A program made the translations under genes and the position numbers. A stretch of 64,000 nt of DNA from Methylobacterium sp. E-065 (GTDB lineage Bacteria > Pseudomonadota > Alphaproteobacteria > Rhizobiales > Beijerinckiaceae), in contig NZ_JAKSYD010000074.1 of NCBI RefSeq assembly GCF_022829605.1, positions 62,001-126,000 on the forward strand, written 5' to 3'. Below are positions 1 to 64,000 of this stretch, in pieces. The notes beneath the pieces were generated by a model, which was given only the letters and a program-made list of their open reading frames with translations, was not told the DNA's origin and did not search any database. The first letter of the stretch is position 1. Each line of letters starts with the position of its first letter.

Positions 1-271
1 AGACCAGCGGACCCGCCTCCTTGTGCGAGCAGGTCACGCCCAGCGGCTTGTGCAGCATCAGGCACAGGCCCGGGAGGGGATCGAGGGCTTCGCCGTCGAT
101 CACCAGCCGATCCGGCAAGTCGGGATCCAGGGCGATCCGGTCCCCCGCATCGGCCCATGCCGCGCCGTCGAGGCGGATCGCGCCGGCGCGGGCCAGATTC
201 TGGATCTCCCGGCGCGAGCCGTAGCCCAGATTGGCCAGCAGCTTGTCCAGCCGAACCGCCTTCGCGCTCAC
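1..271 (-). CDS. RsuA/RluB-type rRNA pseudouridine synthase, 3' part outside window
   Basis: Only the N-terminal 90 codons are present; the gene runs off the left edge. An S4 RNA-binding domain starts at once (RLDKLLANLGYGSRREIQNL), followed by the start of the pseudouridine synthase fold (LMLHKPLGVTCSHKE), which is the pattern of the RsuA/RluB/RluE/RluF family that isomerises uridines in rRNA. The GTG start at 271 overlaps the TGA of the upstream methyltransferase (268-270), so the two are probably translationally coupled. Both neighbours point to small-subunit rRNA modification, which favours an RsuA-like 16S enzyme, but the catalytic Asp region is not in the window, so the exact target is open. 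Confidence 0.85.
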   Translation of the reverse strand, partial: MSAKAVRLDKLLANLGYGSRREIQNLARAGAIRLDGAAWADAGDRIALDPDLPDRLVIDGEALDPLPGLCLMLHKPLGVTCSHKEAGPLV

Positions 272-1173
272 CGGCGCGCCTCGTAGACCCGGTAGCCGTT
301 CGCCTGCACGGTCACGGCAACGCTGCGGAACGCCGCCTGAAGCGTCGCCTCGTAGGGCAGGTGCGCGTTGGCCACGAGCCACAGGGTCCCGCCGGGCCGC
401 AGCACCTCGGCGGCCCGGGCGACGAAGGCCCGGCCGAGCGCCTGATCTTCAGCGCCGCCCTCGTGGAACGGCGGGTTCATCACGACGAAGTCGAGCTTGC
501 CGGGCACGAGCCCGGGCGTACGGATATCGGCCCAGAGGATCGTCGCCCGCGGATCGGCGACGTTGCGGCGGGCCATTTCGACGGCACGCCGGTCGATCTC
601 CACCAGGGTCATCGCGGTCACGGCGTCCGAGGCGAGGACCGCCCGGGCGAGTATCCCGAGGCCGCAGCCGAGATCGGCCCCCCGACCCTTCAAGGCCGGC
701 AGGTTCGCCAGGAGCAGGGCCGTACCGGGATCGAGCCGGTCCCAGGAGAAGATGCCCGGCTGCGTGCACAGGGCGAGGTTGTCGACATGGCGGGGGCTGC
801 CCTCGTCGATCGCCTCGGCGATGCCGGCCGGCTCGGGCGGCCGGTCGGTGCGGCAGATCCGGTGGTGCCGGCGCGGCTGGTCGGCGGCAGCGCACCCGAA
901 GGTGGTGAGTTCCTTGGCCAGCCGGCTTCCGCCCCGATCCTTGGGCGCCAGGGCGATCATCCGGCCGCCCGGACCCAGAGCCCGCAGCACCTGCGCGAGC
1001 ACGTAGCGCCGCTCCACCGTTCCCGGCGGGGCGAGGACGGTGGCGGTGTCGAGACTGTTCTCGGACAGATCCTCGAGCCGCGCGGCACCGGGAATCAATG
1101 GGGAAACCTGGACGGCATCGCCGGGGATCTCGGCGAGATCCATCGGCGGCAGGCCGTAGACGGCATGTCGCAT
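268..1173 (-). CDS. Class I SAM methyltransferase, RsmC-like (16S rRNA guanine-N2)
   Basis: 301 residues from the ATG at 1173; a longer reading from 1212 adds 13 unlikely residues. The C-terminal half has the SAM-binding motif ADLGCGLG (about residues 166-173), an acidic motif VEID near 191-194 and NPPF (233-236), the catalytic tetrapeptide of N-methyltransferases acting on exocyclic amines. The N-terminal half is a degenerate second methyltransferase-like domain, the two-domain plan of RsmC/RlmG. RsmC makes m2G1207 in 16S rRNA. The coupled downstream pseudouridine synthase supports an rRNA modification role. RsmC versus another MTS-domain enzyme is inferred from fold order only. Confidence 0.75.
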   Translation of the reverse strand: MRHAVYGLPPMDLAEIPGDAVQVSPLIPGAARLEDLSENSLDTATVLAPPGTVERRYVLAQVLRALGPGGRMIALAPKDRGGSRLAKELTTFGCAAADQPRRHHRICRTDRPPEPAGIAEAIDEGSPRHVDNLALCTQPGIFSWDRLDPGTALLLANLPALKGRGADLGCGLGILARAVLASDAVTAMTLVEIDRRAVEMARRNVADPRATILWADIRTPGLVPGKLDFVVMNPPFHEGGAEDQALGRAFVARAAEVLRPGGTLWLVANAHLPYEATLQAAFRSVAVTVQANGYRVYEARR

Positions 1174-1332
1174 GAATGATTCGGGCGTTGGAGAGCTGGC
1201 CCCGGAACGCAAGTCCGCGGCGGTGCGGGGAAGACCCGCGCCCGACTCGGATCATCCGGGGGAACGTCCCGGTTTATACCGGAATAGAGCCGGAAGCCCA
1301 GCCTCCCCAATCGACGCTGCCCGGATCGGGCA

Positions 1333-2319
1333 TCATCCCCGGGGGAACTCGAGCCCCATCTCGCGGTAGCGGGCCGGATCGTCGGCCCAGTTCTCACGCA
1401 CCTTCACGTGCAGGAACAGGTGGACCTTCGCGTCGGCCGCCTCGGAGATCCCGATCCGGGCCGCCTGCCCGATCGCCTTGATGGTCTGGCCGCCCTTTCC
1501 GAGCACGATCGAGCGCTGGCTCTCGCGCTCCACGAAAATCGTCTGCTCGATCCGCACCGACCCGTCAGACCGGACTTGCCACTGGTCGGTCTCGACCGTG
1601 GAGCGATAGGGCAGCTCCTCGTGCAGCCGGTCGTAGATTTTTTCCCGGGTGATCTCGGCGGCCAGCATGCGCAGGGGCGCGTCCGAGACCTGATCCTCCG
1701 GGTAGAGCCAGGGACCCGCCGGCATCCGGGCGGCGAGCGCACGCCGGAGATCCTGCACGCCACTGCCGTTCAGCGCCGAGATCATGAAGGTCTCGGCGAA
1801 GGGTGCGGCGGCGTTAAGCTTGGCCGCGAGCTCAAGCAGCCGCTCCCGGGCGATCAGGTCGATCTTGTTGAGGATCAGCAGCTTGTCGCGCTTCACGCCG
1901 TCGAGGCGGCCGAGCACCGCTTCGACCTCCTCGTCGACCCCCTTGCGGGCATCCACCAGCAGGCAGACCGCATCCGCGTCAGCGGCGCCGCTCCAGGCCG
2001 AATGGACCATCGCCCGGTCGAGTCGGCGCTTGGGCGCGAAGATGCCGGGCGTATCGACCAGAACCACCTGCGCGGAGCCTTCGATGAAGATGCCGCGCAC
2101 CAGCGCCCGCGTGGTCTGCACCTTGCGCGAGACGATGGAGACCTTCGTGCCGACGAGGTTGTTCAGCAGCGTCGACTTACCGGCATTCGGCACGCCGATG
2201 AGCGCGACGAAGCCCGCCCGGGCGTCGGCCGGCGTGCCCGGGAGCGCCGAAACGGCGTTGGCGGGTCCCTCGTTCGAAGCGTCGTCCTGCGAAGCGTCGT
2301 CCTGATCGTGATCGGTCAT
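1333..2319 (-). CDS. era: GTPase Era, 30S ribosome assembly factor
   Basis: 328 residues. G1 is GVPNAGKS (42-49), G3 is DTPG (89-92), G4 is NKID (151-154), and the C-terminus has a KH domain with GKGGQTIKAIG, the plan of Era, which binds the 3' end of 16S rRNA during 30S maturation. The first 35 or so residues are an acidic low-complexity extension (repeats of DDAS) not found in E. coli Era. The start overlaps the end of rnc by 4 nt (2316-2319), the usual rnc-era coupling. The order lepB-rnc-era matches many alphaproteobacteria. Confidence 0.97.
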   Translation of the reverse strand: MTDHDQDDASQDDASNEGPANAVSALPGTPADARAGFVALIGVPNAGKSTLLNNLVGTKVSIVSRKVQTTRALVRGIFIEGSAQVVLVDTPGIFAPKRRLDRAMVHSAWSGAADADAVCLLVDARKGVDEEVEAVLGRLDGVKRDKLLILNKIDLIARERLLELAAKLNAAAPFAETFMISALNGSGVQDLRRALAARMPAGPWLYPEDQVSDAPLRMLAAEITREKIYDRLHEELPYRSTVETDQWQVRSDGSVRIEQTIFVERESQRSIVLGKGGQTIKAIGQAARIGISEAADAKVHLFLHVKVRENWADDPARYREMGLEFPRG

Positions 2320-3095
2320 GTTGTCTCCGTCGGCCCCGCCGCCGGCAGGGCTCCGATCCCCTCCCGCTCCATCAGCGCCTGCGCGGCCGCCTGTTCGGCG
2401 ATCCGCTTGGATGTGCCCTCGCCGAGCCCGGGCGCAAGGCCCTCGACCTCAACCGCGATGCGGAATCGTGGCGCGTGGTCCGGACCTGTACGCTCAACCA
2501 CCGCGTAGGTGGGGATCGGCAGGCCGCGGCCCATGGCCCATTCCTGCAGGGCGGATTTGGCGTCGCGACCCCGTGCCGCCGCATCCGGCTCGCTCGGGTG
2601 GAAATGCGCCTCGACCACAGCCCGGGCGGCATCGAACCCGGCATCGAGATAGATCGCGCCGAGGATCGCCTCACAGACATCGGCCAGGATGGTCTGGTTG
2701 CGCCGTCCCCCACCCATGACCTCGCCCTGTCCGAGGATCAGGTAGGGCCCGACATCCCAGGCGGCGGCCACGACCGCGCAGGTCTCCCGCCGCACGAGTG
2801 CCGCGAGCCGCCGCGACAGGTCGCCCTCGTCGGCATCCGGGAACGCAGCGTAGAGCCGGTCCGCCACAGCGAGGCCGAGCACGCGGTCGCCGAGGAACTC
2901 GAGGCGCTGGTAGCTGCCGCCGCGTCCGGCGGCCTTGCTGGTATGGGTCAGCGCGCGGGTGAGCAGGCTCTGGTCGGCGAAGCTGTGCCCGATCCGCGCC
3001 TCCAGCACGCCAAGCGGCGGGCGCGGCTTGTGGGCGCGCCGGGTCCGCGCCGAAATCCGGGGCTGGGCCGCCTCGTCCAAGTCCGCACCGATCAA
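2316..3095 (-). CDS. rnc: Ribonuclease III
   Basis: Double-strand-specific endoribonuclease for rRNA and mRNA processing. The RNase III signature (QRLEFLGDRVL) and the second acidic cluster (DVCEAILGAIYLD) carry the metal-binding acids; a double-stranded RNA-binding domain follows at the C-terminus (KSALQEWAMGRG to AEQAAAQALM). Start choice is uncertain: a GTG at 3155 gives 279 residues but overlaps lepB by 64 nt, whereas the TTG at 3095 overlaps the lepB stop in a TTGA arrangement and gives 259 residues. I prefer the TTG for its coupling geometry. The gene lies between lepB and era. Confidence 0.95.
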   Translation of the reverse strand: MIGADLDEAAQPRISARTRRAHKPRPPLGVLEARIGHSFADQSLLTRALTHTSKAAGRGGSYQRLEFLGDRVLGLAVADRLYAAFPDADEGDLSRRLAALVRRETCAVVAAAWDVGPYLILGQGEVMGGGRRNQTILADVCEAILGAIYLDAGFDAARAVVEAHFHPSEPDAAARGRDAKSALQEWAMGRGLPIPTYAVVERTGPDHAPRFRIAVEVEGLAPGLGEGTSKRIAEQAAAQALMEREGIGALPAAGPTETT

Positions 3096-3883
3096 TGGAT
3101 CGTCGAGAACAGGCGCGACCAGCGGACATGGGCCGGCCAGTTCCAGACCTGCCACGCCGGTGTGCCCTCGTCGATCGAGAAGAAGATCATCTCGGCCCGG
3201 CCCACGAAATTGGCGAAGGGCACGTAGCCGACATTGGCGAGATCGCGCGAATCGGTGGAGTTGTCGCGGTTGTCGCCCATCATGAAGAAGTGTCCGGCCG
3301 GGACCGTATAAAGTTCGGTCTTATCCCAGAAGCCGTTGTCGCCGTCGCGCTCGATCACATTATGGACCACGCCGTTGGGCAGGGTTTCCAGGTATTGCGG
3401 GACCTTGGTGGCCTGACCGTAGGGATCGGTCGTCTCGTAATCGGCGATCCGCTCGCGCTTGACCGCCTTGCCGTTGATGTTGAGCACGCCGTCGATCATC
3501 TGGATTTTGTCGCCCGGCAGACCGATCACGCGCTTGATGTAGTCGGTCGCGTTGTCCTTCGGCAGCTTGAACACCGCGATGTCGCCGCGCTTCGGCTCGG
3601 CGGCCCAGATCCGGCCATCGGCCTGGACGGGAATGTACTCCGAGAGCGGCAGCGAGTACTTGGAGTAGCCGTAGGAGTATTTCGAAACGAACAGGTAATC
3701 GCCGATCAGAAGAGTCGGCACCAGAGAACCGGACGGGATGTTGAACGGCTGAAACAGCAGCGTCCGCACCACGAGGGCGATGAGCAGCGCCTGGATGCCG
3801 ACCTTCAGGGTCTCGCGGATGCTGGCCCAGGTGCCGGTTTCGGCGGGCTTCCTGAGCGGCTTGCCGTCGTAATCCACGCGCAC
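3092..3883 (-). CDS. lepB: Signal peptidase I
   Basis: Inner-membrane serine protease that removes Sec and Tat signal peptides. From the GTG at 3883 the product is 263 residues: one N-terminal membrane helix (about residues 27-43), then the nucleophile box PSGSLVPTLLIGD with Ser53, and the general base in DYIKRVIGLPGD with Lys117; MGDNRDNSTDSR marks the last conserved box. The residue after the catalytic Ser is Leu rather than the usual Met. A frame from 4015 adds 44 unlikely residues. It lies 177 bp after acpS and is followed closely by rnc and era. Confidence 0.95.
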   Translation of the reverse strand: MRVDYDGKPLRKPAETGTWASIRETLKVGIQALLIALVVRTLLFQPFNIPSGSLVPTLLIGDYLFVSKYSYGYSKYSLPLSEYIPVQADGRIWAAEPKRGDIAVFKLPKDNATDYIKRVIGLPGDKIQMIDGVLNINGKAVKRERIADYETTDPYGQATKVPQYLETLPNGVVHNVIERDGDNGFWDKTELYTVPAGHFFMMGDNRDNSTDSRDLANVGYVPFANFVGRAEMIFFSIDEGTPAWQVWNWPAHVRWSRLFSTIH

Positions 3884-4060
3884 GTTCCGTCTTCGGTTGA
3901 AATTGCGTCGTCTGCCGCCTGCGAAGGCGGCGCTGTCAGCGGTTGTCCCGAGGAATACGCCGCAATCGTGTCCGCCGTGAGCGGCGGGTCTAGACCAAGC
4001 GCGATCCCCCCGCAACGCACGAAGGGGGCCGGCTAATCCGCGCTCAGATCCGCGCTCTCG

Positions 4061-4471
4061 TCAGGCGGCGTTCGCGGCCGGCAGCGCCTCGATGATCACG
4101 AAGGCTTGTGCCAGGGGTGGATCGTCCGTCAGGCTGACGTGAAGGTGAGCCGCATGGCCCGGCGGCAGCAAATCCGCGAGTCGCTCTGCGGCCCCTCCCG
4201 TGAGGTGCAGGGTCGGCTGGCCGGAGGGGAGGTTCACCACCTCCATGTCGCGCCAGAACACACCGCCGCTGAGGCCAGTGCCGAGCGCCTTGGCGCAGGC
4301 CTCCTTGGCGGCAAAGCGCCTTGCATATCCCTCGGCGCGGGCCGCGCGCGCGTCGCAGCGGGCCCGTTCCCCGTCAGTGAAGACGCGCTGGGTGAACCGC
4401 GCACCGTGGCGCTCCAAGGTCCGGGCGATCCGGCGAATGTCGCAGAGGTCCGATCCGATCCCGATGATCAT
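4061..4471 (-). CDS. acpS: Holo-[acyl-carrier-protein] synthase
   Basis: Transfers 4'-phosphopantetheine from CoA to acyl carrier protein. 136 residues, normal for the AcpS trimer family. It begins [12 protein letters not shown], with the metal-binding Asp in GSD, and contains [14 protein letters not shown], the second family signature with the catalytic Glu. The ATG (4469-4471) overlaps the TGA of pdxJ (4468-4470), so it is the second gene of a pdxJ-acpS pair, with lepB-rnc-era downstream on the same strand. Confidence 0.96.
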
Positions 4472-5217
4472 GACGACCGAGCCCGGTCCATGGCGGCCCG
4501 CATGTCCCGCACAGCCCGGGCGAGCCCCTTGAAGATCGCGTCGGCAATCAGGGAATGGCCGATGTTGAGCTCCCGGATCTGTGGGAGAGCCGCGACGGGT
4601 CCGACGCTGCCGAGCGTGAGGCCGTGGCCGGCATGGATCTCAAGCCCCAGTCCGGCGCCGTGCTCGGCGGCGCGCCGGATCCGGGCCAGCTCGTGCGCGG
4701 TCCGTGCCGCATCGTTGTCGAGGGCGGCCTCGCAGTAGCTGCCGGTATGCAGCTCGACCACCGGCGCGCCGAGGGCCCGGGCGGCCTCCATCACCGCCGG
4801 TTCCGGTTCCACGAACAGCGACACCCGGATACCGGCTTCCGCCAGCGCCCGGATGCGGGGGGCGAGGTGATCGCGACCGCGGATGATGTCGAGGCCGCCC
4901 TCGGTGGTGCGTTCCTCGCGCTTCTCCGGGACGAGGCAGGCGGCGTGCGGCCGGGTGCTCAGCGCGATCGCCACCATCTCGTCGGTCGCCGCCATCTCGA
5001 AGTTGAGCGGAACGGACAGGCCGCGCTTGAGCGCCGCGATGTCGCTGTCGCGGATATGACGCCGGTCCTCGCGCAGATGCGCGGTGATGCCGTCGGCCCC
5101 CGCCTCGACCGCGAGCAACGCGGCCCGCACCGGGTCCGGATAGTCGCCGCCGCGGGCGTTGCGGACGGTGGCGACGTGATCGATGTTGACGCCGAGGCGC
5201 AGCTCTTCGGAGGTCAT
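4468..5217 (-). CDS. pdxJ: Pyridoxine 5'-phosphate synthase
   Basis: Condenses 1-deoxyxylulose-5-phosphate with 1-amino-acetone-3-phosphate in vitamin B6 synthesis. 249 residues from the ATG at 5217, the usual PdxJ length. N-terminal [14 protein letters not shown] is the family signature; [11 protein letters not shown], a VELHTG segment and a C-terminal [13 protein letters not shown] phosphate-binding region follow. The open frame extends far upstream, antisense to rpsF and rpsR, but all recognisable homology begins at [13 protein letters not shown]. First gene of the leftward pdxJ-acpS-lepB-rnc-era block. Confidence 0.96.
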
Positions 5218-5598
5218 CCGCTGGTTCGTCCCAAGATCGGCGTGATGCGCCGGGCTTCTGGTCGCGATATGCTGGCGTGCCGACGTTCCGGCAAGGCGGC
5301 GTAACGGATGTTGCGCCGCGCAGCGGCTCCATTCGCGAACCTCTCCGACTTGCCATCCCGGCAAAAACCGACTATGCGCCGCCCCTCGCGTTCGCTCCGG
5401 CCGGGGGCTGAACGGACGGTGCCGCTTGCGGCATAGGGCTCTTCCCGATCCCGTCGTCCGGTGTCTCCGCCTTCGATCAACCGCTCGGGCCTGAAAATCG
5501 GCTCGAAGGGCTTGGCGCCGGGTGATCCGCGATATGAACCGGCCCGAACCATCCGCCTCCGGGCGGCCGGGCTCCTTTTGACGACGAAAGGCCCGACA
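5218..5598. other. Intergenic region between pdxJ and rpsF
   Basis: 381 bp between divergent genes pdxJ and rpsF, presumably holding both promoters. I could not pick out a convincing -35/-10 pair. The only clear structure is the hairpin just upstream of rpsF, listed separately. Confidence 0.6.
5568..5595 (+). promoter_or_regulatory. Hairpin immediately before rpsF start
   Basis: CGGG (5568-5571) pairs with CCCG (5592-5595) and CCTTT (5574-5578) with AAAGG (5587-5591), with a 2-nt bulge on the 5' side and an 8-nt loop. The hairpin ends 3 nt before the rpsF ATG at 5599 and contains the only purine-rich stretch that could serve as ribosome-binding site, so it could limit translation. S6:S18 autoregulatory leaders occur in other bacteria; whether this is one is inference. 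Confidence 0.4.
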
Positions 5599-6063
5599 AT
5601 GCCTCTCTACGAGCATGTGCTCTTGGCCCGCCAGGACGTGACGTCCCAGCAGGTCGAGACGATGATCGACACCTACAAGGGTGTGATCGAGCAGAACGGT
5701 GGCCGTCTCGAGAAGATCGAGATGTGGGGCGTGAAGTCCCTCGCCTACCGGATCAAGAAGAACCGCAAGGCGCATTTCGCGCTGCTGAACATCGACGCCC
5801 CTCCGGCCGCCATCGCCGAGATGGAGCGCCAGATGCAGATCTCCGAGGACGTCCTGCGCTTCATGACCGTCCGGGTCGAGGAGCTCGATCAGGAGCCGTC
5901 CGCCATGATGCAGAAGCGCGACCGCGACGATCGCAAGGATCGCGAGCGCGGCCGTCGTCGTGACGACGAGGGCTTCGGCGGTGGTGGCGGCTTCGGCGGC
6001 GACCGGGGTGACCGCGGCGATCGTGGTGATCGCCCCGAGCGCAGCTTCGGCGGGGAGGGCTAA
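5599..6063 (+). CDS. rpsF: 30S ribosomal protein S6
   Basis: Begins [14 protein letters not shown] and contains the S6 core to about residue 95 ([18 protein letters not shown]). A long charged tail follows, rich in Arg, Asp and Gly with repeated RGD units, giving 154 residues against about 130 in E. coli; such Gly/Arg-rich S6 tails are seen in other alphaproteobacteria. The start at 5599 is chosen because the upstream extension has no S6 homology. First gene of rpsF-rpsR-DUF2232-rplI; S6 pairs with S18 on the 30S platform. Confidence 0.97.
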
Positions 6064-6066
6064 CCC

Positions 6067-6330
6067 ATGGCATTCGGTGCTGGTGCTGGTGCTGGTGCGG
6101 GCGGTGGACGCCGCCCCTTCTTCCGTCGTCGCAAGACGTGCCCGTTCTCCGGCGCGAACGCGCCGAAGATCGACTACAAGGACGTGAAGCTCCTGTCCCG
6201 CTACGTGTCCGAGCGCGGCAAGATCGTGCCGTCGCGGATCACCGCGGTCTCGGCCAAGAAGCAGCGCGAGCTCGCTCAGGCGATCAAGCGCGCCCGCTTC
6301 CTCGGCCTGCTGCCCTACGTGATCAAGTAG
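6067..6330 (+). CDS. rpsR: 30S ribosomal protein S18
   Basis: 87 residues, 3 nt after the rpsF stop. The S18 core ([21 protein letters not shown] to [12 protein letters not shown]) is complete. The N-terminus is a Gly-Ala repeat ([16 protein letters not shown]) encoded by four near-identical GGTGCT units, a lineage-specific extension. S18 binds as a heterodimer with S6, made from the adjacent gene. Confidence 0.97.
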
Positions 6331-6459
6331 GTCACGGATCACCAACCGGCCCGGCATCTGCCCGGGCCGGTCCTCGCAGAGGGCGGCCCTGGTCGCCCGA
6401 TCGTTGGGGCGCGGAGTCGCCTCTAACCCTGCCTAAGCGGCAGTGGGACAGCGGAATTC

Positions 6460-7506
6460 ATGGTACAGCACATCGGCATCGGTATCGGCGCTGGGCTCGT
6501 CTCGGCACTCCTGTTCGGGGTGCTCCTGAAGGCGACGCCGCTCGCGATCCTGCTCTATCTCGTGGCGCCGCTGCCGATCCTGATCGTCGGCCTCGGCTGG
6601 AACCACAAGGTCGCGCTGACGGCAGCGGCGGCGGGCAGCCTTGCCCTCGCCGTGGTGATCGCGCCCTTCATGGGCCTGGCCTTCGGCGCCTACATCGCCC
6701 TTCCCGCTTGGTGGCTCGCCTACCTGACGCTCCTCGGGCGCGAGACGCCCCGCGGCCTCGAATGGTATCCGACCGGCCGCCTGCTCGGATGGATCGCCGC
6801 CACGGCGGCTCTGGCCTTCATCGCCATCGCGGTCCTGTCCTCGCCGAACCACGCCGCCTTCGATCGGCAGTTGCGCAGCCTCGCCCAGACGCTGGTGCAG
6901 GCCCGCATGCCCGCCACCCGCACTGCCGAGCAGAGCCGCCGGGCCGACGCGCCAGCGGCCGAGACCGACCGGTCCGGCCAGGATGCGGGCGCCGACACCG
7001 ATGCGCAGACCCCGGCCGAAACCGATGACGCCGACGTCACGCGGACCGAGATGGCCGACGCCCTGGCGCGCGTGGTGCCGGCTTTCGCGGCCAACGGGCT
7101 GGCGTTGCTGCTCGCCTTCTATCTCTGGGCTTCGGCCCGGATCGTGAAGATCTCCGGCCGTCTGCCGCGGCCCTGGCCCGATATTCCATCGACCGCCATG
7201 CCGCGGGTGACACTGGCCGCGCTCGGAGCCGCGCTGCTGCTGTGCCTCGGACCCGGCTATGTCGGCGTGCTCGGCGTCGCCCTGGTGGGGGGGTTCAGCG
7301 CGGCCTTCGCGCTGCAGGGCCTCGCCGCCTTCCACGACCGCTCCCGCGGCCGGCCCGGACGCACCCTGATGCTGTTCGGGCTGTACCTGATCCTGTTCGT
7401 GACGCAGGGCATCGCCCTCGTTGCCCTCACTCTGTTCGGCCTCGCCGACACAGCCCTCGACCGCCGGCGTTCCCAGGATCGCCCGAGGAACAGCCCGGCG
7501 CCGTGA
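6460..7506 (+). CDS. DUF2232 multi-pass membrane protein
   Basis: 348 residues with several hydrophobic helices: an N-terminal group (about residues 5-135), a hydrophilic acidic linker (about 150-200, rich in Ala, Asp and Thr) and a C-terminal group. DUF2232 proteins sit between rpsR and rplI in many alphaproteobacteria, exactly as here, so the assignment rests on position and topology. The function is unknown; distant similarity to ECF-transporter S components has been suggested for the family. Probably co-transcribed with the ribosomal genes. Confidence 0.8.
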   Translation: MVQHIGIGIGAGLVSALLFGVLLKATPLAILLYLVAPLPILIVGLGWNHKVALTAAAAGSLALAVVIAPFMGLAFGAYIALPAWWLAYLTLLGRETPRGLEWYPTGRLLGWIAATAALAFIAIAVLSSPNHAAFDRQLRSLAQTLVQARMPATRTAEQSRRADAPAAETDRSGQDAGADTDAQTPAETDDADVTRTEMADALARVVPAFAANGLALLLAFYLWASARIVKISGRLPRPWPDIPSTAMPRVTLAALGAALLLCLGPGYVGVLGVALVGGFSAAFALQGLAAFHDRSRGRPGRTLMLFGLYLILFVTQGIALVALTLFGLADTALDRRRSQDRPRNSPAP

Positions 7507-7547
7507 AACCCCGGCCCACGTGGCCGACCATCTGAAGGAGAAAGACC

Positions 7548-8120
7548 ATGGAAGTGATCCTGCTCGAGCGCGTGGCCAAGCTGGGCCAGATGGGCGAGAC
7601 CGTGAATGTCCGCCCGGGCTTCGCCCGCAACTTCCTGCTCGCCCGCGGCAAGGCCCTGCGCGCGACGGAAAACAACAAGAAGCACTTCGAGGCCCAGCGC
7701 GCCCAGCTCGAGGCCCGCAACCTCGACCGCAAGAAGGACGCCGAGGCCGTCGCCGAGAAGCTGAACGGCCAGAGCTTCGTGCTGATCCGCCAGTCGGGCG
7801 AGACCGGCGTGCTCTACGGCTCGGTCTCGACCCGCGACCTCGCCGATGTCGTTGCGAAGGATGGCTTCACGGTGGATCGGGGCCAGTTCACCCTGAACCA
7901 GCCGATCAAGACGCTCGGCCTGCACAAGGTCCCGGTGGTGCTGCACCCCGAGGTCGAGGTTGAGGTCACCGTCAACGTCGCCCGCAGCCCCGAGGAGGCC
8001 GAGCGTCAGGCCCGCGGCGAGTCCGTGACCGAGCGCGAGGCCTTCAACCTCGACGATCTCGGCCTCGAAGTCGGCGCGGCGCTGGCCGATGCTGGCGAGG
8101 GTGCCGACGACCGCGGCTGA
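7548..8120 (+). CDS. rplI: 50S ribosomal protein L9
   Basis: 190 residues. N-terminal [21 protein letters not shown] and [15 protein letters not shown] are the L9 signature; a long connecting helix (residues about 45-75) and a C-terminal rRNA-binding domain follow. It is about 40 residues longer than E. coli L9 through an acidic C-terminal tail. AAGGAGAAAGACC precedes the ATG, a good ribosome-binding site. Last gene of the rpsF operon, followed by a strong hairpin. Confidence 0.97.
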
Positions 8121-8170
8121 GTCTCTTCGCAATGCCGCTCGGTCCGGGCCCGCCCGGATCGAGCATTCTC

Positions 8171-8213
8171 AGGGGGACGGGCTGGCGCCGCACGGCGCTG
8201 CCGTCCCCCTTCT
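8171..8213 (+). terminator. Terminator after rplI
   Basis: Perfect 10-bp stem AGGGGGACGG (8171-8180) with CCGTCCCCCT (8201-8210), a GC-rich inner pairing within the 20-nt loop, and a short TTCT after the stem. It lies 51 bp after the rplI stop. Confidence 0.75.
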
Positions 8214-8275
8214 GTTGACGACGGCACGCGCAGGCAGGACACGGGTCAAAAGCCTACTTCTGGGGGAAGCGCCCG

Positions 8276-9814
8276 GTGTCCGACACCCTGACTGACGATC
8301 GCCATCCGCCCGCGCGGTTCAACGCGGCCCGGTACTGCCTCGCCGAGAACGCGCGCCTGCGCCCCGACAAGACCGCCCTGGTGATGGTCGGCGACGGCGC
8401 GGTCGAACGGCTCTCCTTCGGTGCGGTGGAGCGCGCGGCGCGCGGCATCGCGGCCGGCCTGCTCGGGCTCGGGCTCGCACCGGGCGACCGGGTGATGATC
8501 CGGATGGGCAACGAGGCCGATTACGTCCTCGTGCATTTCGGCGCGCTCGCGGCCGGGCTGGTATCGCTGCCCTCCTCGCCGCAACTGACGGAGAGCGAGG
8601 CGGCATTCCTGATGGAGAATTCGGGCGCCGCCGCGCTGGTGGTCGGAAGCGGCTGCACCGTCGCGCCGGAGGCCCTGGGCGACCGGCTGCTGCTTGATAC
8701 CGCAGCCATCGCCGCCCTGAAGGCCGGCCCGCCGCTCCCCGACTACGCCGACACCGCCGCCGACGATCCGGCAATGCTGATCTACACCTCCGGCACGACG
8801 AGCCGGCCGAAGGGCGTGCTGCACGCGCACCGCGCCGCCTATGGCCGCCGGCCGATGCTCGCCCACTGGCTCGGGCTCACCGAATCCGACGTGATGCTGC
8901 ACGCCGGCACCATGAACTGGACCTACACGCTGGGCGTGGGCCTCAGCGATCCGTGGTCGGTGGGCGCCACGGCGGTGCTCTACAACGGCCCGCGTGATCC
9001 CGCGGTCTGGCCCCGGCTGATCGCGGGCTACGGCGCCACGGTCTTCGCCGCCGTGCCGACCCTCTACCGTCAGATCCTGAAATACGGTGCCCCGGAGACC
9101 CACGACCTGTCGCGCCTGCGCCACGGCTGCACGGCCGGCGAACCGCTCCCGGTGGAACTGCTCGCGGCGTGGCGCGAGGCCACCGGCACGCCCCTCTACG
9201 AGGCGCTCGGGATGAGCGAGATCTCAACCTATATCTCCAGTGGCCCCACGATCCCGGTGCGTCCCGGCTCGCCCGGCAAGCCGCAGCCCGGGCGGCGCGT
9301 GGCGATCCTGCCGACGGAGGGCGAGCCTGTGCCGCTGCCGGCAGGCGAGACCGGGCTGCTGGCCGTCCACCGCTCCGAGCCGGCCCTGATGCTGGGCTAC
9401 TGGAACCGGCCCGAAGAAGAAGCCGAGGTGATGCGCGGCGACTGGTTCGTCGGCGGCGACCTCGCCCGGCTCGATGCCGACGGCTATCTCTGGTTCGAGG
9501 GCCGCAACAACGACCTGATGAAGGCGATGGGTTACCGGGTCTCGCCCAACGAGGTGGAGGTGGTGCTGGCCGCCCACCCATCGGTGGCAGAGGTCGGTGT
9601 CGCGGAGTTACCCGTTCGCGCCGATGTCTCGGTCATCTGCGGATTCGTGGTGCTGCAGCCGGATGCGGAGCCCGACGCGGAGGCGCTGCTCGCATGGTGC
9701 GCCGAACGGCTCGCCGCCTACAAGCGCCCAAGGGAGATCCGCTTCCTGGAAGCCCTGCCACGGACGGCCAACGGCAAGGTGCAGCGGAAGCAGCTGGCCG
9801 AAGCGGTCGAGTAA
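8276..9814 (+). CDS. AMP-dependent acyl-CoA synthetase / CoA ligase
   Basis: 512 residues from a GTG at 8276. ANL superfamily enzyme that adenylates a carboxylate and transfers it to CoA. The AMP-binding P-loop is MLIYTSGTTSRPKG (about 167-180); the adenine-binding motif is YEALGMSE; the hinge Asp lies in WFVGGDLARLDADGYLWF; the catalytic Lys is in RTANGKVQRKQL at the C-terminus. Domain order resembles benzoate-CoA and medium-chain ligases. No pathway neighbours reveal the substrate: it lies alone between rplI and convergent mgtE. Confidence 0.88.
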   Translation: MSDTLTDDRHPPARFNAARYCLAENARLRPDKTALVMVGDGAVERLSFGAVERAARGIAAGLLGLGLAPGDRVMIRMGNEADYVLVHFGALAAGLVSLPSSPQLTESEAAFLMENSGAAALVVGSGCTVAPEALGDRLLLDTAAIAALKAGPPLPDYADTAADDPAMLIYTSGTTSRPKGVLHAHRAAYGRRPMLAHWLGLTESDVMLHAGTMNWTYTLGVGLSDPWSVGATAVLYNGPRDPAVWPRLIAGYGATVFAAVPTLYRQILKYGAPETHDLSRLRHGCTAGEPLPVELLAAWREATGTPLYEALGMSEISTYISSGPTIPVRPGSPGKPQPGRRVAILPTEGEPVPLPAGETGLLAVHRSEPALMLGYWNRPEEEAEVMRGDWFVGGDLARLDADGYLWFEGRNNDLMKAMGYRVSPNEVEVVLAAHPSVAEVGVAELPVRADVSVICGFVVLQPDAEPDAEALLAWCAERLAAYKRPREIRFLEALPRTANGKVQRKQLAEAVE

Positions 9815-9822
9815 GGGACGCC

Positions 9823-11193
9823 CTAAAGCAGCGTCCCGCGCAGGATCAGCAGCGCCACCGAGAAGTAGATCACGAGTCCGGTAACATCGACCAGCGTCGC
9901 CACGAACGGCGCCGAGGCGGTGGCCGGGTCGAAGCCGAGCCGCTGCAGCAGGAACGGCAGCATCGAGCCCGACAGCGAGCCGAAGGTCACGATCCCGACG
10001 AGCGCCGACCCCACCGTGGCGGCCACCAGCGGCCAGTGCTCGCCGTAATCGTAGAGGCCGAGCTTCTGCCACGCCACAATGCGGATCACCGCGATCACCC
10101 CGAGGATCGCGCCGAGCAGCATGCCCGTGGGTAGCTCGCGCAACGCAACCCGCCACCAGTCGCGCAGGCGGATCTGATGGAGGGCCAGCGCCCGGATCAG
10201 CAGCGAGGTCGCCTGCGAGCCGGAATTGCCACCCGAGCTCATGATCAGCGGGATGAACAGCGTCAGGACGATCGCCTTCTCCAACTCTCCCTCGAAGCCC
10301 TGCATCGCCGAGGCGGTCAGCATCTCGGAGAGGAACAGCGCGCAGAGCCAGCCGGCGCGCTTCCGGATCATCGTGAAGAAGCCGATATCCATGTAGGGCT
10401 CGGGCAACGCCTCCATGCCGCCGAAGCGCTGCACGTCCTGCGTCTGCTTCTCGATCATGGCGTCGATCATGTCGTCGACCGTGACGATGCCGATCACGTG
10501 GCCGACCGCATCGATCACCGGCAGGGCCAGCAGGTCGTACTTGGAGATCAGCCGGGCGGCCTCCTCGCGGCTCGCGGTCGGCGAGACGGCGAGCGGGCGT
10601 CGGCCCGGCGCGACGCTCAGCACGTTGTCGTTCGGATCCCCGGAGATCAGCCGGCGCAGGGGCACGGCCTTGGTGAGCGCACGGGTGCGCGGATCAAGCA
10701 CGAAGATCGCGTAGATGGTCTCGCGGGTCTTCTCGACGTGGCGGATGTGCTCCAGTGTCTGGCCCACCGTCCAGGTCCCCGGCACGGTGACGAACTCGGT
10801 GGTCATCAGCGAGCCGACCGTTTCCTCGCCGTAGGCCGAGAGGCGGTCGACGGCGCCGCGGGTCTCGGCATCGAGTCGGGCGCGCAGGTCCGAACGGCCG
10901 GGCTCCTCGATCTCGCGGAAGACGTCGGTGACCCGGTCGGCCGACATCCCCGACAGGTAGGCGGCGACGCGGTCGCGCGGCAGCATCTCGATGATGTCCG
11001 CGACGCAGTCGAGTTCCGGCTGGTCCAGCACCTCGACGGCCCGCTCCATCGGCAGGCCGAGCAGGATCGCGGCGGCGACCTCGGGGGCCTCGTCGTTGAG
11101 CTTCTCGACGATGTCGGGAGCCCGCTCGTCCGAGAGCCGCGCGGCCAGCACGGACGGATCGATGCGCGTGTCGAAGGGGGCGATCTCGTTCAT
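9823..11193 (-). CDS. mgtE: Magnesium transporter MgtE
   Basis: 456 residues with full MgtE architecture: cytosolic N domain (about 15-135), two CBS domains (about 140-265, including SVAPGRRPLAVSPTASREEA) and five membrane helices in the last 180 residues. PLIMSSGGNSGSQATSL is the conserved pore-region segment and PFVATLVDVTGLVIYF the last helix with the conserved Asp. The N and CBS domains close the channel when cytosolic Mg2+ is high. The 3' end is 8 bp from the convergent acyl-CoA ligase. A 9-bp hairpin covers the ribosome-binding site upstream. Confidence 0.95.
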   Translation of the reverse strand: MNEIAPFDTRIDPSVLAARLSDERAPDIVEKLNDEAPEVAAAILLGLPMERAVEVLDQPELDCVADIIEMLPRDRVAAYLSGMSADRVTDVFREIEEPGRSDLRARLDAETRGAVDRLSAYGEETVGSLMTTEFVTVPGTWTVGQTLEHIRHVEKTRETIYAIFVLDPRTRALTKAVPLRRLISGDPNDNVLSVAPGRRPLAVSPTASREEAARLISKYDLLALPVIDAVGHVIGIVTVDDMIDAMIEKQTQDVQRFGGMEALPEPYMDIGFFTMIRKRAGWLCALFLSEMLTASAMQGFEGELEKAIVLTLFIPLIMSSGGNSGSQATSLLIRALALHQIRLRDWWRVALRELPTGMLLGAILGVIAVIRIVAWQKLGLYDYGEHWPLVAATVGSALVGIVTFGSLSGSMLPFLLQRLGFDPATASAPFVATLVDVTGLVIYFSVALLILRGTLL

Positions 11194-11197
11194 GGCC

Positions 11198-11219
11198 TCG
11201 CCTCGTGGTTACGAGGCGA
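11198..11219 (-). promoter_or_regulatory. Hairpin sequestering the mgtE ribosome-binding site
   Basis: On the mgtE mRNA strand TCGCCTCGT (5' arm) pairs perfectly with ACGAGGCGA (3' arm) around an AACC loop: 9 bp with no mismatch. The 3' arm runs into the purine-rich GAGGCGAGG just before the ATG (11191-11193), so pairing would hide the only visible Shine-Dalgarno sequence, and the hairpin ends 4 nt before the start codon. Likely a translational control element; the trigger (Mg2+, temperature or a leader structure) is unknown. Confidence 0.6.
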
Positions 11220-11563
11220 CGCGGCGCCGGTCATCCTGGGTCAGGGCCGTGACCGGGCGGTGCGCCGGTCGCCCCGCGGCCAGGCCTCTCAGCGGCTCAG
11301 GCGGGATGACGGCACGGGGCCGGGCACGGCTGGCACGATCGGTCGGGCACGTCGCTTCGCGGGTCGCTAATGAAGGGGAGCGCGACGCCGCCGGAGCGAT
11401 GTCGCGCGGCTGCGTCGTGCGCCAGCGCACAAATTCCGTCAAGCCGTAACCGTTGCAGGGATGTCGGCTTTCCGCCTTGCGCACAAAGGGCGCCAGCCGG
11501 TGTCGCGCGGCGGCATCAGAGGGCCCCGCGGGTCCCTATGAGAAATATAAGTGTTGTGCTCAC

Positions 11564-11592
11564 TTGTATTGCGTCCAAGATATTGCCTATAT
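11564..11592 (+). promoter_or_regulatory. Putative sigma-70-type promoter of pqqA
   Basis: TTGTAT (11564-11569), a 17-bp spacer and CTATAT (11587-11592) make a plausible -35/-10 pair 29 bp upstream of the first pqqA start, in a locally AT-richer stretch. Assigned by eye only. Confidence 0.4.
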
Positions 11593-11621
11593 GGGTCTCA
11601 CCAACAACGAGGAGAAACGCC

Positions 11622-11711
11622 ATGGCTTGGTCTGCCCCGATCGTGTCCGAGATCTGCGTCGGCATGGAAGTCACGAGCTACGAGTCGGCCGAGATCGACA
11701 CTTTCAACTGA
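11622..11711 (+). CDS. pqqA: PQQ precursor peptide PqqA, copy 1
   Basis: 29-residue peptide, the substrate from which PQQ is built: the radical SAM enzyme PqqE cross-links the conserved Glu and Tyr side chains, which are then excised. It starts MAWSAPIVSEICVGMEV and keeps the Glu-x3-Tyr pair (Glu16, Tyr20, in EVTSY). GAGGAG lies 9 nt before the ATG. A second copy follows 81 bp downstream, differing by one residue. pqqB, C, D and E are not in the window, so this is an orphan precursor locus. Nearly identical to known Methylobacterium PqqA apart from residues 2-4. Confidence 0.93.
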   Translation: MAWSAPIVSEICVGMEVTSYESAEIDTFN

Positions 11712-11722
11712 GTCGATCCTGT

Positions 11723-11743
11723 CGGGAGCGGAATAAGCTCCCG
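11723..11743 (+). other. Hairpin between the two pqqA copies
   Basis: CGGGAGC (11723-11729) and GCTCCCG (11737-11743) form a perfect 7-bp stem with a 7-nt loop, 12 nt after the first pqqA stop and without a T-run. It could protect the 3' end of the short pqqA transcript or attenuate read-through; which one cannot be read from sequence. Confidence 0.5.
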
Positions 11744-11792
11744 CTATATTGGATGCTTCAGTCACTCACACGAAATTCCTTAGGAGGAACAC

Positions 11793-11882
11793 ATGGCCTG
11801 GACCGCTCCGATCGTTTCCGAGATCTGCGTTGGCATGGAAGTCACCAGCTACGAGTCCGCTGAGATCGACACCTTCAACTAA
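11793..11882 (+). CDS. pqqA: PQQ precursor peptide PqqA, copy 2
   Basis: Second 29-residue PqqA in tandem, starting MAWTAPIVSEICVGMEV; only residue 4 differs (Thr for Ser). Glu16 and Tyr20 are kept. The two genes differ at 11 of 90 nucleotides, nearly all at silent positions, so both copies look to be under selection. It has its own strong ribosome-binding site (AGGAGG, 6 nt before the ATG) and is followed by a terminator. Because PqqA is consumed one for one, two copies would raise precursor dosage. Confidence 0.93.
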   Translation: MAWTAPIVSEICVGMEVTSYESAEIDTFN

Positions 11883-11903
11883 GATATCGACCGAACAGTT
11901 TGG

Positions 11904-11936
11904 GCGCCGCTTCTCACGAAGCGGCGCTTTTCTTTT
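11904..11936 (+). terminator. Rho-independent terminator after pqqA copy 2
   Basis: Perfect 10-bp stem GCGCCGCTTC (11904-11913) with GAAGCGGCGC (11918-11927), a TCAC loop and a T-rich tail (TTTTCTTTT). It closes a two-gene transcript 22 bp after the second pqqA stop. Confidence 0.9.
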
Positions 11937-12022
11937 GTGCGCGCTCCAAGTGCTAGTCTCCGGCGGCGAAGATCTCGGGATCGACCCTGACGATCCCCGG
12001 CCGAGTCTTGGGACCCGCCGTC

Positions 12023-13270
12023 TCAGCCGACGAACAGCCCTGCGATCGCCGCGCTCGTGAAGTTCGACAGGGTTCCCGCCAGGATCGCCCGCAGCCCGTA
12101 GCGGGCCACCTCCGAGCGTCGCTCCGGCACCAGGCTCGCGAAGCTCGCGAGCTGGATCGCGATGGAGGCGAAGTTCGCAAAGCCGCACAGGGCGAAGCAA
12201 ACGATCGCCTGTGAGCGCGCGTCCAGCATCCCGGCTTTCAGGGTCGGTGACAGATTGGCGTAGGCCAGGAATTCGTTGAAGGCGAGTTTTTGGCCGATCG
12301 CGCCGCCGACCAGCGTCGCATTCTCCCACGGTACGCCTAGGAGCCACGCTAGGGGACTCAGCGCCCAGCCGAGCACGCTCTCGAACGAGGCGCCGGGATA
12401 GCCAACCCGACCGCCGAGGGTACTGAACAGCCCGTCCGCCAGCGCGATCAGCCCAACGAACGCGATCAGCATGGCGCCGACCGAGACGGCCACCACCAGC
12501 CCTTTCTGCGTTCCATCGGCCGCCGCCTCGATGATGTTGGCCGCCCGGGTCTCGCCGAACTCCACCCGGGTGGTGGCGATCCGCGTCGGCTCCGTGGAGG
12601 GCACCAGCATCTTGGCGTAGACCAGCCCGCCGGGGATCGCCATCACGGAAGCCGCGAGCAGATAGGTCATCGGGACGCCGAGCGCCGCATAGCCGGCCAG
12701 GATCGAGCCGGCGGTGGACGCGGCACCGCTCGACATCACGGCGAACAGCTCGGCCCCGGTCAGGGCGGCGAGGAACGGGCGCAAGGCCACCGCGATCTCA
12801 CTCTGGCCGATCGCGATGGTGATCACCGCAGCAAAGGACTCGATCGGCGACGTGCCGAGGATCCGCCGGAGGCCTGCACCCAGCCCACGGGCCAGGGCCT
12901 GCATCACGCCGAGATGGTAGAGCACCCCGATCAGGGCGGAGACGTAGAGGATTTGCGGCAGCACCCGCAGCGCCAGGATGAAACCCGAACCGCCGAACAG
13001 CTCGAACATCTTCGGCTCGACGAGGCCTCCGAACAGGAAGGCGGTGCCGCGGTCGCCGTAGGAGAGCACGCGCGCGACGATATCGGCCGCCGCATTGAGG
13101 GCCACCTGCCCCGCCGGCAGGAACAGGATCAGGGCGCCGAGGCCCACCTGCAGCGCCAGACCGGTGAGCACCACCCGCGGGCGGATTGCCCTCGGGTTCG
13201 TCGAGAACAGCACCGCGACGGCGATCAGCAGCAGGAGGCTGAGGCCGGCATGGATCAGGCGGTCGAGCAT
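12023..13270 (-). CDS. CNT-family nucleoside transporter (NupC-like)
   Basis: 415 residues with about ten hydrophobic helices. Concentrative nucleoside transporters import nucleosides with H+ or Na+. The family core is visible: the GQSE segment with substrate-binding Glu (AIGQSEIAVAL), then TGAELFAVMSSGAASTAGSILAGY, and later KLAFNEFLAYANL and SQAIVCFALCGFANFASIAIQ. Length and order match bacterial NupC (about 400). It lies alone, leftward, 52 bp from the end of the TetR gene; no nucleoside catabolic genes are adjacent. Confidence 0.9.
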   Translation of the reverse strand: MLDRLIHAGLSLLLLIAVAVLFSTNPRAIRPRVVLTGLALQVGLGALILFLPAGQVALNAAADIVARVLSYGDRGTAFLFGGLVEPKMFELFGGSGFILALRVLPQILYVSALIGVLYHLGVMQALARGLGAGLRRILGTSPIESFAAVITIAIGQSEIAVALRPFLAALTGAELFAVMSSGAASTAGSILAGYAALGVPMTYLLAASVMAIPGGLVYAKMLVPSTEPTRIATTRVEFGETRAANIIEAAADGTQKGLVVAVSVGAMLIAFVGLIALADGLFSTLGGRVGYPGASFESVLGWALSPLAWLLGVPWENATLVGGAIGQKLAFNEFLAYANLSPTLKAGMLDARSQAIVCFALCGFANFASIAIQLASFASLVPERRSEVARYGLRAILAGTLSNFTSAAIAGLFVG

Positions 13271-13325
13271 CGCATCCTTCGATCATGAGCGATCACCGCC
13301 CATGGAAGGTTCGGGCCAGACCGTA

Positions 13326-13970
13326 TCAATCCGGTTGAAGGGCGACGAGATACGGGACGAATAAGTCGCGCACCTGCGCGAAGCCCCAATCGAGATCGGC
13401 CTCCGTCAGCTCGGTGCCGCCCTGAAGGCGATGGCTCATCCAGTGGCTGGAGACGATCCAGGCATTGTCGACCAGTCGCCCGAGGGCCTCCGGTGCGATC
13501 CGCAGCCGTCCCGCCGTGACCGCCGCCTCGAAGACGCCCCGGGCGAGGCTCTGGGTCCGCGCCCGAAGGGCGTGAACGCGCGGGCGCAGAGCCGGGGCGA
13601 TCTCCACCATGGCGATGCCGTCCCGATAAATGCAGCGGTAGCGCCAGATCAGGTCGAACCACCCCCGCTGATAGGCCAGGAGCGCCTCCGGCGCCGCGAA
13701 ATCCGCCGGCATCCGGCCGGCGACCGTCATGGCTTCCCCCTCGAACCCGGTGAACACCGCCTCCACCAAGCCGCTCTTGCGCGGGAAGTGATACTGCAGG
13801 TTCCCCTCGCGGATCCCCGCCGCCGCGGCGATCTCCGCCGTGGTGACCCGGCCCAGGCCGCGGGTGTTGAACAGCGTCAGACTCACCGCAAGGATCCGCT
13901 CGCGCGTGCGCGGGGCTTCCACGGCGGCGTCCGTTTCGTTCGGTGCCCGGCGACTTTGCCCGCGCGCCAT
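13326..13970 (-). CDS. TetR-family transcriptional regulator
   Basis: 214 residues. The N-terminal helix-turn-helix (about residues 25-70) contains LFNTRGLGRVTTAEIAAAAG followed by GNLQYHFPRKSGL, the classic TetR DNA-binding pattern; the C-terminal part is a ligand-sensing helical domain. It is divergent from the SDR / hydrolase / monooxygenase operon, and the 101-bp gap carries a perfect 24-bp palindrome, so it most likely represses that operon and itself, released by an unknown small molecule. Confidence 0.92.
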   Translation of the reverse strand: MARGQSRRAPNETDAAVEAPRTRERILAVSLTLFNTRGLGRVTTAEIAAAAGIREGNLQYHFPRKSGLVEAVFTGFEGEAMTVAGRMPADFAAPEALLAYQRGWFDLIWRYRCIYRDGIAMVEIAPALRPRVHALRARTQSLARGVFEAAVTAGRLRIAPEALGRLVDNAWIVSSHWMSHRLQGGTELTEADLDWGFAQVRDLFVPYLVALQPD

Positions 13971-13983
13971 CGTCTCCCCACCG

Positions 13984-14007
13984 TGTCTAGGGTGTTCACC
14001 CTAGACA
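13984..14007. promoter_or_regulatory. Perfect palindromic operator for the TetR regulator
   Basis: Two exact 11-bp inverted arms, TGTCTAGGGTG (13984-13994) and CACCCTAGACA (13997-14007), separated by TT. It lies 13 bp upstream of the TetR start and 64 bp upstream of the SDR start, the expected place for a TetR-type operator controlling both directions. Confidence 0.8.
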
Positions 14008-14071
14008 ATCCCCGAGGCCGGGGCTATCCCTGATCCAAGCCCGGACCAACCGGCGAAACGGGAGGCGCAGC

Positions 14072-14923
14072 TTGGCTCACAGGTTTCAGCTCGCGGGAAA
14101 AGTCGCGCTCATCACCGGCGCCGCGAGCGGCATCGGGGCCGCGCTGGCCACCGGCCTCGCCGCGAAGGGCTGCAGCCTGCTGCTGGTGGACCGCGATCCC
14201 GAAGGGCTCGAAACGATCGCCCGGCGGATCCGCGAGCACGGCGCCGCGGTCGAGACCCGGGTCGTCGACCTCGTGGACGCAGCGGCGATCCGCGCGTTGC
14301 CGGACTGGGCCGCACAACGTTTCGGTCACGTCGATATCCTCATCAACAACGCCGGCGTGGCTCTGGGCGGCCGGTTCGACGAGACGCACCTCGAAGATTT
14401 CGAGTGGCTGATGGACATCAACCTGCGCGCGGTCGTGCGGATGTGCCACGCCTTCCTGCCGATGCTGAAGGCGCGCCCCGCGGCGCAGATCGTCAACCTG
14501 TCGAGCCTGTTCGGGCTGATCGCGCCGCCCGGTCAGGTTGCCTACTGCACCAGCAAGTTCGCCGTTCGCGGCTTCTCGGAGGCGCTGCGGCACGAATATG
14601 CCGGCACCGGGCTCGGTGTGACCGTGGTCCATCCGGGCGGCGTCGCGACTGCCATCTCACGCAACGCCCGCGGCCGGCGCCCGCCCACCGATCCCGACGC
14701 GGCCAAGCGCGCGGCGGTGGAGGACGAGAAGGCCCGGGAAGCCTTCGGCAAGTTCCTGACGCTCGCCCCCGCGGACGCCGCTGCAGCGATCATCGGCGGC
14801 CTCGAGGTCCGGGCGCCCCGCATCGTGATCGGCAAGGATGCCCGCAACGCGGCGCTGATCCAGCGGCTGATGCCGGTGGGATATTGGAAGCTGATGGTCC
14901 GATTGTCCGGCGGGAAACTCTGA
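14072..14923 (+). CDS. Short-chain dehydrogenase/reductase (SDR)
   Basis: 283 residues. Rossmann motif TGAASGIG near residue 15, NNAG near residue 90, catalytic Ser in LSSLFGL and the YCTSK pair (Tyr-x3-Lys). NAD(P)-dependent oxidation of an alcohol or reduction of a carbonyl. It is the first gene of a three-gene operon: the next gene starts 1 nt after its stop. With a downstream esterase and Baeyer-Villiger-type monooxygenase, it probably supplies or removes the alcohol/ketone intermediate; the substrate is unknown. Confidence 0.9.
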   Translation: MAHRFQLAGKVALITGAASGIGAALATGLAAKGCSLLLVDRDPEGLETIARRIREHGAAVETRVVDLVDAAAIRALPDWAAQRFGHVDILINNAGVALGGRFDETHLEDFEWLMDINLRAVVRMCHAFLPMLKARPAAQIVNLSSLFGLIAPPGQVAYCTSKFAVRGFSEALRHEYAGTGLGVTVVHPGGVATAISRNARGRRPPTDPDAAKRAAVEDEKAREAFGKFLTLAPADAAAAIIGGLEVRAPRIVIGKDARNAALIQRLMPVGYWKLMVRLSGGKL

Positions 14924-14924
14924 G

Positions 14925-15830
14925 ATGGCGAGCCTGCGCGCCTATATCGGCGCCTACATGATCCGCAGCCGCGTCCGGAGCCAGCTGGCCAGGGCCCGGA
15001 ATGTGGCCGACTTCCGCCGCATCTTCGAGGCGCCGACCTTCCCCGATCCGAAGGGCGTGACCTACGAGCCTGCCACCCTTGGCGGCGTGCGGGGCGAGTG
15101 GGTCCGGCCGAAGGCGGGACCCTGTCAGCGGATGCTCTACATCCACGGCGGCGGCTTCATCGCCTGCTCCCCGCGCACGCACCGGCCCGTCACGGGTGCC
15201 CTGGCCAACCGCGGCTTCACGATCTTCGTCCCCGATTACCGGCTCGCCCCCGAGCACCCGTTTCCGGCCGCGCTGGAGGATGTCGTAGCGGTCTGGCGTG
15301 CGTTCAGCGCCGAGGGCGCGGCCTGCGTGGCGGGCGAATCTGCCGGCGCCAACCTTGCCCTCGTGCTCATGGGCGAGGCGCGGGCCCGCAACCTGCCGAT
15401 GCCTTGGGCCGGCGCGCTATTCTCTCCGGCCACCGACTTCGTGTCGGAGGAGGGCTCGCGCATCACGAATGCATGGCGCGACGCGATGTTCGACCCGAAG
15501 GCCCTTGCGAAGATCCGGGACATGTATCTCGGAAACGCCGACCCGGCCGATCCGCGAATCTCGCCGCTGCTCGGCGACCCGACCGGATTTCCGCCGTTGC
15601 TGTTCCATGTGGGCGGCCGGGAGGTTCTGCGCGACGATTCCGTGCGCATGGCGGAGCGGGCCCGGGCGGCCGGAGTGGTAGCCGAGGCGAAGGTCTTTCC
15701 TGTCGTCGCCCATGCCTGGCAGTTCGCGGTGAGCATGCTGCCCGAGGCGCGCGCCTCCCTCGACGAGGCCGCTGCCTTCCTCAAGGCCCATGCACCGAAG
15801 ACCGACGCAACGTCCGGGAGCCCCGCATGA
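14925..15830 (+). CDS. Alpha/beta hydrolase, hormone-sensitive-lipase type esterase
   Basis: 301 residues. The oxyanion-hole motif HGGG (74-77, in YIHGGGF), the nucleophile elbow GESAGA (about 138-143) and a C-terminal His in VVAHAWQF make a complete HSL-family (family IV) carboxylesterase. It is packed between the SDR (1 nt gap) and the monooxygenase (ATGA overlap at 15827-15830). A natural role is hydrolysis of the ester or lactone produced by the downstream Baeyer-Villiger-like enzyme. Confidence 0.9.
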   Translation: MASLRAYIGAYMIRSRVRSQLARARNVADFRRIFEAPTFPDPKGVTYEPATLGGVRGEWVRPKAGPCQRMLYIHGGGFIACSPRTHRPVTGALANRGFTIFVPDYRLAPEHPFPAALEDVVAVWRAFSAEGAACVAGESAGANLALVLMGEARARNLPMPWAGALFSPATDFVSEEGSRITNAWRDAMFDPKALAKIRDMYLGNADPADPRISPLLGDPTGFPPLLFHVGGREVLRDDSVRMAERARAAGVVAEAKVFPVVAHAWQFAVSMLPEARASLDEAAAFLKAHAPKTDATSGSPA

Positions 15831-17308
15831 TCACCGATGTGCCGAACGAGACCGGTCCGGAGCCGCTGGCGGTCCTCATCGTCGGCGCCGGCTTCTCCGG
15901 GCTCGCCATGGCGATCCGCTGCAAGCAGGCCGGGATCGCGCCGCTGCGGGTGATCGAGAAGGCCGACAGCCTCGGCGGCACGTGGCACGACAACACCTAT
16001 CCGGGGGCGGCCTGTGACGTCCCCTCCCACCTCTACTCCCTCTCGTTCGCCCCGAAGGCGGACTGGAGCCGGATGTATGCGCCGCAACCGGAGATTTTGG
16101 CCTACCTGCGCGAGACCGCCGAGCGCCACGGGCTGATGCCGCTGATCCGGCTCGGCACCTCTTTCCAGGGTGCGACCTGGGACGAGGCGGGTGGTGTCTG
16201 GCGCGTGGCGACCGATCGCGGGCCGATCACCGCGCGGTCAATCGTCTCCGGCATGGGCGGCCTGCATCATCCGGCCTATCCCGACCTGCCGGGCCGCGAC
16301 AGCTTCGCGGGGCCGGCCTTTCACACGGCCACTTGGGATCATGCGGTGGACCTCACCGGCAAGCGAATCGGCGTGATCGGCACGGGGGCGAGCGCGATCC
16401 AGGTGGTACCGGAACTCGCGAAGGTGGCCGGCCACCTGACCCTGTTCCAGCGCACGCCGCCCTGGATCATGCCCAAGAACGACCACGCCATCGCGGAGCG
16501 CGCCAAGACGCGCTACCGGCGCCTGCCGCTGATCCGGCGGCTCGAACGGGCCCGGCTGTTCTGGCTGCACGAGGTGCGCGCGCTGCTCGGCTTCACCAAG
16601 GTCTCGAAGCTCACCGGCCAAGCCGAGGCCCTGGCGCGCCGCCATCTCGCCAAAGCGGTGCCCGACAAGGCATTGCGGGCGAAGCTGACGCCGAACTACC
16701 GGCTCGGCTGCAAGCGGGTACTCATCTCGGACGACTATTACCCGGCGCTGCAGCGTCCGAACGTCACCCTGGAAACCGGCGGTGTCGCGCGGGTGACGCC
16801 GACCGGACTGGTCACCCAGGACGGCCAGGCGCACGATCTCGATGTCATCGTCTACGCCACCGGCTTCGACGTGACCGCGACCTTCACGCGGATGACCCTC
16901 GTCGGCCGCAGCGGCCTGACGCTGAAGCAGGCCTGGTCCGGCGGCATGGGCGCCTACCAGGGCATCACGGTTGCGGGCTTCCCGAACTACTTCATGCTGC
17001 TCGGGCCGAATACGGGGCTCGGGCACAACTCGGTCGTCGCGATGATCGAGGTTCAGGTGCAGCACGTGCTTGATTGCCTGAAGGCCCTGCGGCGGGGCAC
17101 CCGCGTCATCGAGGTCCGCCCGGAGGCGCAGGCGCGCTTCCTCGACCGGATCCGCACCCGCCTTGCCGATAGCATCTGGCAGGCCGGCGGCTGCCGGAGC
17201 TGGTATCTCGACGCGGAGGGGCGCAACGCAACCCTCTGGCCCGATTCCGTGATGGCCTACCGCCGCAGCGCGCGGCGCGCGCGGATGGCGGATTACCGGC
17301 TCGGCTGA
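15827..17308 (+). CDS. FAD/NADPH monooxygenase, Baeyer-Villiger type
   Basis: 493 residues. FAD-binding GAGFSG (20-25), a second Rossmann motif GVIGTGASAIQ, and between them FAGPAFHTATWD, which fits the Baeyer-Villiger fingerprint F-x-G-x3-H-x3-W-(P/D). Such enzymes insert oxygen next to a ketone to give an ester or lactone; some relatives N- or S-oxygenate. The ATG overlaps the hydrolase stop. SDR, esterase and monooxygenase together resemble the mymA-like arrangement and suggest alcohol to ketone to ester to acid plus alcohol. A longer frame from 15098 is antisense-like and was trimmed. Confidence 0.9.
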   Translation: MITDVPNETGPEPLAVLIVGAGFSGLAMAIRCKQAGIAPLRVIEKADSLGGTWHDNTYPGAACDVPSHLYSLSFAPKADWSRMYAPQPEILAYLRETAERHGLMPLIRLGTSFQGATWDEAGGVWRVATDRGPITARSIVSGMGGLHHPAYPDLPGRDSFAGPAFHTATWDHAVDLTGKRIGVIGTGASAIQVVPELAKVAGHLTLFQRTPPWIMPKNDHAIAERAKTRYRRLPLIRRLERARLFWLHEVRALLGFTKVSKLTGQAEALARRHLAKAVPDKALRAKLTPNYRLGCKRVLISDDYYPALQRPNVTLETGGVARVTPTGLVTQDGQAHDLDVIVYATGFDVTATFTRMTLVGRSGLTLKQAWSGGMGAYQGITVAGFPNYFMLLGPNTGLGHNSVVAMIEVQVQHVLDCLKALRRGTRVIEVRPEAQARFLDRIRTRLADSIWQAGGCRSWYLDAEGRNATLWPDSVMAYRRSARRARMADYRLG

Positions 17309-17321
17309 GCGCCCGGAGCCT

Positions 17322-17975
17322 TCAGAACGCGAACCCGGCCGCCTCCTGAAAACCGTCTAGGCCGGGCAGCGACGCGTCGAACAACGGGCGCGCCCCGAAG
17401 GCGTCGCCGGCCCGGACGAACAGGGTCACCTTGGCGTTGCGGTGGGGGCCCATCACGCAGACGAGGCGGCCGTCGTCCTTGAGCTGATCCAGCAGCGCCT
17501 GCGGCCGGACCTCGATGCGGCCGTTGATCAGGATCGCATCGAACGGCGCCTGCTTCGGCGCGCCCGATTCGATCGGCCCCTCGACCACCTGAGCGGCGGT
17601 GCCGAGCCGGGCGCGCGCCTCGGCGGCCAGTTCCGGCACCGACTCGAGCGCCGTCACCTGCGCACCGAGATGCGCCATCACCGCCGCCGCATAGCCGTAG
17701 CCGGCGGCGACGTCGAGGGCAGACACGCCCGGCCGGATCTTCAGGGCCTGGATCATCCGCGCCACCACCATCGGGGCCGGCATGCAGCGGGTCGAGCCGT
17801 GGGCCTCGCCGATATGCAGGGTCTGGTCGATATACGCGAAGGGCTCGCGGTCCCTCGGCACGAAGCTCTCGCGCGGCACGGTGTCGAATGCGTCGAGCAC
17901 CGTGTTGTCGTTCACGTCGAAGGTCCGCAACTGGCAGTCGACCATCATCCGCCGCGCCTGCGCGTAATCGATCAT
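17322..17975 (-). CDS. Protein-L-isoaspartate O-methyltransferase-like protein
   Basis: 217 residues from MIDYAQARRMMVDCQL. Pcm-family motifs: PRESFVP, a segment FAYIDQTLHIGEAHGSTRCM in place of the classical Pcm IGQTISQP region, and a SAM-binding stretch ALDVAAGYGYAAAVM. The classical substrate-loop is altered, and the first glycine of the DxGxGxG motif is Ala, as in the Pcm-like proteins that precede tolC in rhizobia. It may not be a true isoaspartyl repair enzyme. tolC does not follow here: the monooxygenase gene is convergent 13 bp away. Confidence 0.75.
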   Translation of the reverse strand: MIDYAQARRMMVDCQLRTFDVNDNTVLDAFDTVPRESFVPRDREPFAYIDQTLHIGEAHGSTRCMPAPMVVARMIQALKIRPGVSALDVAAGYGYAAAVMAHLGAQVTALESVPELAAEARARLGTAAQVVEGPIESGAPKQAPFDAILINGRIEVRPQALLDQLKDDGRLVCVMGPHRNAKVTLFVRAGDAFGARPLFDASLPGLDGFQEAAGFAF

Positions 17976-18289
17976 CGAACTTTGTCCTCGCACCGGATCG
18001 GAACGCCGCGTCGACCGGGCTCCGGCGGACAACCGGCCACCCCGGCCAAGCCTAAGCTTCCCGGACGGGGGGCGTTTTCGGAGATCGATCGCCAAAACGC
18101 AAGGCGCACGCACGTGGCCTGCTCAAACGAAGCGGCATCCCGGCCTGACCTGTGAGCCCGACATCCGATGCCGACCTTGAAGATCGCTCTACCGATTCCT
18201 GTCGATGCGCGCGGAGCTTCTCCGCCATGTCCTGCATAGCAGCCAAGTCCCGGGCGGCTGCCATGGGGGGGCGAAAATGGGTATCCGCG

Positions 18290-18685
18290 CCGTGCGTCTG
18301 TACGCCCGCGGCGCTGCCCTGACGGTACGGCGACAGGGGGCCGATCCGCCCCAACCGGTGACGCGCGACCCAGGCTTTCGCCAAACGGCTGCCCGATGGC
18401 ACCAAACCGCAGGCCGACTCGCTCTATCGGTGCACCTACGAGCCCGTGGGACCGAAAGTTCTGGGCCTCGCCGCCATTAAGGGCCCGGTCGCTCGGCTGC
18501 AGGGACACACGACCGCAAATCTGGTGGGCGGAGTGCGACACCTCTTGGCGCTAAACATTCCGCAGAGCGGCCAGTTCTTGCGCGACTTCGTCTATCTCGG
18601 CCTCAAGCGCAGCGACGCCGGCGCCCGCGTCTTCCGTTGGGCGCTTGGCAAAACTGCGCCGTTCCTGCGAAGACAGCGGGGTTAG
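18290..18685 (+). pseudogene. Remnant of an alpha/beta hydrolase domain-containing protein
   Basis: A continuous frame from about 18365 to the TAG at 18685 reads QAFAKRLPDGTKP, then YRCTYEPVGPKVLGLAAI and, near the end, IPQSGQFLRDFVYLGLKRSD. These match, in order, segments I associate with the large Abhydrolase_10 type secreted hydrolases (about 500-600 residues). A preceding piece (ALTVRRQGADP) lies in another frame, so there is a frameshift near 18363, and both ends are missing. There is no start codon in place. Judged a decayed gene. Confidence 0.55.
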
Positions 18686-18819
18686 CTAGGCCGGCGACAC
18701 GAACGATGCAAAAACCCCTGATTTAGTGCGCAGGTGACTGTACGTTCGATTGACGGCCTATCTTACCTGCATATCGGCTGACTTTTTCATCGAATTGTTT
18801 TGTTAACGGCGCCATTTCG

Positions 18820-19596
18820 TCATTTAACCACATAGCTATTAATTACACGGTTACGCATATGTTCAGGATGCTCGCATTGTCCTCCGCTTAGTCCATGTAA
18901 AACTGCAATATTGTAGAATAAATCATCGTTCCGAAGTTCGCACACTTCATAACCGTGACGTTTGAAGATGCTACGGATAGCATCACGCTTCGGTTGCTCG
19001 AAGTTGTGCTCGACGCTTGCTAGTCCGAAGCAATACCGAGAGAAATCAAAAGCCTCCAATACCGCAAGCTCCGCCCCCTCGATGTCTAGCGACATATAAT
19101 GTATCTCCGTCGGGGCATTGTAGCGCTCGAGGAGTTCGACTGGATTTAATGTGTCGACCTTCACTATTCCCCTTGTGGCCGACGCCCTCAAGCTCGCCGT
19201 ATTGCCTTCTGATTCAACCGCAACCAGTTTACTCAAACCGTGCGCATCCTCCAATTCCATACAAATTCTTGACTCTGGCCAGAGTGCACAATTCACGGTG
19301 ACGCACGACCGATTAGCGCATACGGATTTATAGTAATTTGGATTGGCCTCGACGCATATACCATTCCAGCCAAGCTTTTGTTCCAGATAAATTGTGTTGC
19401 TTGTCGTTATCCCGTCAAATGCGCCGAATTCTAAAAAATATCCGTCACGAAGGCCACGGTAACATTCCACCACCCATTGATCCTGCCCAATGTGCGACGC
19501 GTAATTCACTGCATTATCATTGTTCAATTGCCTAACCGAAGCTGAATACGGCGCCATTCCTTCGTCAGAATAGCCCGTCAGATCAGCATAAATCAT
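18820..19596 (-). CDS. FkbM-family SAM methyltransferase
   Basis: 258 residues. FkbM/Methyltransf_21 features: FLEFGAFDGITTSNTIYLE (SAM motif I and following helix, about 54-72), NGICVEANP with the acidic ribose-binding residue, and LDIEGAELAVLEAFDF, a family signature. These enzymes O-methylate sugars or lipids, often on surface glycans. Base composition is clearly lower in GC than the neighbours, with AT-rich codons, and about 130-390 bp of AT-rich non-coding DNA on each side, suggesting recent transfer. No mobility gene is adjacent; a pseudogene lies just upstream. Confidence 0.85.
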   Translation of the reverse strand: MIYADLTGYSDEGMAPYSASVRQLNNDNAVNYASHIGQDQWVVECYRGLRDGYFLEFGAFDGITTSNTIYLEQKLGWNGICVEANPNYYKSVCANRSCVTVNCALWPESRICMELEDAHGLSKLVAVESEGNTASLRASATRGIVKVDTLNPVELLERYNAPTEIHYMSLDIEGAELAVLEAFDFSRYCFGLASVEHNFEQPKRDAIRSIFKRHGYEVCELRNDDLFYNIAVLHGLSGGQCEHPEHMRNRVINSYVVK

Positions 19597-19986
19597 TTAT
19601 CATCACATGCCTCAGCATGTCCATCATTCTGAAAGATTACCGTAACGACGGGAAAGATAAATAGTCTTGTTGTTATACGCAGTCTCATTGTGATGATATT
19701 TATGCAGAATTTCACATCAGGTCTGTCTAATCAGCACGGCAAGCCATAAATCGGATGTTTGTCGAAGTAACAGCCTGCCTCATCGAAAAGAGGGATCGAA
19801 ACGTAGCACCGGCACGCACGAACCTGTGTCCACTTCGGCGGAAGGCGCTCCAATCCAAACCGGGTTACGGTGCCGGAGGGCTGTCGCAAGGGTCTCCGTT
19901 GAGTAGCTCGCATTCTGAAGCTTCTCGTTGAATAAAGAGTGCAGAACACGCGGTCTGAGCGAGAACCGGCCGCATCGGGAGACACC
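19597..19986. other. AT-rich intergenic region
   Basis: 390 bp between the FkbM gene and the sugar dehydrogenase. The first half is markedly AT-rich and seems to belong to the transferred segment; normal composition returns near 19730. I saw no gene, repeat or recognisable promoter. Confidence 0.5.
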
Positions 19987-21276
19987 ATGACGCCAACCGA
20001 CAAGATTTCGAGCAAGCCGCTCCTGACCCGCAGCCTCGCCGCTGCCCTCACCTGCCTGGGCCTGGGTGCGGTTGGCCCCTACGCCGCGCACGCCCAGGAG
20101 ACGCCCGCCTCCGCGGCCCCGCCGGCACCCGTGAAGGCCGTCGAGCGCGGCGATGCCCTCTATGGCCGCCCCGAGGGTGGCGCGGCCTCGAAGCTCGCCC
20201 CGGTGGCGGGTCCGCCGCTCGCGACGCCGATCGCCAAGCTGCCGCTCGACAAGCTCAAGGTGCCGGACGGGTTCAAGATCGAGGTCTATGCCAGCGGCAT
20301 CGCCAATGCCCGCGAGATGACCCAGGCGCCGGACGGGACGCTGTTCGTCGGCACGCGGACCGTGGGCAAGGTCTACGCGGTGCTGCCGCAGGCGGGGCCG
20401 GACGGAAAGCGCGAGATCAAGACCATCGCGTCGGGCCTGCACCGGCCGAACGGAGTCGCGTTCCACGACGGCGCCCTCTACGTGGCCGAACTCTCGAAGA
20501 TCTGGCGCTACGACGACATCGCGAATCATCTCGACGGCTCCGAGGAGCCGACCCTCGTCACTGACGATCTGCCGAAGGACGAGGCCCATGGCTGGAAGTT
20601 CATCGCCATTGGACCGGACAACAAGCTCTACGTGCCGATCGGCGCTCCGGGCAACATCGTGATGCCGCCCGACACCCACGCGCAGATCCGCCGGATGGAC
20701 CTCGACGGCAAGAATCCCGAGGTCATCGCCCGGGGCGTGCGCAACACGGTGGGCTTCGACTGGAACCCGAAGACCAAGCAGCTCTGGTTCACCGATAACG
20801 GCCGCGACTGGGTCTCGGAGGATATCCCGAACGACGAGCTGAACGTGCTCACCGAGCCGGGCAAGCAGCATTTCGGCTACCCGTACTGCCACCAGGGCAC
20901 CTTCACGGATCCGGAATACGGCTGGGGCCATTCCTGCGCCGAGTTCACCGCGCCGACGGGCCTGCTCGGGCCGCATACGGCCTCGCTGGGGATGCGATTC
21001 TACACCGGCACGCAGTTCCCGGAGGCCTATCGCGACGCGATCTTCATCGCGCAGCACGGCTCGTGGAATCGCACCACCAAGCTCGGCGGCGCCGTTGTGG
21101 TGGCCAAGCCCGGGGCGGACGGCAAGGTCGCGGCGGTCGAGCCGTTCCTCACCGGATTCCTGCAGGACAACAAGTATGTCGGCCGCCCGGTCGATGTGCT
21201 GGTGGCCAAGGACGGGTCGCTACTCGTGTCGGACGATTATAACGGCGCGATCTACCGGGTCAGCTACGGCCAGTGA
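19987..21276 (+). CDS. PQQ-dependent sugar dehydrogenase (sorbosone/GSDH type)
   Basis: 429 residues from MTPTDKISSK with a signal peptide ending near AAHAQ (residues 30-38), so periplasmic. The rest is the six-bladed GSDH beta-propeller: GLHRPNGVAFHDGALYVAE, DEAHGWKFIAIGPDNKLYVP, RNTVGFDWNP with DNGRDW, and IAQHGSWNR. The family oxidises aldoses or sorbosone with PQQ and passes electrons to a cytochrome. The next gene, overlapping its stop, is a two-haem cytochrome c, the probable acceptor. PQQ precursor genes lie 8 kb upstream. The substrate is not predictable. Confidence 0.9.
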   Translation: MTPTDKISSKPLLTRSLAAALTCLGLGAVGPYAAHAQETPASAAPPAPVKAVERGDALYGRPEGGAASKLAPVAGPPLATPIAKLPLDKLKVPDGFKIEVYASGIANAREMTQAPDGTLFVGTRTVGKVYAVLPQAGPDGKREIKTIASGLHRPNGVAFHDGALYVAELSKIWRYDDIANHLDGSEEPTLVTDDLPKDEAHGWKFIAIGPDNKLYVPIGAPGNIVMPPDTHAQIRRMDLDGKNPEVIARGVRNTVGFDWNPKTKQLWFTDNGRDWVSEDIPNDELNVLTEPGKQHFGYPYCHQGTFTDPEYGWGHSCAEFTAPTGLLGPHTASLGMRFYTGTQFPEAYRDAIFIAQHGSWNRTTKLGGAVVVAKPGADGKVAAVEPFLTGFLQDNKYVGRPVDVLVAKDGSLLVSDDYNGAIYRVSYGQ

Positions 21277-21869
21277 TGCAGCATTTCCTCGGGTTACGCG
21301 CGATTCGGGGGCTGATTCCGGCCCTCGGATCGCTGTTGGCGGGCGCGGCGCTCGCCGCCCCGGATGCGGCGATGCAGGAGCGTCTCGCCCCCTGCATTGC
21401 CTGCCACGGTGCGGGCACGTCCGAGACCGAGGGCATACCCTCGCTCGGCGGCCAGATGCCGGATTACGTGGTCACGCAGCTGTTCCAGTTCCGCGAGAAG
21501 CAGCGCGAGGCACCGCCGATGAACGACATCGCCGCCGGGTTCTCCGACGACGACCTGCGCGCCTACGCGGACGCGGTGGGTACGCTGCCGCCGCCGGCCC
21601 GGACCGGGGACCCCGCCGATCCGGCCCTGATGGCACGGGCTCAGTCGCTCGTCGCCAAGCACCAATGCACCTCCTGCCACGGCGCCGACCTCGCCGGCCG
21701 CGATGCGATCCCGCGCATCCGCGACCAACGGGAAGAGTATCTCCTGAAGGCGCTTGCCGGCTACAAATCGAACGCGCGGCCGGGCTACGACCCTGCCATG
21801 AACGAGGTCGCGCAGGAGCTGAGCGAGGCCGACATCAAGGATCTGGCGGCTTACGTATCGCGTCTCTGA
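21273..21869 (+). CDS. Dihaem cytochrome c
   Basis: 198 residues. N-terminal signal peptide (about residues 8-29), then two cytochrome c domains with haem motifs CIACH (41-45) and CTSCH (132-136); MPDYVV and Met-containing segments could supply axial ligands. GTG at 21273 or ATG at 21276, both overlapping the dehydrogenase stop, show coupling. Periplasmic electron acceptor for the upstream PQQ sugar dehydrogenase, presumably feeding a cytochrome oxidase. Confidence 0.92.
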   Translation: MMQHFLGLRAIRGLIPALGSLLAGAALAAPDAAMQERLAPCIACHGAGTSETEGIPSLGGQMPDYVVTQLFQFREKQREAPPMNDIAAGFSDDDLRAYADAVGTLPPPARTGDPADPALMARAQSLVAKHQCTSCHGADLAGRDAIPRIRDQREEYLLKALAGYKSNARPGYDPAMNEVAQELSEADIKDLAAYVSRL

Positions 21870-22180
21870 GGGCCACTTCGAAACTGCCTGTCCGCCCCTC
21901 GACCTCATCCTGAAGTGCCTGCGTCAGCAGGCCTCGAAGGAGGGCTCCAGAGATCGCCGTAGCCTCTGGAATGCTCCTTCGAGGCCTCCGCTGCGCTCCG
22001 GCATCTCAGGATGAGGGAGTTGGAGAATCGACTCTCCGATCCCGGTCTCCGCCGTTCCGGCCCGGCCGAGATACCGCGCGTGTCTGTCGGAGGCCGACGA
22101 GCAAGTCCGAGCCAGAGCTTGACCGCAGTGCCCCGCAGGCCCACTTCCCGTCCGCCGGGGGCATAGCGGGACGCAAGCCG
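21870..22180. other. Intergenic region carrying a long inverted repeat
   Basis: 311 bp between the cytochrome c and GST genes. Its main content is the imperfect palindrome at 21903-22016. The remainder up to the GST start shows nothing recognisable. Confidence 0.6.
21903..22016. repeat. REP-like interspersed palindrome
   Basis: Left arm begins CCTCATCCTGAAGTGCC and ends GCCTCGAAGGAG; the right arm is its near-complete inverse (CTCCTTCGAGGCC to CTCAGGATGAGG). Both arms are about 40-45 bp around a 25-bp centre. Repeats with CCTCATCCTGA and CTCGAAGGA arms are scattered widely in intergenic DNA of Methylobacterium and related alphaproteobacteria. Possible transcription stop or RAYT/REP-type element; no transposase is here. 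Confidence 0.75.
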
Positions 22181-22888
22181 ATGATCGATCTGCATTACTG
22201 GCCGACGCCGAACGGCCACAAGATCACGATGTTCCTCGAAGAGGCAGGCCTGCCTTACAAATTTAGTCCGGTCAATATTGGAAAAGGCGAGCAGTTCAAC
22301 CCAGATTTTCTGAAGATCGCCCCCAATAACCGCATGCCGGCGATCATCGACGACGAGCCGGCCGATGGTGGCGCGCCGGTCTCGCTGTTCGAATCGGGCG
22401 CGATCCTGCTCTACCTCGCCGAGAAGACCGGGCGCTTCATCCCCCGCGACCTGCGCGGCCGGGCCGAGGTGCTCCAGTGGCTGTTCTGGCAGATGGGCGG
22501 CCTCGGCCCGATGGCCGGCCAGAACCATCACTTCTCGCAATACGCGCCGGAGAAGATCGAGTACGCGATCAAGCGCTACGTCAACGAGACCAACCGGCTC
22601 TACGGCGTGCTCGACCGGCGCCTGGCCGACCGCGCGTATGTCGCCGGATCCGAGTATTCCATCGCCGACATGGCCTGCTATCCCTGGATCGTGCCGTGGG
22701 AGAAGCAGGGCCAGGATCTCGATTCGCATCCGAACCTGAAGCGCTGGTTCTCGGCGATCGCCGAGCGGCCCGCCACCAAGGCGGCCTATGCCCGGGCGCC
22801 GGAGGTCAATCCCGATTTCGGGAAGACCATGAGCGAGGACGCCAAGAAGGTGATGTTCGGCCAGACGGCCGCTAACACCCAGCGCTGA
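22181..22888 (+). CDS. Glutathione S-transferase, YfcG/Nu-class-like
   Basis: 235 residues from MIDLHYWPTPNGHKITMFLEE. Thioredoxin-fold N domain (1-85) with the TPNG segment typical of YfcG/Ure2-like Nu-class enzymes, a cis-Pro in NNRMPAI, and FESGAILLYLAEKTG; helical C domain with MGGLGPMAGQNHHF. YfcG acts as a disulfide-bond reductase using glutathione; the same is likely here. It is followed 9 bp later by a NUDIX hydrolase and then an inositol phosphatase-like gene. Confidence 0.9.
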   Translation: MIDLHYWPTPNGHKITMFLEEAGLPYKFSPVNIGKGEQFNPDFLKIAPNNRMPAIIDDEPADGGAPVSLFESGAILLYLAEKTGRFIPRDLRGRAEVLQWLFWQMGGLGPMAGQNHHFSQYAPEKIEYAIKRYVNETNRLYGVLDRRLADRAYVAGSEYSIADMACYPWIVPWEKQGQDLDSHPNLKRWFSAIAERPATKAAYARAPEVNPDFGKTMSEDAKKVMFGQTAANTQR

Positions 22889-22897
22889 CCCGTCCCG

Positions 22898-23473
22898 ATG
22901 AGCGAGACGCCGGCCGCGCTGCCCCTGAAGGTGATCCACCGGGGGTGGAACACCTTCGGGATCGCCACCCTCACCCTGGCGGACGGCAGCACCGTGCCGC
23001 GGGCGCTGGAGGATCATGGCGAGGCGGCCGTCGTCCTGCCCTATGACCCCGAGCGGCGCGTGGCGCTGCTCGTCCGGCAAGCCCGGGTCGGGCCGGCCTT
23101 CTGGGGCGAACCGGCCGATCTCGACGAGGCCCCAGCCGGCGGCCTCGACGGCGGCGAGCCCGAGGCGACCGCGATCCGAGAAGCCATGGAGGAAGCGGGC
23201 GTCCGCCTCGCTCACTTGGAGTGCGTGACGCATGCCTACAGCATGCCGAGCGTGTCCTCGGAGCGCCTCTGGCTCTACCTCGCGCCCTATCGCCAGGCCG
23301 ACAAGGTCGCGGCCGGTGGCGGTTTGCACGCGGAGGGCGAGCAGGTGCTGCCCATCGAGATCCCGCTCGCGGAATTAGGCGAGGCCGCCCGCTCGGGCCG
23401 GCTGCCCGATCTCAAGACGCTGGTGCTCGTCCAGGCGCTGATGCTCCGCAACCCCGAATTGTTTGCCGCATGA
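22898..23473 (+). CDS. NUDIX hydrolase
   Basis: 191 residues. The Nudix box is GGLDGGEPEATAIREAMEEA (G-x5-E-x7-R-E-x2-E-E; about 83-102), complete. The upstream W(G)EPADLDEAPAGG region and THAYSMPSVSSERLWLYLA resemble ADP-sugar or GDP-mannose pyrophosphatases (NudF/NudK-like). Middle gene of a GST-NUDIX-phosphatase run; its stop overlaps the next start (ATGA, 23470-23473). Confidence 0.88.
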   Translation: MSETPAALPLKVIHRGWNTFGIATLTLADGSTVPRALEDHGEAAVVLPYDPERRVALLVRQARVGPAFWGEPADLDEAPAGGLDGGEPEATAIREAMEEAGVRLAHLECVTHAYSMPSVSSERLWLYLAPYRQADKVAAGGGLHAEGEQVLPIEIPLAELGEAARSGRLPDLKTLVLVQALMLRNPELFAA

Positions 23474-24366
23474 GCGTTCTGCCCGATGCCCCGGCGCAGG
23501 ATGTCCTCGCCCGGATGCTGGCCTTCGCCGAGGACGCGGCTGCGCTCGCCCTGCGGATGCGGGTGGCCGGACTGGATATGACCAACAAGGGTCCGGATCT
23601 GGGCCAAGCCCTCACCAAGGCCGATCTCGCCGTCAGCCGCTTGGCGCATGACCGGTTCGGCCCGGACCTGATCGAGGAGGAGACGGCCGGCGACCTGAGC
23701 CGTGCCGCCGCCTCGGCGATGCTCGCTCGGGACGCCTGGACCTTCGTGGCCGATCCGATCGACGGGACCCGCCCCTTCGCGGGCGGCCTCACGGGCTGGG
23801 GCGTGATGGTTGCGGCCTGCCGGTCGGGCTGGCCGCGCATCGGCGTCATGACCCTGCCGGTCTGGAACGAGGATCGCGCCGGCCCCGCCCGGATCCGGTC
23901 GGCCGAGGACGCGCGCGGCATCCTGCTGGCGGCCTGCGAGGGTCAGGCCTTCTGGGCGCCTACGCGGGGCGGACGCCCGACCGAGGCGCTGCGGCCGCTG
24001 GAACGGCCTGACACGCACACCGGGCATGTCGGCTGGCTCGCCGTCGCGGCGCAGCGCTACACCCTGGATTACGGGCGGGGCTGGTTTCCCTGGGGCGAAG
24101 GTGGCGCGATCGCTGATGCCGCCCTGCTGGCGACCGGGCGGCTCGACGCGACCTTGAGCAATCATATGCTCTGGGACCTCGCTCCGGTGCTGCCCGTGTT
24201 CGAGGCGCTGGGTTTCCGCTTGGTCCACTGGCCGGATCTCGCGGAGCCGCCGGCCGCGTTCATCGACCTGTTCGATGCCGGGCTCTCGGGCCACGACGAT
24301 CTCTGGATGATCTGCCGGGATCGGGATCAGGCGGCCGATCTGGCACGGGCGATCCTTCGCGCTTAG
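23470..24366 (+). CDS. Inositol monophosphatase family protein
   Basis: 298 residues from MSVLPDAPAQ. The Li-sensitive Mg2+ phosphatase motif is FVADPIDGTRPFAGGL, with the earlier acidic EEET and the C-terminal LWDLAPVLPVFEALGF (the usual WD-x-A). Related to SuhB, CysQ and histidinol phosphatase HisN; the substrate cannot be told. The ATG overlaps the NUDIX stop, so it is translationally coupled to it. A nucleotide-sugar or PAP housekeeping role would fit the neighbour, as inference only. Confidence 0.88.
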   Translation: MSVLPDAPAQDVLARMLAFAEDAAALALRMRVAGLDMTNKGPDLGQALTKADLAVSRLAHDRFGPDLIEEETAGDLSRAAASAMLARDAWTFVADPIDGTRPFAGGLTGWGVMVAACRSGWPRIGVMTLPVWNEDRAGPARIRSAEDARGILLAACEGQAFWAPTRGGRPTEALRPLERPDTHTGHVGWLAVAAQRYTLDYGRGWFPWGEGGAIADAALLATGRLDATLSNHMLWDLAPVLPVFEALGFRLVHWPDLAEPPAAFIDLFDAGLSGHDDLWMICRDRDQAADLARAILRA

Positions 24367-24396
24367 AACCGGTCCCGAAGGCCGGCCGCCGACACG

Positions 24397-24750
24397 TCAG
24401 CGCATCGTCGTACGGGTTGTCGCCATCGGCGGCTCATCCGCATTCCCATGCCGCATGATCGCGTCCAGCAGGCCGGGAAAGCGCGCATCGACATCCTCAC
24501 GCCGGAGCGAGATCAGGCAGCGCATCCCCTCGGGCCGCGTGCGCGTGACTCCGGCCTCGCGCAGGATCTTGAGGTGATGCGTCATCGTCGAGCGCGGCAC
24601 GCTGTCGGCCAGAAGGTTGCCGGAGGCGTGCTCTGTCCCGTCCTTGAGGTCGGCGACCACGGCGAGCCGCGTTGGATCACTCAGCGCGAACAGGATCCGG
24701 TGCAGCGTCAGCTCGGCGGCATCCGGGTGGAAGAACTTGCGTGGGCTCAT
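24397..24750 (-). CDS. ArsR-family transcriptional regulator
   Basis: 117 residues from MSPRKFFHPD. Winged helix-turn-helix: ILFALSDPTRLAVVADL, then VPRSTMTHHLKILREAGV, the ArsR recognition helix; GMRCLISLRREDVDARFPG is the wing and dimer helix. No Cys pair typical of metal sensing is present. It is divergent from an MFS exporter with a palindrome between them, so it probably controls that exporter. A longer frame from 24801 would run through the operator and was not used. Confidence 0.9.
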   Translation of the reverse strand: MSPRKFFHPDAAELTLHRILFALSDPTRLAVVADLKDGTEHASGNLLADSVPRSTMTHHLKILREAGVTRTRPEGMRCLISLRREDVDARFPGLLDAIMRHGNADEPPMATTRTTMR

Positions 24751-24760
24751 GGTGGCGATA

Positions 24761-24782
24761 ATGTACGTTCTTCGTCGTACAT
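24761..24782. promoter_or_regulatory. Palindromic operator between ArsR and MFS genes
   Basis: ATGTACG (24761-24767) and CGTACAT (24776-24782) are exact inverted arms with an 8-bp spacer. The site is 10 bp upstream of the regulator start and 18 bp upstream of the MFS start, a fitting place for the ArsR-type regulator. Confidence 0.7.
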
Positions 24783-24800
24783 CGTAAAGCGGGTCGTGCA

Positions 24801-25946
24801 ATGGAACGTATCGCCGTACTCGCCCTCGGGATGTTCGCCCCGGGCCTGGATGCCTACGTCGTCGCCGGCCTGTTGCCGGGGATCGGCGCGAGCTTCGCGA
24901 TCGCGCCCGGCGAAGCCGGGCAGACCGTGACCGTCTTCACCCTCACCTACGCCCTGGCCGCGCCGGTCTGCGCCACGCTGCTGGCGGGGCGGCCCGTCCG
25001 AAAGATCCTAGCGCTGGCGCTCGCGGTCTTCGCGGCCGCCAACGCGCTGAGTGCCTGGGCGGCGGGCCTATGGGGGCTGCTCCTCGCCCGGGCACTCGCC
25101 GGCCTTGCCGCGGGTCTGTACGCGCCGGTGGCGGTCGCCGCGGCCGCCACCCTGGCGGATCCACGGCGCAAGGGCCGCGCCCTCGCCGTCACGCTCGGCG
25201 GCATGAGCACCGGCACGGTCATCGGCGTGCCGGCCGGTCTCTGGATCGCGCAGCGTCTGGGCTGGCAGGGGACGCTCTTGATGGTCGCGCTGCTCGGCGC
25301 CCTGGCGACGGCCGCGATCCTCCTGCGCCTTCCCGATATTCCCGCCCCGGAGCCCCCGTCCTGGCAGGCGCGGGTCGCGCTTCTCGCCGATCCGCAAATC
25401 GTCGCCACCGTGGCGGTCTCGTTCCTGACCGCGGTGGCCAGCCTCGGCCTCTACACCTACGTGGCGCCGCTGCTTGATCGCGCGGGGCTCGGCGCGGCTG
25501 CGGCATCGTATTTCTGGATCTGGGGCCTTGGCGGCCTCGTCGGCAGCTTCGCGGTCGGCTCCCTGATCGACTGGACGGGCGCGCCCCGGCGTCTGATGGC
25601 CCTGATCCTGGCTATCCTGGCCCTGACGCTGGCCGCACTGCCGGCTCTGCTCGGTCTCGGCTTCCTGGGCTTCCTGCCGTTCCTGATCTGGGGTGCGATG
25701 GGCTGGGCCTCACAGGCGCCGCAGCAGCACACGCTGCTCAGCCTGAGACCCGACCACGGCAGCGTCGCCGTCGCACTGAACAGCTCCGCGAACTATCTCG
25801 GCGGCGCCGTGGGCGCCGCGCTCGGGGGCGTGGTCGTGACGGTGGCGGGCATCACCGCCCTGCCGGTCGCGGCAGCCGGGGTCGCGGTGGCGGCCCTGAT
25901 GCTGCAGCTCGCGATCCTGACCCGAAGGAAACCGATGGCCGCCTGA
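24801..25946 (+). CDS. MFS drug/arabinose-efflux-type transporter
   Basis: 381 residues with twelve hydrophobic segments. DHA1/AraJ-like features: an N-terminal LALGMFAPGLDAYVVAGLLPG helix, motif A-like LAGRPVRKILALAL after helix 2 and GMSTGTVIGVPAGLWIAQ (motif C-like, helix 5) typical of exporters. Proton-driven efflux of a small molecule is expected. Divergent ArsR regulator and intervening palindrome suggest inducible expression. Confidence 0.88.
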   Translation: MERIAVLALGMFAPGLDAYVVAGLLPGIGASFAIAPGEAGQTVTVFTLTYALAAPVCATLLAGRPVRKILALALAVFAAANALSAWAAGLWGLLLARALAGLAAGLYAPVAVAAAATLADPRRKGRALAVTLGGMSTGTVIGVPAGLWIAQRLGWQGTLLMVALLGALATAAILLRLPDIPAPEPPSWQARVALLADPQIVATVAVSFLTAVASLGLYTYVAPLLDRAGLGAAAASYFWIWGLGGLVGSFAVGSLIDWTGAPRRLMALILAILALTLAALPALLGLGFLGFLPFLIWGAMGWASQAPQQHTLLSLRPDHGSVAVALNSSANYLGGAVGAALGGVVVTVAGITALPVAAAGVAVAALMLQLAILTRRKPMAA

Positions 25947-25963
25947 CACCTGGCGTCACGAAC

Positions 25964-26004
25964 AAAAAGGGGGCGGCGCGCCACATCAAGGCGCGCCGCC
26001 CCCT
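25964..26004 (-). terminator. Terminator of clpB
   Basis: A 15-bp perfect stem (25968-25982 with 25990-26004) around a 7-nt loop, followed on the minus strand by TTTTTG. It lies 23 bp past the clpB stop. The absence of a T-run on the plus strand means it works mainly for clpB, though it may also stop the MFS transcript. Confidence 0.9.
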
Positions 26005-26027
26005 CACCAACTCCGCGCCGTGGGCGC

Positions 26028-28652
<2,625 letters not shown>

Positions 28653-28774
28653 GCACAACCCTCCCGTACCGGCATCCGCCGCCCAAGATGAGGCACGGCG
28701 CCACCGAAACGTCGCCCTCCGGCACAGCGCCGCACGAGGGCCCCGGCGCCAATGGTGGCCGCCGGTAGACCGGA

Positions 28775-28799
28775 TGTGGTGTTGCAATTGAGCACCACA
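28775..28799. promoter_or_regulatory. Inverted repeat between clpB and the MOSC gene
   Basis: TGTGGTG (28775-28781) and CACCACA (28793-28799) are perfect arms around 11 bp, in the 199-bp gap between divergent clpB and the MOSC protein gene. Position suits an operator or a promoter-overlapping site of clpB. It is not a CIRCE element. Confidence 0.4.
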
Positions 28800-28851
28800 A
28801 GGGGCGGCGAAGCTCTTGCGCGGCGGATCATTTCAGGGCCACGCTGCGTGC

Positions 28852-29622
28852 ATGACCGATGCGATTCACGTCAGCGCCTTGTACCGCTATCCGGTGAAGG
28901 GCCTGAGCCCCGAACCCGTCGAGCGGGCCGACCTCGAGACCAGCGGATTTTTCCCCGGCGACCGGCTCTACGCCATCGAGAACGGGCCCTCGGGCTTCAA
29001 CGCGGTGGCGCCCCGGCACCAGCCCAAGACCAAGTACCTGATGCTGATGCGCGACGAGGCCCTGGCCCGGTTGCGCACCCGCTACGACGATGCCACGGCG
29101 ACGCTGACCGTGGAGGGCTGCGGCGATCCGCAGAGCTTCCGCCTCGATACCGAGGCCGGACGCGACGGCCTCGCCGACCTGATGCGCCGGTTCGTCCCCG
29201 AGAGTCTGCGCGGCGACCCGAAGGTCCTCGAAGCGCCGCCGCAATACCGGTTCACCGACTCACCCACCGGCTATGTCTCGCTGATCAACCGAGCGAGCGT
29301 GGCGGCGGTGGAGGATTACATCGGCACGCCGGTAGATCCCCTGCGCTTCCGCGGCAACCTGCTGATCGAGGGGCTCGCCCCCTTCGCCGAGTTGGAGATG
29401 GTCGGCCAAGTGATCGAGGCGCCGAGCGGGCTTCGGCTCAAGATCACCAAGCGGACGGTGCGGTGCGCGGCCACCAATGTCGATCCGACCAGCGGCATCC
29501 GCGACTGCGATATCCCCTGGACCCTGGACGCGCGGCTCGGCCACCGCGATCTCGGCGTCTACGCGGAGGTGATCGCGGGTGGCGCGATCGCGCGCGGCGA
29601 CACCTTGCGGCCTGTGGGCTGA
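28852..29622 (+). CDS. MOSC domain-containing protein
   Basis: 256 residues from MTDAIHVSALYRYPVKGLSPE, the MOSC N-terminal beta-barrel signature. The MOSC domain holds the conserved Cys in KRTVRCAATNVDP, the presumed molybdenum or sulfur-carrying residue, and FRGNLLIEGLAPFAELE. Related to the C-terminal part of Mo-cofactor sulfurase and to mARC/YcbX amidoxime reductases. No ferredoxin domain is fused. Divergent from clpB; function not defined beyond the family. Confidence 0.9.
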   Translation: MTDAIHVSALYRYPVKGLSPEPVERADLETSGFFPGDRLYAIENGPSGFNAVAPRHQPKTKYLMLMRDEALARLRTRYDDATATLTVEGCGDPQSFRLDTEAGRDGLADLMRRFVPESLRGDPKVLEAPPQYRFTDSPTGYVSLINRASVAAVEDYIGTPVDPLRFRGNLLIEGLAPFAELEMVGQVIEAPSGLRLKITKRTVRCAATNVDPTSGIRDCDIPWTLDARLGHRDLGVYAEVIAGGAIARGDTLRPVG

Positions 29623-29746
29623 GCGGCGGCGGGCGGCTCCGAAGCCCCTAGCGGGATAATCCGAGCGTCTCCGGATTGCGGTGCAGGGTGTCTACAATCC
29701 GCCGCCGCACGTATATGTGGAGCGTGCCGCAGCCTCGGAGCGCGCG

Positions 29747-30757
29747 ATGAAGCAAGTCCTGGTAACCGGGGCGGCCGGGTTCATCGGCTATCACGTGGCC
29801 ACACGCTGCCTGGAGGCCGGCTGCCGTGTCGTCGGGCTCGATAACCTGAACGGGTATTACGACGTCGCGCTGAAGGAGAGCCGACTCGCCGCGCTCAGGC
29901 GTTTCGACGGATTCACGTTCCGGAAGATCGACCTGGCCGACCGGGCAGCCACGGAGGCGGTGTTCCGGGAGCAGGCCTTCGACACGGTCATCCACCTCGC
30001 CGCGCAGGCGGGCGTGCGCCACTCGATCGAGAACCCGCACGCCTACGCGCGGAGCAACATCGACGGCTTTCTCAATGTACTGGAGGGCTGCCGGCACGCG
30101 CGGATCGGCCACCTGCTCTACGCCTCGTCGAGCTCGGTCTACGGGGCGGTGACGCGGATGCCGTTCTCGGTCCACCAGAACGTCGATCATCCGGTCAGCC
30201 TCTACGCGGCGACCAAGAAGGCGAACGAACTCTTCGCCCACAGCTACAGCCACCTCTACGGCATCCCGTGCAGCGGCCTGCGTTTCTTCACGGTCTACGG
30301 CCCCTGGGGCCGTCCCGACATGGCGCTGTTCCTGTTCACCCGGGCGATCCTGGCAGACGAGCCCATCCGGGTGTTCGGCCACGGCCGGATGCAGCGCGAT
30401 TTCACCTATATCGACGACGTCGTCGAAGGCGTCGTGCGCCTCGCCGGGACGCCGGCGTCACGCAATCCCGACTGGAATTCGGACGCGCCCGATCCCGGCA
30501 GCAGCAGCGCCCCCTATCGGGTCTACAACATCGGCACCCACCAGCCGGTACCGTTGCTGCGCCTGATCGAGATCCTGGAAGACTGCCTGGGCCGCAAGGC
30601 GCGCAAGGAATTCCTGCCGATGCAGCCCGGCGACGTGCCCGCCACCTACGCGGATGTCGAGGATCTCGCGGCCGCGGTCGGGTATGCGCCGAGCACGCCC
30701 ATCGAGGTCGGCGTGGAGCGGTTCGTCCGCTGGTATCGGGATCACTACCGGGTCTGA
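29747..30757 (+). CDS. NAD-dependent epimerase, UDP-glucuronate 4-epimerase-like
   Basis: 336 residues from [17 protein letters not shown]. GxxGxxG NAD motif (8-14), AASSSSVYG-type catalytic Ser (in [11 protein letters not shown]), and the Tyr-x3-Lys in [31 protein letters not shown] and the loop [16 protein letters not shown] are typical of UDP-GlcA 4-epimerases (LpsL/CapI), giving UDP-galacturonate for lipopolysaccharide or capsule. It opens a region of surface genes. The frame could be read from 29681 but homology starts at MKQVL. Confidence 0.88.
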
Positions 30758-30902
30758 TCGACTTGGCGGAGACGGCCGTGCGGGTACGGCCGGGCATGAC
30801 CCTCCGCAGAGTTGCGTCGGCACGTCAACGCATCCTCCGCTTGGGTCCGAGCCGGCCGCAGGCATTCTTCGACAAACCAGCAGACCAGTTTGCGAAACTG
30901 GC

Positions 30903-31685
30903 TCAGTACCGATCTTCCGACGTCACGCCGCCGCCCGGCTCGACATCGGGCGAGGCGTTTGGCGACGGCTCTTCCCGGTCCGGACGCGGCCGGCTCGCCG
31001 CGCGCCGGGGGGGCGGTGCCACCTTCTGCGCGGTGCTGGGGGCCGCGGCCTTTCCGGGTGGACCGGCCGGTCCGGGCGGCCCCACCGGCCCCTGGGCTCC
31101 GCGCGGTCCGGCGGGGCCCATCGGGCCCATCACCCCGGACGGGCCAGTCTCCCCGGCAGGACCGGTTTCGCCAACCGGCCCTGGCCGACCGGGCTCGCCC
31201 TGTACGCCTGCAATCCCTGCCGGACCGACCGGGCCCGGCATCCCCGTCGCGCCCGCCTCGCCGGTTCGGCCGGTCTCCCCCCTCGGACCCGGCTCACCAC
31301 GGAGACCCTGCGGTCCGGGCGGTCCGACGATGCCGGGGGCCTGAGGACCCTGCTGCCCACAGCCGCTGACCACGACACCGCGGGATTGCTTCGGCGTCCG
31401 AAGCGTCGCGATGCAGGTCTCCGGATGATAGACGACCCGGAACTCGAAATAGCCGTTGCTGTCGGTCCGCTGCGGATACCGGCCGTCGAGCGTGATCTCG
31501 ACGTCCGGATCGTCGGCATATCCGATGACCCAGAGGTCGCCCCCGGTGATCTTCGCCGCCTCGATCCGCATCTCGGCCCTGGCGGGAGCCGCCCACGCGG
31601 CCCAGACCGCGGCCATCCCGCAGAGGGCGTTGCGCTTTCGCGCTGCGCACATACCAATTTCCATGATCATTTGCACGGATACCAT
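30903..31685 (-). CDS. Secreted collagen-like protein
   Basis: 260 residues in three parts: a signal peptide (cleavage near AAPARA-EM, residues 32-38), a small globular domain (39-110) with a Cys pair (about 91 and 109) and the bacterial carboxypeptidase-like segment [19 protein letters not shown], then 32 unbroken Gly-X-Y triplets (118-213) and a Pro/Arg-rich tail. Triplets are rich in GPP, GPA, GET and GEP, as in Scl-type bacterial collagens. Probably a trimeric triple-helical surface or secreted rod. Start among Met1, 8 or 12 is unsure. Neighbour is a c-di-GMP enzyme gene on the same strand. Confidence 0.85.
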
Positions 31686-31731
31686 GCCGCACAGCTCAGG
31701 TTAAGCAATAACCTTATCAATATACCGCGTG

Positions 31732-31775
31732 TGGAAAACCGCAGTTTTCCAACGGTCATTCCGCAAATGCGGAAT
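31732..31775. promoter_or_regulatory. Two adjacent small palindromes upstream of the collagen-like gene
   Basis: TGGAAAAC CGCA GTTTTCCA (31732-31751) and ATTCCGCA / TGCGGAAT (31758-31775) lie side by side 47-90 bp upstream of the collagen-like gene start and downstream of the GGDEF-EAL gene. They may form hairpins at the end of the upstream transcript or act as regulator sites. Confidence 0.4.
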
Positions 31776-31921
31776 ACGCAAGCAATTGATGCCCGAATGC
31801 TCGGCAACCGTCCGCCCCGGCCGTCGCCGCAGATCGCCCCCGGTGAGGGGCGCGCCGGGCCGAAGGTTTCACGCGCGGCGCCGACATTCCGGTCGCACGG
31901 GTAACGCGCCGACCTGCCCGC

Positions 31922-34012
31922 TCAGGCGGCTTCGATGTGGTTTGCGAACACCTTGGCCTCCAGTTCACACGCCGGCATCGGCCGACCGAAGTGGTAGCCC
32001 TGGAGAAACGGGCAGCCCATCGTCTGAAGGGTACGGAGATCCTCGTCGGATTCGACACCCTCGGCCACGACCTCGAGCCCGAGCATGCGACCCAGGCCCA
32101 GCACCGCGAGGACCAAACCGCGCTTGTCGTCCGAGGCGCTGAGCCCCGTGACGAAGCTCCGATCGATCTTGATCCGGTCCGCCCGAAGCTGGCGCAGCGA
32201 CGACAGCGACGAGTAACCGATGCCGAAATCGTCGAGCGCCACGCGAATGCCCGCCCGCGACAGGGCCTGGAGCTTGCCCTGAACGGCCGCGATATCGAGG
32301 GCGGTCTCCTCGGTGATCTCGATCTCCAGCATGGCGGCCGGCAGGTCGAGGCCCCGCAAGCGCTCGATGACGATCTCGTCCACCGGCACCTGTGCCATCT
32401 CCTGAGGGGAGACGTTCATGGCGACGCGGACATTCGCGAGCCCCCGGCCACGCAGGATCTGCATCATCGCGCAGACCTGTTCGAGGATGTAGCGCAGCAG
32501 TGACTCGGTCAGCCCCGCGGTCGCCGCCGTGGCCACCAGATCGGGCGGCGCGATCCAGCCGAGCCGCGGATGCTGCCAGCGCACCAGGGCCTCGAGTCCC
32601 ACCAGCGTCTGGGCGTCCATGCTGTAGATCGGCTGGAACCACACCTCCGGAGTACCCTCCGCCAGGGCCGTCGAGAGGTCGCGCTCCAGATCGCGACGGA
32701 TCTGCAGCCGCTCGCGCAGACCCGCATCGAACATCCGATAGTGGTTCCGACCGGCCGCCTTGGCGGCGTACAGAGCCGCGTCGGCGCAGCTCAGCATCTC
32801 CGTCAGGCTCGGTTCCGGGCCGGGATGAACGCCGATGCTCACGCCGAGCCGACCCGCGTCGAAACCATCCAGGGGCTGCGCGACCGCCGCGACGAGGGCC
32901 GCCGCCAGCCGATCGTGCGGCATGCCGGACGCGGCGGGGTCGTACAGCACCGCGAACTCGTCGCCCCCGAGCCGCGCTGCGAGGCCGCTCTCCGGCAGCT
33001 CCGCGCGGATGCGCCGGGCGACCTCGACCAGCACCCGGTCGCCGGCCTTGTGGCCGTACACGTCGTTGACGAGCTTGAAGCCGTCGAGATCGAGCAGCAG
33101 CAGGCTGATCGACCCGGTCGGGAGGCGACTCTCAGCTTGCTGGATGAAACCCGCTCGGTTGAGCAGACCCGTCAGGTCGTCATGCGTGGCGCGTCGGCGC
33201 ATCTCGTCTGCCAGGGCGCTCACGCTGGCATGGGCCTCCGCACGTGACCGCGCCAGCGCGGTCGCCTCGTTCTTGATCCGGCTCGCCTCCCGGAAACCGG
33301 CCTCGCTCCGGAACGCCGTATGCGTCAGGGCGAGGAGGTAGAGCAGCACGCAAGCCGCAAGGCAGGTCCGGTCGAAGTCGCCGACAGCGACGAGGCAGAT
33401 GGTGACCGAGAGCAGCGGCGACAGGATGAAGGCCAGCGGGATCCGCGCATATGCGGTCCCGTGCGTGACTGCGCCAGCGGTAATGCCGCAGGTGATTGCG
33501 AGGTAGAACAGGGTCTGCGTCGAGGTGTAGCCTTCGCAGAGGAGCGGCTGGCAGGCCCAGACCAGGCCGGACAGGAACGCCGCCGCGATGCAGGCGCGCA
33601 GGTGTCGATCGACCGATTGCGTGGCCGCGGCGGCCATGGCCGGGGGCGTCTCCGACGTCAGGCCCAACCCGAGACAGGTCGCACGGCACAGGCCGATCCG
33701 AGCCAGGTTCACGATCGTGGAGAACGCGAACCAGAGGGCGCCGGCTTCACCGTGCCCACTGTGATACGCGACCAGCATGCTCGCGAGCCCGAGCAGCATG
33801 TTGACCGGGATCGCCGTCAGCACGCTGCCGCGCATGGCTTCGAGCTGGTCCCTCCGAACGAGCGCAAGCGAGAGCGCCCCGGCCGGAAGCACCGTCTTAC
33901 CCAAGCCCGGAGGCACCGGAACCGACATCTCCTGATCCCGAACAATCATCGCGCGCCCATTCAGCGACGCCCGATGATGCTTCATGAATCGTAAGATAAT
34001 GTTGCAGGGCAA
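31922..34012 (-). CDS. Membrane-bound GGDEF-EAL c-di-GMP enzyme
   Basis: 696 residues. About five membrane helices (65-235), then GGDEF (core RLGGDEFAVL, 347-356, intact for cyclase) and EAL (GLEALVRW at 472-479, EITEETA, LDDFGIGYSSL, KIDRSF, VVAEGVE: all metal and catalytic residues present). The allosteric I-site RxxD is absent (PESG at 340-343). Both activities could therefore work, or the GGDEF domain could sense GTP. It sits 236 bp before the collagen-like gene and near polysaccharide genes, all common c-di-GMP targets. Start at 34012 or at internal Met10, 22 or 29 is uncertain. Confidence 0.92.
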   Translation of the reverse strand: MPCNIILRFMKHHRASLNGRAMIVRDQEMSVPVPPGLGKTVLPAGALSLALVRRDQLEAMRGSVLTAIPVNMLLGLASMLVAYHSGHGEAGALWFAFSTIVNLARIGLCRATCLGLGLTSETPPAMAAAATQSVDRHLRACIAAAFLSGLVWACQPLLCEGYTSTQTLFYLAITCGITAGAVTHGTAYARIPLAFILSPLLSVTICLVAVGDFDRTCLAACVLLYLLALTHTAFRSEAGFREASRIKNEATALARSRAEAHASVSALADEMRRRATHDDLTGLLNRAGFIQQAESRLPTGSISLLLLDLDGFKLVNDVYGHKAGDRVLVEVARRIRAELPESGLAARLGGDEFAVLYDPAASGMPHDRLAAALVAAVAQPLDGFDAGRLGVSIGVHPGPEPSLTEMLSCADAALYAAKAAGRNHYRMFDAGLRERLQIRRDLERDLSTALAEGTPEVWFQPIYSMDAQTLVGLEALVRWQHPRLGWIAPPDLVATAATAGLTESLLRYILEQVCAMMQILRGRGLANVRVAMNVSPQEMAQVPVDEIVIERLRGLDLPAAMLEIEITEETALDIAAVQGKLQALSRAGIRVALDDFGIGYSSLSSLRQLRADRIKIDRSFVTGLSASDDKRGLVLAVLGLGRMLGLEVVAEGVESDEDLRTLQTMGCPFLQGYHFGRPMPACELEAKVFANHIEAA

Positions 34013-34324
34013 CCGGCGTCTACAGATGGCCGGGATTGAGCCGAGCTTTGGGCATCGCCTGTCTTCTGACGCGGTGACGCCGGTTCGGCCTACGTGACGA
34101 AATCAAAACAAAGCGCTGGATCCGCTGTCGATCGCCACGCTGCGGCATGCGACACGCGCATAGGAAGTTTTGGTCATGACGTTTGATGGCTCTGCTCCGG
34201 GGCGCTCTCGCGTTCCGCGCATCGCGAACGGGGACGGCCCCAGGACCAGGGGTCGCAAGCCATTCCGAGCCTGCGGCCGGACCCCATATCGTGAGTCGGG
34301 CCGCGTCCGGGCCCCGGATCCATC
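34013..34324. other. Intergenic region
   Basis: 312 bp between the divergent GGDEF-EAL and radical SAM genes. Short GC-rich frames only; no recognisable promoter, repeat or RNA. Confidence 0.5.
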
Positions 34325-35392
34325 ATGGCCCTCACGCGCGATCTCCTCGATATCCGACGGATCTACCACGAACCCGTCGTGGCCGATTACCCGCTGGGTC
34401 AGGAGATCCTCGCGCGCTTCCCCGATGCCGAGCGCATCTCGGTACCGTCGCACTGGAACATCCCGGACCTGCACGGCAATGCCGGATCGGTGGACGATTG
34501 GGTGCGGATCAAGCGCTCGACCCTCGTGCTGGGGGTGAAGAAGGGCCTGACCATGCGTCCGAACGGCCGAAGCGCCCATTTCATCGCGCCCTCGACCTCC
34601 AACGGCTGCGCGATGGCCTGTGCCTATTGCTACGTGCCGCGCCGGAAGGGCTTCGCCAACCCGATCTCACTGTTCGTGAATATCGAGCAGGCCTGCGCGG
34701 CGATCCAACGCCACGCCGCGCGCCAAGGCCCCCTTCCGGCGCCGGACCTGATCGATCCGGCCTTCTGGATCTACGACATCGGGGAGAACGGCGATCTCTC
34801 GGTCGATGCCGCGGTGAGCAGCGGCGTCGGGAGCCTGATCGCGCTGTTCCGCGACCTGCCGAACGCGAAGGCCTCGTTCGCCACCAAGACCGTGAATCGC
34901 GACCTGTTGAACTACGATCCGCAGGGCAAGACGCGGATCCGCTTCTCGCTCATGCCGGCGCGCATCGCCCGGATCGTCGACGTGCGCACCGCCCCGATGC
35001 CGGAGCGGATCGCCGCCATCAACGATTTCGTGGCGGCGGGCTACGAGGTCCACGCCAATTTCTCGCCCGTGATCCTCTACGAGGGCTGGGAGGCCGATTG
35101 GCGCGCCCTCTTCGCCGAGATCGACGGCACGCTCTCGGACGCCGCCAGGGCGCAGCTCAAATGCGAGATCATCATGCTGACCCACAACGCGGATCTGCAT
35201 GCGGTCAATCTGGGCTGGCACCCCCGCGCGGAGGACCTCCTGTGGCGGCCCGACATCCAGGAGGCCAAGGTGTCGGAGGGCGGAGGCGCGAACCTGCGCT
35301 ACCGGACCGGCTGGAAGGGCCGGTGGCTCACGCGCTTCAAGGCGCTCCTCGCCGAGACCCTGCCCACCTGCACGGTCCGTTACGCGTTCTGA
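34325..35392 (+). CDS. Radical SAM protein of the spore photoproduct lyase-like family
   Basis: 355 residues. The [4Fe-4S] motif is CAMACAYC (Cys95, Cys99, Cys102), a CxxxCxxC spacing inside SNGCAMACAYCYVPRR. Downstream GENGDLSVDA, ASFATKTVNRDLL and EVHANFSPVILYEGWEADWR match the non-spore-former branch of spore photoproduct lyase (SplB) relatives found in alphaproteobacteria and cyanobacteria. SplB repairs the thymine dimer of spores; these organisms do not sporulate, so repair of UV lesions is possible but unproven. Next gene, 48 bp on, is a nucleoside deaminase. Confidence 0.82.
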   Translation: MALTRDLLDIRRIYHEPVVADYPLGQEILARFPDAERISVPSHWNIPDLHGNAGSVDDWVRIKRSTLVLGVKKGLTMRPNGRSAHFIAPSTSNGCAMACAYCYVPRRKGFANPISLFVNIEQACAAIQRHAARQGPLPAPDLIDPAFWIYDIGENGDLSVDAAVSSGVGSLIALFRDLPNAKASFATKTVNRDLLNYDPQGKTRIRFSLMPARIARIVDVRTAPMPERIAAINDFVAAGYEVHANFSPVILYEGWEADWRALFAEIDGTLSDAARAQLKCEIIMLTHNADLHAVNLGWHPRAEDLLWRPDIQEAKVSEGGGANLRYRTGWKGRWLTRFKALLAETLPTCTVRYAF

Positions 35393-35440
35393 ACTCCCGG
35401 CCGGGCCCGGCGTTGGAGCGCCATTGAGAGGGGCGGGATC

Positions 35441-35899
35441 ATGTCGACGCACGAATCCTATATTGACGAGGCCGTCGCGCTTGCCGCCGAGAACGTCGCG
35501 GCGGGCGGCTCGCCCTACGGGGCCGTGATCGTGCGCGACGGCGCCGTCCTCGTCCGGGCGGCCAACACGGTCCACGCCACCAACGACCCGAGCGCCCATG
35601 CCGAGATGGTGGCGTTGCGCGAGGCGAGCCGGATCCTGGGCCGCCGCGACCTGTCCGATTGCGTGATGTATGCGAGCGGGCGCCCCTGCCCGATGTGCCA
35701 TGCCGCGATGCGGCTCGCCGGCTTCAAGCGAGGCTACTTCGCGTTCTCGGCGGAGGAGGCCGAGCAGTACGGGGCCGGAAGCGCTACGATCTATGCCGAG
35801 CTGTGCCAGCCCCTCGACGCGCAACCGATGCAGATCAGCCAGCTTCGGCCGCCAGGCGATTCGCCCTACCCGGCCTGGCGGGCGCGGCGGGGCGCCTGA
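35441..35899 (+). CDS. Zinc nucleoside/base deaminase (CDA/TadA superfamily)
   Basis: 152 residues. Zinc motifs HAE (in DPSAHAEMVALRE) and PCPMC (in ASGRPCPMCHAAM) are intact with the catalytic Glu. The C-terminal region (FSAEEAEQYGAGSATIYAEL) resembles guanine deaminase and related purine or tRNA deaminases more than TadA. The product could deaminate guanine, cytosine or another base; context with a radical SAM repair-like gene hints at nucleotide housekeeping. GGGGCGGGATC precedes the ATG. Confidence 0.88.
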   Translation: MSTHESYIDEAVALAAENVAAGGSPYGAVIVRDGAVLVRAANTVHATNDPSAHAEMVALREASRILGRRDLSDCVMYASGRPCPMCHAAMRLAGFKRGYFAFSAEEAEQYGAGSATIYAELCQPLDAQPMQISQLRPPGDSPYPAWRARRGA

Positions 35900-35903
35900 C
35901 GGA

Positions 35904-36215
35904 TCAGTGCGTCCAGGGCGCAGTGCGGTTGAACTTGAAATTATCCGAGTAGGACAGACCCCTGCGGGCAGCGGGCTTGGCCGGCTGCTCGACGCGGTAG
36001 GCGATGCCCTCGCGCTTGGCGTAGGCCACCGCCTCCTCCTCCGTATCGAATTCCAGCCGGACCTGCTGCATCATGTCGGAGGATCCGTTCCAGCCCATCA
36101 GCGGATCGATCTCGCGCGGGCTGGTCCGGTCGAACTCCAGAACCCACTGCTTGGTCCGGGCGAGGCCGGACTGCGTGGCGTCCCGGGACGGACGGAAGAT
36201 GCGGGCACTCGGCAT
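35904..36215 (-). CDS. NADH dehydrogenase ETC complex I subunit (NDUFS4-like)
   Basis: 103 residues from MPSARIFRPSRDATQSGLAR. KQWVLEFDRTSPREIDPLMG, SSDMMQQVRLEFDTEEEAVAY and the YSDNFKFNR C-terminus are the NDUFS4 (18-kDa, AQDQ) family signature, an accessory subunit of respiratory complex I kept in alphaproteobacteria and mitochondria. It is encoded away from the nuo operon, as usual. The frame continues upstream through tRNA-Pro to 36311, but that part is antisense to nothing coding and is rejected. Confidence 0.9.
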   Translation of the reverse strand: MPSARIFRPSRDATQSGLARTKQWVLEFDRTSPREIDPLMGWNGSSDMMQQVRLEFDTEEEAVAYAKREGIAYRVEQPAKPAARRGLSYSDNFKFNRTAPWTH

Positions 36216-36240
36216 CTGACGCGACAGGCTCCTGAACAAA

Positions 36241-36317
<77 letters not shown>

Positions 36318-36588
36318 ACATCCCGTTTACGGGCTCAGATCCCTAGCGTTTCGCTGATCCGGCCGCAAGGCGAGCCTGCGTCGCACGGGGGCTGAAACGG
36401 CGCCGCTGTATGGCGTCGCGGCCGGATCACGCCGCGGTGCGGGGCGTGATCCGTCATCGATCACCGAAACTCACAGGAAATACCCGGACCAATCGACCGC
36501 CGATCCATCAGTCGCCCGTGACAGCGGCATTGGTAAATGATTTGCTAATGTCTCCTGCCGCGCCCCGGCGCGTGATGGAGGGATCCCA

Positions 36589-36816
36589 GTGTTGGACGAT
36601 AATGATCCGCGCCGGTACGACGACCCGATCTGGTACGATCGGGTCGAGGCCGACGAGCCGCCGAGCCTGATGCTGAACGCGGTGGCGTATCTGTTCCTGG
36701 TGCTGCTGGCCGGCTGCGCCATCGCGGTGAAGCTGTACTGGCTTCCGAACGCGCTGTGGTGCCGCATCGCCGGATGGGTCGAGCGCCGCTGGGTCGCGGC
36801 GACCAAACGGCCGTGA
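36589..36816 (+). CDS. Small single-span membrane protein, unknown
   Basis: 75 residues from a GTG. The N-terminus is acidic and Tyr/Trp-rich (RRYDDPIWYDRVEADEPP), one membrane helix (about 30-48, AYLFLVLLAGCAIAVKLYW), then a short basic tail. A GGAGGGATCCCA sequence precedes the GTG, a good ribosome-binding site. I recognise no family. It lies alone between tRNA-Pro and the polysaccharide genes. Confidence 0.6.
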   Translation: MLDDNDPRRYDDPIWYDRVEADEPPSLMLNAVAYLFLVLLAGCAIAVKLYWLPNALWCRIAGWVERRWVAATKRP

Positions 36817-37427
36817 CGCCTGGGCGCGGGAGTCTTGCGCCACTCCCGTCCGTTACAAAAGTCTCATGATTCGCCAATAGGCGTTTTCGCCTGTTGTCGT
36901 GTATACCCGGGGCATGTTGCGCTGCACAACGCGAGGCCGTCATTCCGGTCGTCGGACAAGGCTTGGTTTCAGGTCGCGCTGAACCGGCTGCTCGATCAGC
37001 CCAGGAGGCACCGGATCGATGACCGGCACAGTGACGTTGAAGTCCCCGATGGCTAGCCAATCGCGACGCGCGAACGCCGCCCGTCCGGCCGATGCCCCCC
37101 GATTCAGTCCGGACCGGCCGGTCCTCCGCATTCTCCAACCTGGGGAACCGGTTCGCCGCGCTGGACGCAGCAGGGCCATCCCGGCAGGGTCCGGGGCGAC
37201 GCATCCGCGCGCGCTCACCCGATGCGGATCGCGCACGACCCGATTCGGCCGGCTCCTGCCGATGATGCGCCGGGTTCCAGGGCCGGCGCGCGCCGATTCC
37301 GGCAGGCAGGCCATGTCGGGTTGCGGCTGGGCCGGATACCAAGTTTTCAGATCGGGCGGGTTTCCGCCTGGATCCGATATTAGGAATGGCTTAATTTCCG
37401 GATTGGCGATGCGTAAGGATTACGACC
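36817..37427. other. Long intergenic region upstream of the ExoF-like gene
   Basis: 611 bp with no supported gene. Near 36872-36895 alternative pairings occur: CGCC-AATA-GGCG and AATAGGCG-TTTT-CGCCTGTT share the same central arm. The rest is ordinary GC-rich sequence; frames here lack any recognisable domain. It may hold the promoter and regulator sites of the polysaccharide cluster. Confidence 0.5.
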
Positions 37428-38789
37428 ATGGATAAACATGCGGGCGGCTTGAACCGCCGAATAATACGCATGCGTCACGCCGGTTCCAGATCTCTGGCCG
37501 TCGTCTGTTCGCTGGTCGTCCTGATCGTGATGCTGCCGGCGAGCGGCCATGCCCTTGACGGCGATTACAGGCTCGGCGCGGGCGACAAGACCCGCGTGCG
37601 GGCGAGCGAATGGCGCGCCTCGCAGGCTCAGGTCTACGAGTGGGACGCGATATCGGGGGACTACACGATCAATTCGGCGGGCTACCTTTCGCTGCCGCTG
37701 ATCGGCGAGGTCAAGGCGACGGGAAAAACGACGAGCGAACTGTCCGACGTCATCGCGGAGGGCCTCGTCAAGAAGATCGGCACCGTCAAGCGGCCCGAGA
37801 TCGCGATCGAGATCACCCAGTACCGCCCGTTCTACATCCTCGGTCCGGTCACGAAGGCCGGTGACTACCCCTACCGCCCCAACCTGACGGTCCTCCAGGC
37901 GGTCGGCATCGCGGGCGGATTCCGCCGGACCGCCGACGAACGGCCGGAGCGGGAATCGATCAGCGGCGAGGGCGACCTCAACGTCCTGCAGCTGAGCCTG
38001 TCCTCCTACATGACGCGGCTCGCACGCCTGACCGCGGAACTGGCGGATTCCAACAGCATCACCTTCCCCGCCGAAATCAACAGTCAGGCCAACAACCCGA
38101 CCGTCCGCGATTTCATCAAGCAGCAGGGCAGCATCTTCCAGTCGCGCAAAGAGTCGATGCGCGCACAGCTCAAGTCCTACGAGGCGCTCAAGGTGCTCCT
38201 CTCCCAGGAGGTCACCTCGCTCAACGAGCGCGCGCAGTCGCAGCAACGGCAGATCGAACTCGCCAAGCGCGAGCGGGATGCGGTCGATACGCTCATGAAC
38301 AAGGGTCTGACCGTCAACGCGCGGCAATCGACCCTCGAACAGCAGCTCGCGCAATTCGAGTCGTCCAAGCTCGATATCTCGACCTCGATCCTCCGTGCCC
38401 AGCAGGAGCTGAGCAAGGCCGATCGCGACAGCCTGGAGTTGCGCAACAAGTTCAAGAATTCGGTCTCCGACGAAATCCATGAGGTCTCCCTGAAGATGCA
38501 GGAGACCAAGGAGAAGATCAGCACGGCACAGGCGCTGCTGTCCGAGACCGACGGCTTCATCTCGAAGGCGAGCGATCGAAACGCCCGGATCTCCTACAGC
38601 ATCGTCCGCAAGGTCGACGGCAAGGCGCAGGAGATTGCGGCCGAGGAGAGCACGCCCGTCTTCCCCGAGGACGTCATCCGCGTGCGGATCAATCGGCGGC
38701 CCGACTTCGCCGAGACCGGGCGCAGCGAGCTTGGGTCCGAGCAGGCCGCCGGCCAGCTTCCCGGAGCGCAGCTGAAGAGCATCCGCTAG
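37428..38789 (+). CDS. Polysaccharide export protein, ExoF-like (OPX)
   Basis: 453 residues. Signal peptide (about 20-42, LAVVCSLVVLIVMLPASGHA), then the Wza/polysaccharide-export domain (YRLGAGDKTRVRASEW; INSAGYLSLPLIGEV, 46-130), an SLBB-like segment (YILGPVTKAGDYPYRPNLTV), and a long coiled coil (about 210-390). This is the plan of rhizobial ExoF, a periplasmic/outer membrane component in exopolysaccharide secretion. AAGGATTACGACC precedes the ATG; a second start at 37470 is possible. First gene of an ExoF-GT-GT group. Confidence 0.85.
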   Translation: MDKHAGGLNRRIIRMRHAGSRSLAVVCSLVVLIVMLPASGHALDGDYRLGAGDKTRVRASEWRASQAQVYEWDAISGDYTINSAGYLSLPLIGEVKATGKTTSELSDVIAEGLVKKIGTVKRPEIAIEITQYRPFYILGPVTKAGDYPYRPNLTVLQAVGIAGGFRRTADERPERESISGEGDLNVLQLSLSSYMTRLARLTAELADSNSITFPAEINSQANNPTVRDFIKQQGSIFQSRKESMRAQLKSYEALKVLLSQEVTSLNERAQSQQRQIELAKRERDAVDTLMNKGLTVNARQSTLEQQLAQFESSKLDISTSILRAQQELSKADRDSLELRNKFKNSVSDEIHEVSLKMQETKEKISTAQALLSETDGFISKASDRNARISYSIVRKVDGKAQEIAAEESTPVFPEDVIRVRINRRPDFAETGRSELGSEQAAGQLPGAQLKSIR

Positions 38790-39031
38790 ACGCTTTCCAC
38801 CGACGTAGACACCGGGTCGGCGCGCCGCAGGGCGCCCGACCCGCAATACACGGCTGGAGCAGACGCGGCACCGCGATCTCGACGATGGAGGACGTCTCCG
38901 TCGTCCGCTCGCCTGCGAAAATGCAGTCTGCGCCGAAGGCCACCACAGCACAGCCCGCGCCACCGCGACGAAAATTGGTGCCGCACGAGCTCTCTCGAAA
39001 AACCAGTCCGTTCCAGGCCGAGGCAAACTGA

Positions 39032-40147
39032 ATGAAAGTTGCGATCGTTCATTACTGGCTGGTGGGAATGCGCGGCGGCGAGAAGGTCGTGGAAGCCCTG
39101 TGCAACATGTATCCGAACGCCGATATCTTCACGCACGTCTATGATCCGGCGGCGATCTCCCCGACCATCAAGGCGCACCAAATCAAGACGTCGTTCATCG
39201 GCCGGTTGCCGTTCTCGGTCGCGAAATACAAGTCGTACCTTCCGCTCATGCCCATGGCGCTGGAGCAGCTCGACCTGCGCGGCTACGACCTCGTGATCAG
39301 CAGTGAGTCAGGGCCCGCGAAGGGCATCATCCCGCCCTCCGCCTCGACCCATATCTGCTATTGCCATTCCCCGATGCGCTACGTCTGGAACATGTTCCAC
39401 GATTACAGGGAACGCACAGGGTTCATCAACCGGCTCGTCATGCCGCCCGCGGCACATTACATCCGCAATTGGGACGCGATTTCCGCCAACCGGGTCCACG
39501 AATTCGTGGCGAACTCAGCCACGGTCGCCCGCCGCATCGAGACCTATTATCGGCGACAGGCCACAGTGGTCTATCCGCCGGTCGATACGGCCGCGTTCTC
39601 CATCGTGCCCGACCAGGAGATCGGCGATTTCTACCTGATGGTGGGCGAACTCGTCCGCTACAAGCGCCCCGAACTGGCCGTCGAAGCGTTCAACCGGCTG
39701 CAGAAGCCCCTGGTGGTGATCGGCGGCGGCGAGATGCTGCGTGAGCTGCGCAGCCTCGCGGGTCCCACGGTGAAGATCCTCGGGCCGCAACCCTTTTCGG
39801 TCCTCCAGCATCACTACGCGCGCTGCCAGGCCCTGATCTTCCCGGGCGAAGAGGATTTCGGCATCGTTCCGGTCGAAGCGATGGCGAGCGGCCGCCCGGT
39901 GATCGCGTATGCCCGCGGCGGGGCAACGGAAACCGTTCAGGATTCGATCACCGGTACGTTCTTCCATGAACAGACCGTCGATTGCCTGATCGACGCGGTC
40001 GAGCGCAGCCGGCAGATCGCCTTCGAACCGGAGCGGATCGCCCGCCGGGCCTCGGAGTTCGGCCTGGACCGTTTCACCCGCGAGATGTCGCAGTTCATCG
40101 ACCAGACCATGGCGCGATCGGGGGCGGTCAGCCGGCCCGACCTGTAG
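39032..40147 (+). CDS. Glycosyltransferase, GT4 family
   Basis: 371 residues, GT-B fold without signal. MKVAIVHYWLVGMRGGEKVVEAL is the N-terminal GT4 donor/acceptor loop; the C-terminal part has GEEDFGIVPVEAMASGRPVI, the E-x7-E nucleotide-sugar motif. N-terminal half with CYCHSPMRYVWNMFHDYRE resembles WbaZ-like mannosyl or related transferases of rhizobial surface polysaccharides. Sugar and linkage cannot be predicted. Follows the ExoF-like gene after a 242-bp gap and precedes a second GT4 gene. Confidence 0.9.
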   Translation: MKVAIVHYWLVGMRGGEKVVEALCNMYPNADIFTHVYDPAAISPTIKAHQIKTSFIGRLPFSVAKYKSYLPLMPMALEQLDLRGYDLVISSESGPAKGIIPPSASTHICYCHSPMRYVWNMFHDYRERTGFINRLVMPPAAHYIRNWDAISANRVHEFVANSATVARRIETYYRRQATVVYPPVDTAAFSIVPDQEIGDFYLMVGELVRYKRPELAVEAFNRLQKPLVVIGGGEMLRELRSLAGPTVKILGPQPFSVLQHHYARCQALIFPGEEDFGIVPVEAMASGRPVIAYARGGATETVQDSITGTFFHEQTVDCLIDAVERSRQIAFEPERIARRASEFGLDRFTREMSQFIDQTMARSGAVSRPDL

Positions 40148-40328
40148 AGCGCGCGTGGCCGAATGAATCTCGTTTCGCTGGGGCGCGCTCGGAAAGGTCC
40201 GGCTGCCTGATGGATCGCCCGGCTCGCACCGCACCCTTCAGCGCTCCGGCGGGTGGAAACGTCGGAGCCTGGACTTTCACCCGCACCATCGGCGTCGCGC
40301 GCCTATCGGTCATGGCTCGGAACGCACC

Positions 40329-41486
40329 ATGAAGAAGATCCTGTTCGTCACGCATGCTGCCCATTACGGAGGCGCCGAACTCTTTCTTCGAGATATCGTC
40401 GTCCATGCCAAGAAGACCGGCCGCCATTGGCCGGTCGTCTTCCTCGACGACGGACCTTTGGTTCAGGATCTCATCGCTGCGGGATCGGACGCCAGGACCG
40501 TGAAGGCCGGCGCTCAGATCCTGAAGCTGAAGCGCGGATCGAGCATTCGCAATGTCGTCTCGGCCCTGATCGGCATCTTCGCGGTCGTGAACGGGCTGAT
40601 CAGGGCTTTTCGCGGCGTCGATGTTGTCTGCGCCAACAGCCAGAAGTCCCTGTTCCTGGCCGGTCTCGCCGCACGCCTCGCGCGCAAGCCGTTCGTCTGG
40701 ATCCTGCACGATCTGGTGACGGACAGCAGTTTCTCGCCGACGATGCGGCGGGCCCTGGTCTTCTTCGCCAACCACATGACCTCGCACGTGGTGACCAATT
40801 CCCTCGCCGCCCGGGACGCCCTGATCGAATGCGGCGGCAAGGCCGACAAGATTTCGGTCGTCTACAACGGTTTCGATTTTACGCCGGCTGTCCCCACCGC
40901 GGCGGGCACGGATCGCGGTTCGGTCCTGCGGGAAGCTGGTCTGCCGGACCTGCCGACGGTCGGCCTGTTCGGCCGTATCGCCACGTGGAAGGGCCAGCAC
41001 GTTCTGATCGAGGCGGTGGAGCGTATTCCCGGCCTGCAGGCCCTCTTGGTCGGTGACGCGACCTATCAGGACAGCGCCTATTTCGATCGCATCCGGGCCC
41101 TGGTCGAACAGAAGCACCTGTCCGATCGGGTCAAATTCCTGGGCTTCCGAAAGGATGTCCCGCGCCTCATGGCGGCGGTCGATATCGTGGCGCACACGTC
41201 GATCGATCCGGAACCGTTCGGACGCGTCATCGTCGAGGGCATGGCGTTGGGCCGCCCCGTGATCGCCACGCGGGGCGGCGGCGTGGGCGAGATCATCGAT
41301 CACGGGACGACCGGCCTCCTCTATCCGCCGGGCGACAGCGTGGCGCTGGCAGAGGCTTTACGCTCACTCCTGAACGACCACGCGATGGCCTCACGCCTTG
41401 CGGCGGATGGGCGGAGCACGGTCGCGACGCGCTTCTCGATCGAGCGATCGGTTCAGGATTTGGATCGCGTGTTCAGCGGCTTGTGA
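40329..41486 (+). CDS. Glycosyltransferase, GT4 family
   Basis: 385 residues. It begins MKKILFVTHAAHYGGAELF with the GGAE loop typical of GT4, continues with VVYNGFDFTP at the domain junction and GLFGRIATWKGQHVLIEA, and has DPEPFGRVIVEGMALGRPVI (E-x7-E) near the C-terminus. Probably adds one sugar of the same polysaccharide as its upstream neighbour. Last gene of the ExoF-GT-GT group; no flippase or polymerase is in the window. Confidence 0.9.
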   Translation: MKKILFVTHAAHYGGAELFLRDIVVHAKKTGRHWPVVFLDDGPLVQDLIAAGSDARTVKAGAQILKLKRGSSIRNVVSALIGIFAVVNGLIRAFRGVDVVCANSQKSLFLAGLAARLARKPFVWILHDLVTDSSFSPTMRRALVFFANHMTSHVVTNSLAARDALIECGGKADKISVVYNGFDFTPAVPTAAGTDRGSVLREAGLPDLPTVGLFGRIATWKGQHVLIEAVERIPGLQALLVGDATYQDSAYFDRIRALVEQKHLSDRVKFLGFRKDVPRLMAAVDIVAHTSIDPEPFGRVIVEGMALGRPVIATRGGGVGEIIDHGTTGLLYPPGDSVALAEALRSLLNDHAMASRLAADGRSTVATRFSIERSVQDLDRVFSGL

Positions 41487-41763
41487 GACGGCTTGTTCAG
41501 CGGGTCGAACCGGGGTTCGGGTCGCATCCCGTTGTCGCTCCACCCGCCGGGGAAAGAGCGCGCGCGGAAGCTGCGGGCAGCGCTCAAAGACGGTGTTCCA
41601 CGTCGAACACCTCGAAGCCGCCATGTCTTCAGACGTCGCCGTGGCGTCGACTCGCGCTCTCCGTCTTGAGCCTCTCGGCGGCGACGCGAGACGGTGGCGC
41701 GGGCGTCGATGCGGCTGCCGCGGACGAAGGCGTCGATCGCTGCCTCAAGCTGGTGAGCGTCGA
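41487..41763. other. Non-coding stretch after the second glycosyltransferase
   Basis: 277 bp with no supported gene, repeat or terminator that I could identify. Confidence 0.5.
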
Positions 41764-42051
41764 TTACCGCCATCTCTCGTCCGTGCACGCAAGGACGTAG
41801 ACGACGTGCATGCAGCGCGACTGCGCCGCCTGCGACGTGGCATCGGCCATGCACGCCTGCATGCCGGACGAAAGCACCGCCCGATCGACTCCCTCGGGGC
41901 CGCCGCAGGTGAAGATCGGCTGGAAGCCTTCGAATCGACTGACCTGCCAGAAGATGGCCACAACCGACAAGAGGCAGAGCAGCGCCACCAGACCCGTGTT
42001 GTCGTAAAACCAGTGCCGTGGCTCTGCCTTAGAAGCGGCGGCCTTACTCAT
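41764..42051 (-). CDS. Hypothetical single-span membrane protein
   Basis: 95 residues: a short polar N-terminus (MSKAAASKAEPRHWFYDN), one clear membrane helix (about 18-38, TGLVALLCLLSVVAIFWQV) and a Cys-containing exterior part with four Cys (CGG, ACMA, RCMH, ACTDE). The ATG overlaps the TGA of a 75-codon open frame at 42048-42275, which suggests a coupled pair, although the upstream frame has no recognisable feature. Even number of Cys suggests disulfides outside the cytoplasm. No family recognised. Confidence 0.45.
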   Translation of the reverse strand: MSKAAASKAEPRHWFYDNTGLVALLCLLSVVAIFWQVSRFEGFQPIFTCGGPEGVDRAVLSSGMQACMADATSQAAQSRCMHVVYVLACTDERWR

Positions 42052-42323
42052 CTCTGCGCCAGAGAGACCAGGGCGACAGCTTTCTTCACGATCGAGCGGC
42101 GTGTGCCCGGCCGGGTCGCCGTGTTGGCCAGCTGTGTATCGGCCGCAGGACGCCTTCCGATCGCCGTCGCGCCGTCGAGGGTTTGATCCAGCCGGAGGGT
42201 CAAAGGCCTGGCGTTCGCGACTGCGCGGCCGGCTACGATCGCAGCGTCGATCCTATGATCTCTCGCTTGAGTCATGCTCCGCTGCGAAAATCGGGCTGTC
42301 TGGAAGGCAACCACGACTTGGTC

Positions 42324-42370
42324 GGTGGGCGATGAGAGCCTCAGACCTCCGACCCGTTCCGTGTAAAGGA
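42324..42370 (-). pseudogene. Degraded 3'-half copy of tRNA-Val (attachment-site scar)
   Basis: 47 nt aligned without gaps to 43245-43291 of tRNA-Val: 39 of 47 positions agree. The match starts in the anticodon arm (TCCTTTACACGGA) and runs through the T arm and acceptor to the CC of CCA; the 5' half of the tRNA is not present. This is what the distal attachment site of a tRNA-integrated element looks like. The integrase remnant lies between the two copies. Confidence 0.75.
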
Positions 42371-42505
42371 TTGGTGTTCTCCTGTCATAGAGCGTCGTCC
42401 CTCCACGACAGCGCCGTAGCAGGTCATCCTGTTCTCCAGAAAGCCTTCGTTTCCGGAGAATAACCGGAGACCTGTTCCGGGCCCGTCCGCCGGATGGCCG
42501 CCATC

Positions 42506-42730
42506 CTACCCGACGGGCTCGACCTCGATATTGACCGCTTGGATGCCAAGGAGTTCTTCGTCCGGCCCTTCGACGCCCCACACCACGCGCGTCACCCGGT
42601 AAGCGCCACGGACCTCATGCTTTCCGCCCAGCATGACCTCCTCGCCTCGGCGTGGGACCTACCGCCAGAAGCGGGCACCACACTCCTTCCCTGCGAGAAA
42701 AAACCTGATGCTGACCTCGGTATCACGCAT
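42506..42730 (-). pseudogene. Small unknown gene broken by one in-frame stop
   Basis: 74-codon frame beginning MRDTEVSIRFFLAGKECGAR with a single TAG at codon 24 (after RFW-R), then reading in the same frame through VPRRGEEVMLGGKHEVRG, YRVTRVVWGVEGPDEE and a VNIEVEPVG terminus. The downstream part has protein-like composition and would be intact but for the stop. It follows the integrase remnant by 27 bp on the same strand, so it was probably cargo of the lost element. No known family recognised. Confidence 0.6.
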
Positions 42731-42757
42731 GACTCTTCGTCTCTTCATCCCTTCCGG

Positions 42758-42980
42758 CTACCTGCGCCGTCCGGACACGTTCTCGACGACGCCGCGCAGG
42801 TGCTCGGACGCGTGACGCCCAGAGGCGCCCTCGACCACGCACTCGGTCGTGCCGAGCGCCTTCGCCACCGTCGAACGGCATCCCGTCCATAACGGCCGAG
42901 GTCACGAAAGTGTGCCCTCGGATGTGGGGCGGGATCGCCTCGCCGAGACCCGCCGCCTTCCGAAAGCCCAGCGCGGCGAG
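42758..42980 (-). pseudogene. Tyrosine integrase remnant (C-terminal part)
   Basis: One frame reads GFRKAAGLGEAIPPHIRGHT and VTSAVMDGMP, matching the box around the catalytic His-x2-Arg (PH-x-LRHT) of tyrosine recombinases but with RGHT for LRHT. After a frameshift near 42862, another frame gives VAKALGTTECVVEGASGRHA and HLRGVVENVSGR, the C-terminal box in which the catalytic Tyr (normally VYGHH) has become Ser. Inactive. The remnant sits just beyond the 3' end of tRNA-Val, the standard place for an integrase. Confidence 0.75.
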
Positions 42981-43243
42981 CCGCAATTGGGCGGCCTGCA
43001 TGCGGGTCAGCCACCGGTCCCAGGCCGGAGTCCTGTCCGGCAGCGGATCGAGCAGCTTGCGATCCGTGTGCGCGGAACCGAGCGCGGCCGACAGCACCGT
43101 CAACGCGCGGCGCGCGGTCCTGTCGCCGAAGCGCGGCTCTCGGCCTCGGCTGCGAAGCGGTAGTCCGGGCCGACCTTGAACCGCGCCAGCGCCGTGCGCG
43201 GGGTCGCGTAGGCCCGACGCGCGTTCTAAGTCCCTGAGAAACA
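42981..43243. other. Decayed DNA between integrase remnant and tRNA-Val
   Basis: 263 bp. Short frames such as YATPRTALARFKVGPDYRF on the minus strand look protein-like and may be the frameshifted N-terminal part of the integrase, but I cannot align them to a domain. No intact gene. Confidence 0.4.
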
Positions 43244-43319
43244 TGGTGGGCGGTGAGGGACTCGAACCCCCGACCCTCTCCGTGTAAAGGAGACGCTCTA
43301 CCAACTGAGCTAACCGCCC
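43244..43319 (-). tRNA. tRNA-Val (anticodon UAC)
   Basis: 76 nt with encoded CCA. Acceptor GGGCGGT/ACCGCCC, D arm GCTCAGTTGGTAGAGC, anticodon stem TCTCC/GGAGA around TTTACAC (anticodon TAC), and T arm GGGGGTTCGAGTCCC. All arms are complete, so the integration restored a working gene. Its 3' side borders an integrase remnant. Confidence 0.97.
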
Positions 43320-43377
43320 CGTGACCGACCGTTACGGCATGCGGCCGGTCAGGCGCAAGATCCGCTGCCCGCGGACG

Positions 43378-44103
43378 CTACCTGCGATCGGCCATCCGTG
43401 CCGCCAGGGCCGGCGTGAGGCCCGTGGTCTCGACCGGTGTCGGAGCCTGTCGCAGCTGCGCAGACCCACGTGCTGCCGCCAGGACAGAGCGGGTTCCGGC
43501 CTCGACCGAACAGATCAACGGGCACGGAACGCGCGATGCCAGGCGCGACGCGAGGCCGGCGAGCCCTGCACCCCCCAGGATCACGGTGGCGGCGCCAGCC
43601 TCCGCACAGGACTCACAGGCCTCGGCCAGCCCGGCCAGAGCAGCGTCCGGATCACGGGCGATCGCGGCGCCACTCGGGGCGACGGTGCGGATCGCGGCCA
43701 GCCGATCGGCGAGCCCCAGCGCGGCCACGAACTCCCGCAGCATCGGCTCCCAGGCGGCCCCGCCGGTGACGATCCCGAACGAGCCCCGTGCCACAGCCTC
43801 CTGACAGGCGGCCTCCGCCATGCCGACCACCGGGACCCTGGCGACCTCGCGCAGGGCGAACAGGCCCGGATCGCCGAAGCACGCGAGATAGACGGCGTCG
43901 CACCCCGCCTCGTGCTCGGCCAGGGCGTCGAGGGCCGCATGGCCGGCGATGGCCGCGGCGCTGCGGCTCGCGATGTAGCGGGCCCCGAAACGCCCGGTGA
44001 CGGCGCGCAATGCGGCCTGGTCCCCGAGCTGAGCACGGACATGCCCGGCGACCAGATCGGTGATCGCCGCGCTGGTGTTCGGGTTGATCAGCAGGATGCG
44101 CAT
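43378..44103 (-). CDS. Aspartate/glutamate (hydantoin) racemase family protein
   Basis: 241 residues from MRILLINPNTSAAITD. LINPNTS is the N-terminal signature of the Asp/Glu/hydantoin racemase superfamily; catalytic Cys residues lie in DAVYLACFGDPGL (first) and in the second half AEAGAATVILGGAGLAG, where the usual second Cys of VxLGC is Gly. Hydantoin racemases and allantoin-pathway relatives share this plan. With one Cys apparently missing, full racemase activity is uncertain; maleate-isomerase-like or decayed function is possible. It lies just upstream of, and in line with, tRNA-Val. Confidence 0.75.
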   Translation of the reverse strand: MRILLINPNTSAAITDLVAGHVRAQLGDQAALRAVTGRFGARYIASRSAAAIAGHAALDALAEHEAGCDAVYLACFGDPGLFALREVARVPVVGMAEAACQEAVARGSFGIVTGGAAWEPMLREFVAALGLADRLAAIRTVAPSGAAIARDPDAALAGLAEACESCAEAGAATVILGGAGLAGLASRLASRVPCPLICSVEAGTRSVLAAARGSAQLRQAPTPVETTGLTPALAARMADRR

Positions 44104-44121
44104 CCGGCCCTCGCACACGAA

Positions 44122-44157
44122 AAAGCCCCCGGGGACGATCCCCGGGGGCTTTCTTGA
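44122..44157. terminator. Terminator between lon and the racemase gene
   Basis: A 14-bp perfect stem (44122-44135 with 44139-44152, core GCCCCCGGGGA) with a 3-nt loop. On the minus strand it is followed by TTTTTCG, so it ends the lon transcript 24 bp past the lon stop. Confidence 0.9.
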
Positions 44158-44175
44158 CACGTCAGGCTGAGAGGG

Positions 44176-46602
<2,427 letters not shown>

Positions 46603-46850
46603 GCTGACTTCCTCTCAGGACACCCGGCTTCGTCGCCTCCATGCACGGAGCGCGCCTACAGCCAGGGGCCGACCGGGCCGCGAGGGTCGGGGCTTTTTGG
46701 GACTTTGCGGCTGGTAACGCGGACCGCGCCTCGAAGGAGCGAGCGGCCACCGCGCTGAGCCTGAAGTGGCTGCGAGGGAGCGCGTTTTCAAGGCTATCCC
46801 CACAGCGCGCCCGGCCGGAGCCGGGCGCTTAATGCAACCCTACCAAGCGC

Positions 46851-48122
46851 TTACGCACTGACGCTGGCGGGTGCGTCCTTGTTGCGGTCGCCATGGATGT
46901 AGAGCGGGCGCGACTTGCCTTCGACCACCTCGGGACCGATCACGACCTGCTCCACGGACTCGAGGCCCGGCAGGTCGTACATCGTGTCGAGCAGGATCGT
47001 CTCCAGGATGGAGCGCAGGCCGCGGGCGCCGGTCTTGCGCTCGATCGCCTTGCGGGCGACCAGCGACAGGGCGTCGTCCTGGAAGGTCAGGTCCACGTTC
47101 TCCATCTCGAACAGCCGCTGGTACTGCTTGACCAGGGCGTTCTTCGGCTCCTGCAGGATCTTCTTCAGCGCGGCCTCGTCGAGGTCCTCGAGCGTCGCCA
47201 GAACCGGCAGACGGCCGACGAACTCGGGGATGAGGCCGAACTTCAGCAGATCCTCGGGCTCGACCGAGCGGAAGATCTCGCCGGTGCGGCGGTCGTCCGG
47301 GGCCTGCACGGTCGCGCCGAAGCCGATCGAGGTCCCCTTGCCGCGCTGGGAGATGATCCGCTCCAGCCCCGCAAAGGCGCCGCCGCAGATGAACAGGATG
47401 TTGGTGGTGTCGACCTGCAGGAACTCCTGCTGCGGGTGCTTCCGGCCACCCTGGGGCGGGACGGAGGCGACCGTGCCCTCCATGATCTTCAGGAGCGCCT
47501 GCTGCACGCCCTCGCCCGACACGTCGCGGGTGATCGACGGGTTGTCGGACTTGCGCGAGATCTTGTCGATCTCGTCGATGTAGACGATGCCGCGCTGCGC
47601 CCGCTCGACGTTGTAGTCCGACGCCTGGAGCAGCTTGAGGATGATGTTCTCGACGTCCTCACCAACATAGCCGGCCTCGGTGAGGGTCGTGGCGTCCGCC
47701 ATGGTGAACGGCACGTCGAGGATCCGGGCGAGCGTCTGCGCGAGCAGCGTCTTGCCGGAACCGGTCGGCCCGATCAGCATGATGTTGGACTTGGCCAGCT
47801 CGACGTCGTTGTGCTTCGTCGCGTGGGCCAGCCGCTTGTAGTGGTTATGGACCGCGACCGAGAGGACCTTCTTGGCGAAGTCCTGGCCGATGACGTAATC
47901 GTCGAGGACGCGGCGGATTTCCTTCGGGGTCGGCACGCCGTCGCGGCTCTTCACCAGCGAGGATTTCGACTCCTCGCGGATGATGTCCATGCACAGCTCG
48001 ACGCATTCGTCGCAGATGAACACCGTCGGGCCGGCGATCAGCTTGCGGACCTCGTGCTGGCTCTTGCCGCAGAACGAGCAATACAGCGTGCTCTTGGAGT
48101 CGGTGCCGCCAGTCTTGCTCAT
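46851..48122 (-). CDS. clpX: ATP-dependent Clp protease ATP-binding subunit ClpX
   Basis: 423 residues. Zinc-binding domain with CSFCGKSQ and CDEC (residues about 13-42), AAA+ core with [14 protein letters not shown] and the GYVGED pore loop, plus the IGFGA-containing ClpP-docking loop region. Unfolds substrates for ClpP, among them CtrA and other cell-cycle regulators in this class. Order tig-clpP-clpX-lon, all leftward. Confidence 0.98.
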
Positions 48123-48307
48123 ATCGGTCTCCGGATTCCTCGCGTCCGCGGCCGGCTAGGGGCGAACGCGCGACTTATGAATGTAGGGGGCCCGTTTAAA
48201 GAAACAGTATGCTGTGCGTCTTTGACCGAAGGGCCCAATCTCGGATGCAAACACGCTGCCGCGGCGGGATCAAGGCCGCGCCGCGGCTCTCGGGGAACGC
48301 GTTACGC

Positions 48308-48934
48308 TCAGGCGGCCGCCGGCTCGGGGCGCTTCTCGATCACCTCGTCGATGAGCCCGAACTCCTTGGCCGCGTCGGCGGTCATGAAGTTGTCGCGCTC
48401 CAAGGCGGTGTGGATGGCGTCGTACTCACGCCCGGTGTGCTTGACGTAGATCTCGTTCAGGCGCCGCTTCAGCGCCTCGATCTCGCGGGCGTGGATCAGG
48501 ATGTCGGTCGCCTGACCCTGGAAGCCGCCCGACGGCTGGTGGACCATGATCCGGGCGTTCGGCAGGGCGAAGCGATGGCCGGGCTCACCGGCGGTGAGCA
48601 GGAGCGAGCCCATCGAGGCGGCCTGGCCGACACAGAGCGTCGTCACCGGGCAGCGGATGAACTGCATCGTGTCGTAGATCGACAGGCCGGAGGTGACCAC
48701 GCCGCCGGGGGAATTGATGTAGAAGGAAATTTCCTTCTTCGGATTCTCCGCCTCGAGGAACAGGAGCTGCGCCACGATCAGCGAAGCGCCGTAATCCTCC
48801 ACGGGCCCGGTCAGGAAGATGATCCGCTCGCGCAGCAGGCGGGAGTAGATGTCGAAGGCGCGCTCGCCGCGGCTCGATTGCTCGACGACCATCGGCACGA
48901 GCGCGTTGTTGTAGACGTCGATCGGATCTCTCAT
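48308..48934 (-). CDS. clpP: ATP-dependent Clp protease proteolytic subunit ClpP
   Basis: 208 residues from [19 protein letters not shown]; an upstream extension to 49003 lacks homology. Catalytic triad: Ser in [11 protein letters not shown], His in [10 protein letters not shown] and Asp in the later region after [22 protein letters not shown] forms the substrate channel. Tetradecameric peptidase partner of ClpX. It lies between tig and clpX. Confidence 0.97.
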
Positions 48935-49059
48935 CTCGTCCTGCCCAGAGTGAGGCCCGGGACCGCCGCGAATCAGGGCAGCCCCGGACATGTCAGCGAA
49001 CACCGGCGATGCTTAACCATCGCCTAATTCTTGCCCGCCGTCCTCGGACAGGGCGGGTC

Positions 49060-50496
49060 TCAGTCGGCCTTGGGCTCGGTCTTGGATTCGACCTTGGCCC
49101 CGGCCTCGTCTGCCGGCTTGTCGCCGGTCGTGTCGTCGTCATCATCGTCTGCGAAAAGCGCCTCTTTCGAGACGGGCTCCTCGACGAGTTTGACCTGCCC
49201 GAGGACGTGGTCAACCACCTTTTCCTCGAACAGGGGCGCGCGGAGTTCCGCGAGCGCCTGCGCATTCTTCCGGTAGAAGTCCCAGACCTGCTGCTCCTGG
49301 CCCGGGAACTGCCGGACCCGGGCGATGAGGGCCTGGTTCACCTCGTCATCCGAGACCTTGATATCGGCGCTCTCGCCGACCTGCGCAAGCACGAGACCGA
49401 GACGGACGCGCCGTTCCGCGATCTTGCGGTATTCGGCCTGGGCCTTCTCCTCGGTGGTGTCCTCGTCCGCGAAGGTCTTGCCCCGGGTCTTGAGGTCCTG
49501 CTCGACCTGCGCCCACACGGCGGCGAATTCCTGCGCCACCAGGGAGGGGGGCAGCTCGAAGGCGTACTTGGTGTCCAGCGCGTCGAGGAGGTCCTTCTTG
49601 AGGCGGCGGCGCGAGGCCGTCTCGTAGTCCCGGCCGATCGCCTCGGACACGGCCTCACGGAGCTTCTCCAGCGACTCCATGCCCATGGTCTTGGCGAACT
49701 CGTCGTCGACCTTGGCCTCGCCCGGCGCCTGGATCTTCGTGACGGTCACGTCGAACTCGGCATCCTTGCCGGCGAGCTGCTCGGCTCCGTACTCGGCCGG
49801 GAAGGTCACCTTCACGAGGCGCTTGTCGCCGACCTTGGCGCCGACCAGCTGCTCCTCGAAGCCCGGGATGAACGAGCCCGAGCCGAGCTCCAGGTCGATG
49901 CCCTCGCCCTTGCCGCCCTGGAACTCCTCGCCGTCGATCCGGCCGATGAAGTCGATCGTGGCACGGTCGCCGGTCTGAGCCTCGGCGCCCTCATCCCGAT
50001 CGGCGAACGGACGGCCCTGGCCGGCCATGCGCTCCAGCGCCTCGTCGACCTCCGTGTCGGAGGGCTTGGCGACCTGCTTGGTGAGGCTGACGTCGGACAG
50101 ATCGGCGAGCTCGAAGCTCGGCATCACCTCGAGGGCCACCTTGAAGGCGAGGTCGCCCTTGGCGTCGAGCGCCTTCTCGACCTCGGCCTGATCGGTCGGG
50201 AACTCGACCTGCGGCTCGAGCGCGAGCTTGAGCCCGTTATCGGTCACGATCTTGCGGTTGGCCTCGTTGACGGCGTTCTGCACCACCTCGGCCATCACGG
50301 AGCGGCCGTAGACCTTGCGCAGATGCGCGACCGGCACCTTGCCGGGGCGGAAGCCCTTCAGCTGCACCTTGTCCTTCATGCCGGACAGCTCTGTAGTCAG
50401 GCGCTCCTCGAGTTCCTGGGCGGCCAGATGAACCTGAAACTCGCGCTTCAGGCCATGGGTGGCGGTCCCTTGGGCGTTGATCTCGGTCACCTGCAT
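49060..50496 (-). CDS. tig: Trigger factor
   Basis: 478 residues. Ribosome-binding N domain with the signature [17 protein letters not shown] (about 50-66), a PPIase (FKBP-like) domain with the [16 protein letters not shown]-type segment here reading [20 protein letters not shown], and a helical C-terminal chaperone domain ending in a long acidic Asp/Glu tail. Binds L23 at the exit tunnel. First gene of the tig-clpP-clpX-lon group, 134 bp after tRNA-Leu. Confidence 0.97.
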
Positions 50497-50629
50497 CGTC
50501 GTCGTCGCTCTTCAAAAAAACCTGGGTTCGCCGACCGGGCCGGCGTCGTGCTCGCGCGGACCGGGATGCCGAGATGTCGGGTGACGGGATCGGGGCGGCC
50601 CGCTGGGACCACACCTTCAGGAAAGGCCC

Positions 50630-50714
50630 TGGTGCGGGCGGAGGGGCTCGAACCCCCACGTCTTGCGACACTGGAACCTAAATCCAGCGCGTCTACCAGT
50701 TCCGCCACGCCCGC
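50630..50714 (-). tRNA. tRNA-Leu (anticodon UAG)
   Basis: 85 nt with encoded CCA. Acceptor GCGGGCG/CGCCCGC, anticodon stem CTGGA/TCCAG around TTTAGGT (anticodon TAG), the long variable arm of class II tRNAs (TGTCGCAAGACGT) and T arm GGGGGTTCGAGCCCC. Immediately upstream of tig on the same strand. Confidence 0.97.
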
Positions 50715-50861
50715 GCGCGCCGACATCCGGCGCATCGCCGGCCGCCGGAAGCGGGCCCTATAGCATGGGCCGGCGGGGCCGCAGCAAAAAACTTGTGCTG
50801 TGGCGCCCGGGCCGCCGCACCGCTATGGAGCGGGTCCGTCGCGAGAAGCAGCCGAGACTTC

Positions 50862-52346
50862 ATGCCGCCATCCCGCCCCGTGCCGCCAGCCGATTCGCAG
50901 GCCGGCGCCCCGTCGCGAAGGACCCTGCTGGCGGCTGCCGCCGCCTTCGGGCTCGCGCCCGAACCGGGGCAAGCCCAGCCCCCTGCACCTGCGCCCGCCG
51001 CACCTGCGCCCGCCGCACCTGCGGCGGCCCAGGCGGAGCCCCCTGCCCTGCCGGCGGCTCCCGGGAAGGCGCGGTTCCGGCCGGAGCCCGCGCCGGAGAC
51101 GCCAATCTGGTGCTTCGACGGCAAGGCCCAGCCCCCGACCATCCGGGTGAAGCTCGGCCAGGCGGTGCGGTTGAAGGTCGAGAACCGGACCGACAAGCCC
51201 CTGTCGCTGCACTGGCACGGGGTGCGCAACATCAACGCCATGGACGGCGTCGGCGGCGTGACCCAGGCGCCGATCCCGCCCGGCGGCGACTTCCTCTACG
51301 CATTCACGCCGCCCGACGCCGGCTCCTTCCTGATCCGGCCCCTGGTGGTCGGCGGCGCGAGCGAGCCCTCGGGCCGCGGGCTCGCCGGCATGTTGGTCGT
51401 CGAGGAGATGAACCCGCCGGCGATCGACGCGGATGTCGCCGTCATCCTGCAGGATTGGCGGCTCCAGGACGACGGCACGCTGATGCCGTTCGGGCAGGTG
51501 CCGCTCGCCGCGAGCAACGGGCGGCTCGGCAACCTCGTCACGGTCAACGGCAAACCGGTGCCCGATACCTTCGAGGCGCGCCCCGGCGCCCGGGTCCGCC
51601 TGCGGCTGGGCAATGCCTGCAACGCCCGGGCGACGCGCATCAAGTTCGAGGGCGTGAAGGTCTATGTGGCGGCGGTCGACGGGCAGCCGACCGACACGTT
51701 CGAGCCGCTGCGGGCCACCCTGCCCTTCCCGCCCGGCACCCGCTACGACCTGATGGTCGACTTGCCGGACAATGAGGGCGCCACCTGCGAGATCCAGGCG
51801 CTGATCGGCAAGGGCCTGACGCTGGCGAGCGTCACCACGAAGGGCCCCCGGATCACCGAGAAGCGGCCGCCGATCGGACCGATCGGCGAGAACAAGCGGC
51901 TGCCGGCCGAGGTCAAGCTTCAGAACGCCCTGCGCCGCGACGTGCTGATCACCGGCGGTGCCTTCGTGCCGAAAGACAAGAAGGACGGGGCCGCCCCCGA
52001 TCCGGTCTATACCGGCGACCCGCAGAAGATCTGGTCTGTGAACGGGATCAGCGGCACCACCGGCCTTCCGCCGATCTTTACGGTGAAGCGCGGCCAGGTC
52101 GTGGTGCTGGCCCTGCGCAACGAGACCGCCTTTCCGCAGGCGCTCCACCTGCACGGGCACTGCTTCCGCCTGCTGCACCCCCTGGATGACGGTTGGGAGC
52201 CCTACTGGCTCGACACGTTCCAGTTGCTGGAGGGCCGCACCGCCCGGATCGGCTTCCTGGCCGACAATCCCGGCCGCTGGCTGATCAGCGCCACCGTGCT
52301 GGAGCGGTTCGACACCGGCCTCTGGACGTGCTTCGAAGTCACGTAG
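50862..52346 (+). CDS. Multicopper-oxidase-like cupredoxin protein with incomplete copper sites
   Basis: 494 residues from MPPSRPVPPA. A twin-arginine-like signal (SRRTLLAAAAAFGLA, 18-32), an Ala-Pro linker (38-68), then three cupredoxin domains. Copper motif 1 HWHG (117-120) and motif 3 HLHGH (429-433) remain, but motif 2 (normally WYHSH) reads FLIRPL (157-160 region) and motif 4 (normally HCHI-x3-H) reads SATVLERFDT (476-485). Type 1 and trinuclear sites therefore cannot both form. It may be a structural protein like FtsP/SufI, which shares this fold without copper, or a partial copper binder. No operon partner. Confidence 0.8.
   Translation: MPPSRPVPPADSQAGAPSRRTLLAAAAAFGLAPEPGQAQPPAPAPAAPAPAAPAAAQAEPPALPAAPGKARFRPEPAPETPIWCFDGKAQPPTIRVKLGQAVRLKVENRTDKPLSLHWHGVRNINAMDGVGGVTQAPIPPGGDFLYAFTPPDAGSFLIRPLVVGGASEPSGRGLAGMLVVEEMNPPAIDADVAVILQDWRLQDDGTLMPFGQVPLAASNGRLGNLVTVNGKPVPDTFEARPGARVRLRLGNACNARATRIKFEGVKVYVAAVDGQPTDTFEPLRATLPFPPGTRYDLMVDLPDNEGATCEIQALIGKGLTLASVTTKGPRITEKRPPIGPIGENKRLPAEVKLQNALRRDVLITGGAFVPKDKKDGAAPDPVYTGDPQKIWSVNGISGTTGLPPIFTVKRGQVVVLALRNETAFPQALHLHGHCFRLLHPLDDGWEPYWLDTFQLLEGRTARIGFLADNPGRWLISATVLERFDTGLWTCFEVT
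50985..51023 (+). repeat. 15-bp tandem repeat in the oxidase-like gene
   Basis: The unit GCACCTGCGCCCGCC is repeated exactly twice (50985-50999, 51000-51014), followed by 9 more matching bases. In frame it encodes the Ala-Pro linker, adding five residues per unit, so copy number can vary without a frameshift. Confidence 0.8.
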
Positions 52347-52362
52347 CGCAGGTTCTTCGCGA

Positions 52363-53874
52363 TCAATCCGCCGAACCAGCCGCAACTTCGAGATCGTTCA
52401 GCACCGCCGGCATCAGCTCCGGAATGTCCTCGGCGATCAGCCCCGGCCCGTGACGCAGGCCGGCATCCCCGTGGAGCCAGACGGCGGCGGCGGCGGCCTC
52501 GAACGGCTCCATGCCCTGCGCCATCAGGCCGGCGATCAGTCCAGCCAGGACATCGCCCGACCCTGCGGTCCCGAGATAGGGGCTGCCATGATCGTTGATC
52601 GCCGCCCGCCCATCCGGGCTGGCGATGACGGTATCGGCACCTTTGTAGACCACGACGGCGCCGGTGAGGGATGCCGCGGCGCGGGCCCGGGCGACCTTGT
52701 CGGCCCCCTCGGCCATGGCTGGCGTGCCGTCGAACAGCCGCGCGAACTCGCCGGCATGCGGCGTCAGCACGGCCCGCGCCGCACCGTCCTCCAGATGCGC
52801 GGCAAGGAGCCGCGCCTGACCAGAAAAGCTCGTCAGCGCGTCGGCATCGAGGACGAGGCCGCGTCCCGCAGAGGCCGCCACCGCGACGCGTTCCCGGGTC
52901 GGCTCGCCGGCGCCGAGACCGGGCCCCGCCAGCACCACGTTGAGGCGCTCGTCGGTGAGCAGGTCATCGAGGTCGTCGGCGATCTCGCAGGGACGCAGCA
53001 TGATCGCCGTGAGGTGGGCGGCGTTCTCGGCCAGCGCGCCGGCCGGTGAGGCGATCGTGACGAGGCCGGCCCCGATCCGCAGGGCGCCCCGTGCGGCCAG
53101 CCGCGCGGCGCCGGTCTTCGTGGCGGGGCCCGACAGCACCAGGGCGTGGCCACGGGTATATTTGTGGCTGGCTCCGGTGAGCCGCGGAAACGCCGTCGCC
53201 CACAGGTCGGGGCCGTTCCGGTCGAGCGGCGCCCCGCAGGCGGCCAGACCCGCCTCCAGGGCCGCCGGTCCAGTGCCGATATCGGCGACGCTCAATCGAC
53301 CGCAGAGGCTTCGCCCCGGCTGCAGCAGGTGGCCCGGCTTGAGTGTCACGAACGTCACGGTCTCGGTCGCCCGGATCGCCGCACCGCGGACGGCCCCGGT
53401 ATCGCCGTCGATGCCGCTCGGAATGTCGACGGCAAGGATGGGATGTCCGCTGGCGTTCACGGCCTCGACCAGCGCGCGGGCATCCCCGTCGAGGTCCCGC
53501 GACAGACCCGCACCGAACAGCGCGTCGATCACGAGATCGCAGGGCGGGAGTTCCCCGGAAACGATCGGTCCGACCGGCCCGGTCCAGGCATTAGCCGCCA
53601 GGGCGGCATCGCCCGTCAGCGTTCCGCGATCGCCAAGCAGCCGCAGATCGACCGCGTAGCCGTCCTCGGCCAGGAGGCGCGCGGCCACGAAGCCGTCGCC
53701 GCCGTTGTTGCCGGGTCCGCACAGGACGAGGGCGCACCCGCCCGCCGGCAACCGAGCCCGGGCCCGGGCCGCCACCGCGGCGCCGGCCGCCTCCATGAGC
53801 GTGCGCCCCGGGATCCCGCCGGCGATAGCCGCGGCATCGACCTGTCTCATGGCCGCAACCGTCAGCAACCGCAT
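52363..53874 (-). CDS. nnrDE: Bifunctional NAD(P)HX epimerase / ADP-dependent dehydratase
   Basis: 503 residues from MRLLTVAAMRQVDAAA. N-terminal YjeF_N epimerase domain (1-215; CGPGNNGGDGFVAARLL, and ALFGAGLSR), C-terminal YjeF_C/carbohydrate-kinase-like dehydratase domain (about 225-495; LTPHAGEFARLF, VVYKGADTVIASPDG, GTAGSGDVLAGLIAGL). Repairs hydrated NADH and NADPH. The frame extends to 54000 without homology. Often near glnB in alphaproteobacteria; here it is divergent from glnB. Confidence 0.95.
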   Translation of the reverse strand: MRLLTVAAMRQVDAAAIAGGIPGRTLMEAAGAAVAARARARLPAGGCALVLCGPGNNGGDGFVAARLLAEDGYAVDLRLLGDRGTLTGDAALAANAWTGPVGPIVSGELPPCDLVIDALFGAGLSRDLDGDARALVEAVNASGHPILAVDIPSGIDGDTGAVRGAAIRATETVTFVTLKPGHLLQPGRSLCGRLSVADIGTGPAALEAGLAACGAPLDRNGPDLWATAFPRLTGASHKYTRGHALVLSGPATKTGAARLAARGALRIGAGLVTIASPAGALAENAAHLTAIMLRPCEIADDLDDLLTDERLNVVLAGPGLGAGEPTRERVAVAASAGRGLVLDADALTSFSGQARLLAAHLEDGAARAVLTPHAGEFARLFDGTPAMAEGADKVARARAAASLTGAVVVYKGADTVIASPDGRAAINDHGSPYLGTAGSGDVLAGLIAGLMAQGMEPFEAAAAAVWLHGDAGLRHGPGLIAEDIPELMPAVLNDLEVAAGSAD

Positions 53875-53950
53875 GTTGGCCTCCTGTTTGCCCGTGAGCC
53901 GACCAGACTTGGCGAAAAGCGCGCCAGAAAACCAGGAAACGCCCGCATGA

Positions 53951-54406
<456 letters not shown>

Positions 54407-54578
54407 CGGCGACCGGCGCGCACATCCGTAGCCGCCGCTCCCGATCTGCCTAAGAATGCACACTGCGCGAATGTCCGGCATCGGCGCGCTTCGCCCTGGA
54501 GCGCAGCCTCCGGCACCCCACATCCTCGGGAACGGCCGGCACGATCGGTCGCTTGAATTCCGTGCAGGAGGATGTGCA

Positions 54579-54758
54579 ATGGCCGATATGGACCTACGCG
54601 AGACGGCCAAGATCTACGATCTGACCGCTTTCCGCCGCGCCCGGGCGTTACCGCGGGTGACCGCGGCGATCAAGCCGGCTGCTGTGCCGAGCTTCGGAGG
54701 CGGCGCGTGGTATCATGATGCTGCGATCCGCGAGGACGAGCGGCCGCGCCGATCCTGA
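54579..54758 (+). CDS. Small DUF2735-like protein
   Basis: 59 residues from MADMDLRETAKIYDLTAF. The start AKIY segment and the ending GGAWYHDAAIREDERPR match the DUF2735 family, small proteins encoded beside glnII in rhizobia. AGGAGG lies 7 nt before the ATG, which sets the start; a longer frame from 54456 is unsupported. It is convergent with glnII here. Function unknown; a link to GSII regulation is inferred from gene order. Confidence 0.75.
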   Translation: MADMDLRETAKIYDLTAFRRARALPRVTAAIKPAAVPSFGGGAWYHDAAIREDERPRRS

Positions 54759-54870
54759 GCCATCCGCTCCCGGCACAGCAGGTGACGCGTCCCGTCGGCT
54801 CACAGAGCGCGCTCGGCGTCATCCTCGATCGATCGGTTTCGAACTGTCCCTCTGCAGGGTCCGAAAACGG

Positions 54871-54898
54871 CGAAGCCGGACCCGAGGGCCCGGCTTCG
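54871..54898. terminator. Hairpin between the convergent DUF2735 gene and glnII
   Basis: CGAAGCCGG (54871-54879) pairs with CCGGCTTCG (54890-54898), 9 bp with a 10-nt GC-rich loop. It lies 26 bp past the glnII stop and can act in both directions; the minus side has CCGTTTTC after the stem. Confidence 0.65.
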
Positions 54899-54923
54899 TT
54901 GATGGTAGGGTGGGCTCCGCGTC

Positions 54924-55958
54924 TTACGCGGCTGCAGCGGCCTCGGTCGGCACGGAAGCGACGGTCTTCAGCACCTGCGAGGCGATCTGGTAGGGGTCGC
55001 CCTGAGAGTTCGGACGGCGGTCTTCCAAGTATCCCTTGTAGCCGTTGTTGACGAACGAGTGCGGCACGCGGATCGAGGCACCGCGGTCGGCCACGCCGTA
55101 TGTGAACTCGTGGATCGAGGCGGTCTCGTGCTTGCCGGTCAGGCGCATGTGGTTGTCCGGACCGTAGACAGCGATGTGCTCCTCACGGGCGCTCTTGAAC
55201 GCCTCCATGAGCTTCTCGAAATACGCCTTCCCGCCATGCTCGCGCAGAAAGGAGGTCGAGAAGTTGCAGTGCATGCCCGAGCCGTTCCAGTCGGTGTCGC
55301 CGAGCGGCTTGCAGTGGTACTCGACGTCGATGCCGTACTTCTCGCAAAGGCGCTGCAGCAGGTAGCGGGCCATCCACATCTCGTCGGCGGCCTTCTTGGA
55401 GCCCTTGCCGAAAATCTGGAATTCCCACTGCCCCTTGGCCACCTCGGCGTTGATGCCCTCGTGGTTGATGCCGGCATCCAGGCAAAGGTCGAGGTGCTCC
55501 TCGACGATCTGGCGGGCGACGTCGCCGACGTTCGAATAACCGACGCCGGTGTAGTACGGGCCCTGCGGAGCCGGGTAGCCCGAGGTCGGGAAGCCGAGCG
55601 GGCGGCCGTCCTTGTACAGGAAGTACTCCTGCTCGAAGCCAAACCAGGCGCCGGCATCATCCAGGATGGTGGCGCGCTTGTTGGATGCGTGCGGGGTCGT
55701 GCCATCCGGCATCATCACTTCGCACATCACCAGCACGCCGTTCTTCCGGGCCGGATCAGGGAAGTGGCGCACGGGCTTGAGCATGCAGTCGGAGCTGCCG
55801 CCCTCGGCCTGCTTCGTGGACGAGCCATCGAAGCCCCACATCGGGAGCTGCTCGAGGGTCGGGAAGCTGTCGAATTCCTTGATCTGCGTCTTACCGCGGA
55901 GATTCGGGGTCGGCGTGTACCCGTCGAGCCATATGTACTCGAGCTTGTATTTGGTCAT
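54924..55958 (-). CDS. glnII: Glutamine synthetase type II (GSII)
   Basis: 344 residues, the eukaryote-like octameric form. LEYIWLDGYTPTPNLRGKT and FDGSSTKQAEGGSSD open the beta-grasp domain; GPYYTGVG, HEGINAEVAKGQWEFQ and NGSGMHCNFSTSF are catalytic GSII motifs; ETASIHEFTYGVADRGASIR lies at the C-terminus. No Tyr397-type adenylylation site. In rhizobia it is induced by NtrC under low nitrogen; a sigma-54-like site lies upstream. Reversed relative to flanking glnB and glnA. Confidence 0.97.
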   Translation of the reverse strand: MTKYKLEYIWLDGYTPTPNLRGKTQIKEFDSFPTLEQLPMWGFDGSSTKQAEGGSSDCMLKPVRHFPDPARKNGVLVMCEVMMPDGTTPHASNKRATILDDAGAWFGFEQEYFLYKDGRPLGFPTSGYPAPQGPYYTGVGYSNVGDVARQIVEEHLDLCLDAGINHEGINAEVAKGQWEFQIFGKGSKKAADEMWMARYLLQRLCEKYGIDVEYHCKPLGDTDWNGSGMHCNFSTSFLREHGGKAYFEKLMEAFKSAREEHIAVYGPDNHMRLTGKHETASIHEFTYGVADRGASIRVPHSFVNNGYKGYLEDRRPNSQGDPYQIASQVLKTVASVPTEAAAAA

Positions 55959-56295
55959 TCCGGTTCTCTCGTCCGTATCGATGCGCGACCGGGGTACCCC
56001 TGGGCAACGCGAACGGCTTGCCGCCTCTCCGACGGCCGCCGTCGCGCACGCATAGGTCGTGCCAAACGGACGACCACGCGCTGCGGGTACCGCCTTCGAT
56101 GTTGGTTTTCGCGATCACGGACGCGAGAGTGCGCCACCATCGAGCCCGATCGTCCCACCACCGCGCCGATTCCCGCGCCCTGCGGGTGGCAACACGCGCC
56201 CGTGACGGATATCAAGCGCCGCTCGCTGGTGCTGCCCGACTGAGATCGGGTGCGTCGCGAGCGCGTTTCCGAGCAATCCCTGGAGGATGCCCACG
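55959..56295. other. Shared control region of glnII and glnA
   Basis: 337 bp between divergent glnII and glnA. Contains the sigma-54-like element at 56050-56064 for glnII and the GGAGG ribosome site of glnA. I did not find a clear NtrC palindrome by eye. Confidence 0.6.
56050..56064 (-). promoter_or_regulatory. Putative sigma-54 promoter of glnII
   Basis: On the minus strand TGGCACGACCTATGC: TGGCAC at -24 and TGC at -12 with the correct 5-bp spacing of the TGGCAC-N5-TTGCW consensus, one mismatch in TTGC (ATGC). It lies about 95 bp upstream of the glnII start, in the right direction. Consistent with NtrC control as in rhizobia. Confidence 0.55.
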
Positions 56296-57705
56296 ATGAC
56301 CACTGCGGCCGAGGTGCTGAAGACGATCCGGGACAACGACGTGCGCTACGTGGACTTCCGGTTCACCGATCCGCGCGGCAAGTGGCAGCACGTCACGTTC
56401 GACGTGTCGCTCATCGATGAGGAGATCTTCGACGAGGGCACCATGTTCGATGGCTCCTCGATCGCCGGCTGGAAGGCGATCAACGAGTCCGACATGCTGC
56501 TCATGCCGGATCCGGCCACCGCCACCCTGGACCCGTTCTTCTCGGCCGCGACCCTGTCGATCGTCTGCGACGTGCTGGAGCCGGCCACCGGCGAGCCCTA
56601 TTCCCGCGATCCGCGCGGCACCGCCAAGCGCGCCGAGGCCTACCTGCAGCAGACCGGCATCGGCGACACGATCTATGTCGGCCCCGAGGCCGAGTTCTTC
56701 GTGTTCGACGACGTGAAGTTCGCCGCCGACCCGTACCGCACCGGCTTCGAGCTCGACTCGACCGAGCTGCCGACCAACGGCTTCACCGATTACGAGGGCG
56801 GCAACCTCGGCCACCGGGTGCAGACCAAGGGCGGCTACTTCCCGGTCCCGCCGCAGGATTCGGCGCAGGACATGCGCGGCGAGATGCTGGCCGCCATGCA
56901 GTCGATGGGCGTGAAGGTCGAGAAGCATCACCACGAGGTGGCGAGCGCCCAGCACGAGCTCGGCATGAAGTTCGACACCCTGACCCTGCTCGCCGACCAC
57001 ATGCAGATCTACAAGTACTGCATCCACAACGTCGCGCAGAGCTACGGCAAGTCGGCGACCTTCATGCCCAAGCCCGTCTACGGCGACAACGGCTCGGGCA
57101 TGCACGTCCACCAGTCGATCTGGAAGGACGGCCAGCCGGTCTTCGCCGGCGACAAGTATGCCGGCCTCAGCCAAGAATGCCTCTGGTACATCGGCGGCAT
57201 CATCCGCCACGCCAAGGCGCTCAACGCCTTCACCAATCCGTCGACCAACTCGTACAAGCGTCTGGTGCCGGGCTACGAGGCACCGGTGCTGCTCGCCTAC
57301 TCGGCCCGCAACCGCTCGGCGTCCTGCCGCATCCCGTGGACCAAAAGCCCGAAGGCCAAGCGCGTCGAGGTCCGCTTCCCCGACCCGATGGCGAACCCCT
57401 ACCTCGCCTTCTCGGCGCTGCTGATGGCCGGACTCGACGGCATCCGCAACAAGATCGACCCGGGCCCGGCCATGGACAAGGATCTCTACGAGCTGCCCCC
57501 GCGGGAGCTGAAAAAGATCCCGACCGTGTGCGGCTCCCTGCGCGAGGCCCTGACCAGCCTCGACAAGGACCGGGCCTTCCTCAAGGAGGGCGGCGTGTTC
57601 TCGGATGACCAGATCGACTCGTTCATTGAGCTGAAGATGGCCGAGGTGCTGCGCTACGAGATGACCCCGCACCCGATCGAGTTCGTCCAGTACTACTCGC
57701 TGTAA
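56296..57705 (+). CDS. glnA: Glutamine synthetase type I
   Basis: 469 residues. [49 protein letters not shown] and [20 protein letters not shown] are GSI motifs; DKDLYELPP carries the adenylylation Tyr398. The ATG at 56296 sits 9 nt after GGAGG, whereas the in-frame ATG at 56287 abuts it, so 56296 is preferred. Main ammonium-assimilating enzyme; controlled through PII and GlnE. A terminator follows. Confidence 0.98.
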
Positions 57706-57748
57706 GATATGAGGAGCCGGGCGCGACGCCCGGCCTGACGTTGTCATG

Positions 57749-57779
57749 GGCCGGGGCCTTTTAGGAGCTCCGGCCTTTT
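57749..57779 (+). terminator. Terminator after glnA
   Basis: GGCCGGGGC (57749-57757) pairs with GCTCCGGCC (57767-57775), one G-T, with a 9-nt loop and TTTTG after the stem. A smaller 8-bp hairpin (GCCGGGCG/CGCCCGGC) precedes it at 57716-57734. Confidence 0.8.
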
Positions 57780-57844
57780 GTTTGGGCTTCGCGCCAATCG
57801 ATTACCCGCGGGTCGGGGCAGCAACCCGTTCAGAGGATGGCCGC

Positions 57845-58483
57845 ATGCTCACCCTCGACCATCTCGTCATCGTCGCGCCGGATCTCGCGGAGGGCGTGGC
57901 GCATGTCCGCGACAGCCTTGGTCTGTCGATGCCGGAAGGCGGGCGCCATCGCGAGATGGGCACCCGCAACCATCTGCTACGTCTCGGCGATGCGGTTTTC
58001 CTGGAGGTGATTGCCGTCGATTCCGAGGCGCCCACCCCATCCCGCGCCCGCTGGTTCGGCCTGAGCGGCCCGGCACGCGTGCGGGCGGACTGGGAAGCAG
58101 GCCGGCGGCTGCGGGGCTTCGTCGCCCGCACAGACGATCTCGTCGGCGTGCTCGCCGCCCAGGGCAACTTGCTGGGACAAGCCGCCACGATGACCCGCGG
58201 CGCCCTGTCGTGGCGTTTCGGCGTGCGACCGGACGGGGCTTGGCCGGCGGATGGCGCCGCGCCGCACGTAATGGATTGGGGACTCAGCAGCAACCCCGCT
58301 CGGACGATGCCGGATTTCGGGGCCCGGCTCGATGCGCTGATCCTGACGCATCCGGATCCGGACGCTGCGCGAGAGCTTCATACAGCGCTCGGGCTCGTGG
58401 AGCCTCCGGAGATCGTACGGGGCGACGGCCCGCGCTGGACCGCCCGGATCACGACGCCATCCGGCTTCCGGACGCTGACCTGA
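57845..58483 (+). CDS. VOC/glyoxalase-like domain protein
   Basis: 212 residues from MLTLDHLVIVAPDLAEGV. The opening LDHLVIVAPDL, with the first metal His, and HREMGTRNHLLRLGDAVFLE match the glyoxalase-like (PF13468-type) family, often annotated as bleomycin resistance or dioxygenase-like proteins. VRPDGAWPADGAAPHVMDWG belongs to the second half. The metal set looks incomplete, and no substrate can be inferred. Rightward, after the glnA terminator, single gene. Confidence 0.75.
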   Translation: MLTLDHLVIVAPDLAEGVAHVRDSLGLSMPEGGRHREMGTRNHLLRLGDAVFLEVIAVDSEAPTPSRARWFGLSGPARVRADWEAGRRLRGFVARTDDLVGVLAAQGNLLGQAATMTRGALSWRFGVRPDGAWPADGAAPHVMDWGLSSNPARTMPDFGARLDALILTHPDPDAARELHTALGLVEPPEIVRGDGPRWTARITTPSGFRTLT

Positions 58484-58508
58484 CCGTCCGGTAGTCCGGC
58501 ACGGCTTC

Positions 58509-59132
58509 TCAACTGTGCGAAAAGATGTCCACCTCGGGCCAGCCTTCGAGGTCGAGGCGCGCGCGGGTCGGCAAGAAGGCGAAGCAGGCGGCGGCGAGAT
58601 CGGTGCGGCCTTCGCGGGCGAGCATCGCGTCGAGCCGATCGCGGGCGGCGTGGAGATGGAGCACGTCGGACGCCGCGTAATCGAGCTGCGCCTGCGACAG
58701 GGTCTCGGCGCCCCAGTCGGAGGATTGCTGCTGCTTCGACAGGTCGACGCCAACGAGTTCGCGCACCACGTCCTTGAGCCCGTGGCGGTCGGTATAGGTG
58801 CGGGCGAGCTTCGAGGCGATCTTGGTACAGTAGACCGGCTGCGGCATCACGCCGAGGGCCTTGTAGAGCACCGCGACGTCGAACCGCGCGAAGTGGAAGA
58901 TCTTCAGCACACCCGGATCCGCCAGGACGCGCTTGAGCACCACGGGCTCCAGGCCGCCCTGCGGGACCTGCACCACGTCGGCCGTGCCGTCGCCGGTGGA
59001 GATCTGCACCACGCAGAGCCGGTCGCGGTGGGGGTTGAGGCCGAGCGTCTCGGTGTCGATGGCCACCGCCCGGCCTGCATCGTAATTGGCGGGCAGGTCG
59101 CCGCGGTGAAGGCGTACGGTCGGGCTCGGCAT
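58509..59132 (-). CDS. nrnC: NanoRNase C / short RNase D-like 3'-5' exonuclease
   Basis: 207 residues from MPSPTVRLHRGDLP. DEDD exonuclease motifs: AIDTETLGLNPHRDRL (Exo I), FHFARFDVAVLYK (Exo II) and DYAASDVLHLHAARD (Exo III, with Tyr). It lacks the HRDC domains of full RNase D, and its length matches alphaproteobacterial NrnC, which degrades 2-mer and short oligonucleotides, including pGpG from c-di-GMP turnover. A GGDEF-EAL protein is encoded elsewhere in the window. Longer frames upstream are shadows. Confidence 0.88.
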   Translation of the reverse strand: MPSPTVRLHRGDLPANYDAGRAVAIDTETLGLNPHRDRLCVVQISTGDGTADVVQVPQGGLEPVVLKRVLADPGVLKIFHFARFDVAVLYKALGVMPQPVYCTKIASKLARTYTDRHGLKDVVRELVGVDLSKQQQSSDWGAETLSQAQLDYAASDVLHLHAARDRLDAMLAREGRTDLAAACFAFLPTRARLDLEGWPEVDIFSHS

Positions 59133-59216
59133 CTTTTCGGACCTTGAGGGTTTTCGGCCGGTAGCATCGGTGCCAAGTGGCGGCAAGCGAATGGGGTCAG
59201 CGGCGGGGAGACAGAT

Positions 59217-59645
59217 ATGACGGCAGCCGAGGTGATCGCGACCCTGGGGCTCAAACCCCATCCCGAGGGCGGCCACTACCGCGAGACCTTTCGCGATCCG
59301 CGCACCGTCGGCGGCCGCTCGGTCGGCACGGCGATCTACTTCCTGCTCGACCTCGGCGAGGTCTCGACGTGGCACCGGGTCGACGCCACCGAGATCTGGC
59401 ATTGGCACGCCGGCGCGCCGCTGGTGATCACTACGAGCCCGAACGGGCACGATGCCGAAGCTCGGCATCTCGGACCGGATCTCGCCGCCGGCCAGCGCCC
59501 GCAATGCGTGGTGCCGGCGGGCCATTGGCAGACCGCCACCAGCCTTGGCGCCTGGACGCTCGTCGGCTGCACGGTCTCACCGGGCTTCGACTTTTCGGGG
59601 TTCGAGATGGCGCCGCCGGATTGGCGGCCGACGCCGCGGAGTTAG
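59217..59645 (+). CDS. Cupin domain protein (DUF985 / cupin_5)
   Basis: 142 residues. LGLKPHPEGGHYRETFRD at the start, AIYFLLDLGEVSTWHRVDATE and EIWHWHAGAPLVI are the DUF985 signature; the His-rich cupin motif is complete. The family is thought to be sugar-isomerase-like, but no activity is established for this member. It is divergent from nrnC (84 bp) and overlaps the convergent EamA gene by 4 bp at 59642-59645. Confidence 0.85.
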   Translation: MTAAEVIATLGLKPHPEGGHYRETFRDPRTVGGRSVGTAIYFLLDLGEVSTWHRVDATEIWHWHAGAPLVITTSPNGHDAEARHLGPDLAAGQRPQCVVPAGHWQTATSLGAWTLVGCTVSPGFDFSGFEMAPPDWRPTPRS

Positions 59646-60556
59646 ACCTGTTTCGGTGCCGCCCGCGAAGCCCGCACCGCCGTCAGCGCGCCAGCCACAA
59701 TCAGCAGGCAGGCGAGCGCAAGGGCCGGCCCGGGGCTGGCATAGCCCGTGACCACGAGGATCAGCGTCGAGAGAACCGGCGCCGCGTAGGCCGTGACGCC
59801 GAGCAGCCGGACGTCGCCGCGCTTGCAGCCGATATCCCAGAGATAGAAAGCAGCCCCGACCGGTCCCAGGCCGAGCAGCAGGACCGCACCCCACTGGATC
59901 GCGTCGGCCGGCCAGACCGTCGTCTCGAAGGCGAGGTGGCAGACGAGGCTGAGCGCGGCCGTCGCGAGGCAGAAACCCGCGACCGCGTCGGTCGGCACCT
60001 GTCCGACCCGGGCCGAGAGAACCGAATAGCCGGCCCATACGAAGGCCGCCGCGAAGGAGGCCGCGTAGCCCGGCAGCGCCCCGGCGGGGAAGTCGAGATC
60101 GCCCCGCCCGGTGAACAGGGCCGCGACGCCGGCGAGACCCAGGAGCGCACCGGCGAGGTGGCCCGGACGCAGCCCCTCGGATCCCGGCAGGCGGGCGGAG
60201 AACAGCACGATCAGCAGCGGCCAGAGATAGTTGATCAGCCCGGCCTCGGCCGGCGGCGCGAGGCGCAGGGCGCTGAAGTAGAGGGCGTGATAGCCGAACA
60301 GGCCGCCGACCCCGAGCAGCCAGACCGGCCATGGCTGGAGCAGGGCGCGGGCGCGGGCCGGACGCGCGATCCAGACGGCACAGCCGCACAAGCCGCCGAG
60401 CAGGAACGTCATGGCGGCGAGCTGGAACGGGGGCACGGCGCCCGACGCCGCCGTGAACAGGGCGAGGAGCGACCAGAGCGCGATCGCGCCAAAGCCCGCC
60501 AGAGTCGCGGCGGAGCGGCTCATCGGGCGGGACGATATCGGCGCGGATCCACTCAT
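59642..60556 (-). CDS. EamA/DMT-family transporter, YddG-like exporter
   Basis: 304 residues with ten hydrophobic helices and two EamA repeats. GFGAIALWSLLALFTAASG, YHALYFSALRLAPPAEAGL, NYLWPLLIVLF and AFVWAGYSVLSARVGQ are like YddG, an exporter of aromatic amino acids and other metabolites. The start can be Met1 or Met12. Ends 4 bp into the convergent cupin gene. Its substrate here is not known. Confidence 0.85.
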   Translation of the reverse strand: MSGSAPISSRPMSRSAATLAGFGAIALWSLLALFTAASGAVPPFQLAAMTFLLGGLCGCAVWIARPARARALLQPWPVWLLGVGGLFGYHALYFSALRLAPPAEAGLINYLWPLLIVLFSARLPGSEGLRPGHLAGALLGLAGVAALFTGRGDLDFPAGALPGYAASFAAAFVWAGYSVLSARVGQVPTDAVAGFCLATAALSLVCHLAFETTVWPADAIQWGAVLLLGLGPVGAAFYLWDIGCKRGDVRLLGVTAYAAPVLSTLILVVTGYASPGPALALACLLIVAGALTAVRASRAAPKQV

Positions 60557-60814
60557 GACCGGCCGCTACCATGCGGGGCTCTGAGTCGGCGAGACCGCGG
60601 GTCAAGCGGGCTTGGCTCGGCCTGATCGCCTCGTCCCTGGGGCACTCCGGCCCGCGGGAGGATTGCGGCTGCGATCATCGAGCGATCGAGCCGGTCGTGA
60701 CCGGGGACGGCGCCATCCTCCGCCTGCCCCACCAGCTGTGCGGGCAGGTTGGCATCACGGGCGTATTGTAGGACCCGCTCAGGACGGCCTTCTTGTGGTG
60801 GCCGCCAGCGCGGC

Positions 60815-60904
60815 TCAGTCGGCCCACAGCGCCACCAGGGAGAAAAAACCGGCCATCAGGACGTTGACGACGAGGATGCCGGCGATGATCAGGGCGAGCG
60901 TCAT
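60815..60904 (-). CDS. 29-residue membrane microprotein
   Basis: Reads MTLALIIAGILVVNVLMAGF and then FSLVALWAD before TGA: one continuous hydrophobic helix with a short acidic end. GGAGG lies 5 nt before the ATG, in an otherwise non-coding 440-bp gap. The size, single helix and good ribosome-binding site resemble helper microproteins of transporters or oxidases such as KdpF and CydX, but no known family is recognised. Followed by nothing on its strand until the EamA gene. Confidence 0.65.
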   Translation of the reverse strand: MTLALIIAGILVVNVLMAGFFSLVALWAD

Positions 60905-60997
60905 GGTGGCCTCCGAAGCGGGGCGATCGGGCGAGACATGTGGATTCGGGCGCGGCCCGATCTTCTCGGACCTGCGCCGCATGTGTCGGTTGCCGCT

Positions 60998-61237
60998 TCA
61001 GTGCGGGCTGATCACCCGCATGAGATCGGCGAGGTAATCGACGTTCAGCGGCGTCCAGCCGAGCCGGCGCCGGATCAGGCTGTAGGCCGTGCACAGCGCG
61101 GCAACCGAGCCGATGACGGCCAGCGTGAACCAGCGGATGTCGCCGGTGCCGAAGCCGACCGCGACGCCGATCAGCGCCGTCGTCACGAAGATGATCCGGC
61201 TCGGGTTGGCCGGGCCGCGCGGCGTCACGTTGGACAT
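60998..61237 (-). CDS. Small two-helix membrane protein, unknown
   Basis: 79 residues from MSNVTPRGPANPSRIIFV. Two hydrophobic segments: about 15-30 (IIFVTTALIGVAVGFG) and 35-52 (WFTLAVIGSVAALCTAYSL), then a basic stretch RRRLGWTPLN. GAGGGAGG lies 5 nt before the ATG. It could be cotranscribed with the 29-residue microprotein 93 bp downstream. No family recognised. Confidence 0.6.
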   Translation of the reverse strand: MSNVTPRGPANPSRIIFVTTALIGVAVGFGTGDIRWFTLAVIGSVAALCTAYSLIRRRLGWTPLNVDYLADLMRVISPH

Positions 61238-61258
61238 GGGAACCTCCCTCGATCCGGA

Positions 61259-61741
61259 TCAGCGGGCGCGGCAGTTGGGGCCGAACCAAGTCATGGTCCG
61301 GTGATCCCTGCCGCCGTCAGACGATGCGCCGCAGACGGGAAAGCGCGTGTCGCCGCTCCGCTGGAGGCTCATCACCTTGTAGAAGTCACGCTGGGCGTCG
61401 CTGCGTCGGTTCTGCTCGGCGCGCTGGGCCGGCCAGTACCGGCCGCTGGCGGCCTCCGCGGCCGCGCGGTCCTGGTGGAGGCCCATCATGCACTCCGCGA
61501 ACGCATCGGTGCCGGGCTCGAAGCCGAAGCCGAAGCATTGGTTCTGGTCCATCGCGTGCCGCTCCTGCGGCGTGACGCAGGCTGCGAGACCCAGGGTGCA
61601 GGCGGCGGCCAGCGCGATCTTCGCGGCGGTCGGGAGCCGCCACGCGTGCCGGCCACGCGTTTCATCGCGGCACCGCACAGACGAAGCGTTGTTCTCAGAA
61701 ACAGATTGAACGGAAACTCCACCGTAAAATCGTTTCGTCAT
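61259..61741 (-). CDS. Putative lipoprotein, unknown
   Basis: 160 residues in the longest reading. A lipoprotein signal is present at residues about 37-55: AAKIALAAACTLGLAAC with lipobox LAAC, then VTPQERHAMDQNQCFGFGF, FEPGTDAFAECMMGLHQD and a basic tail with FPVCGASSDGG and GPNCRAR. Four Cys after the lipid Cys could form disulfides. The first 30-36 residues are probably not translated; a GTG at 61678 would give a typical signal length. FEPGT-x-AFAECM is seen in hypothetical alphaproteobacterial proteins; no function is known. Confidence 0.6.
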   Translation of the reverse strand: MTKRFYGGVSVQSVSENNASSVRCRDETRGRHAWRLPTAAKIALAAACTLGLAACVTPQERHAMDQNQCFGFGFEPGTDAFAECMMGLHQDRAAAEAASGRYWPAQRAEQNRRSDAQRDFYKVMSLQRSGDTRFPVCGASSDGGRDHRTMTWFGPNCRAR

Positions 61742-62237
61742 TACCCTCGCGGCCCCGTTCTACTATCGGCGCGAACATCCGCGGCGCGATGGAACGAGAC
61801 CTATACGGGCGCGCCCGGTTTGTTCGTGCCCCAGAGCACGTGAACAATCTGTTCTCCGACAACCCGGCGTGCGCATCCACCCGATATGTAGATGACCGTG
61901 AGACCGAGATGCGACAGGAGTCACAGAACCCAAGGCATAATCGATTTACGTAAACTTCTAACGAAATAGTAAGCGGCGATCAGTGTCATTGAGCCGATAA
62001 ATATTATCTCGATAATATAAATGCGTGAGATATACCGACGATCCCAGGTCCAGAAACAAGAACGGGCGCATCAAATCCGCAGGCGAACGTGCAGGGTCGC
62101 GCCGTAAGGCGGGGATGGACGGGCGGGTCCGAATCAAGCGGGCTTCGGCGCCTTTTAGGGTCGGCCGTAGCGCACAGTCTGGCGCGGCTTCGCCGGAAGC
62201 GGGCGCGCCAGCGTGAAGGCGGCGCGCCCGGGTACGA
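61742..62237. other. Intergenic region
   Basis: 496 bp with an AT-rich part at about 61915-62030 inside otherwise GC-rich DNA. Short frames on both strands end quickly; no gene, promoter or repeat is convincing. A 10-bp stem at 62200-62230 lies just past phaB. Confidence 0.5.
62200..62230 (-). terminator. Possible terminator after phaB
   Basis: CGGGCGCGCC (62200-62209) and GGCGCGCCCG (62221-62230) form a perfect 10-bp stem with an 11-nt loop, 8 bp past the phaB stop. No T-run follows, so it may stabilise the 3' end rather than terminate alone. Confidence 0.45.
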
Positions 62238-62966
62238 TCAGACGAAGTGCTGACCGCCGTTGATGGTCAGCGTCGAGCCGTTCACGAAGCCGGCCTCGTC
62301 GCTCGCCAGATACTCGACCGCATGCGCGATCTCGTCGGCCTCGCCGAGACGGCCGGTGGGGATCGTGGAGATGATCTTGTTGCGGATCTCCTCCGCCACA
62401 GCCATCACCATCTCGGTGGCGATGTAGCCCGGCGCCACCACGTTGACGGTGATGCCCTTCGAGGCGCTCTCCTGCGCGAGCGCCTTGGCGAAGCCGATCA
62501 CGCCGGCCTTGGCGGCCGAGTAGTTGGTCTGACCGGCCTGGCCCTTCTGACCGTTGATCGACGAGATGATGATGATGCGGCCGAAGTTGCGGCTGCGCAT
62601 GCCCTCGATCAGCGGACGCGTGCAGGTGAACATCGAGTCGAGGTTGGTCTTGATGACCTGCTGCCACTTCTCGAAGGTCATCTTGTGGAAGGCGCCGTCC
62701 CGGGTGATGCCGGCGTTGTTGACGAGGATGTCGATCAGGCCGACCTCGGCCTCGATCGCCTTGATCCCGGCCTCGCAGCTCGCGAGATCACCCACGTCGA
62801 ACTTGAAGACCGGAATACCGGTCTCGGCCTTGAAGGCGTTGGCGGCTTCGTCGTTGCCGGCGTAATTGGCGGCGACCTTGTAGCCCTTGTCCTTCAGCCG
62901 TTTCGAGATCGCCGCGCCGATACCGCGGGTGCCGCCTGTGACGAGGGCGACGCGTCCTTGAGCCAT
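62238..62966 (-). CDS. phaB: Acetoacetyl-CoA reductase
   Basis: 242 residues from MAQGRVALVTGGTRGIGAAI, an SDR with GxxxGxG NADPH motif, NNAGITRDGAFHKMT, IIISSINGQKGQAGQTNYSA (catalytic Ser and Tyr-x3-Lys YSAAK) and the GFVNGSTLTINGGQ C-terminus. GQKGQAGQTNYSAAKAG is typical of PhaB rather than FabG. Reduces acetoacetyl-CoA to (R)-3-hydroxybutyryl-CoA for polyhydroxybutyrate and, in methylotrophs, the ethylmalonyl-CoA cycle. AGGAGGAAAC precedes the start. Follows phaA by 115 bp. Confidence 0.96.
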   Translation of the reverse strand: MAQGRVALVTGGTRGIGAAISKRLKDKGYKVAANYAGNDEAANAFKAETGIPVFKFDVGDLASCEAGIKAIEAEVGLIDILVNNAGITRDGAFHKMTFEKWQQVIKTNLDSMFTCTRPLIEGMRSRNFGRIIIISSINGQKGQAGQTNYSAAKAGVIGFAKALAQESASKGITVNVVAPGYIATEMVMAVAEEIRNKIISTIPTGRLGEADEIAHAVEYLASDEAGFVNGSTLTINGGQHFV

Positions 62967-63081
62967 TCTTGTTTCCTCCTGTTCGCATCCCGTGATGCCG
63001 CGTGCGGATGGCGTCCGCACGCGAATTTTTGTGATCTTGGCTTTAAGTCTTAGTTGTCGAGAAACCGACGTTACAGATCGA

Positions 63082-64000
63082 TCAGGTCCGCTCGACGCAC
63101 ATCGCCACGCCCATGCCGCCGCCGATGCACAAGGTGGCGAGGCCCTTCTTGGCGTCGCGCCGCTTCATCTCGTGCAGCAGCGTGACGAGGACGCGGGCGC
63201 CCGAGGCACCGATCGGGTGGCCGATGGCGATGGCGCCGCCATTGACGTTCACCTTCGCGTCGTCCCAGCCCATGTCCTTGTTCACTGCGAGCGCCTGGGC
63301 CGCGAAGGCCTCGTTGGCCTCGATCAGGTCGAGGTCCGACGGCTTCCAGCCGGCCTTCTCCAGGGCCTTGCGGGAAGCCGGGATCGGGCCGGTGCCCATC
63401 ACCTTGGGATCGACACCCGCCGTCGCCCAGGACTTGATCCGGGCGAGCGGGGTGAGACCGCGGCGCTCGGCCTCCGAGGCCGACATCAGCACGAGGGCAG
63501 CCGCGCCGTCGTTGAGGCCGGACGCGTTGGCGGCCGTCACGGTGCCCTCCTTGGAGAAGGCGGGCTTCAGCTTGGCCATCGCCTCAACGGTGGCACCCTC
63601 GCGGATGTACTCGTCGGCGTCGACGATCGTGTCGCCCTTCCGGCCCGGCACGGTCACGGGGACGATCTCATCCTTGAAGCGGCCTTCCTTACGGGCGGCC
63701 TCGGCCTTGTTCTGCGAGCGGGTCGCGAACTGGTCCTGCTGCTCACGGGTGAGCTGGAAGGCCTGAGCAACGTTCTCGGCGGTCTGACCCATATGGTAGC
63801 CGTTGAAGGCGTCCCAGAGCCCGTCCTTGATCATGGTATCGACGAGCTTCACATCGCCCATCTTCTGGCCGGCCCGCAGGTACTGGGCGTGCGGCGACAG
63901 TGACATCGACTCCTGGCCACCGGCCACGATGATCTTGGCGTCGCCGTTGGCGATCTGCTGCATGCCGATCGCGACCGTGCGCAGCCCTGAGCCGCAGACT
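63082..64000 (-). CDS. phaA: Acetyl-CoA acetyltransferase (beta-ketothiolase), N-terminus outside window
   Basis: The last 306 residues of about 394. It enters the window at [16 protein letters not shown], so the active-site Cys is just inside; [29 protein letters not shown] and the [18 protein letters not shown] with catalytic His and [13 protein letters not shown] with the second Cys are all intact. Condenses two acetyl-CoA to acetoacetyl-CoA for phaB. The start is past base 64000. Confidence 0.96.

Follow-up and report, generated by a model that had tools for sequence, protein, structure and literature searches.

PQQ is the cofactor of methanol dehydrogenases, and genes as small as pqqA, which encodes the precursor peptide PqqA, are easily missed in annotation. 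The closest described system is that of Methylorubrum extorquens AM1, which has two pqqA homologues with neighbouring locus tags (MEXAM1_RS21885 and RS21890) that have been offered as the reason why a pqqA mutant still makes PQQ (PMC6520949). The PQQ-positive mutant itself goes back to Toyama and Lidstrom 1998, as cited in PMC6520949 and PMC11317620. The latter paper calls pqqA2 and pqqA3 of AM1, presumably the same two genes, orphan copies and reports a fourfold change in them between Nd sources, with no rise in most PQQ genes; its results place the increase in NdCl3, whereas its discussion has increased expression beside Nd2O3. Both papers report that the AM1 copies are expressed and regulated (PMC6520949, PMC11317620), and in the accessible text regulation apart from the operon is reported for AM1 only (PMC11317620).

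Several pqqA copies have also been described in other methylotrophs: five in strain FJNU-6 (PMC9851590), five in Methylovorus sp. MP688 (as cited in PMC9851590 and PMC11317620), and three in another strain, where they go down with Nd (PMC10848612). Strain DM4 is reported to have no start site directly before its operon pqqA (PMC9320726), the only listed pqqA of M. oryzae lies 930 kb from pqqBC/DE (PMC4161386), and pqqA has been reported missing from M. mesophilicum SR1.6/6 (PMC3707593).

The locus described here lies in a stretch of 64,000 nucleotides from Methylobacterium sp. E-065, referred to in the following as the window, and is made up of the following features:

11537–11592, plus strand: conserved promoter block, from the upstream alignment of 46 of 47 loci
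11544–11570, plus strand: imperfect dyad, AATATAAGTG-N7-CACTTGTATT
11546–11578, plus strand: core element within the promoter block
11564–11592, plus strand: proposed promoter, TTGTAT (11564–11569), 17-base spacer and CTATAT (11587–11592), from sequence reading and alignment
11622–11711, plus strand: pqqA copy 1, 29 codons, Ser4, TIGR02107 score 39.9 bits (cut-off 20)
11723–11743, plus strand: inter-gene stem-loop, CGGGAGC-N7-GCTCCCG, 7 pairs and a loop of 7, with no T tract after it
11793–11882, plus strand: pqqA copy 2, 29 codons, Thr4, TIGR02107 score 41.2 bits (cut-off 20)
11902–11937, plus strand: predicted intrinsic terminator, a 12-pair stem (11902–11929) and a T-rich tail

Both reading frames are intact, with 29 codons and a stop, and each is preceded by a ribosome site (AGGAG at 11610–11614 and AGGAGG at 11782–11787). 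Both copies qualify as PqqA by scoring higher than the curated NCBIfam TIGR02107 cut-off. Both translations contain the Glu-x-x-x-Tyr core at Glu16 and Tyr20, which we take to be the cross-linked residues of PqqA. The original prediction, made from the letters alone, of two 29-codon pqqA genes with their own ribosome sites was exact in its coordinates, as was its count of 11 differences in 90 bases with a single changed residue: eight of these fall in synonymous codons, two in the Ser4/Thr4 codon and one in the stop. Its suggestion that the Ser/Thr difference might have a functional effect fared less well. Thr occupies position 4 in 9 of the 99 array genes, and in both copies at two loci (L088 and L104), so the difference looks neutral.

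No PqqB or PqqC/D match was found within 8 kb around the pair, in agreement with the predicted closed unit lacking pqqB–E. The divergent neighbour passes the mgtE model, and the convergent neighbour matches the nupC model with a score below its cut-off. A plasmid origin of the pair was considered and rejected: the three plasmid records matched were from Methylocystis (two) and Roseomonas (one) and none from Methylobacterium, in a collection that may omit records very near the E-065 genome.

A search of the whole E-065 genome (7.0 Mb in 304 contigs) gave three pqqA matches, the pair and one on contig C131. The product of the latter begins MKWAAPIV, and the gene lies 33 bases before pqqB. A fused pqqC/D and then pqqE come next, and each of these genes scores higher than the cut-off of its model. 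Upstream of it, sensor kinase and response regulator genes were read by eye, at the place where M. extorquens DM4 and M. mesophilicum SR1.6/6 have mxbM or mxbDM (PMC9320726, PMC3707593). Three alcohol-dehydrogenase quinoproteins in the genome score above the TIGR03075 cut-off, and only a few N-terminal residues distinguish the orphan peptides from that of the operon. The original prediction had described a dosage locus feeding enzymes encoded elsewhere, and had named an operon carrying its own pqqA as one half of what would speak against it. That operon exists, so this half counts against the prediction: the pair is not the sole source of PqqA. Other parts of the picture were supported: the pair is under selection, separate from pqqB, pqqC/D and pqqE on C131, and could in principle supply the enzymes that these encode. 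The genome therefore holds a tandem pqqA array without pqqB–E and, apart from it, an operon with its own pqqA.

Selection was assessed on 52 neighbouring copy pairs from 47 loci, where the synonymous difference was 0.203 and the nonsynonymous 0.0127 per site (pN/pS 0.063). The search pattern constrains the tail of the upstream copy; the test was therefore run again on codons 4–19 (0.094) and on 29 pairs retrieved through the element, independently of the tandem pattern (0.117). These figures are rough, the genes being short and related, and purifying selection on the copies stands, somewhat weaker in the repeat tests, bearing out the claim that selection keeps both. Variable residues in the 99 pattern-found genes were confined to positions 2, 4, 7, 9, 11 and, once, 26; the element-found set adds tail variants such as DPFN and TFH. 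At 20 loci of the window's type, the mean synonymous difference between species was 0.191 for copy 1 and 0.276 for copy 2, and that between copy 1 and copy 2 of the same species was 0.271. In these 20 loci the duplication is therefore old, copy 1 being less diverged between species than from copy 2.

A stem-loop between the genes and a terminator after them had also been predicted, and both were found. The fold of the window stem is not exceptional (z −0.65), and fold energy proved weak as evidence for the stem in general (mean z −0.74, with 8 of 52 regions below −2). The position of the stem was more telling. A stem of at least 5 pairs, at least 4 of them G–C, starting 3–14 bases after the stop was present in 40 of 52 inter-gene regions, the window included, compared with 5.0 on average in shuffles (sd 2.1, maximum 11), and in 15 of 29 regions of a second set against 3.0 (sd 1.4, maximum 7), in shuffles that take no account of kinship among the loci. 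By this test it was absent from 12 and 14 regions, respectively. Among 18 chosen related loci, five of the eight predicted pairs had changed on both sides; pairs were broken or gapped in 0 to 6 of the 18 sequences, and the covariation term was small (−0.49). The stem was rejected as a terminator: in the window it is without a T tract, and 8 of 52 inter-gene regions passed a lenient test, compared with 46 of 47 post-array regions. It is probably a messenger-stability or processing element rather than an end of transcription. An Rfam scan of 11200–12100 matched no known RNA element, giving two matches far below gathering scores, one of them over the terminator. Terminator-like sites occurred 0.6 times on average in shuffles of the scan, and the window alone is weak proof; such a site follows the last copy read in 46 of 47 loci.

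Upstream of the array, a block of about 55 bases is conserved in most loci while its flanks are not (46 of 47 loci used in the alignment), and three loci (L075, L084 and L091) retain only part of it. We searched for its core as TATAAGTGNNGNGYYCRCTTGWATTGYGYCCMA, 33 bases with at most 3 mismatches. Exactly one copy was found in each of 88 of the 111 genomes of the genus and none in the other 23, and the reversed pattern had no match in the 111. In an even sampling of the family, 36 of 45 genomes from the genus had the core, as against 0 of 352 from 42 other genera. The element was followed by pqqA in every case with enough downstream sequence. At 45 of 47 loci, the distance from the end of the element to the first pqqA was 41–46 bases, 124–127 bases (Methylorubrum type) or, once, 155 bases; the remaining two (L075 and L084) had no copy within 3 mismatches. 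At L084, L091 and L075 (genomes G026, G085 and G078), a partly diverged element and a long leader stand before the array.

An E. coli-type promoter scan found no promoter at the locus, the scan model being of E. coli type; it is from conservation that we infer the promoter of the pair. The dyad within it is the only such site in its own genome at up to 3 mismatches, and a wider regulon was accordingly rejected. The sequence preceding the operon pqqA and the surroundings of the quinoprotein genes gave no match that surpassed those in shuffled sequence. The dyad also escaped an inverted-repeat scan, its exact runs falling short of the length of the scan seed. Its symmetry is lower in many species; therefore we claim a conserved promoter, as judged from the alignment, and put forward a regulator site as no more than a proposal.

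PqqA matches were present in all 111 genomes of the genus, with at least two in 108 and a single one in G025, G037 and G110. The tandem pattern matched 59 of the 111. A scan of 84,980 species gave 46 contig stretches, labelled Methylobacterium, Methylorubrum, Methylobacteriaceae or Beijerinckiaceae; since the pattern was built on the tail sequence of this genus, tandem pqqA of another make may occur elsewhere. The stretches had two copies in 39 cases and three in 6 (L070, L073, L074, L079, L095 and L106), and one ended after a single copy. Three-copy arrays were likewise seen in genomes G013, G033 and G035. No PqqB match was found in the 46 stretches, in five of which fewer than 250 bases follow the last copy. 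Further loci of tandem type, 62 in all, likewise had no PqqB or PqqC/D match, a reading that covers part of the 85 array genomes described below; as a positive control, PqqB and PqqC/D were found in L008 and L160. The array adjoins mgtE in 33 of the 46 stretches, and three of the 13 without it (L095, L106 and L109) have fewer than 550 bases before the array. The stretch from M. mesophilicum NBRC 15688 (L083) carries tandem pqqA.

Of the 88 genomes with the element, 57 matched the tandem pattern and the other 31 were read directly. Two or three pqqA genes followed the element in 26 of these, and one in G039 and in G019, the latter at a contig end; in G037, G047 and G110 the contig stops no more than about 200 bases beyond the element. 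Together with G026 and G078, where the tandem is present and the element absent, 85 of the 111 genomes carry tandem pqqA arrays, and the locus cannot be called unusual. The PqqA tails at L128–L157 end in DPFN or TFH instead of DTFN and are missed by the tandem pattern.

The 23 element-free genomes comprise G026, G078, G025 and 20 others (L162–L181), which have two close pqqA genes inside the operon with pqqB directly after them. In G025 (L161), the single pqqA precedes pqqB; no other genome of the 111 combines a single pqqA match with absence of the element and contigs showing no break. A strict pqqA–pqqB operon pattern, a miss of which does not mean absence, matched 43 of the 111 genomes, all of which also carry the element or a tandem array. 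Nearly the whole genus thus keeps extra pqqA, either as an array or within the operon, and supply is the favoured reason common to both.

At the Methylorubrum-type loci (L073, L079, L082, L090, L095, L097, L098, L106 and L111), about 80 extra bases lie between the element and the first pqqA, and no mgtE match was seen in the available sequence. At L098, the array is preceded by a serS-type gene and followed by a MarR-type regulator.

Taken as a whole, the pair is, with fair assurance, an orphan pqqA array, a dicistronic unit that would make extra PqqA and feed PQQ enzymes encoded at a distance. One promoter with a conserved, locus-specific element would drive both genes, each translated from its own ribosome site, the stem-loop after copy 1 probably protects or tunes the messenger, and the terminator would end the unit. 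The peptides would then be consumed as PqqE, PqqB and PqqC/D from the C131 operon make PQQ. The sequence suggests that the peptides are made and processed by these distant enzymes, that they increase the supply of PQQ, and that expression of the pair is governed by the element. In both layouts the genomes retain more than a single pqqA, nearly all having at least two matches; on the other side, the operon already has a pqqA, G025 shows a single match, before pqqB, and one copy follows the element in G019 and in G039. On balance a supply function is likely, and the pair is best read as a precursor-supply locus under separate regulation.

A related possibility, which overlaps this explanation and adds a regulator, is that the array does more than raise dosage: it would be the controlled source of PqqA, responding through the element to methanol, lanthanide or PQQ status, with a basal supply coming from the operon copy. 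The element is unique in the genome, conserved in the genus and without anything similar before the operon pqqA, and the fourfold response of AM1 pqqA2/pqqA3 to the Nd source, with most PQQ genes not rising, points the same way (PMC11317620). A conserved promoter, however, does not require a regulator of its own, many species have an imperfect dyad, and the results and discussion of the AM1 paper seem to differ on the direction of the change. We regard this version as tentative, with the odds against it. A little more doubtful still is its sharper form, in which a dedicated regulator would bind the 33-base element and have the orphan pqqA array as, in essence, its single target in each genome, PQQ supply thus being set via the precursor.

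The same Nd-source response could indicate that the orphan peptides have another role, such as lanthanide uptake (PMC11317620). This seems improbable, in that the orphan and operon peptides differ at only a few N-terminal residues, and the clade that keeps its second copy inside the operon fits PQQ supply. That the pair is a decaying or neutral duplicate without function, as the pqqA in the operon might invite one to think, is very hard to reconcile with the purifying selection, the conserved promoter, stem and terminator, and, at 20 loci, a duplication old enough for copy 1 to be closer between species than to copy 2.

If the 33-base element does bind a dedicated regulator, the array would be the regulated step of PQQ synthesis, with the precursor peptide adjusted instead of the enzymes, and would account for the long-standing PQQ-positive pqqA mutant of AM1. 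That mutant has a ready explanation if orphan copies provide the peptide, as already suggested (PMC6520949). The genus-wide array with its unique promoter element suggests that control over PQQ supply may lie at the level of the precursor.

We found no description of the element or of a genus-wide array in the literature covered, most subscription journals being outside that coverage. The new part is the conserved, locus-specific control region of the array; the array itself belongs to a genus-wide type of locus, noted before in AM1, and is an ordinary example of it. Both the window and AM1, the latter known from papers alone, have two extra pqqA genes apart from a pqqABC/DE operon. The same tandem and element occur in five named relatives of AM1, Methylorubrum thiocyanatum, aminovorans, salsuginis, rhodinum and suomiense. 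The Methylorubrum loci differ from that in the window in having no mgtE next to the array and a leader about 80 bases longer. FJNU-6 resembles the window in combining operon copies with separate ones, whose expression differs (PMC9851590). FJNU-6 and MP688 are other organisms with other copy numbers, and the accessible text of PMC9851590 describes no tandem with a shared conserved promoter. M. aquaticum 22A, with its pqqA1A2BCDE cluster, has a tandem pqqA pair like that in the window (PMC4392154, PMC5784242), but there the pair is joined to pqqB–E, the layout found in the 20 element-free genomes of the genus.
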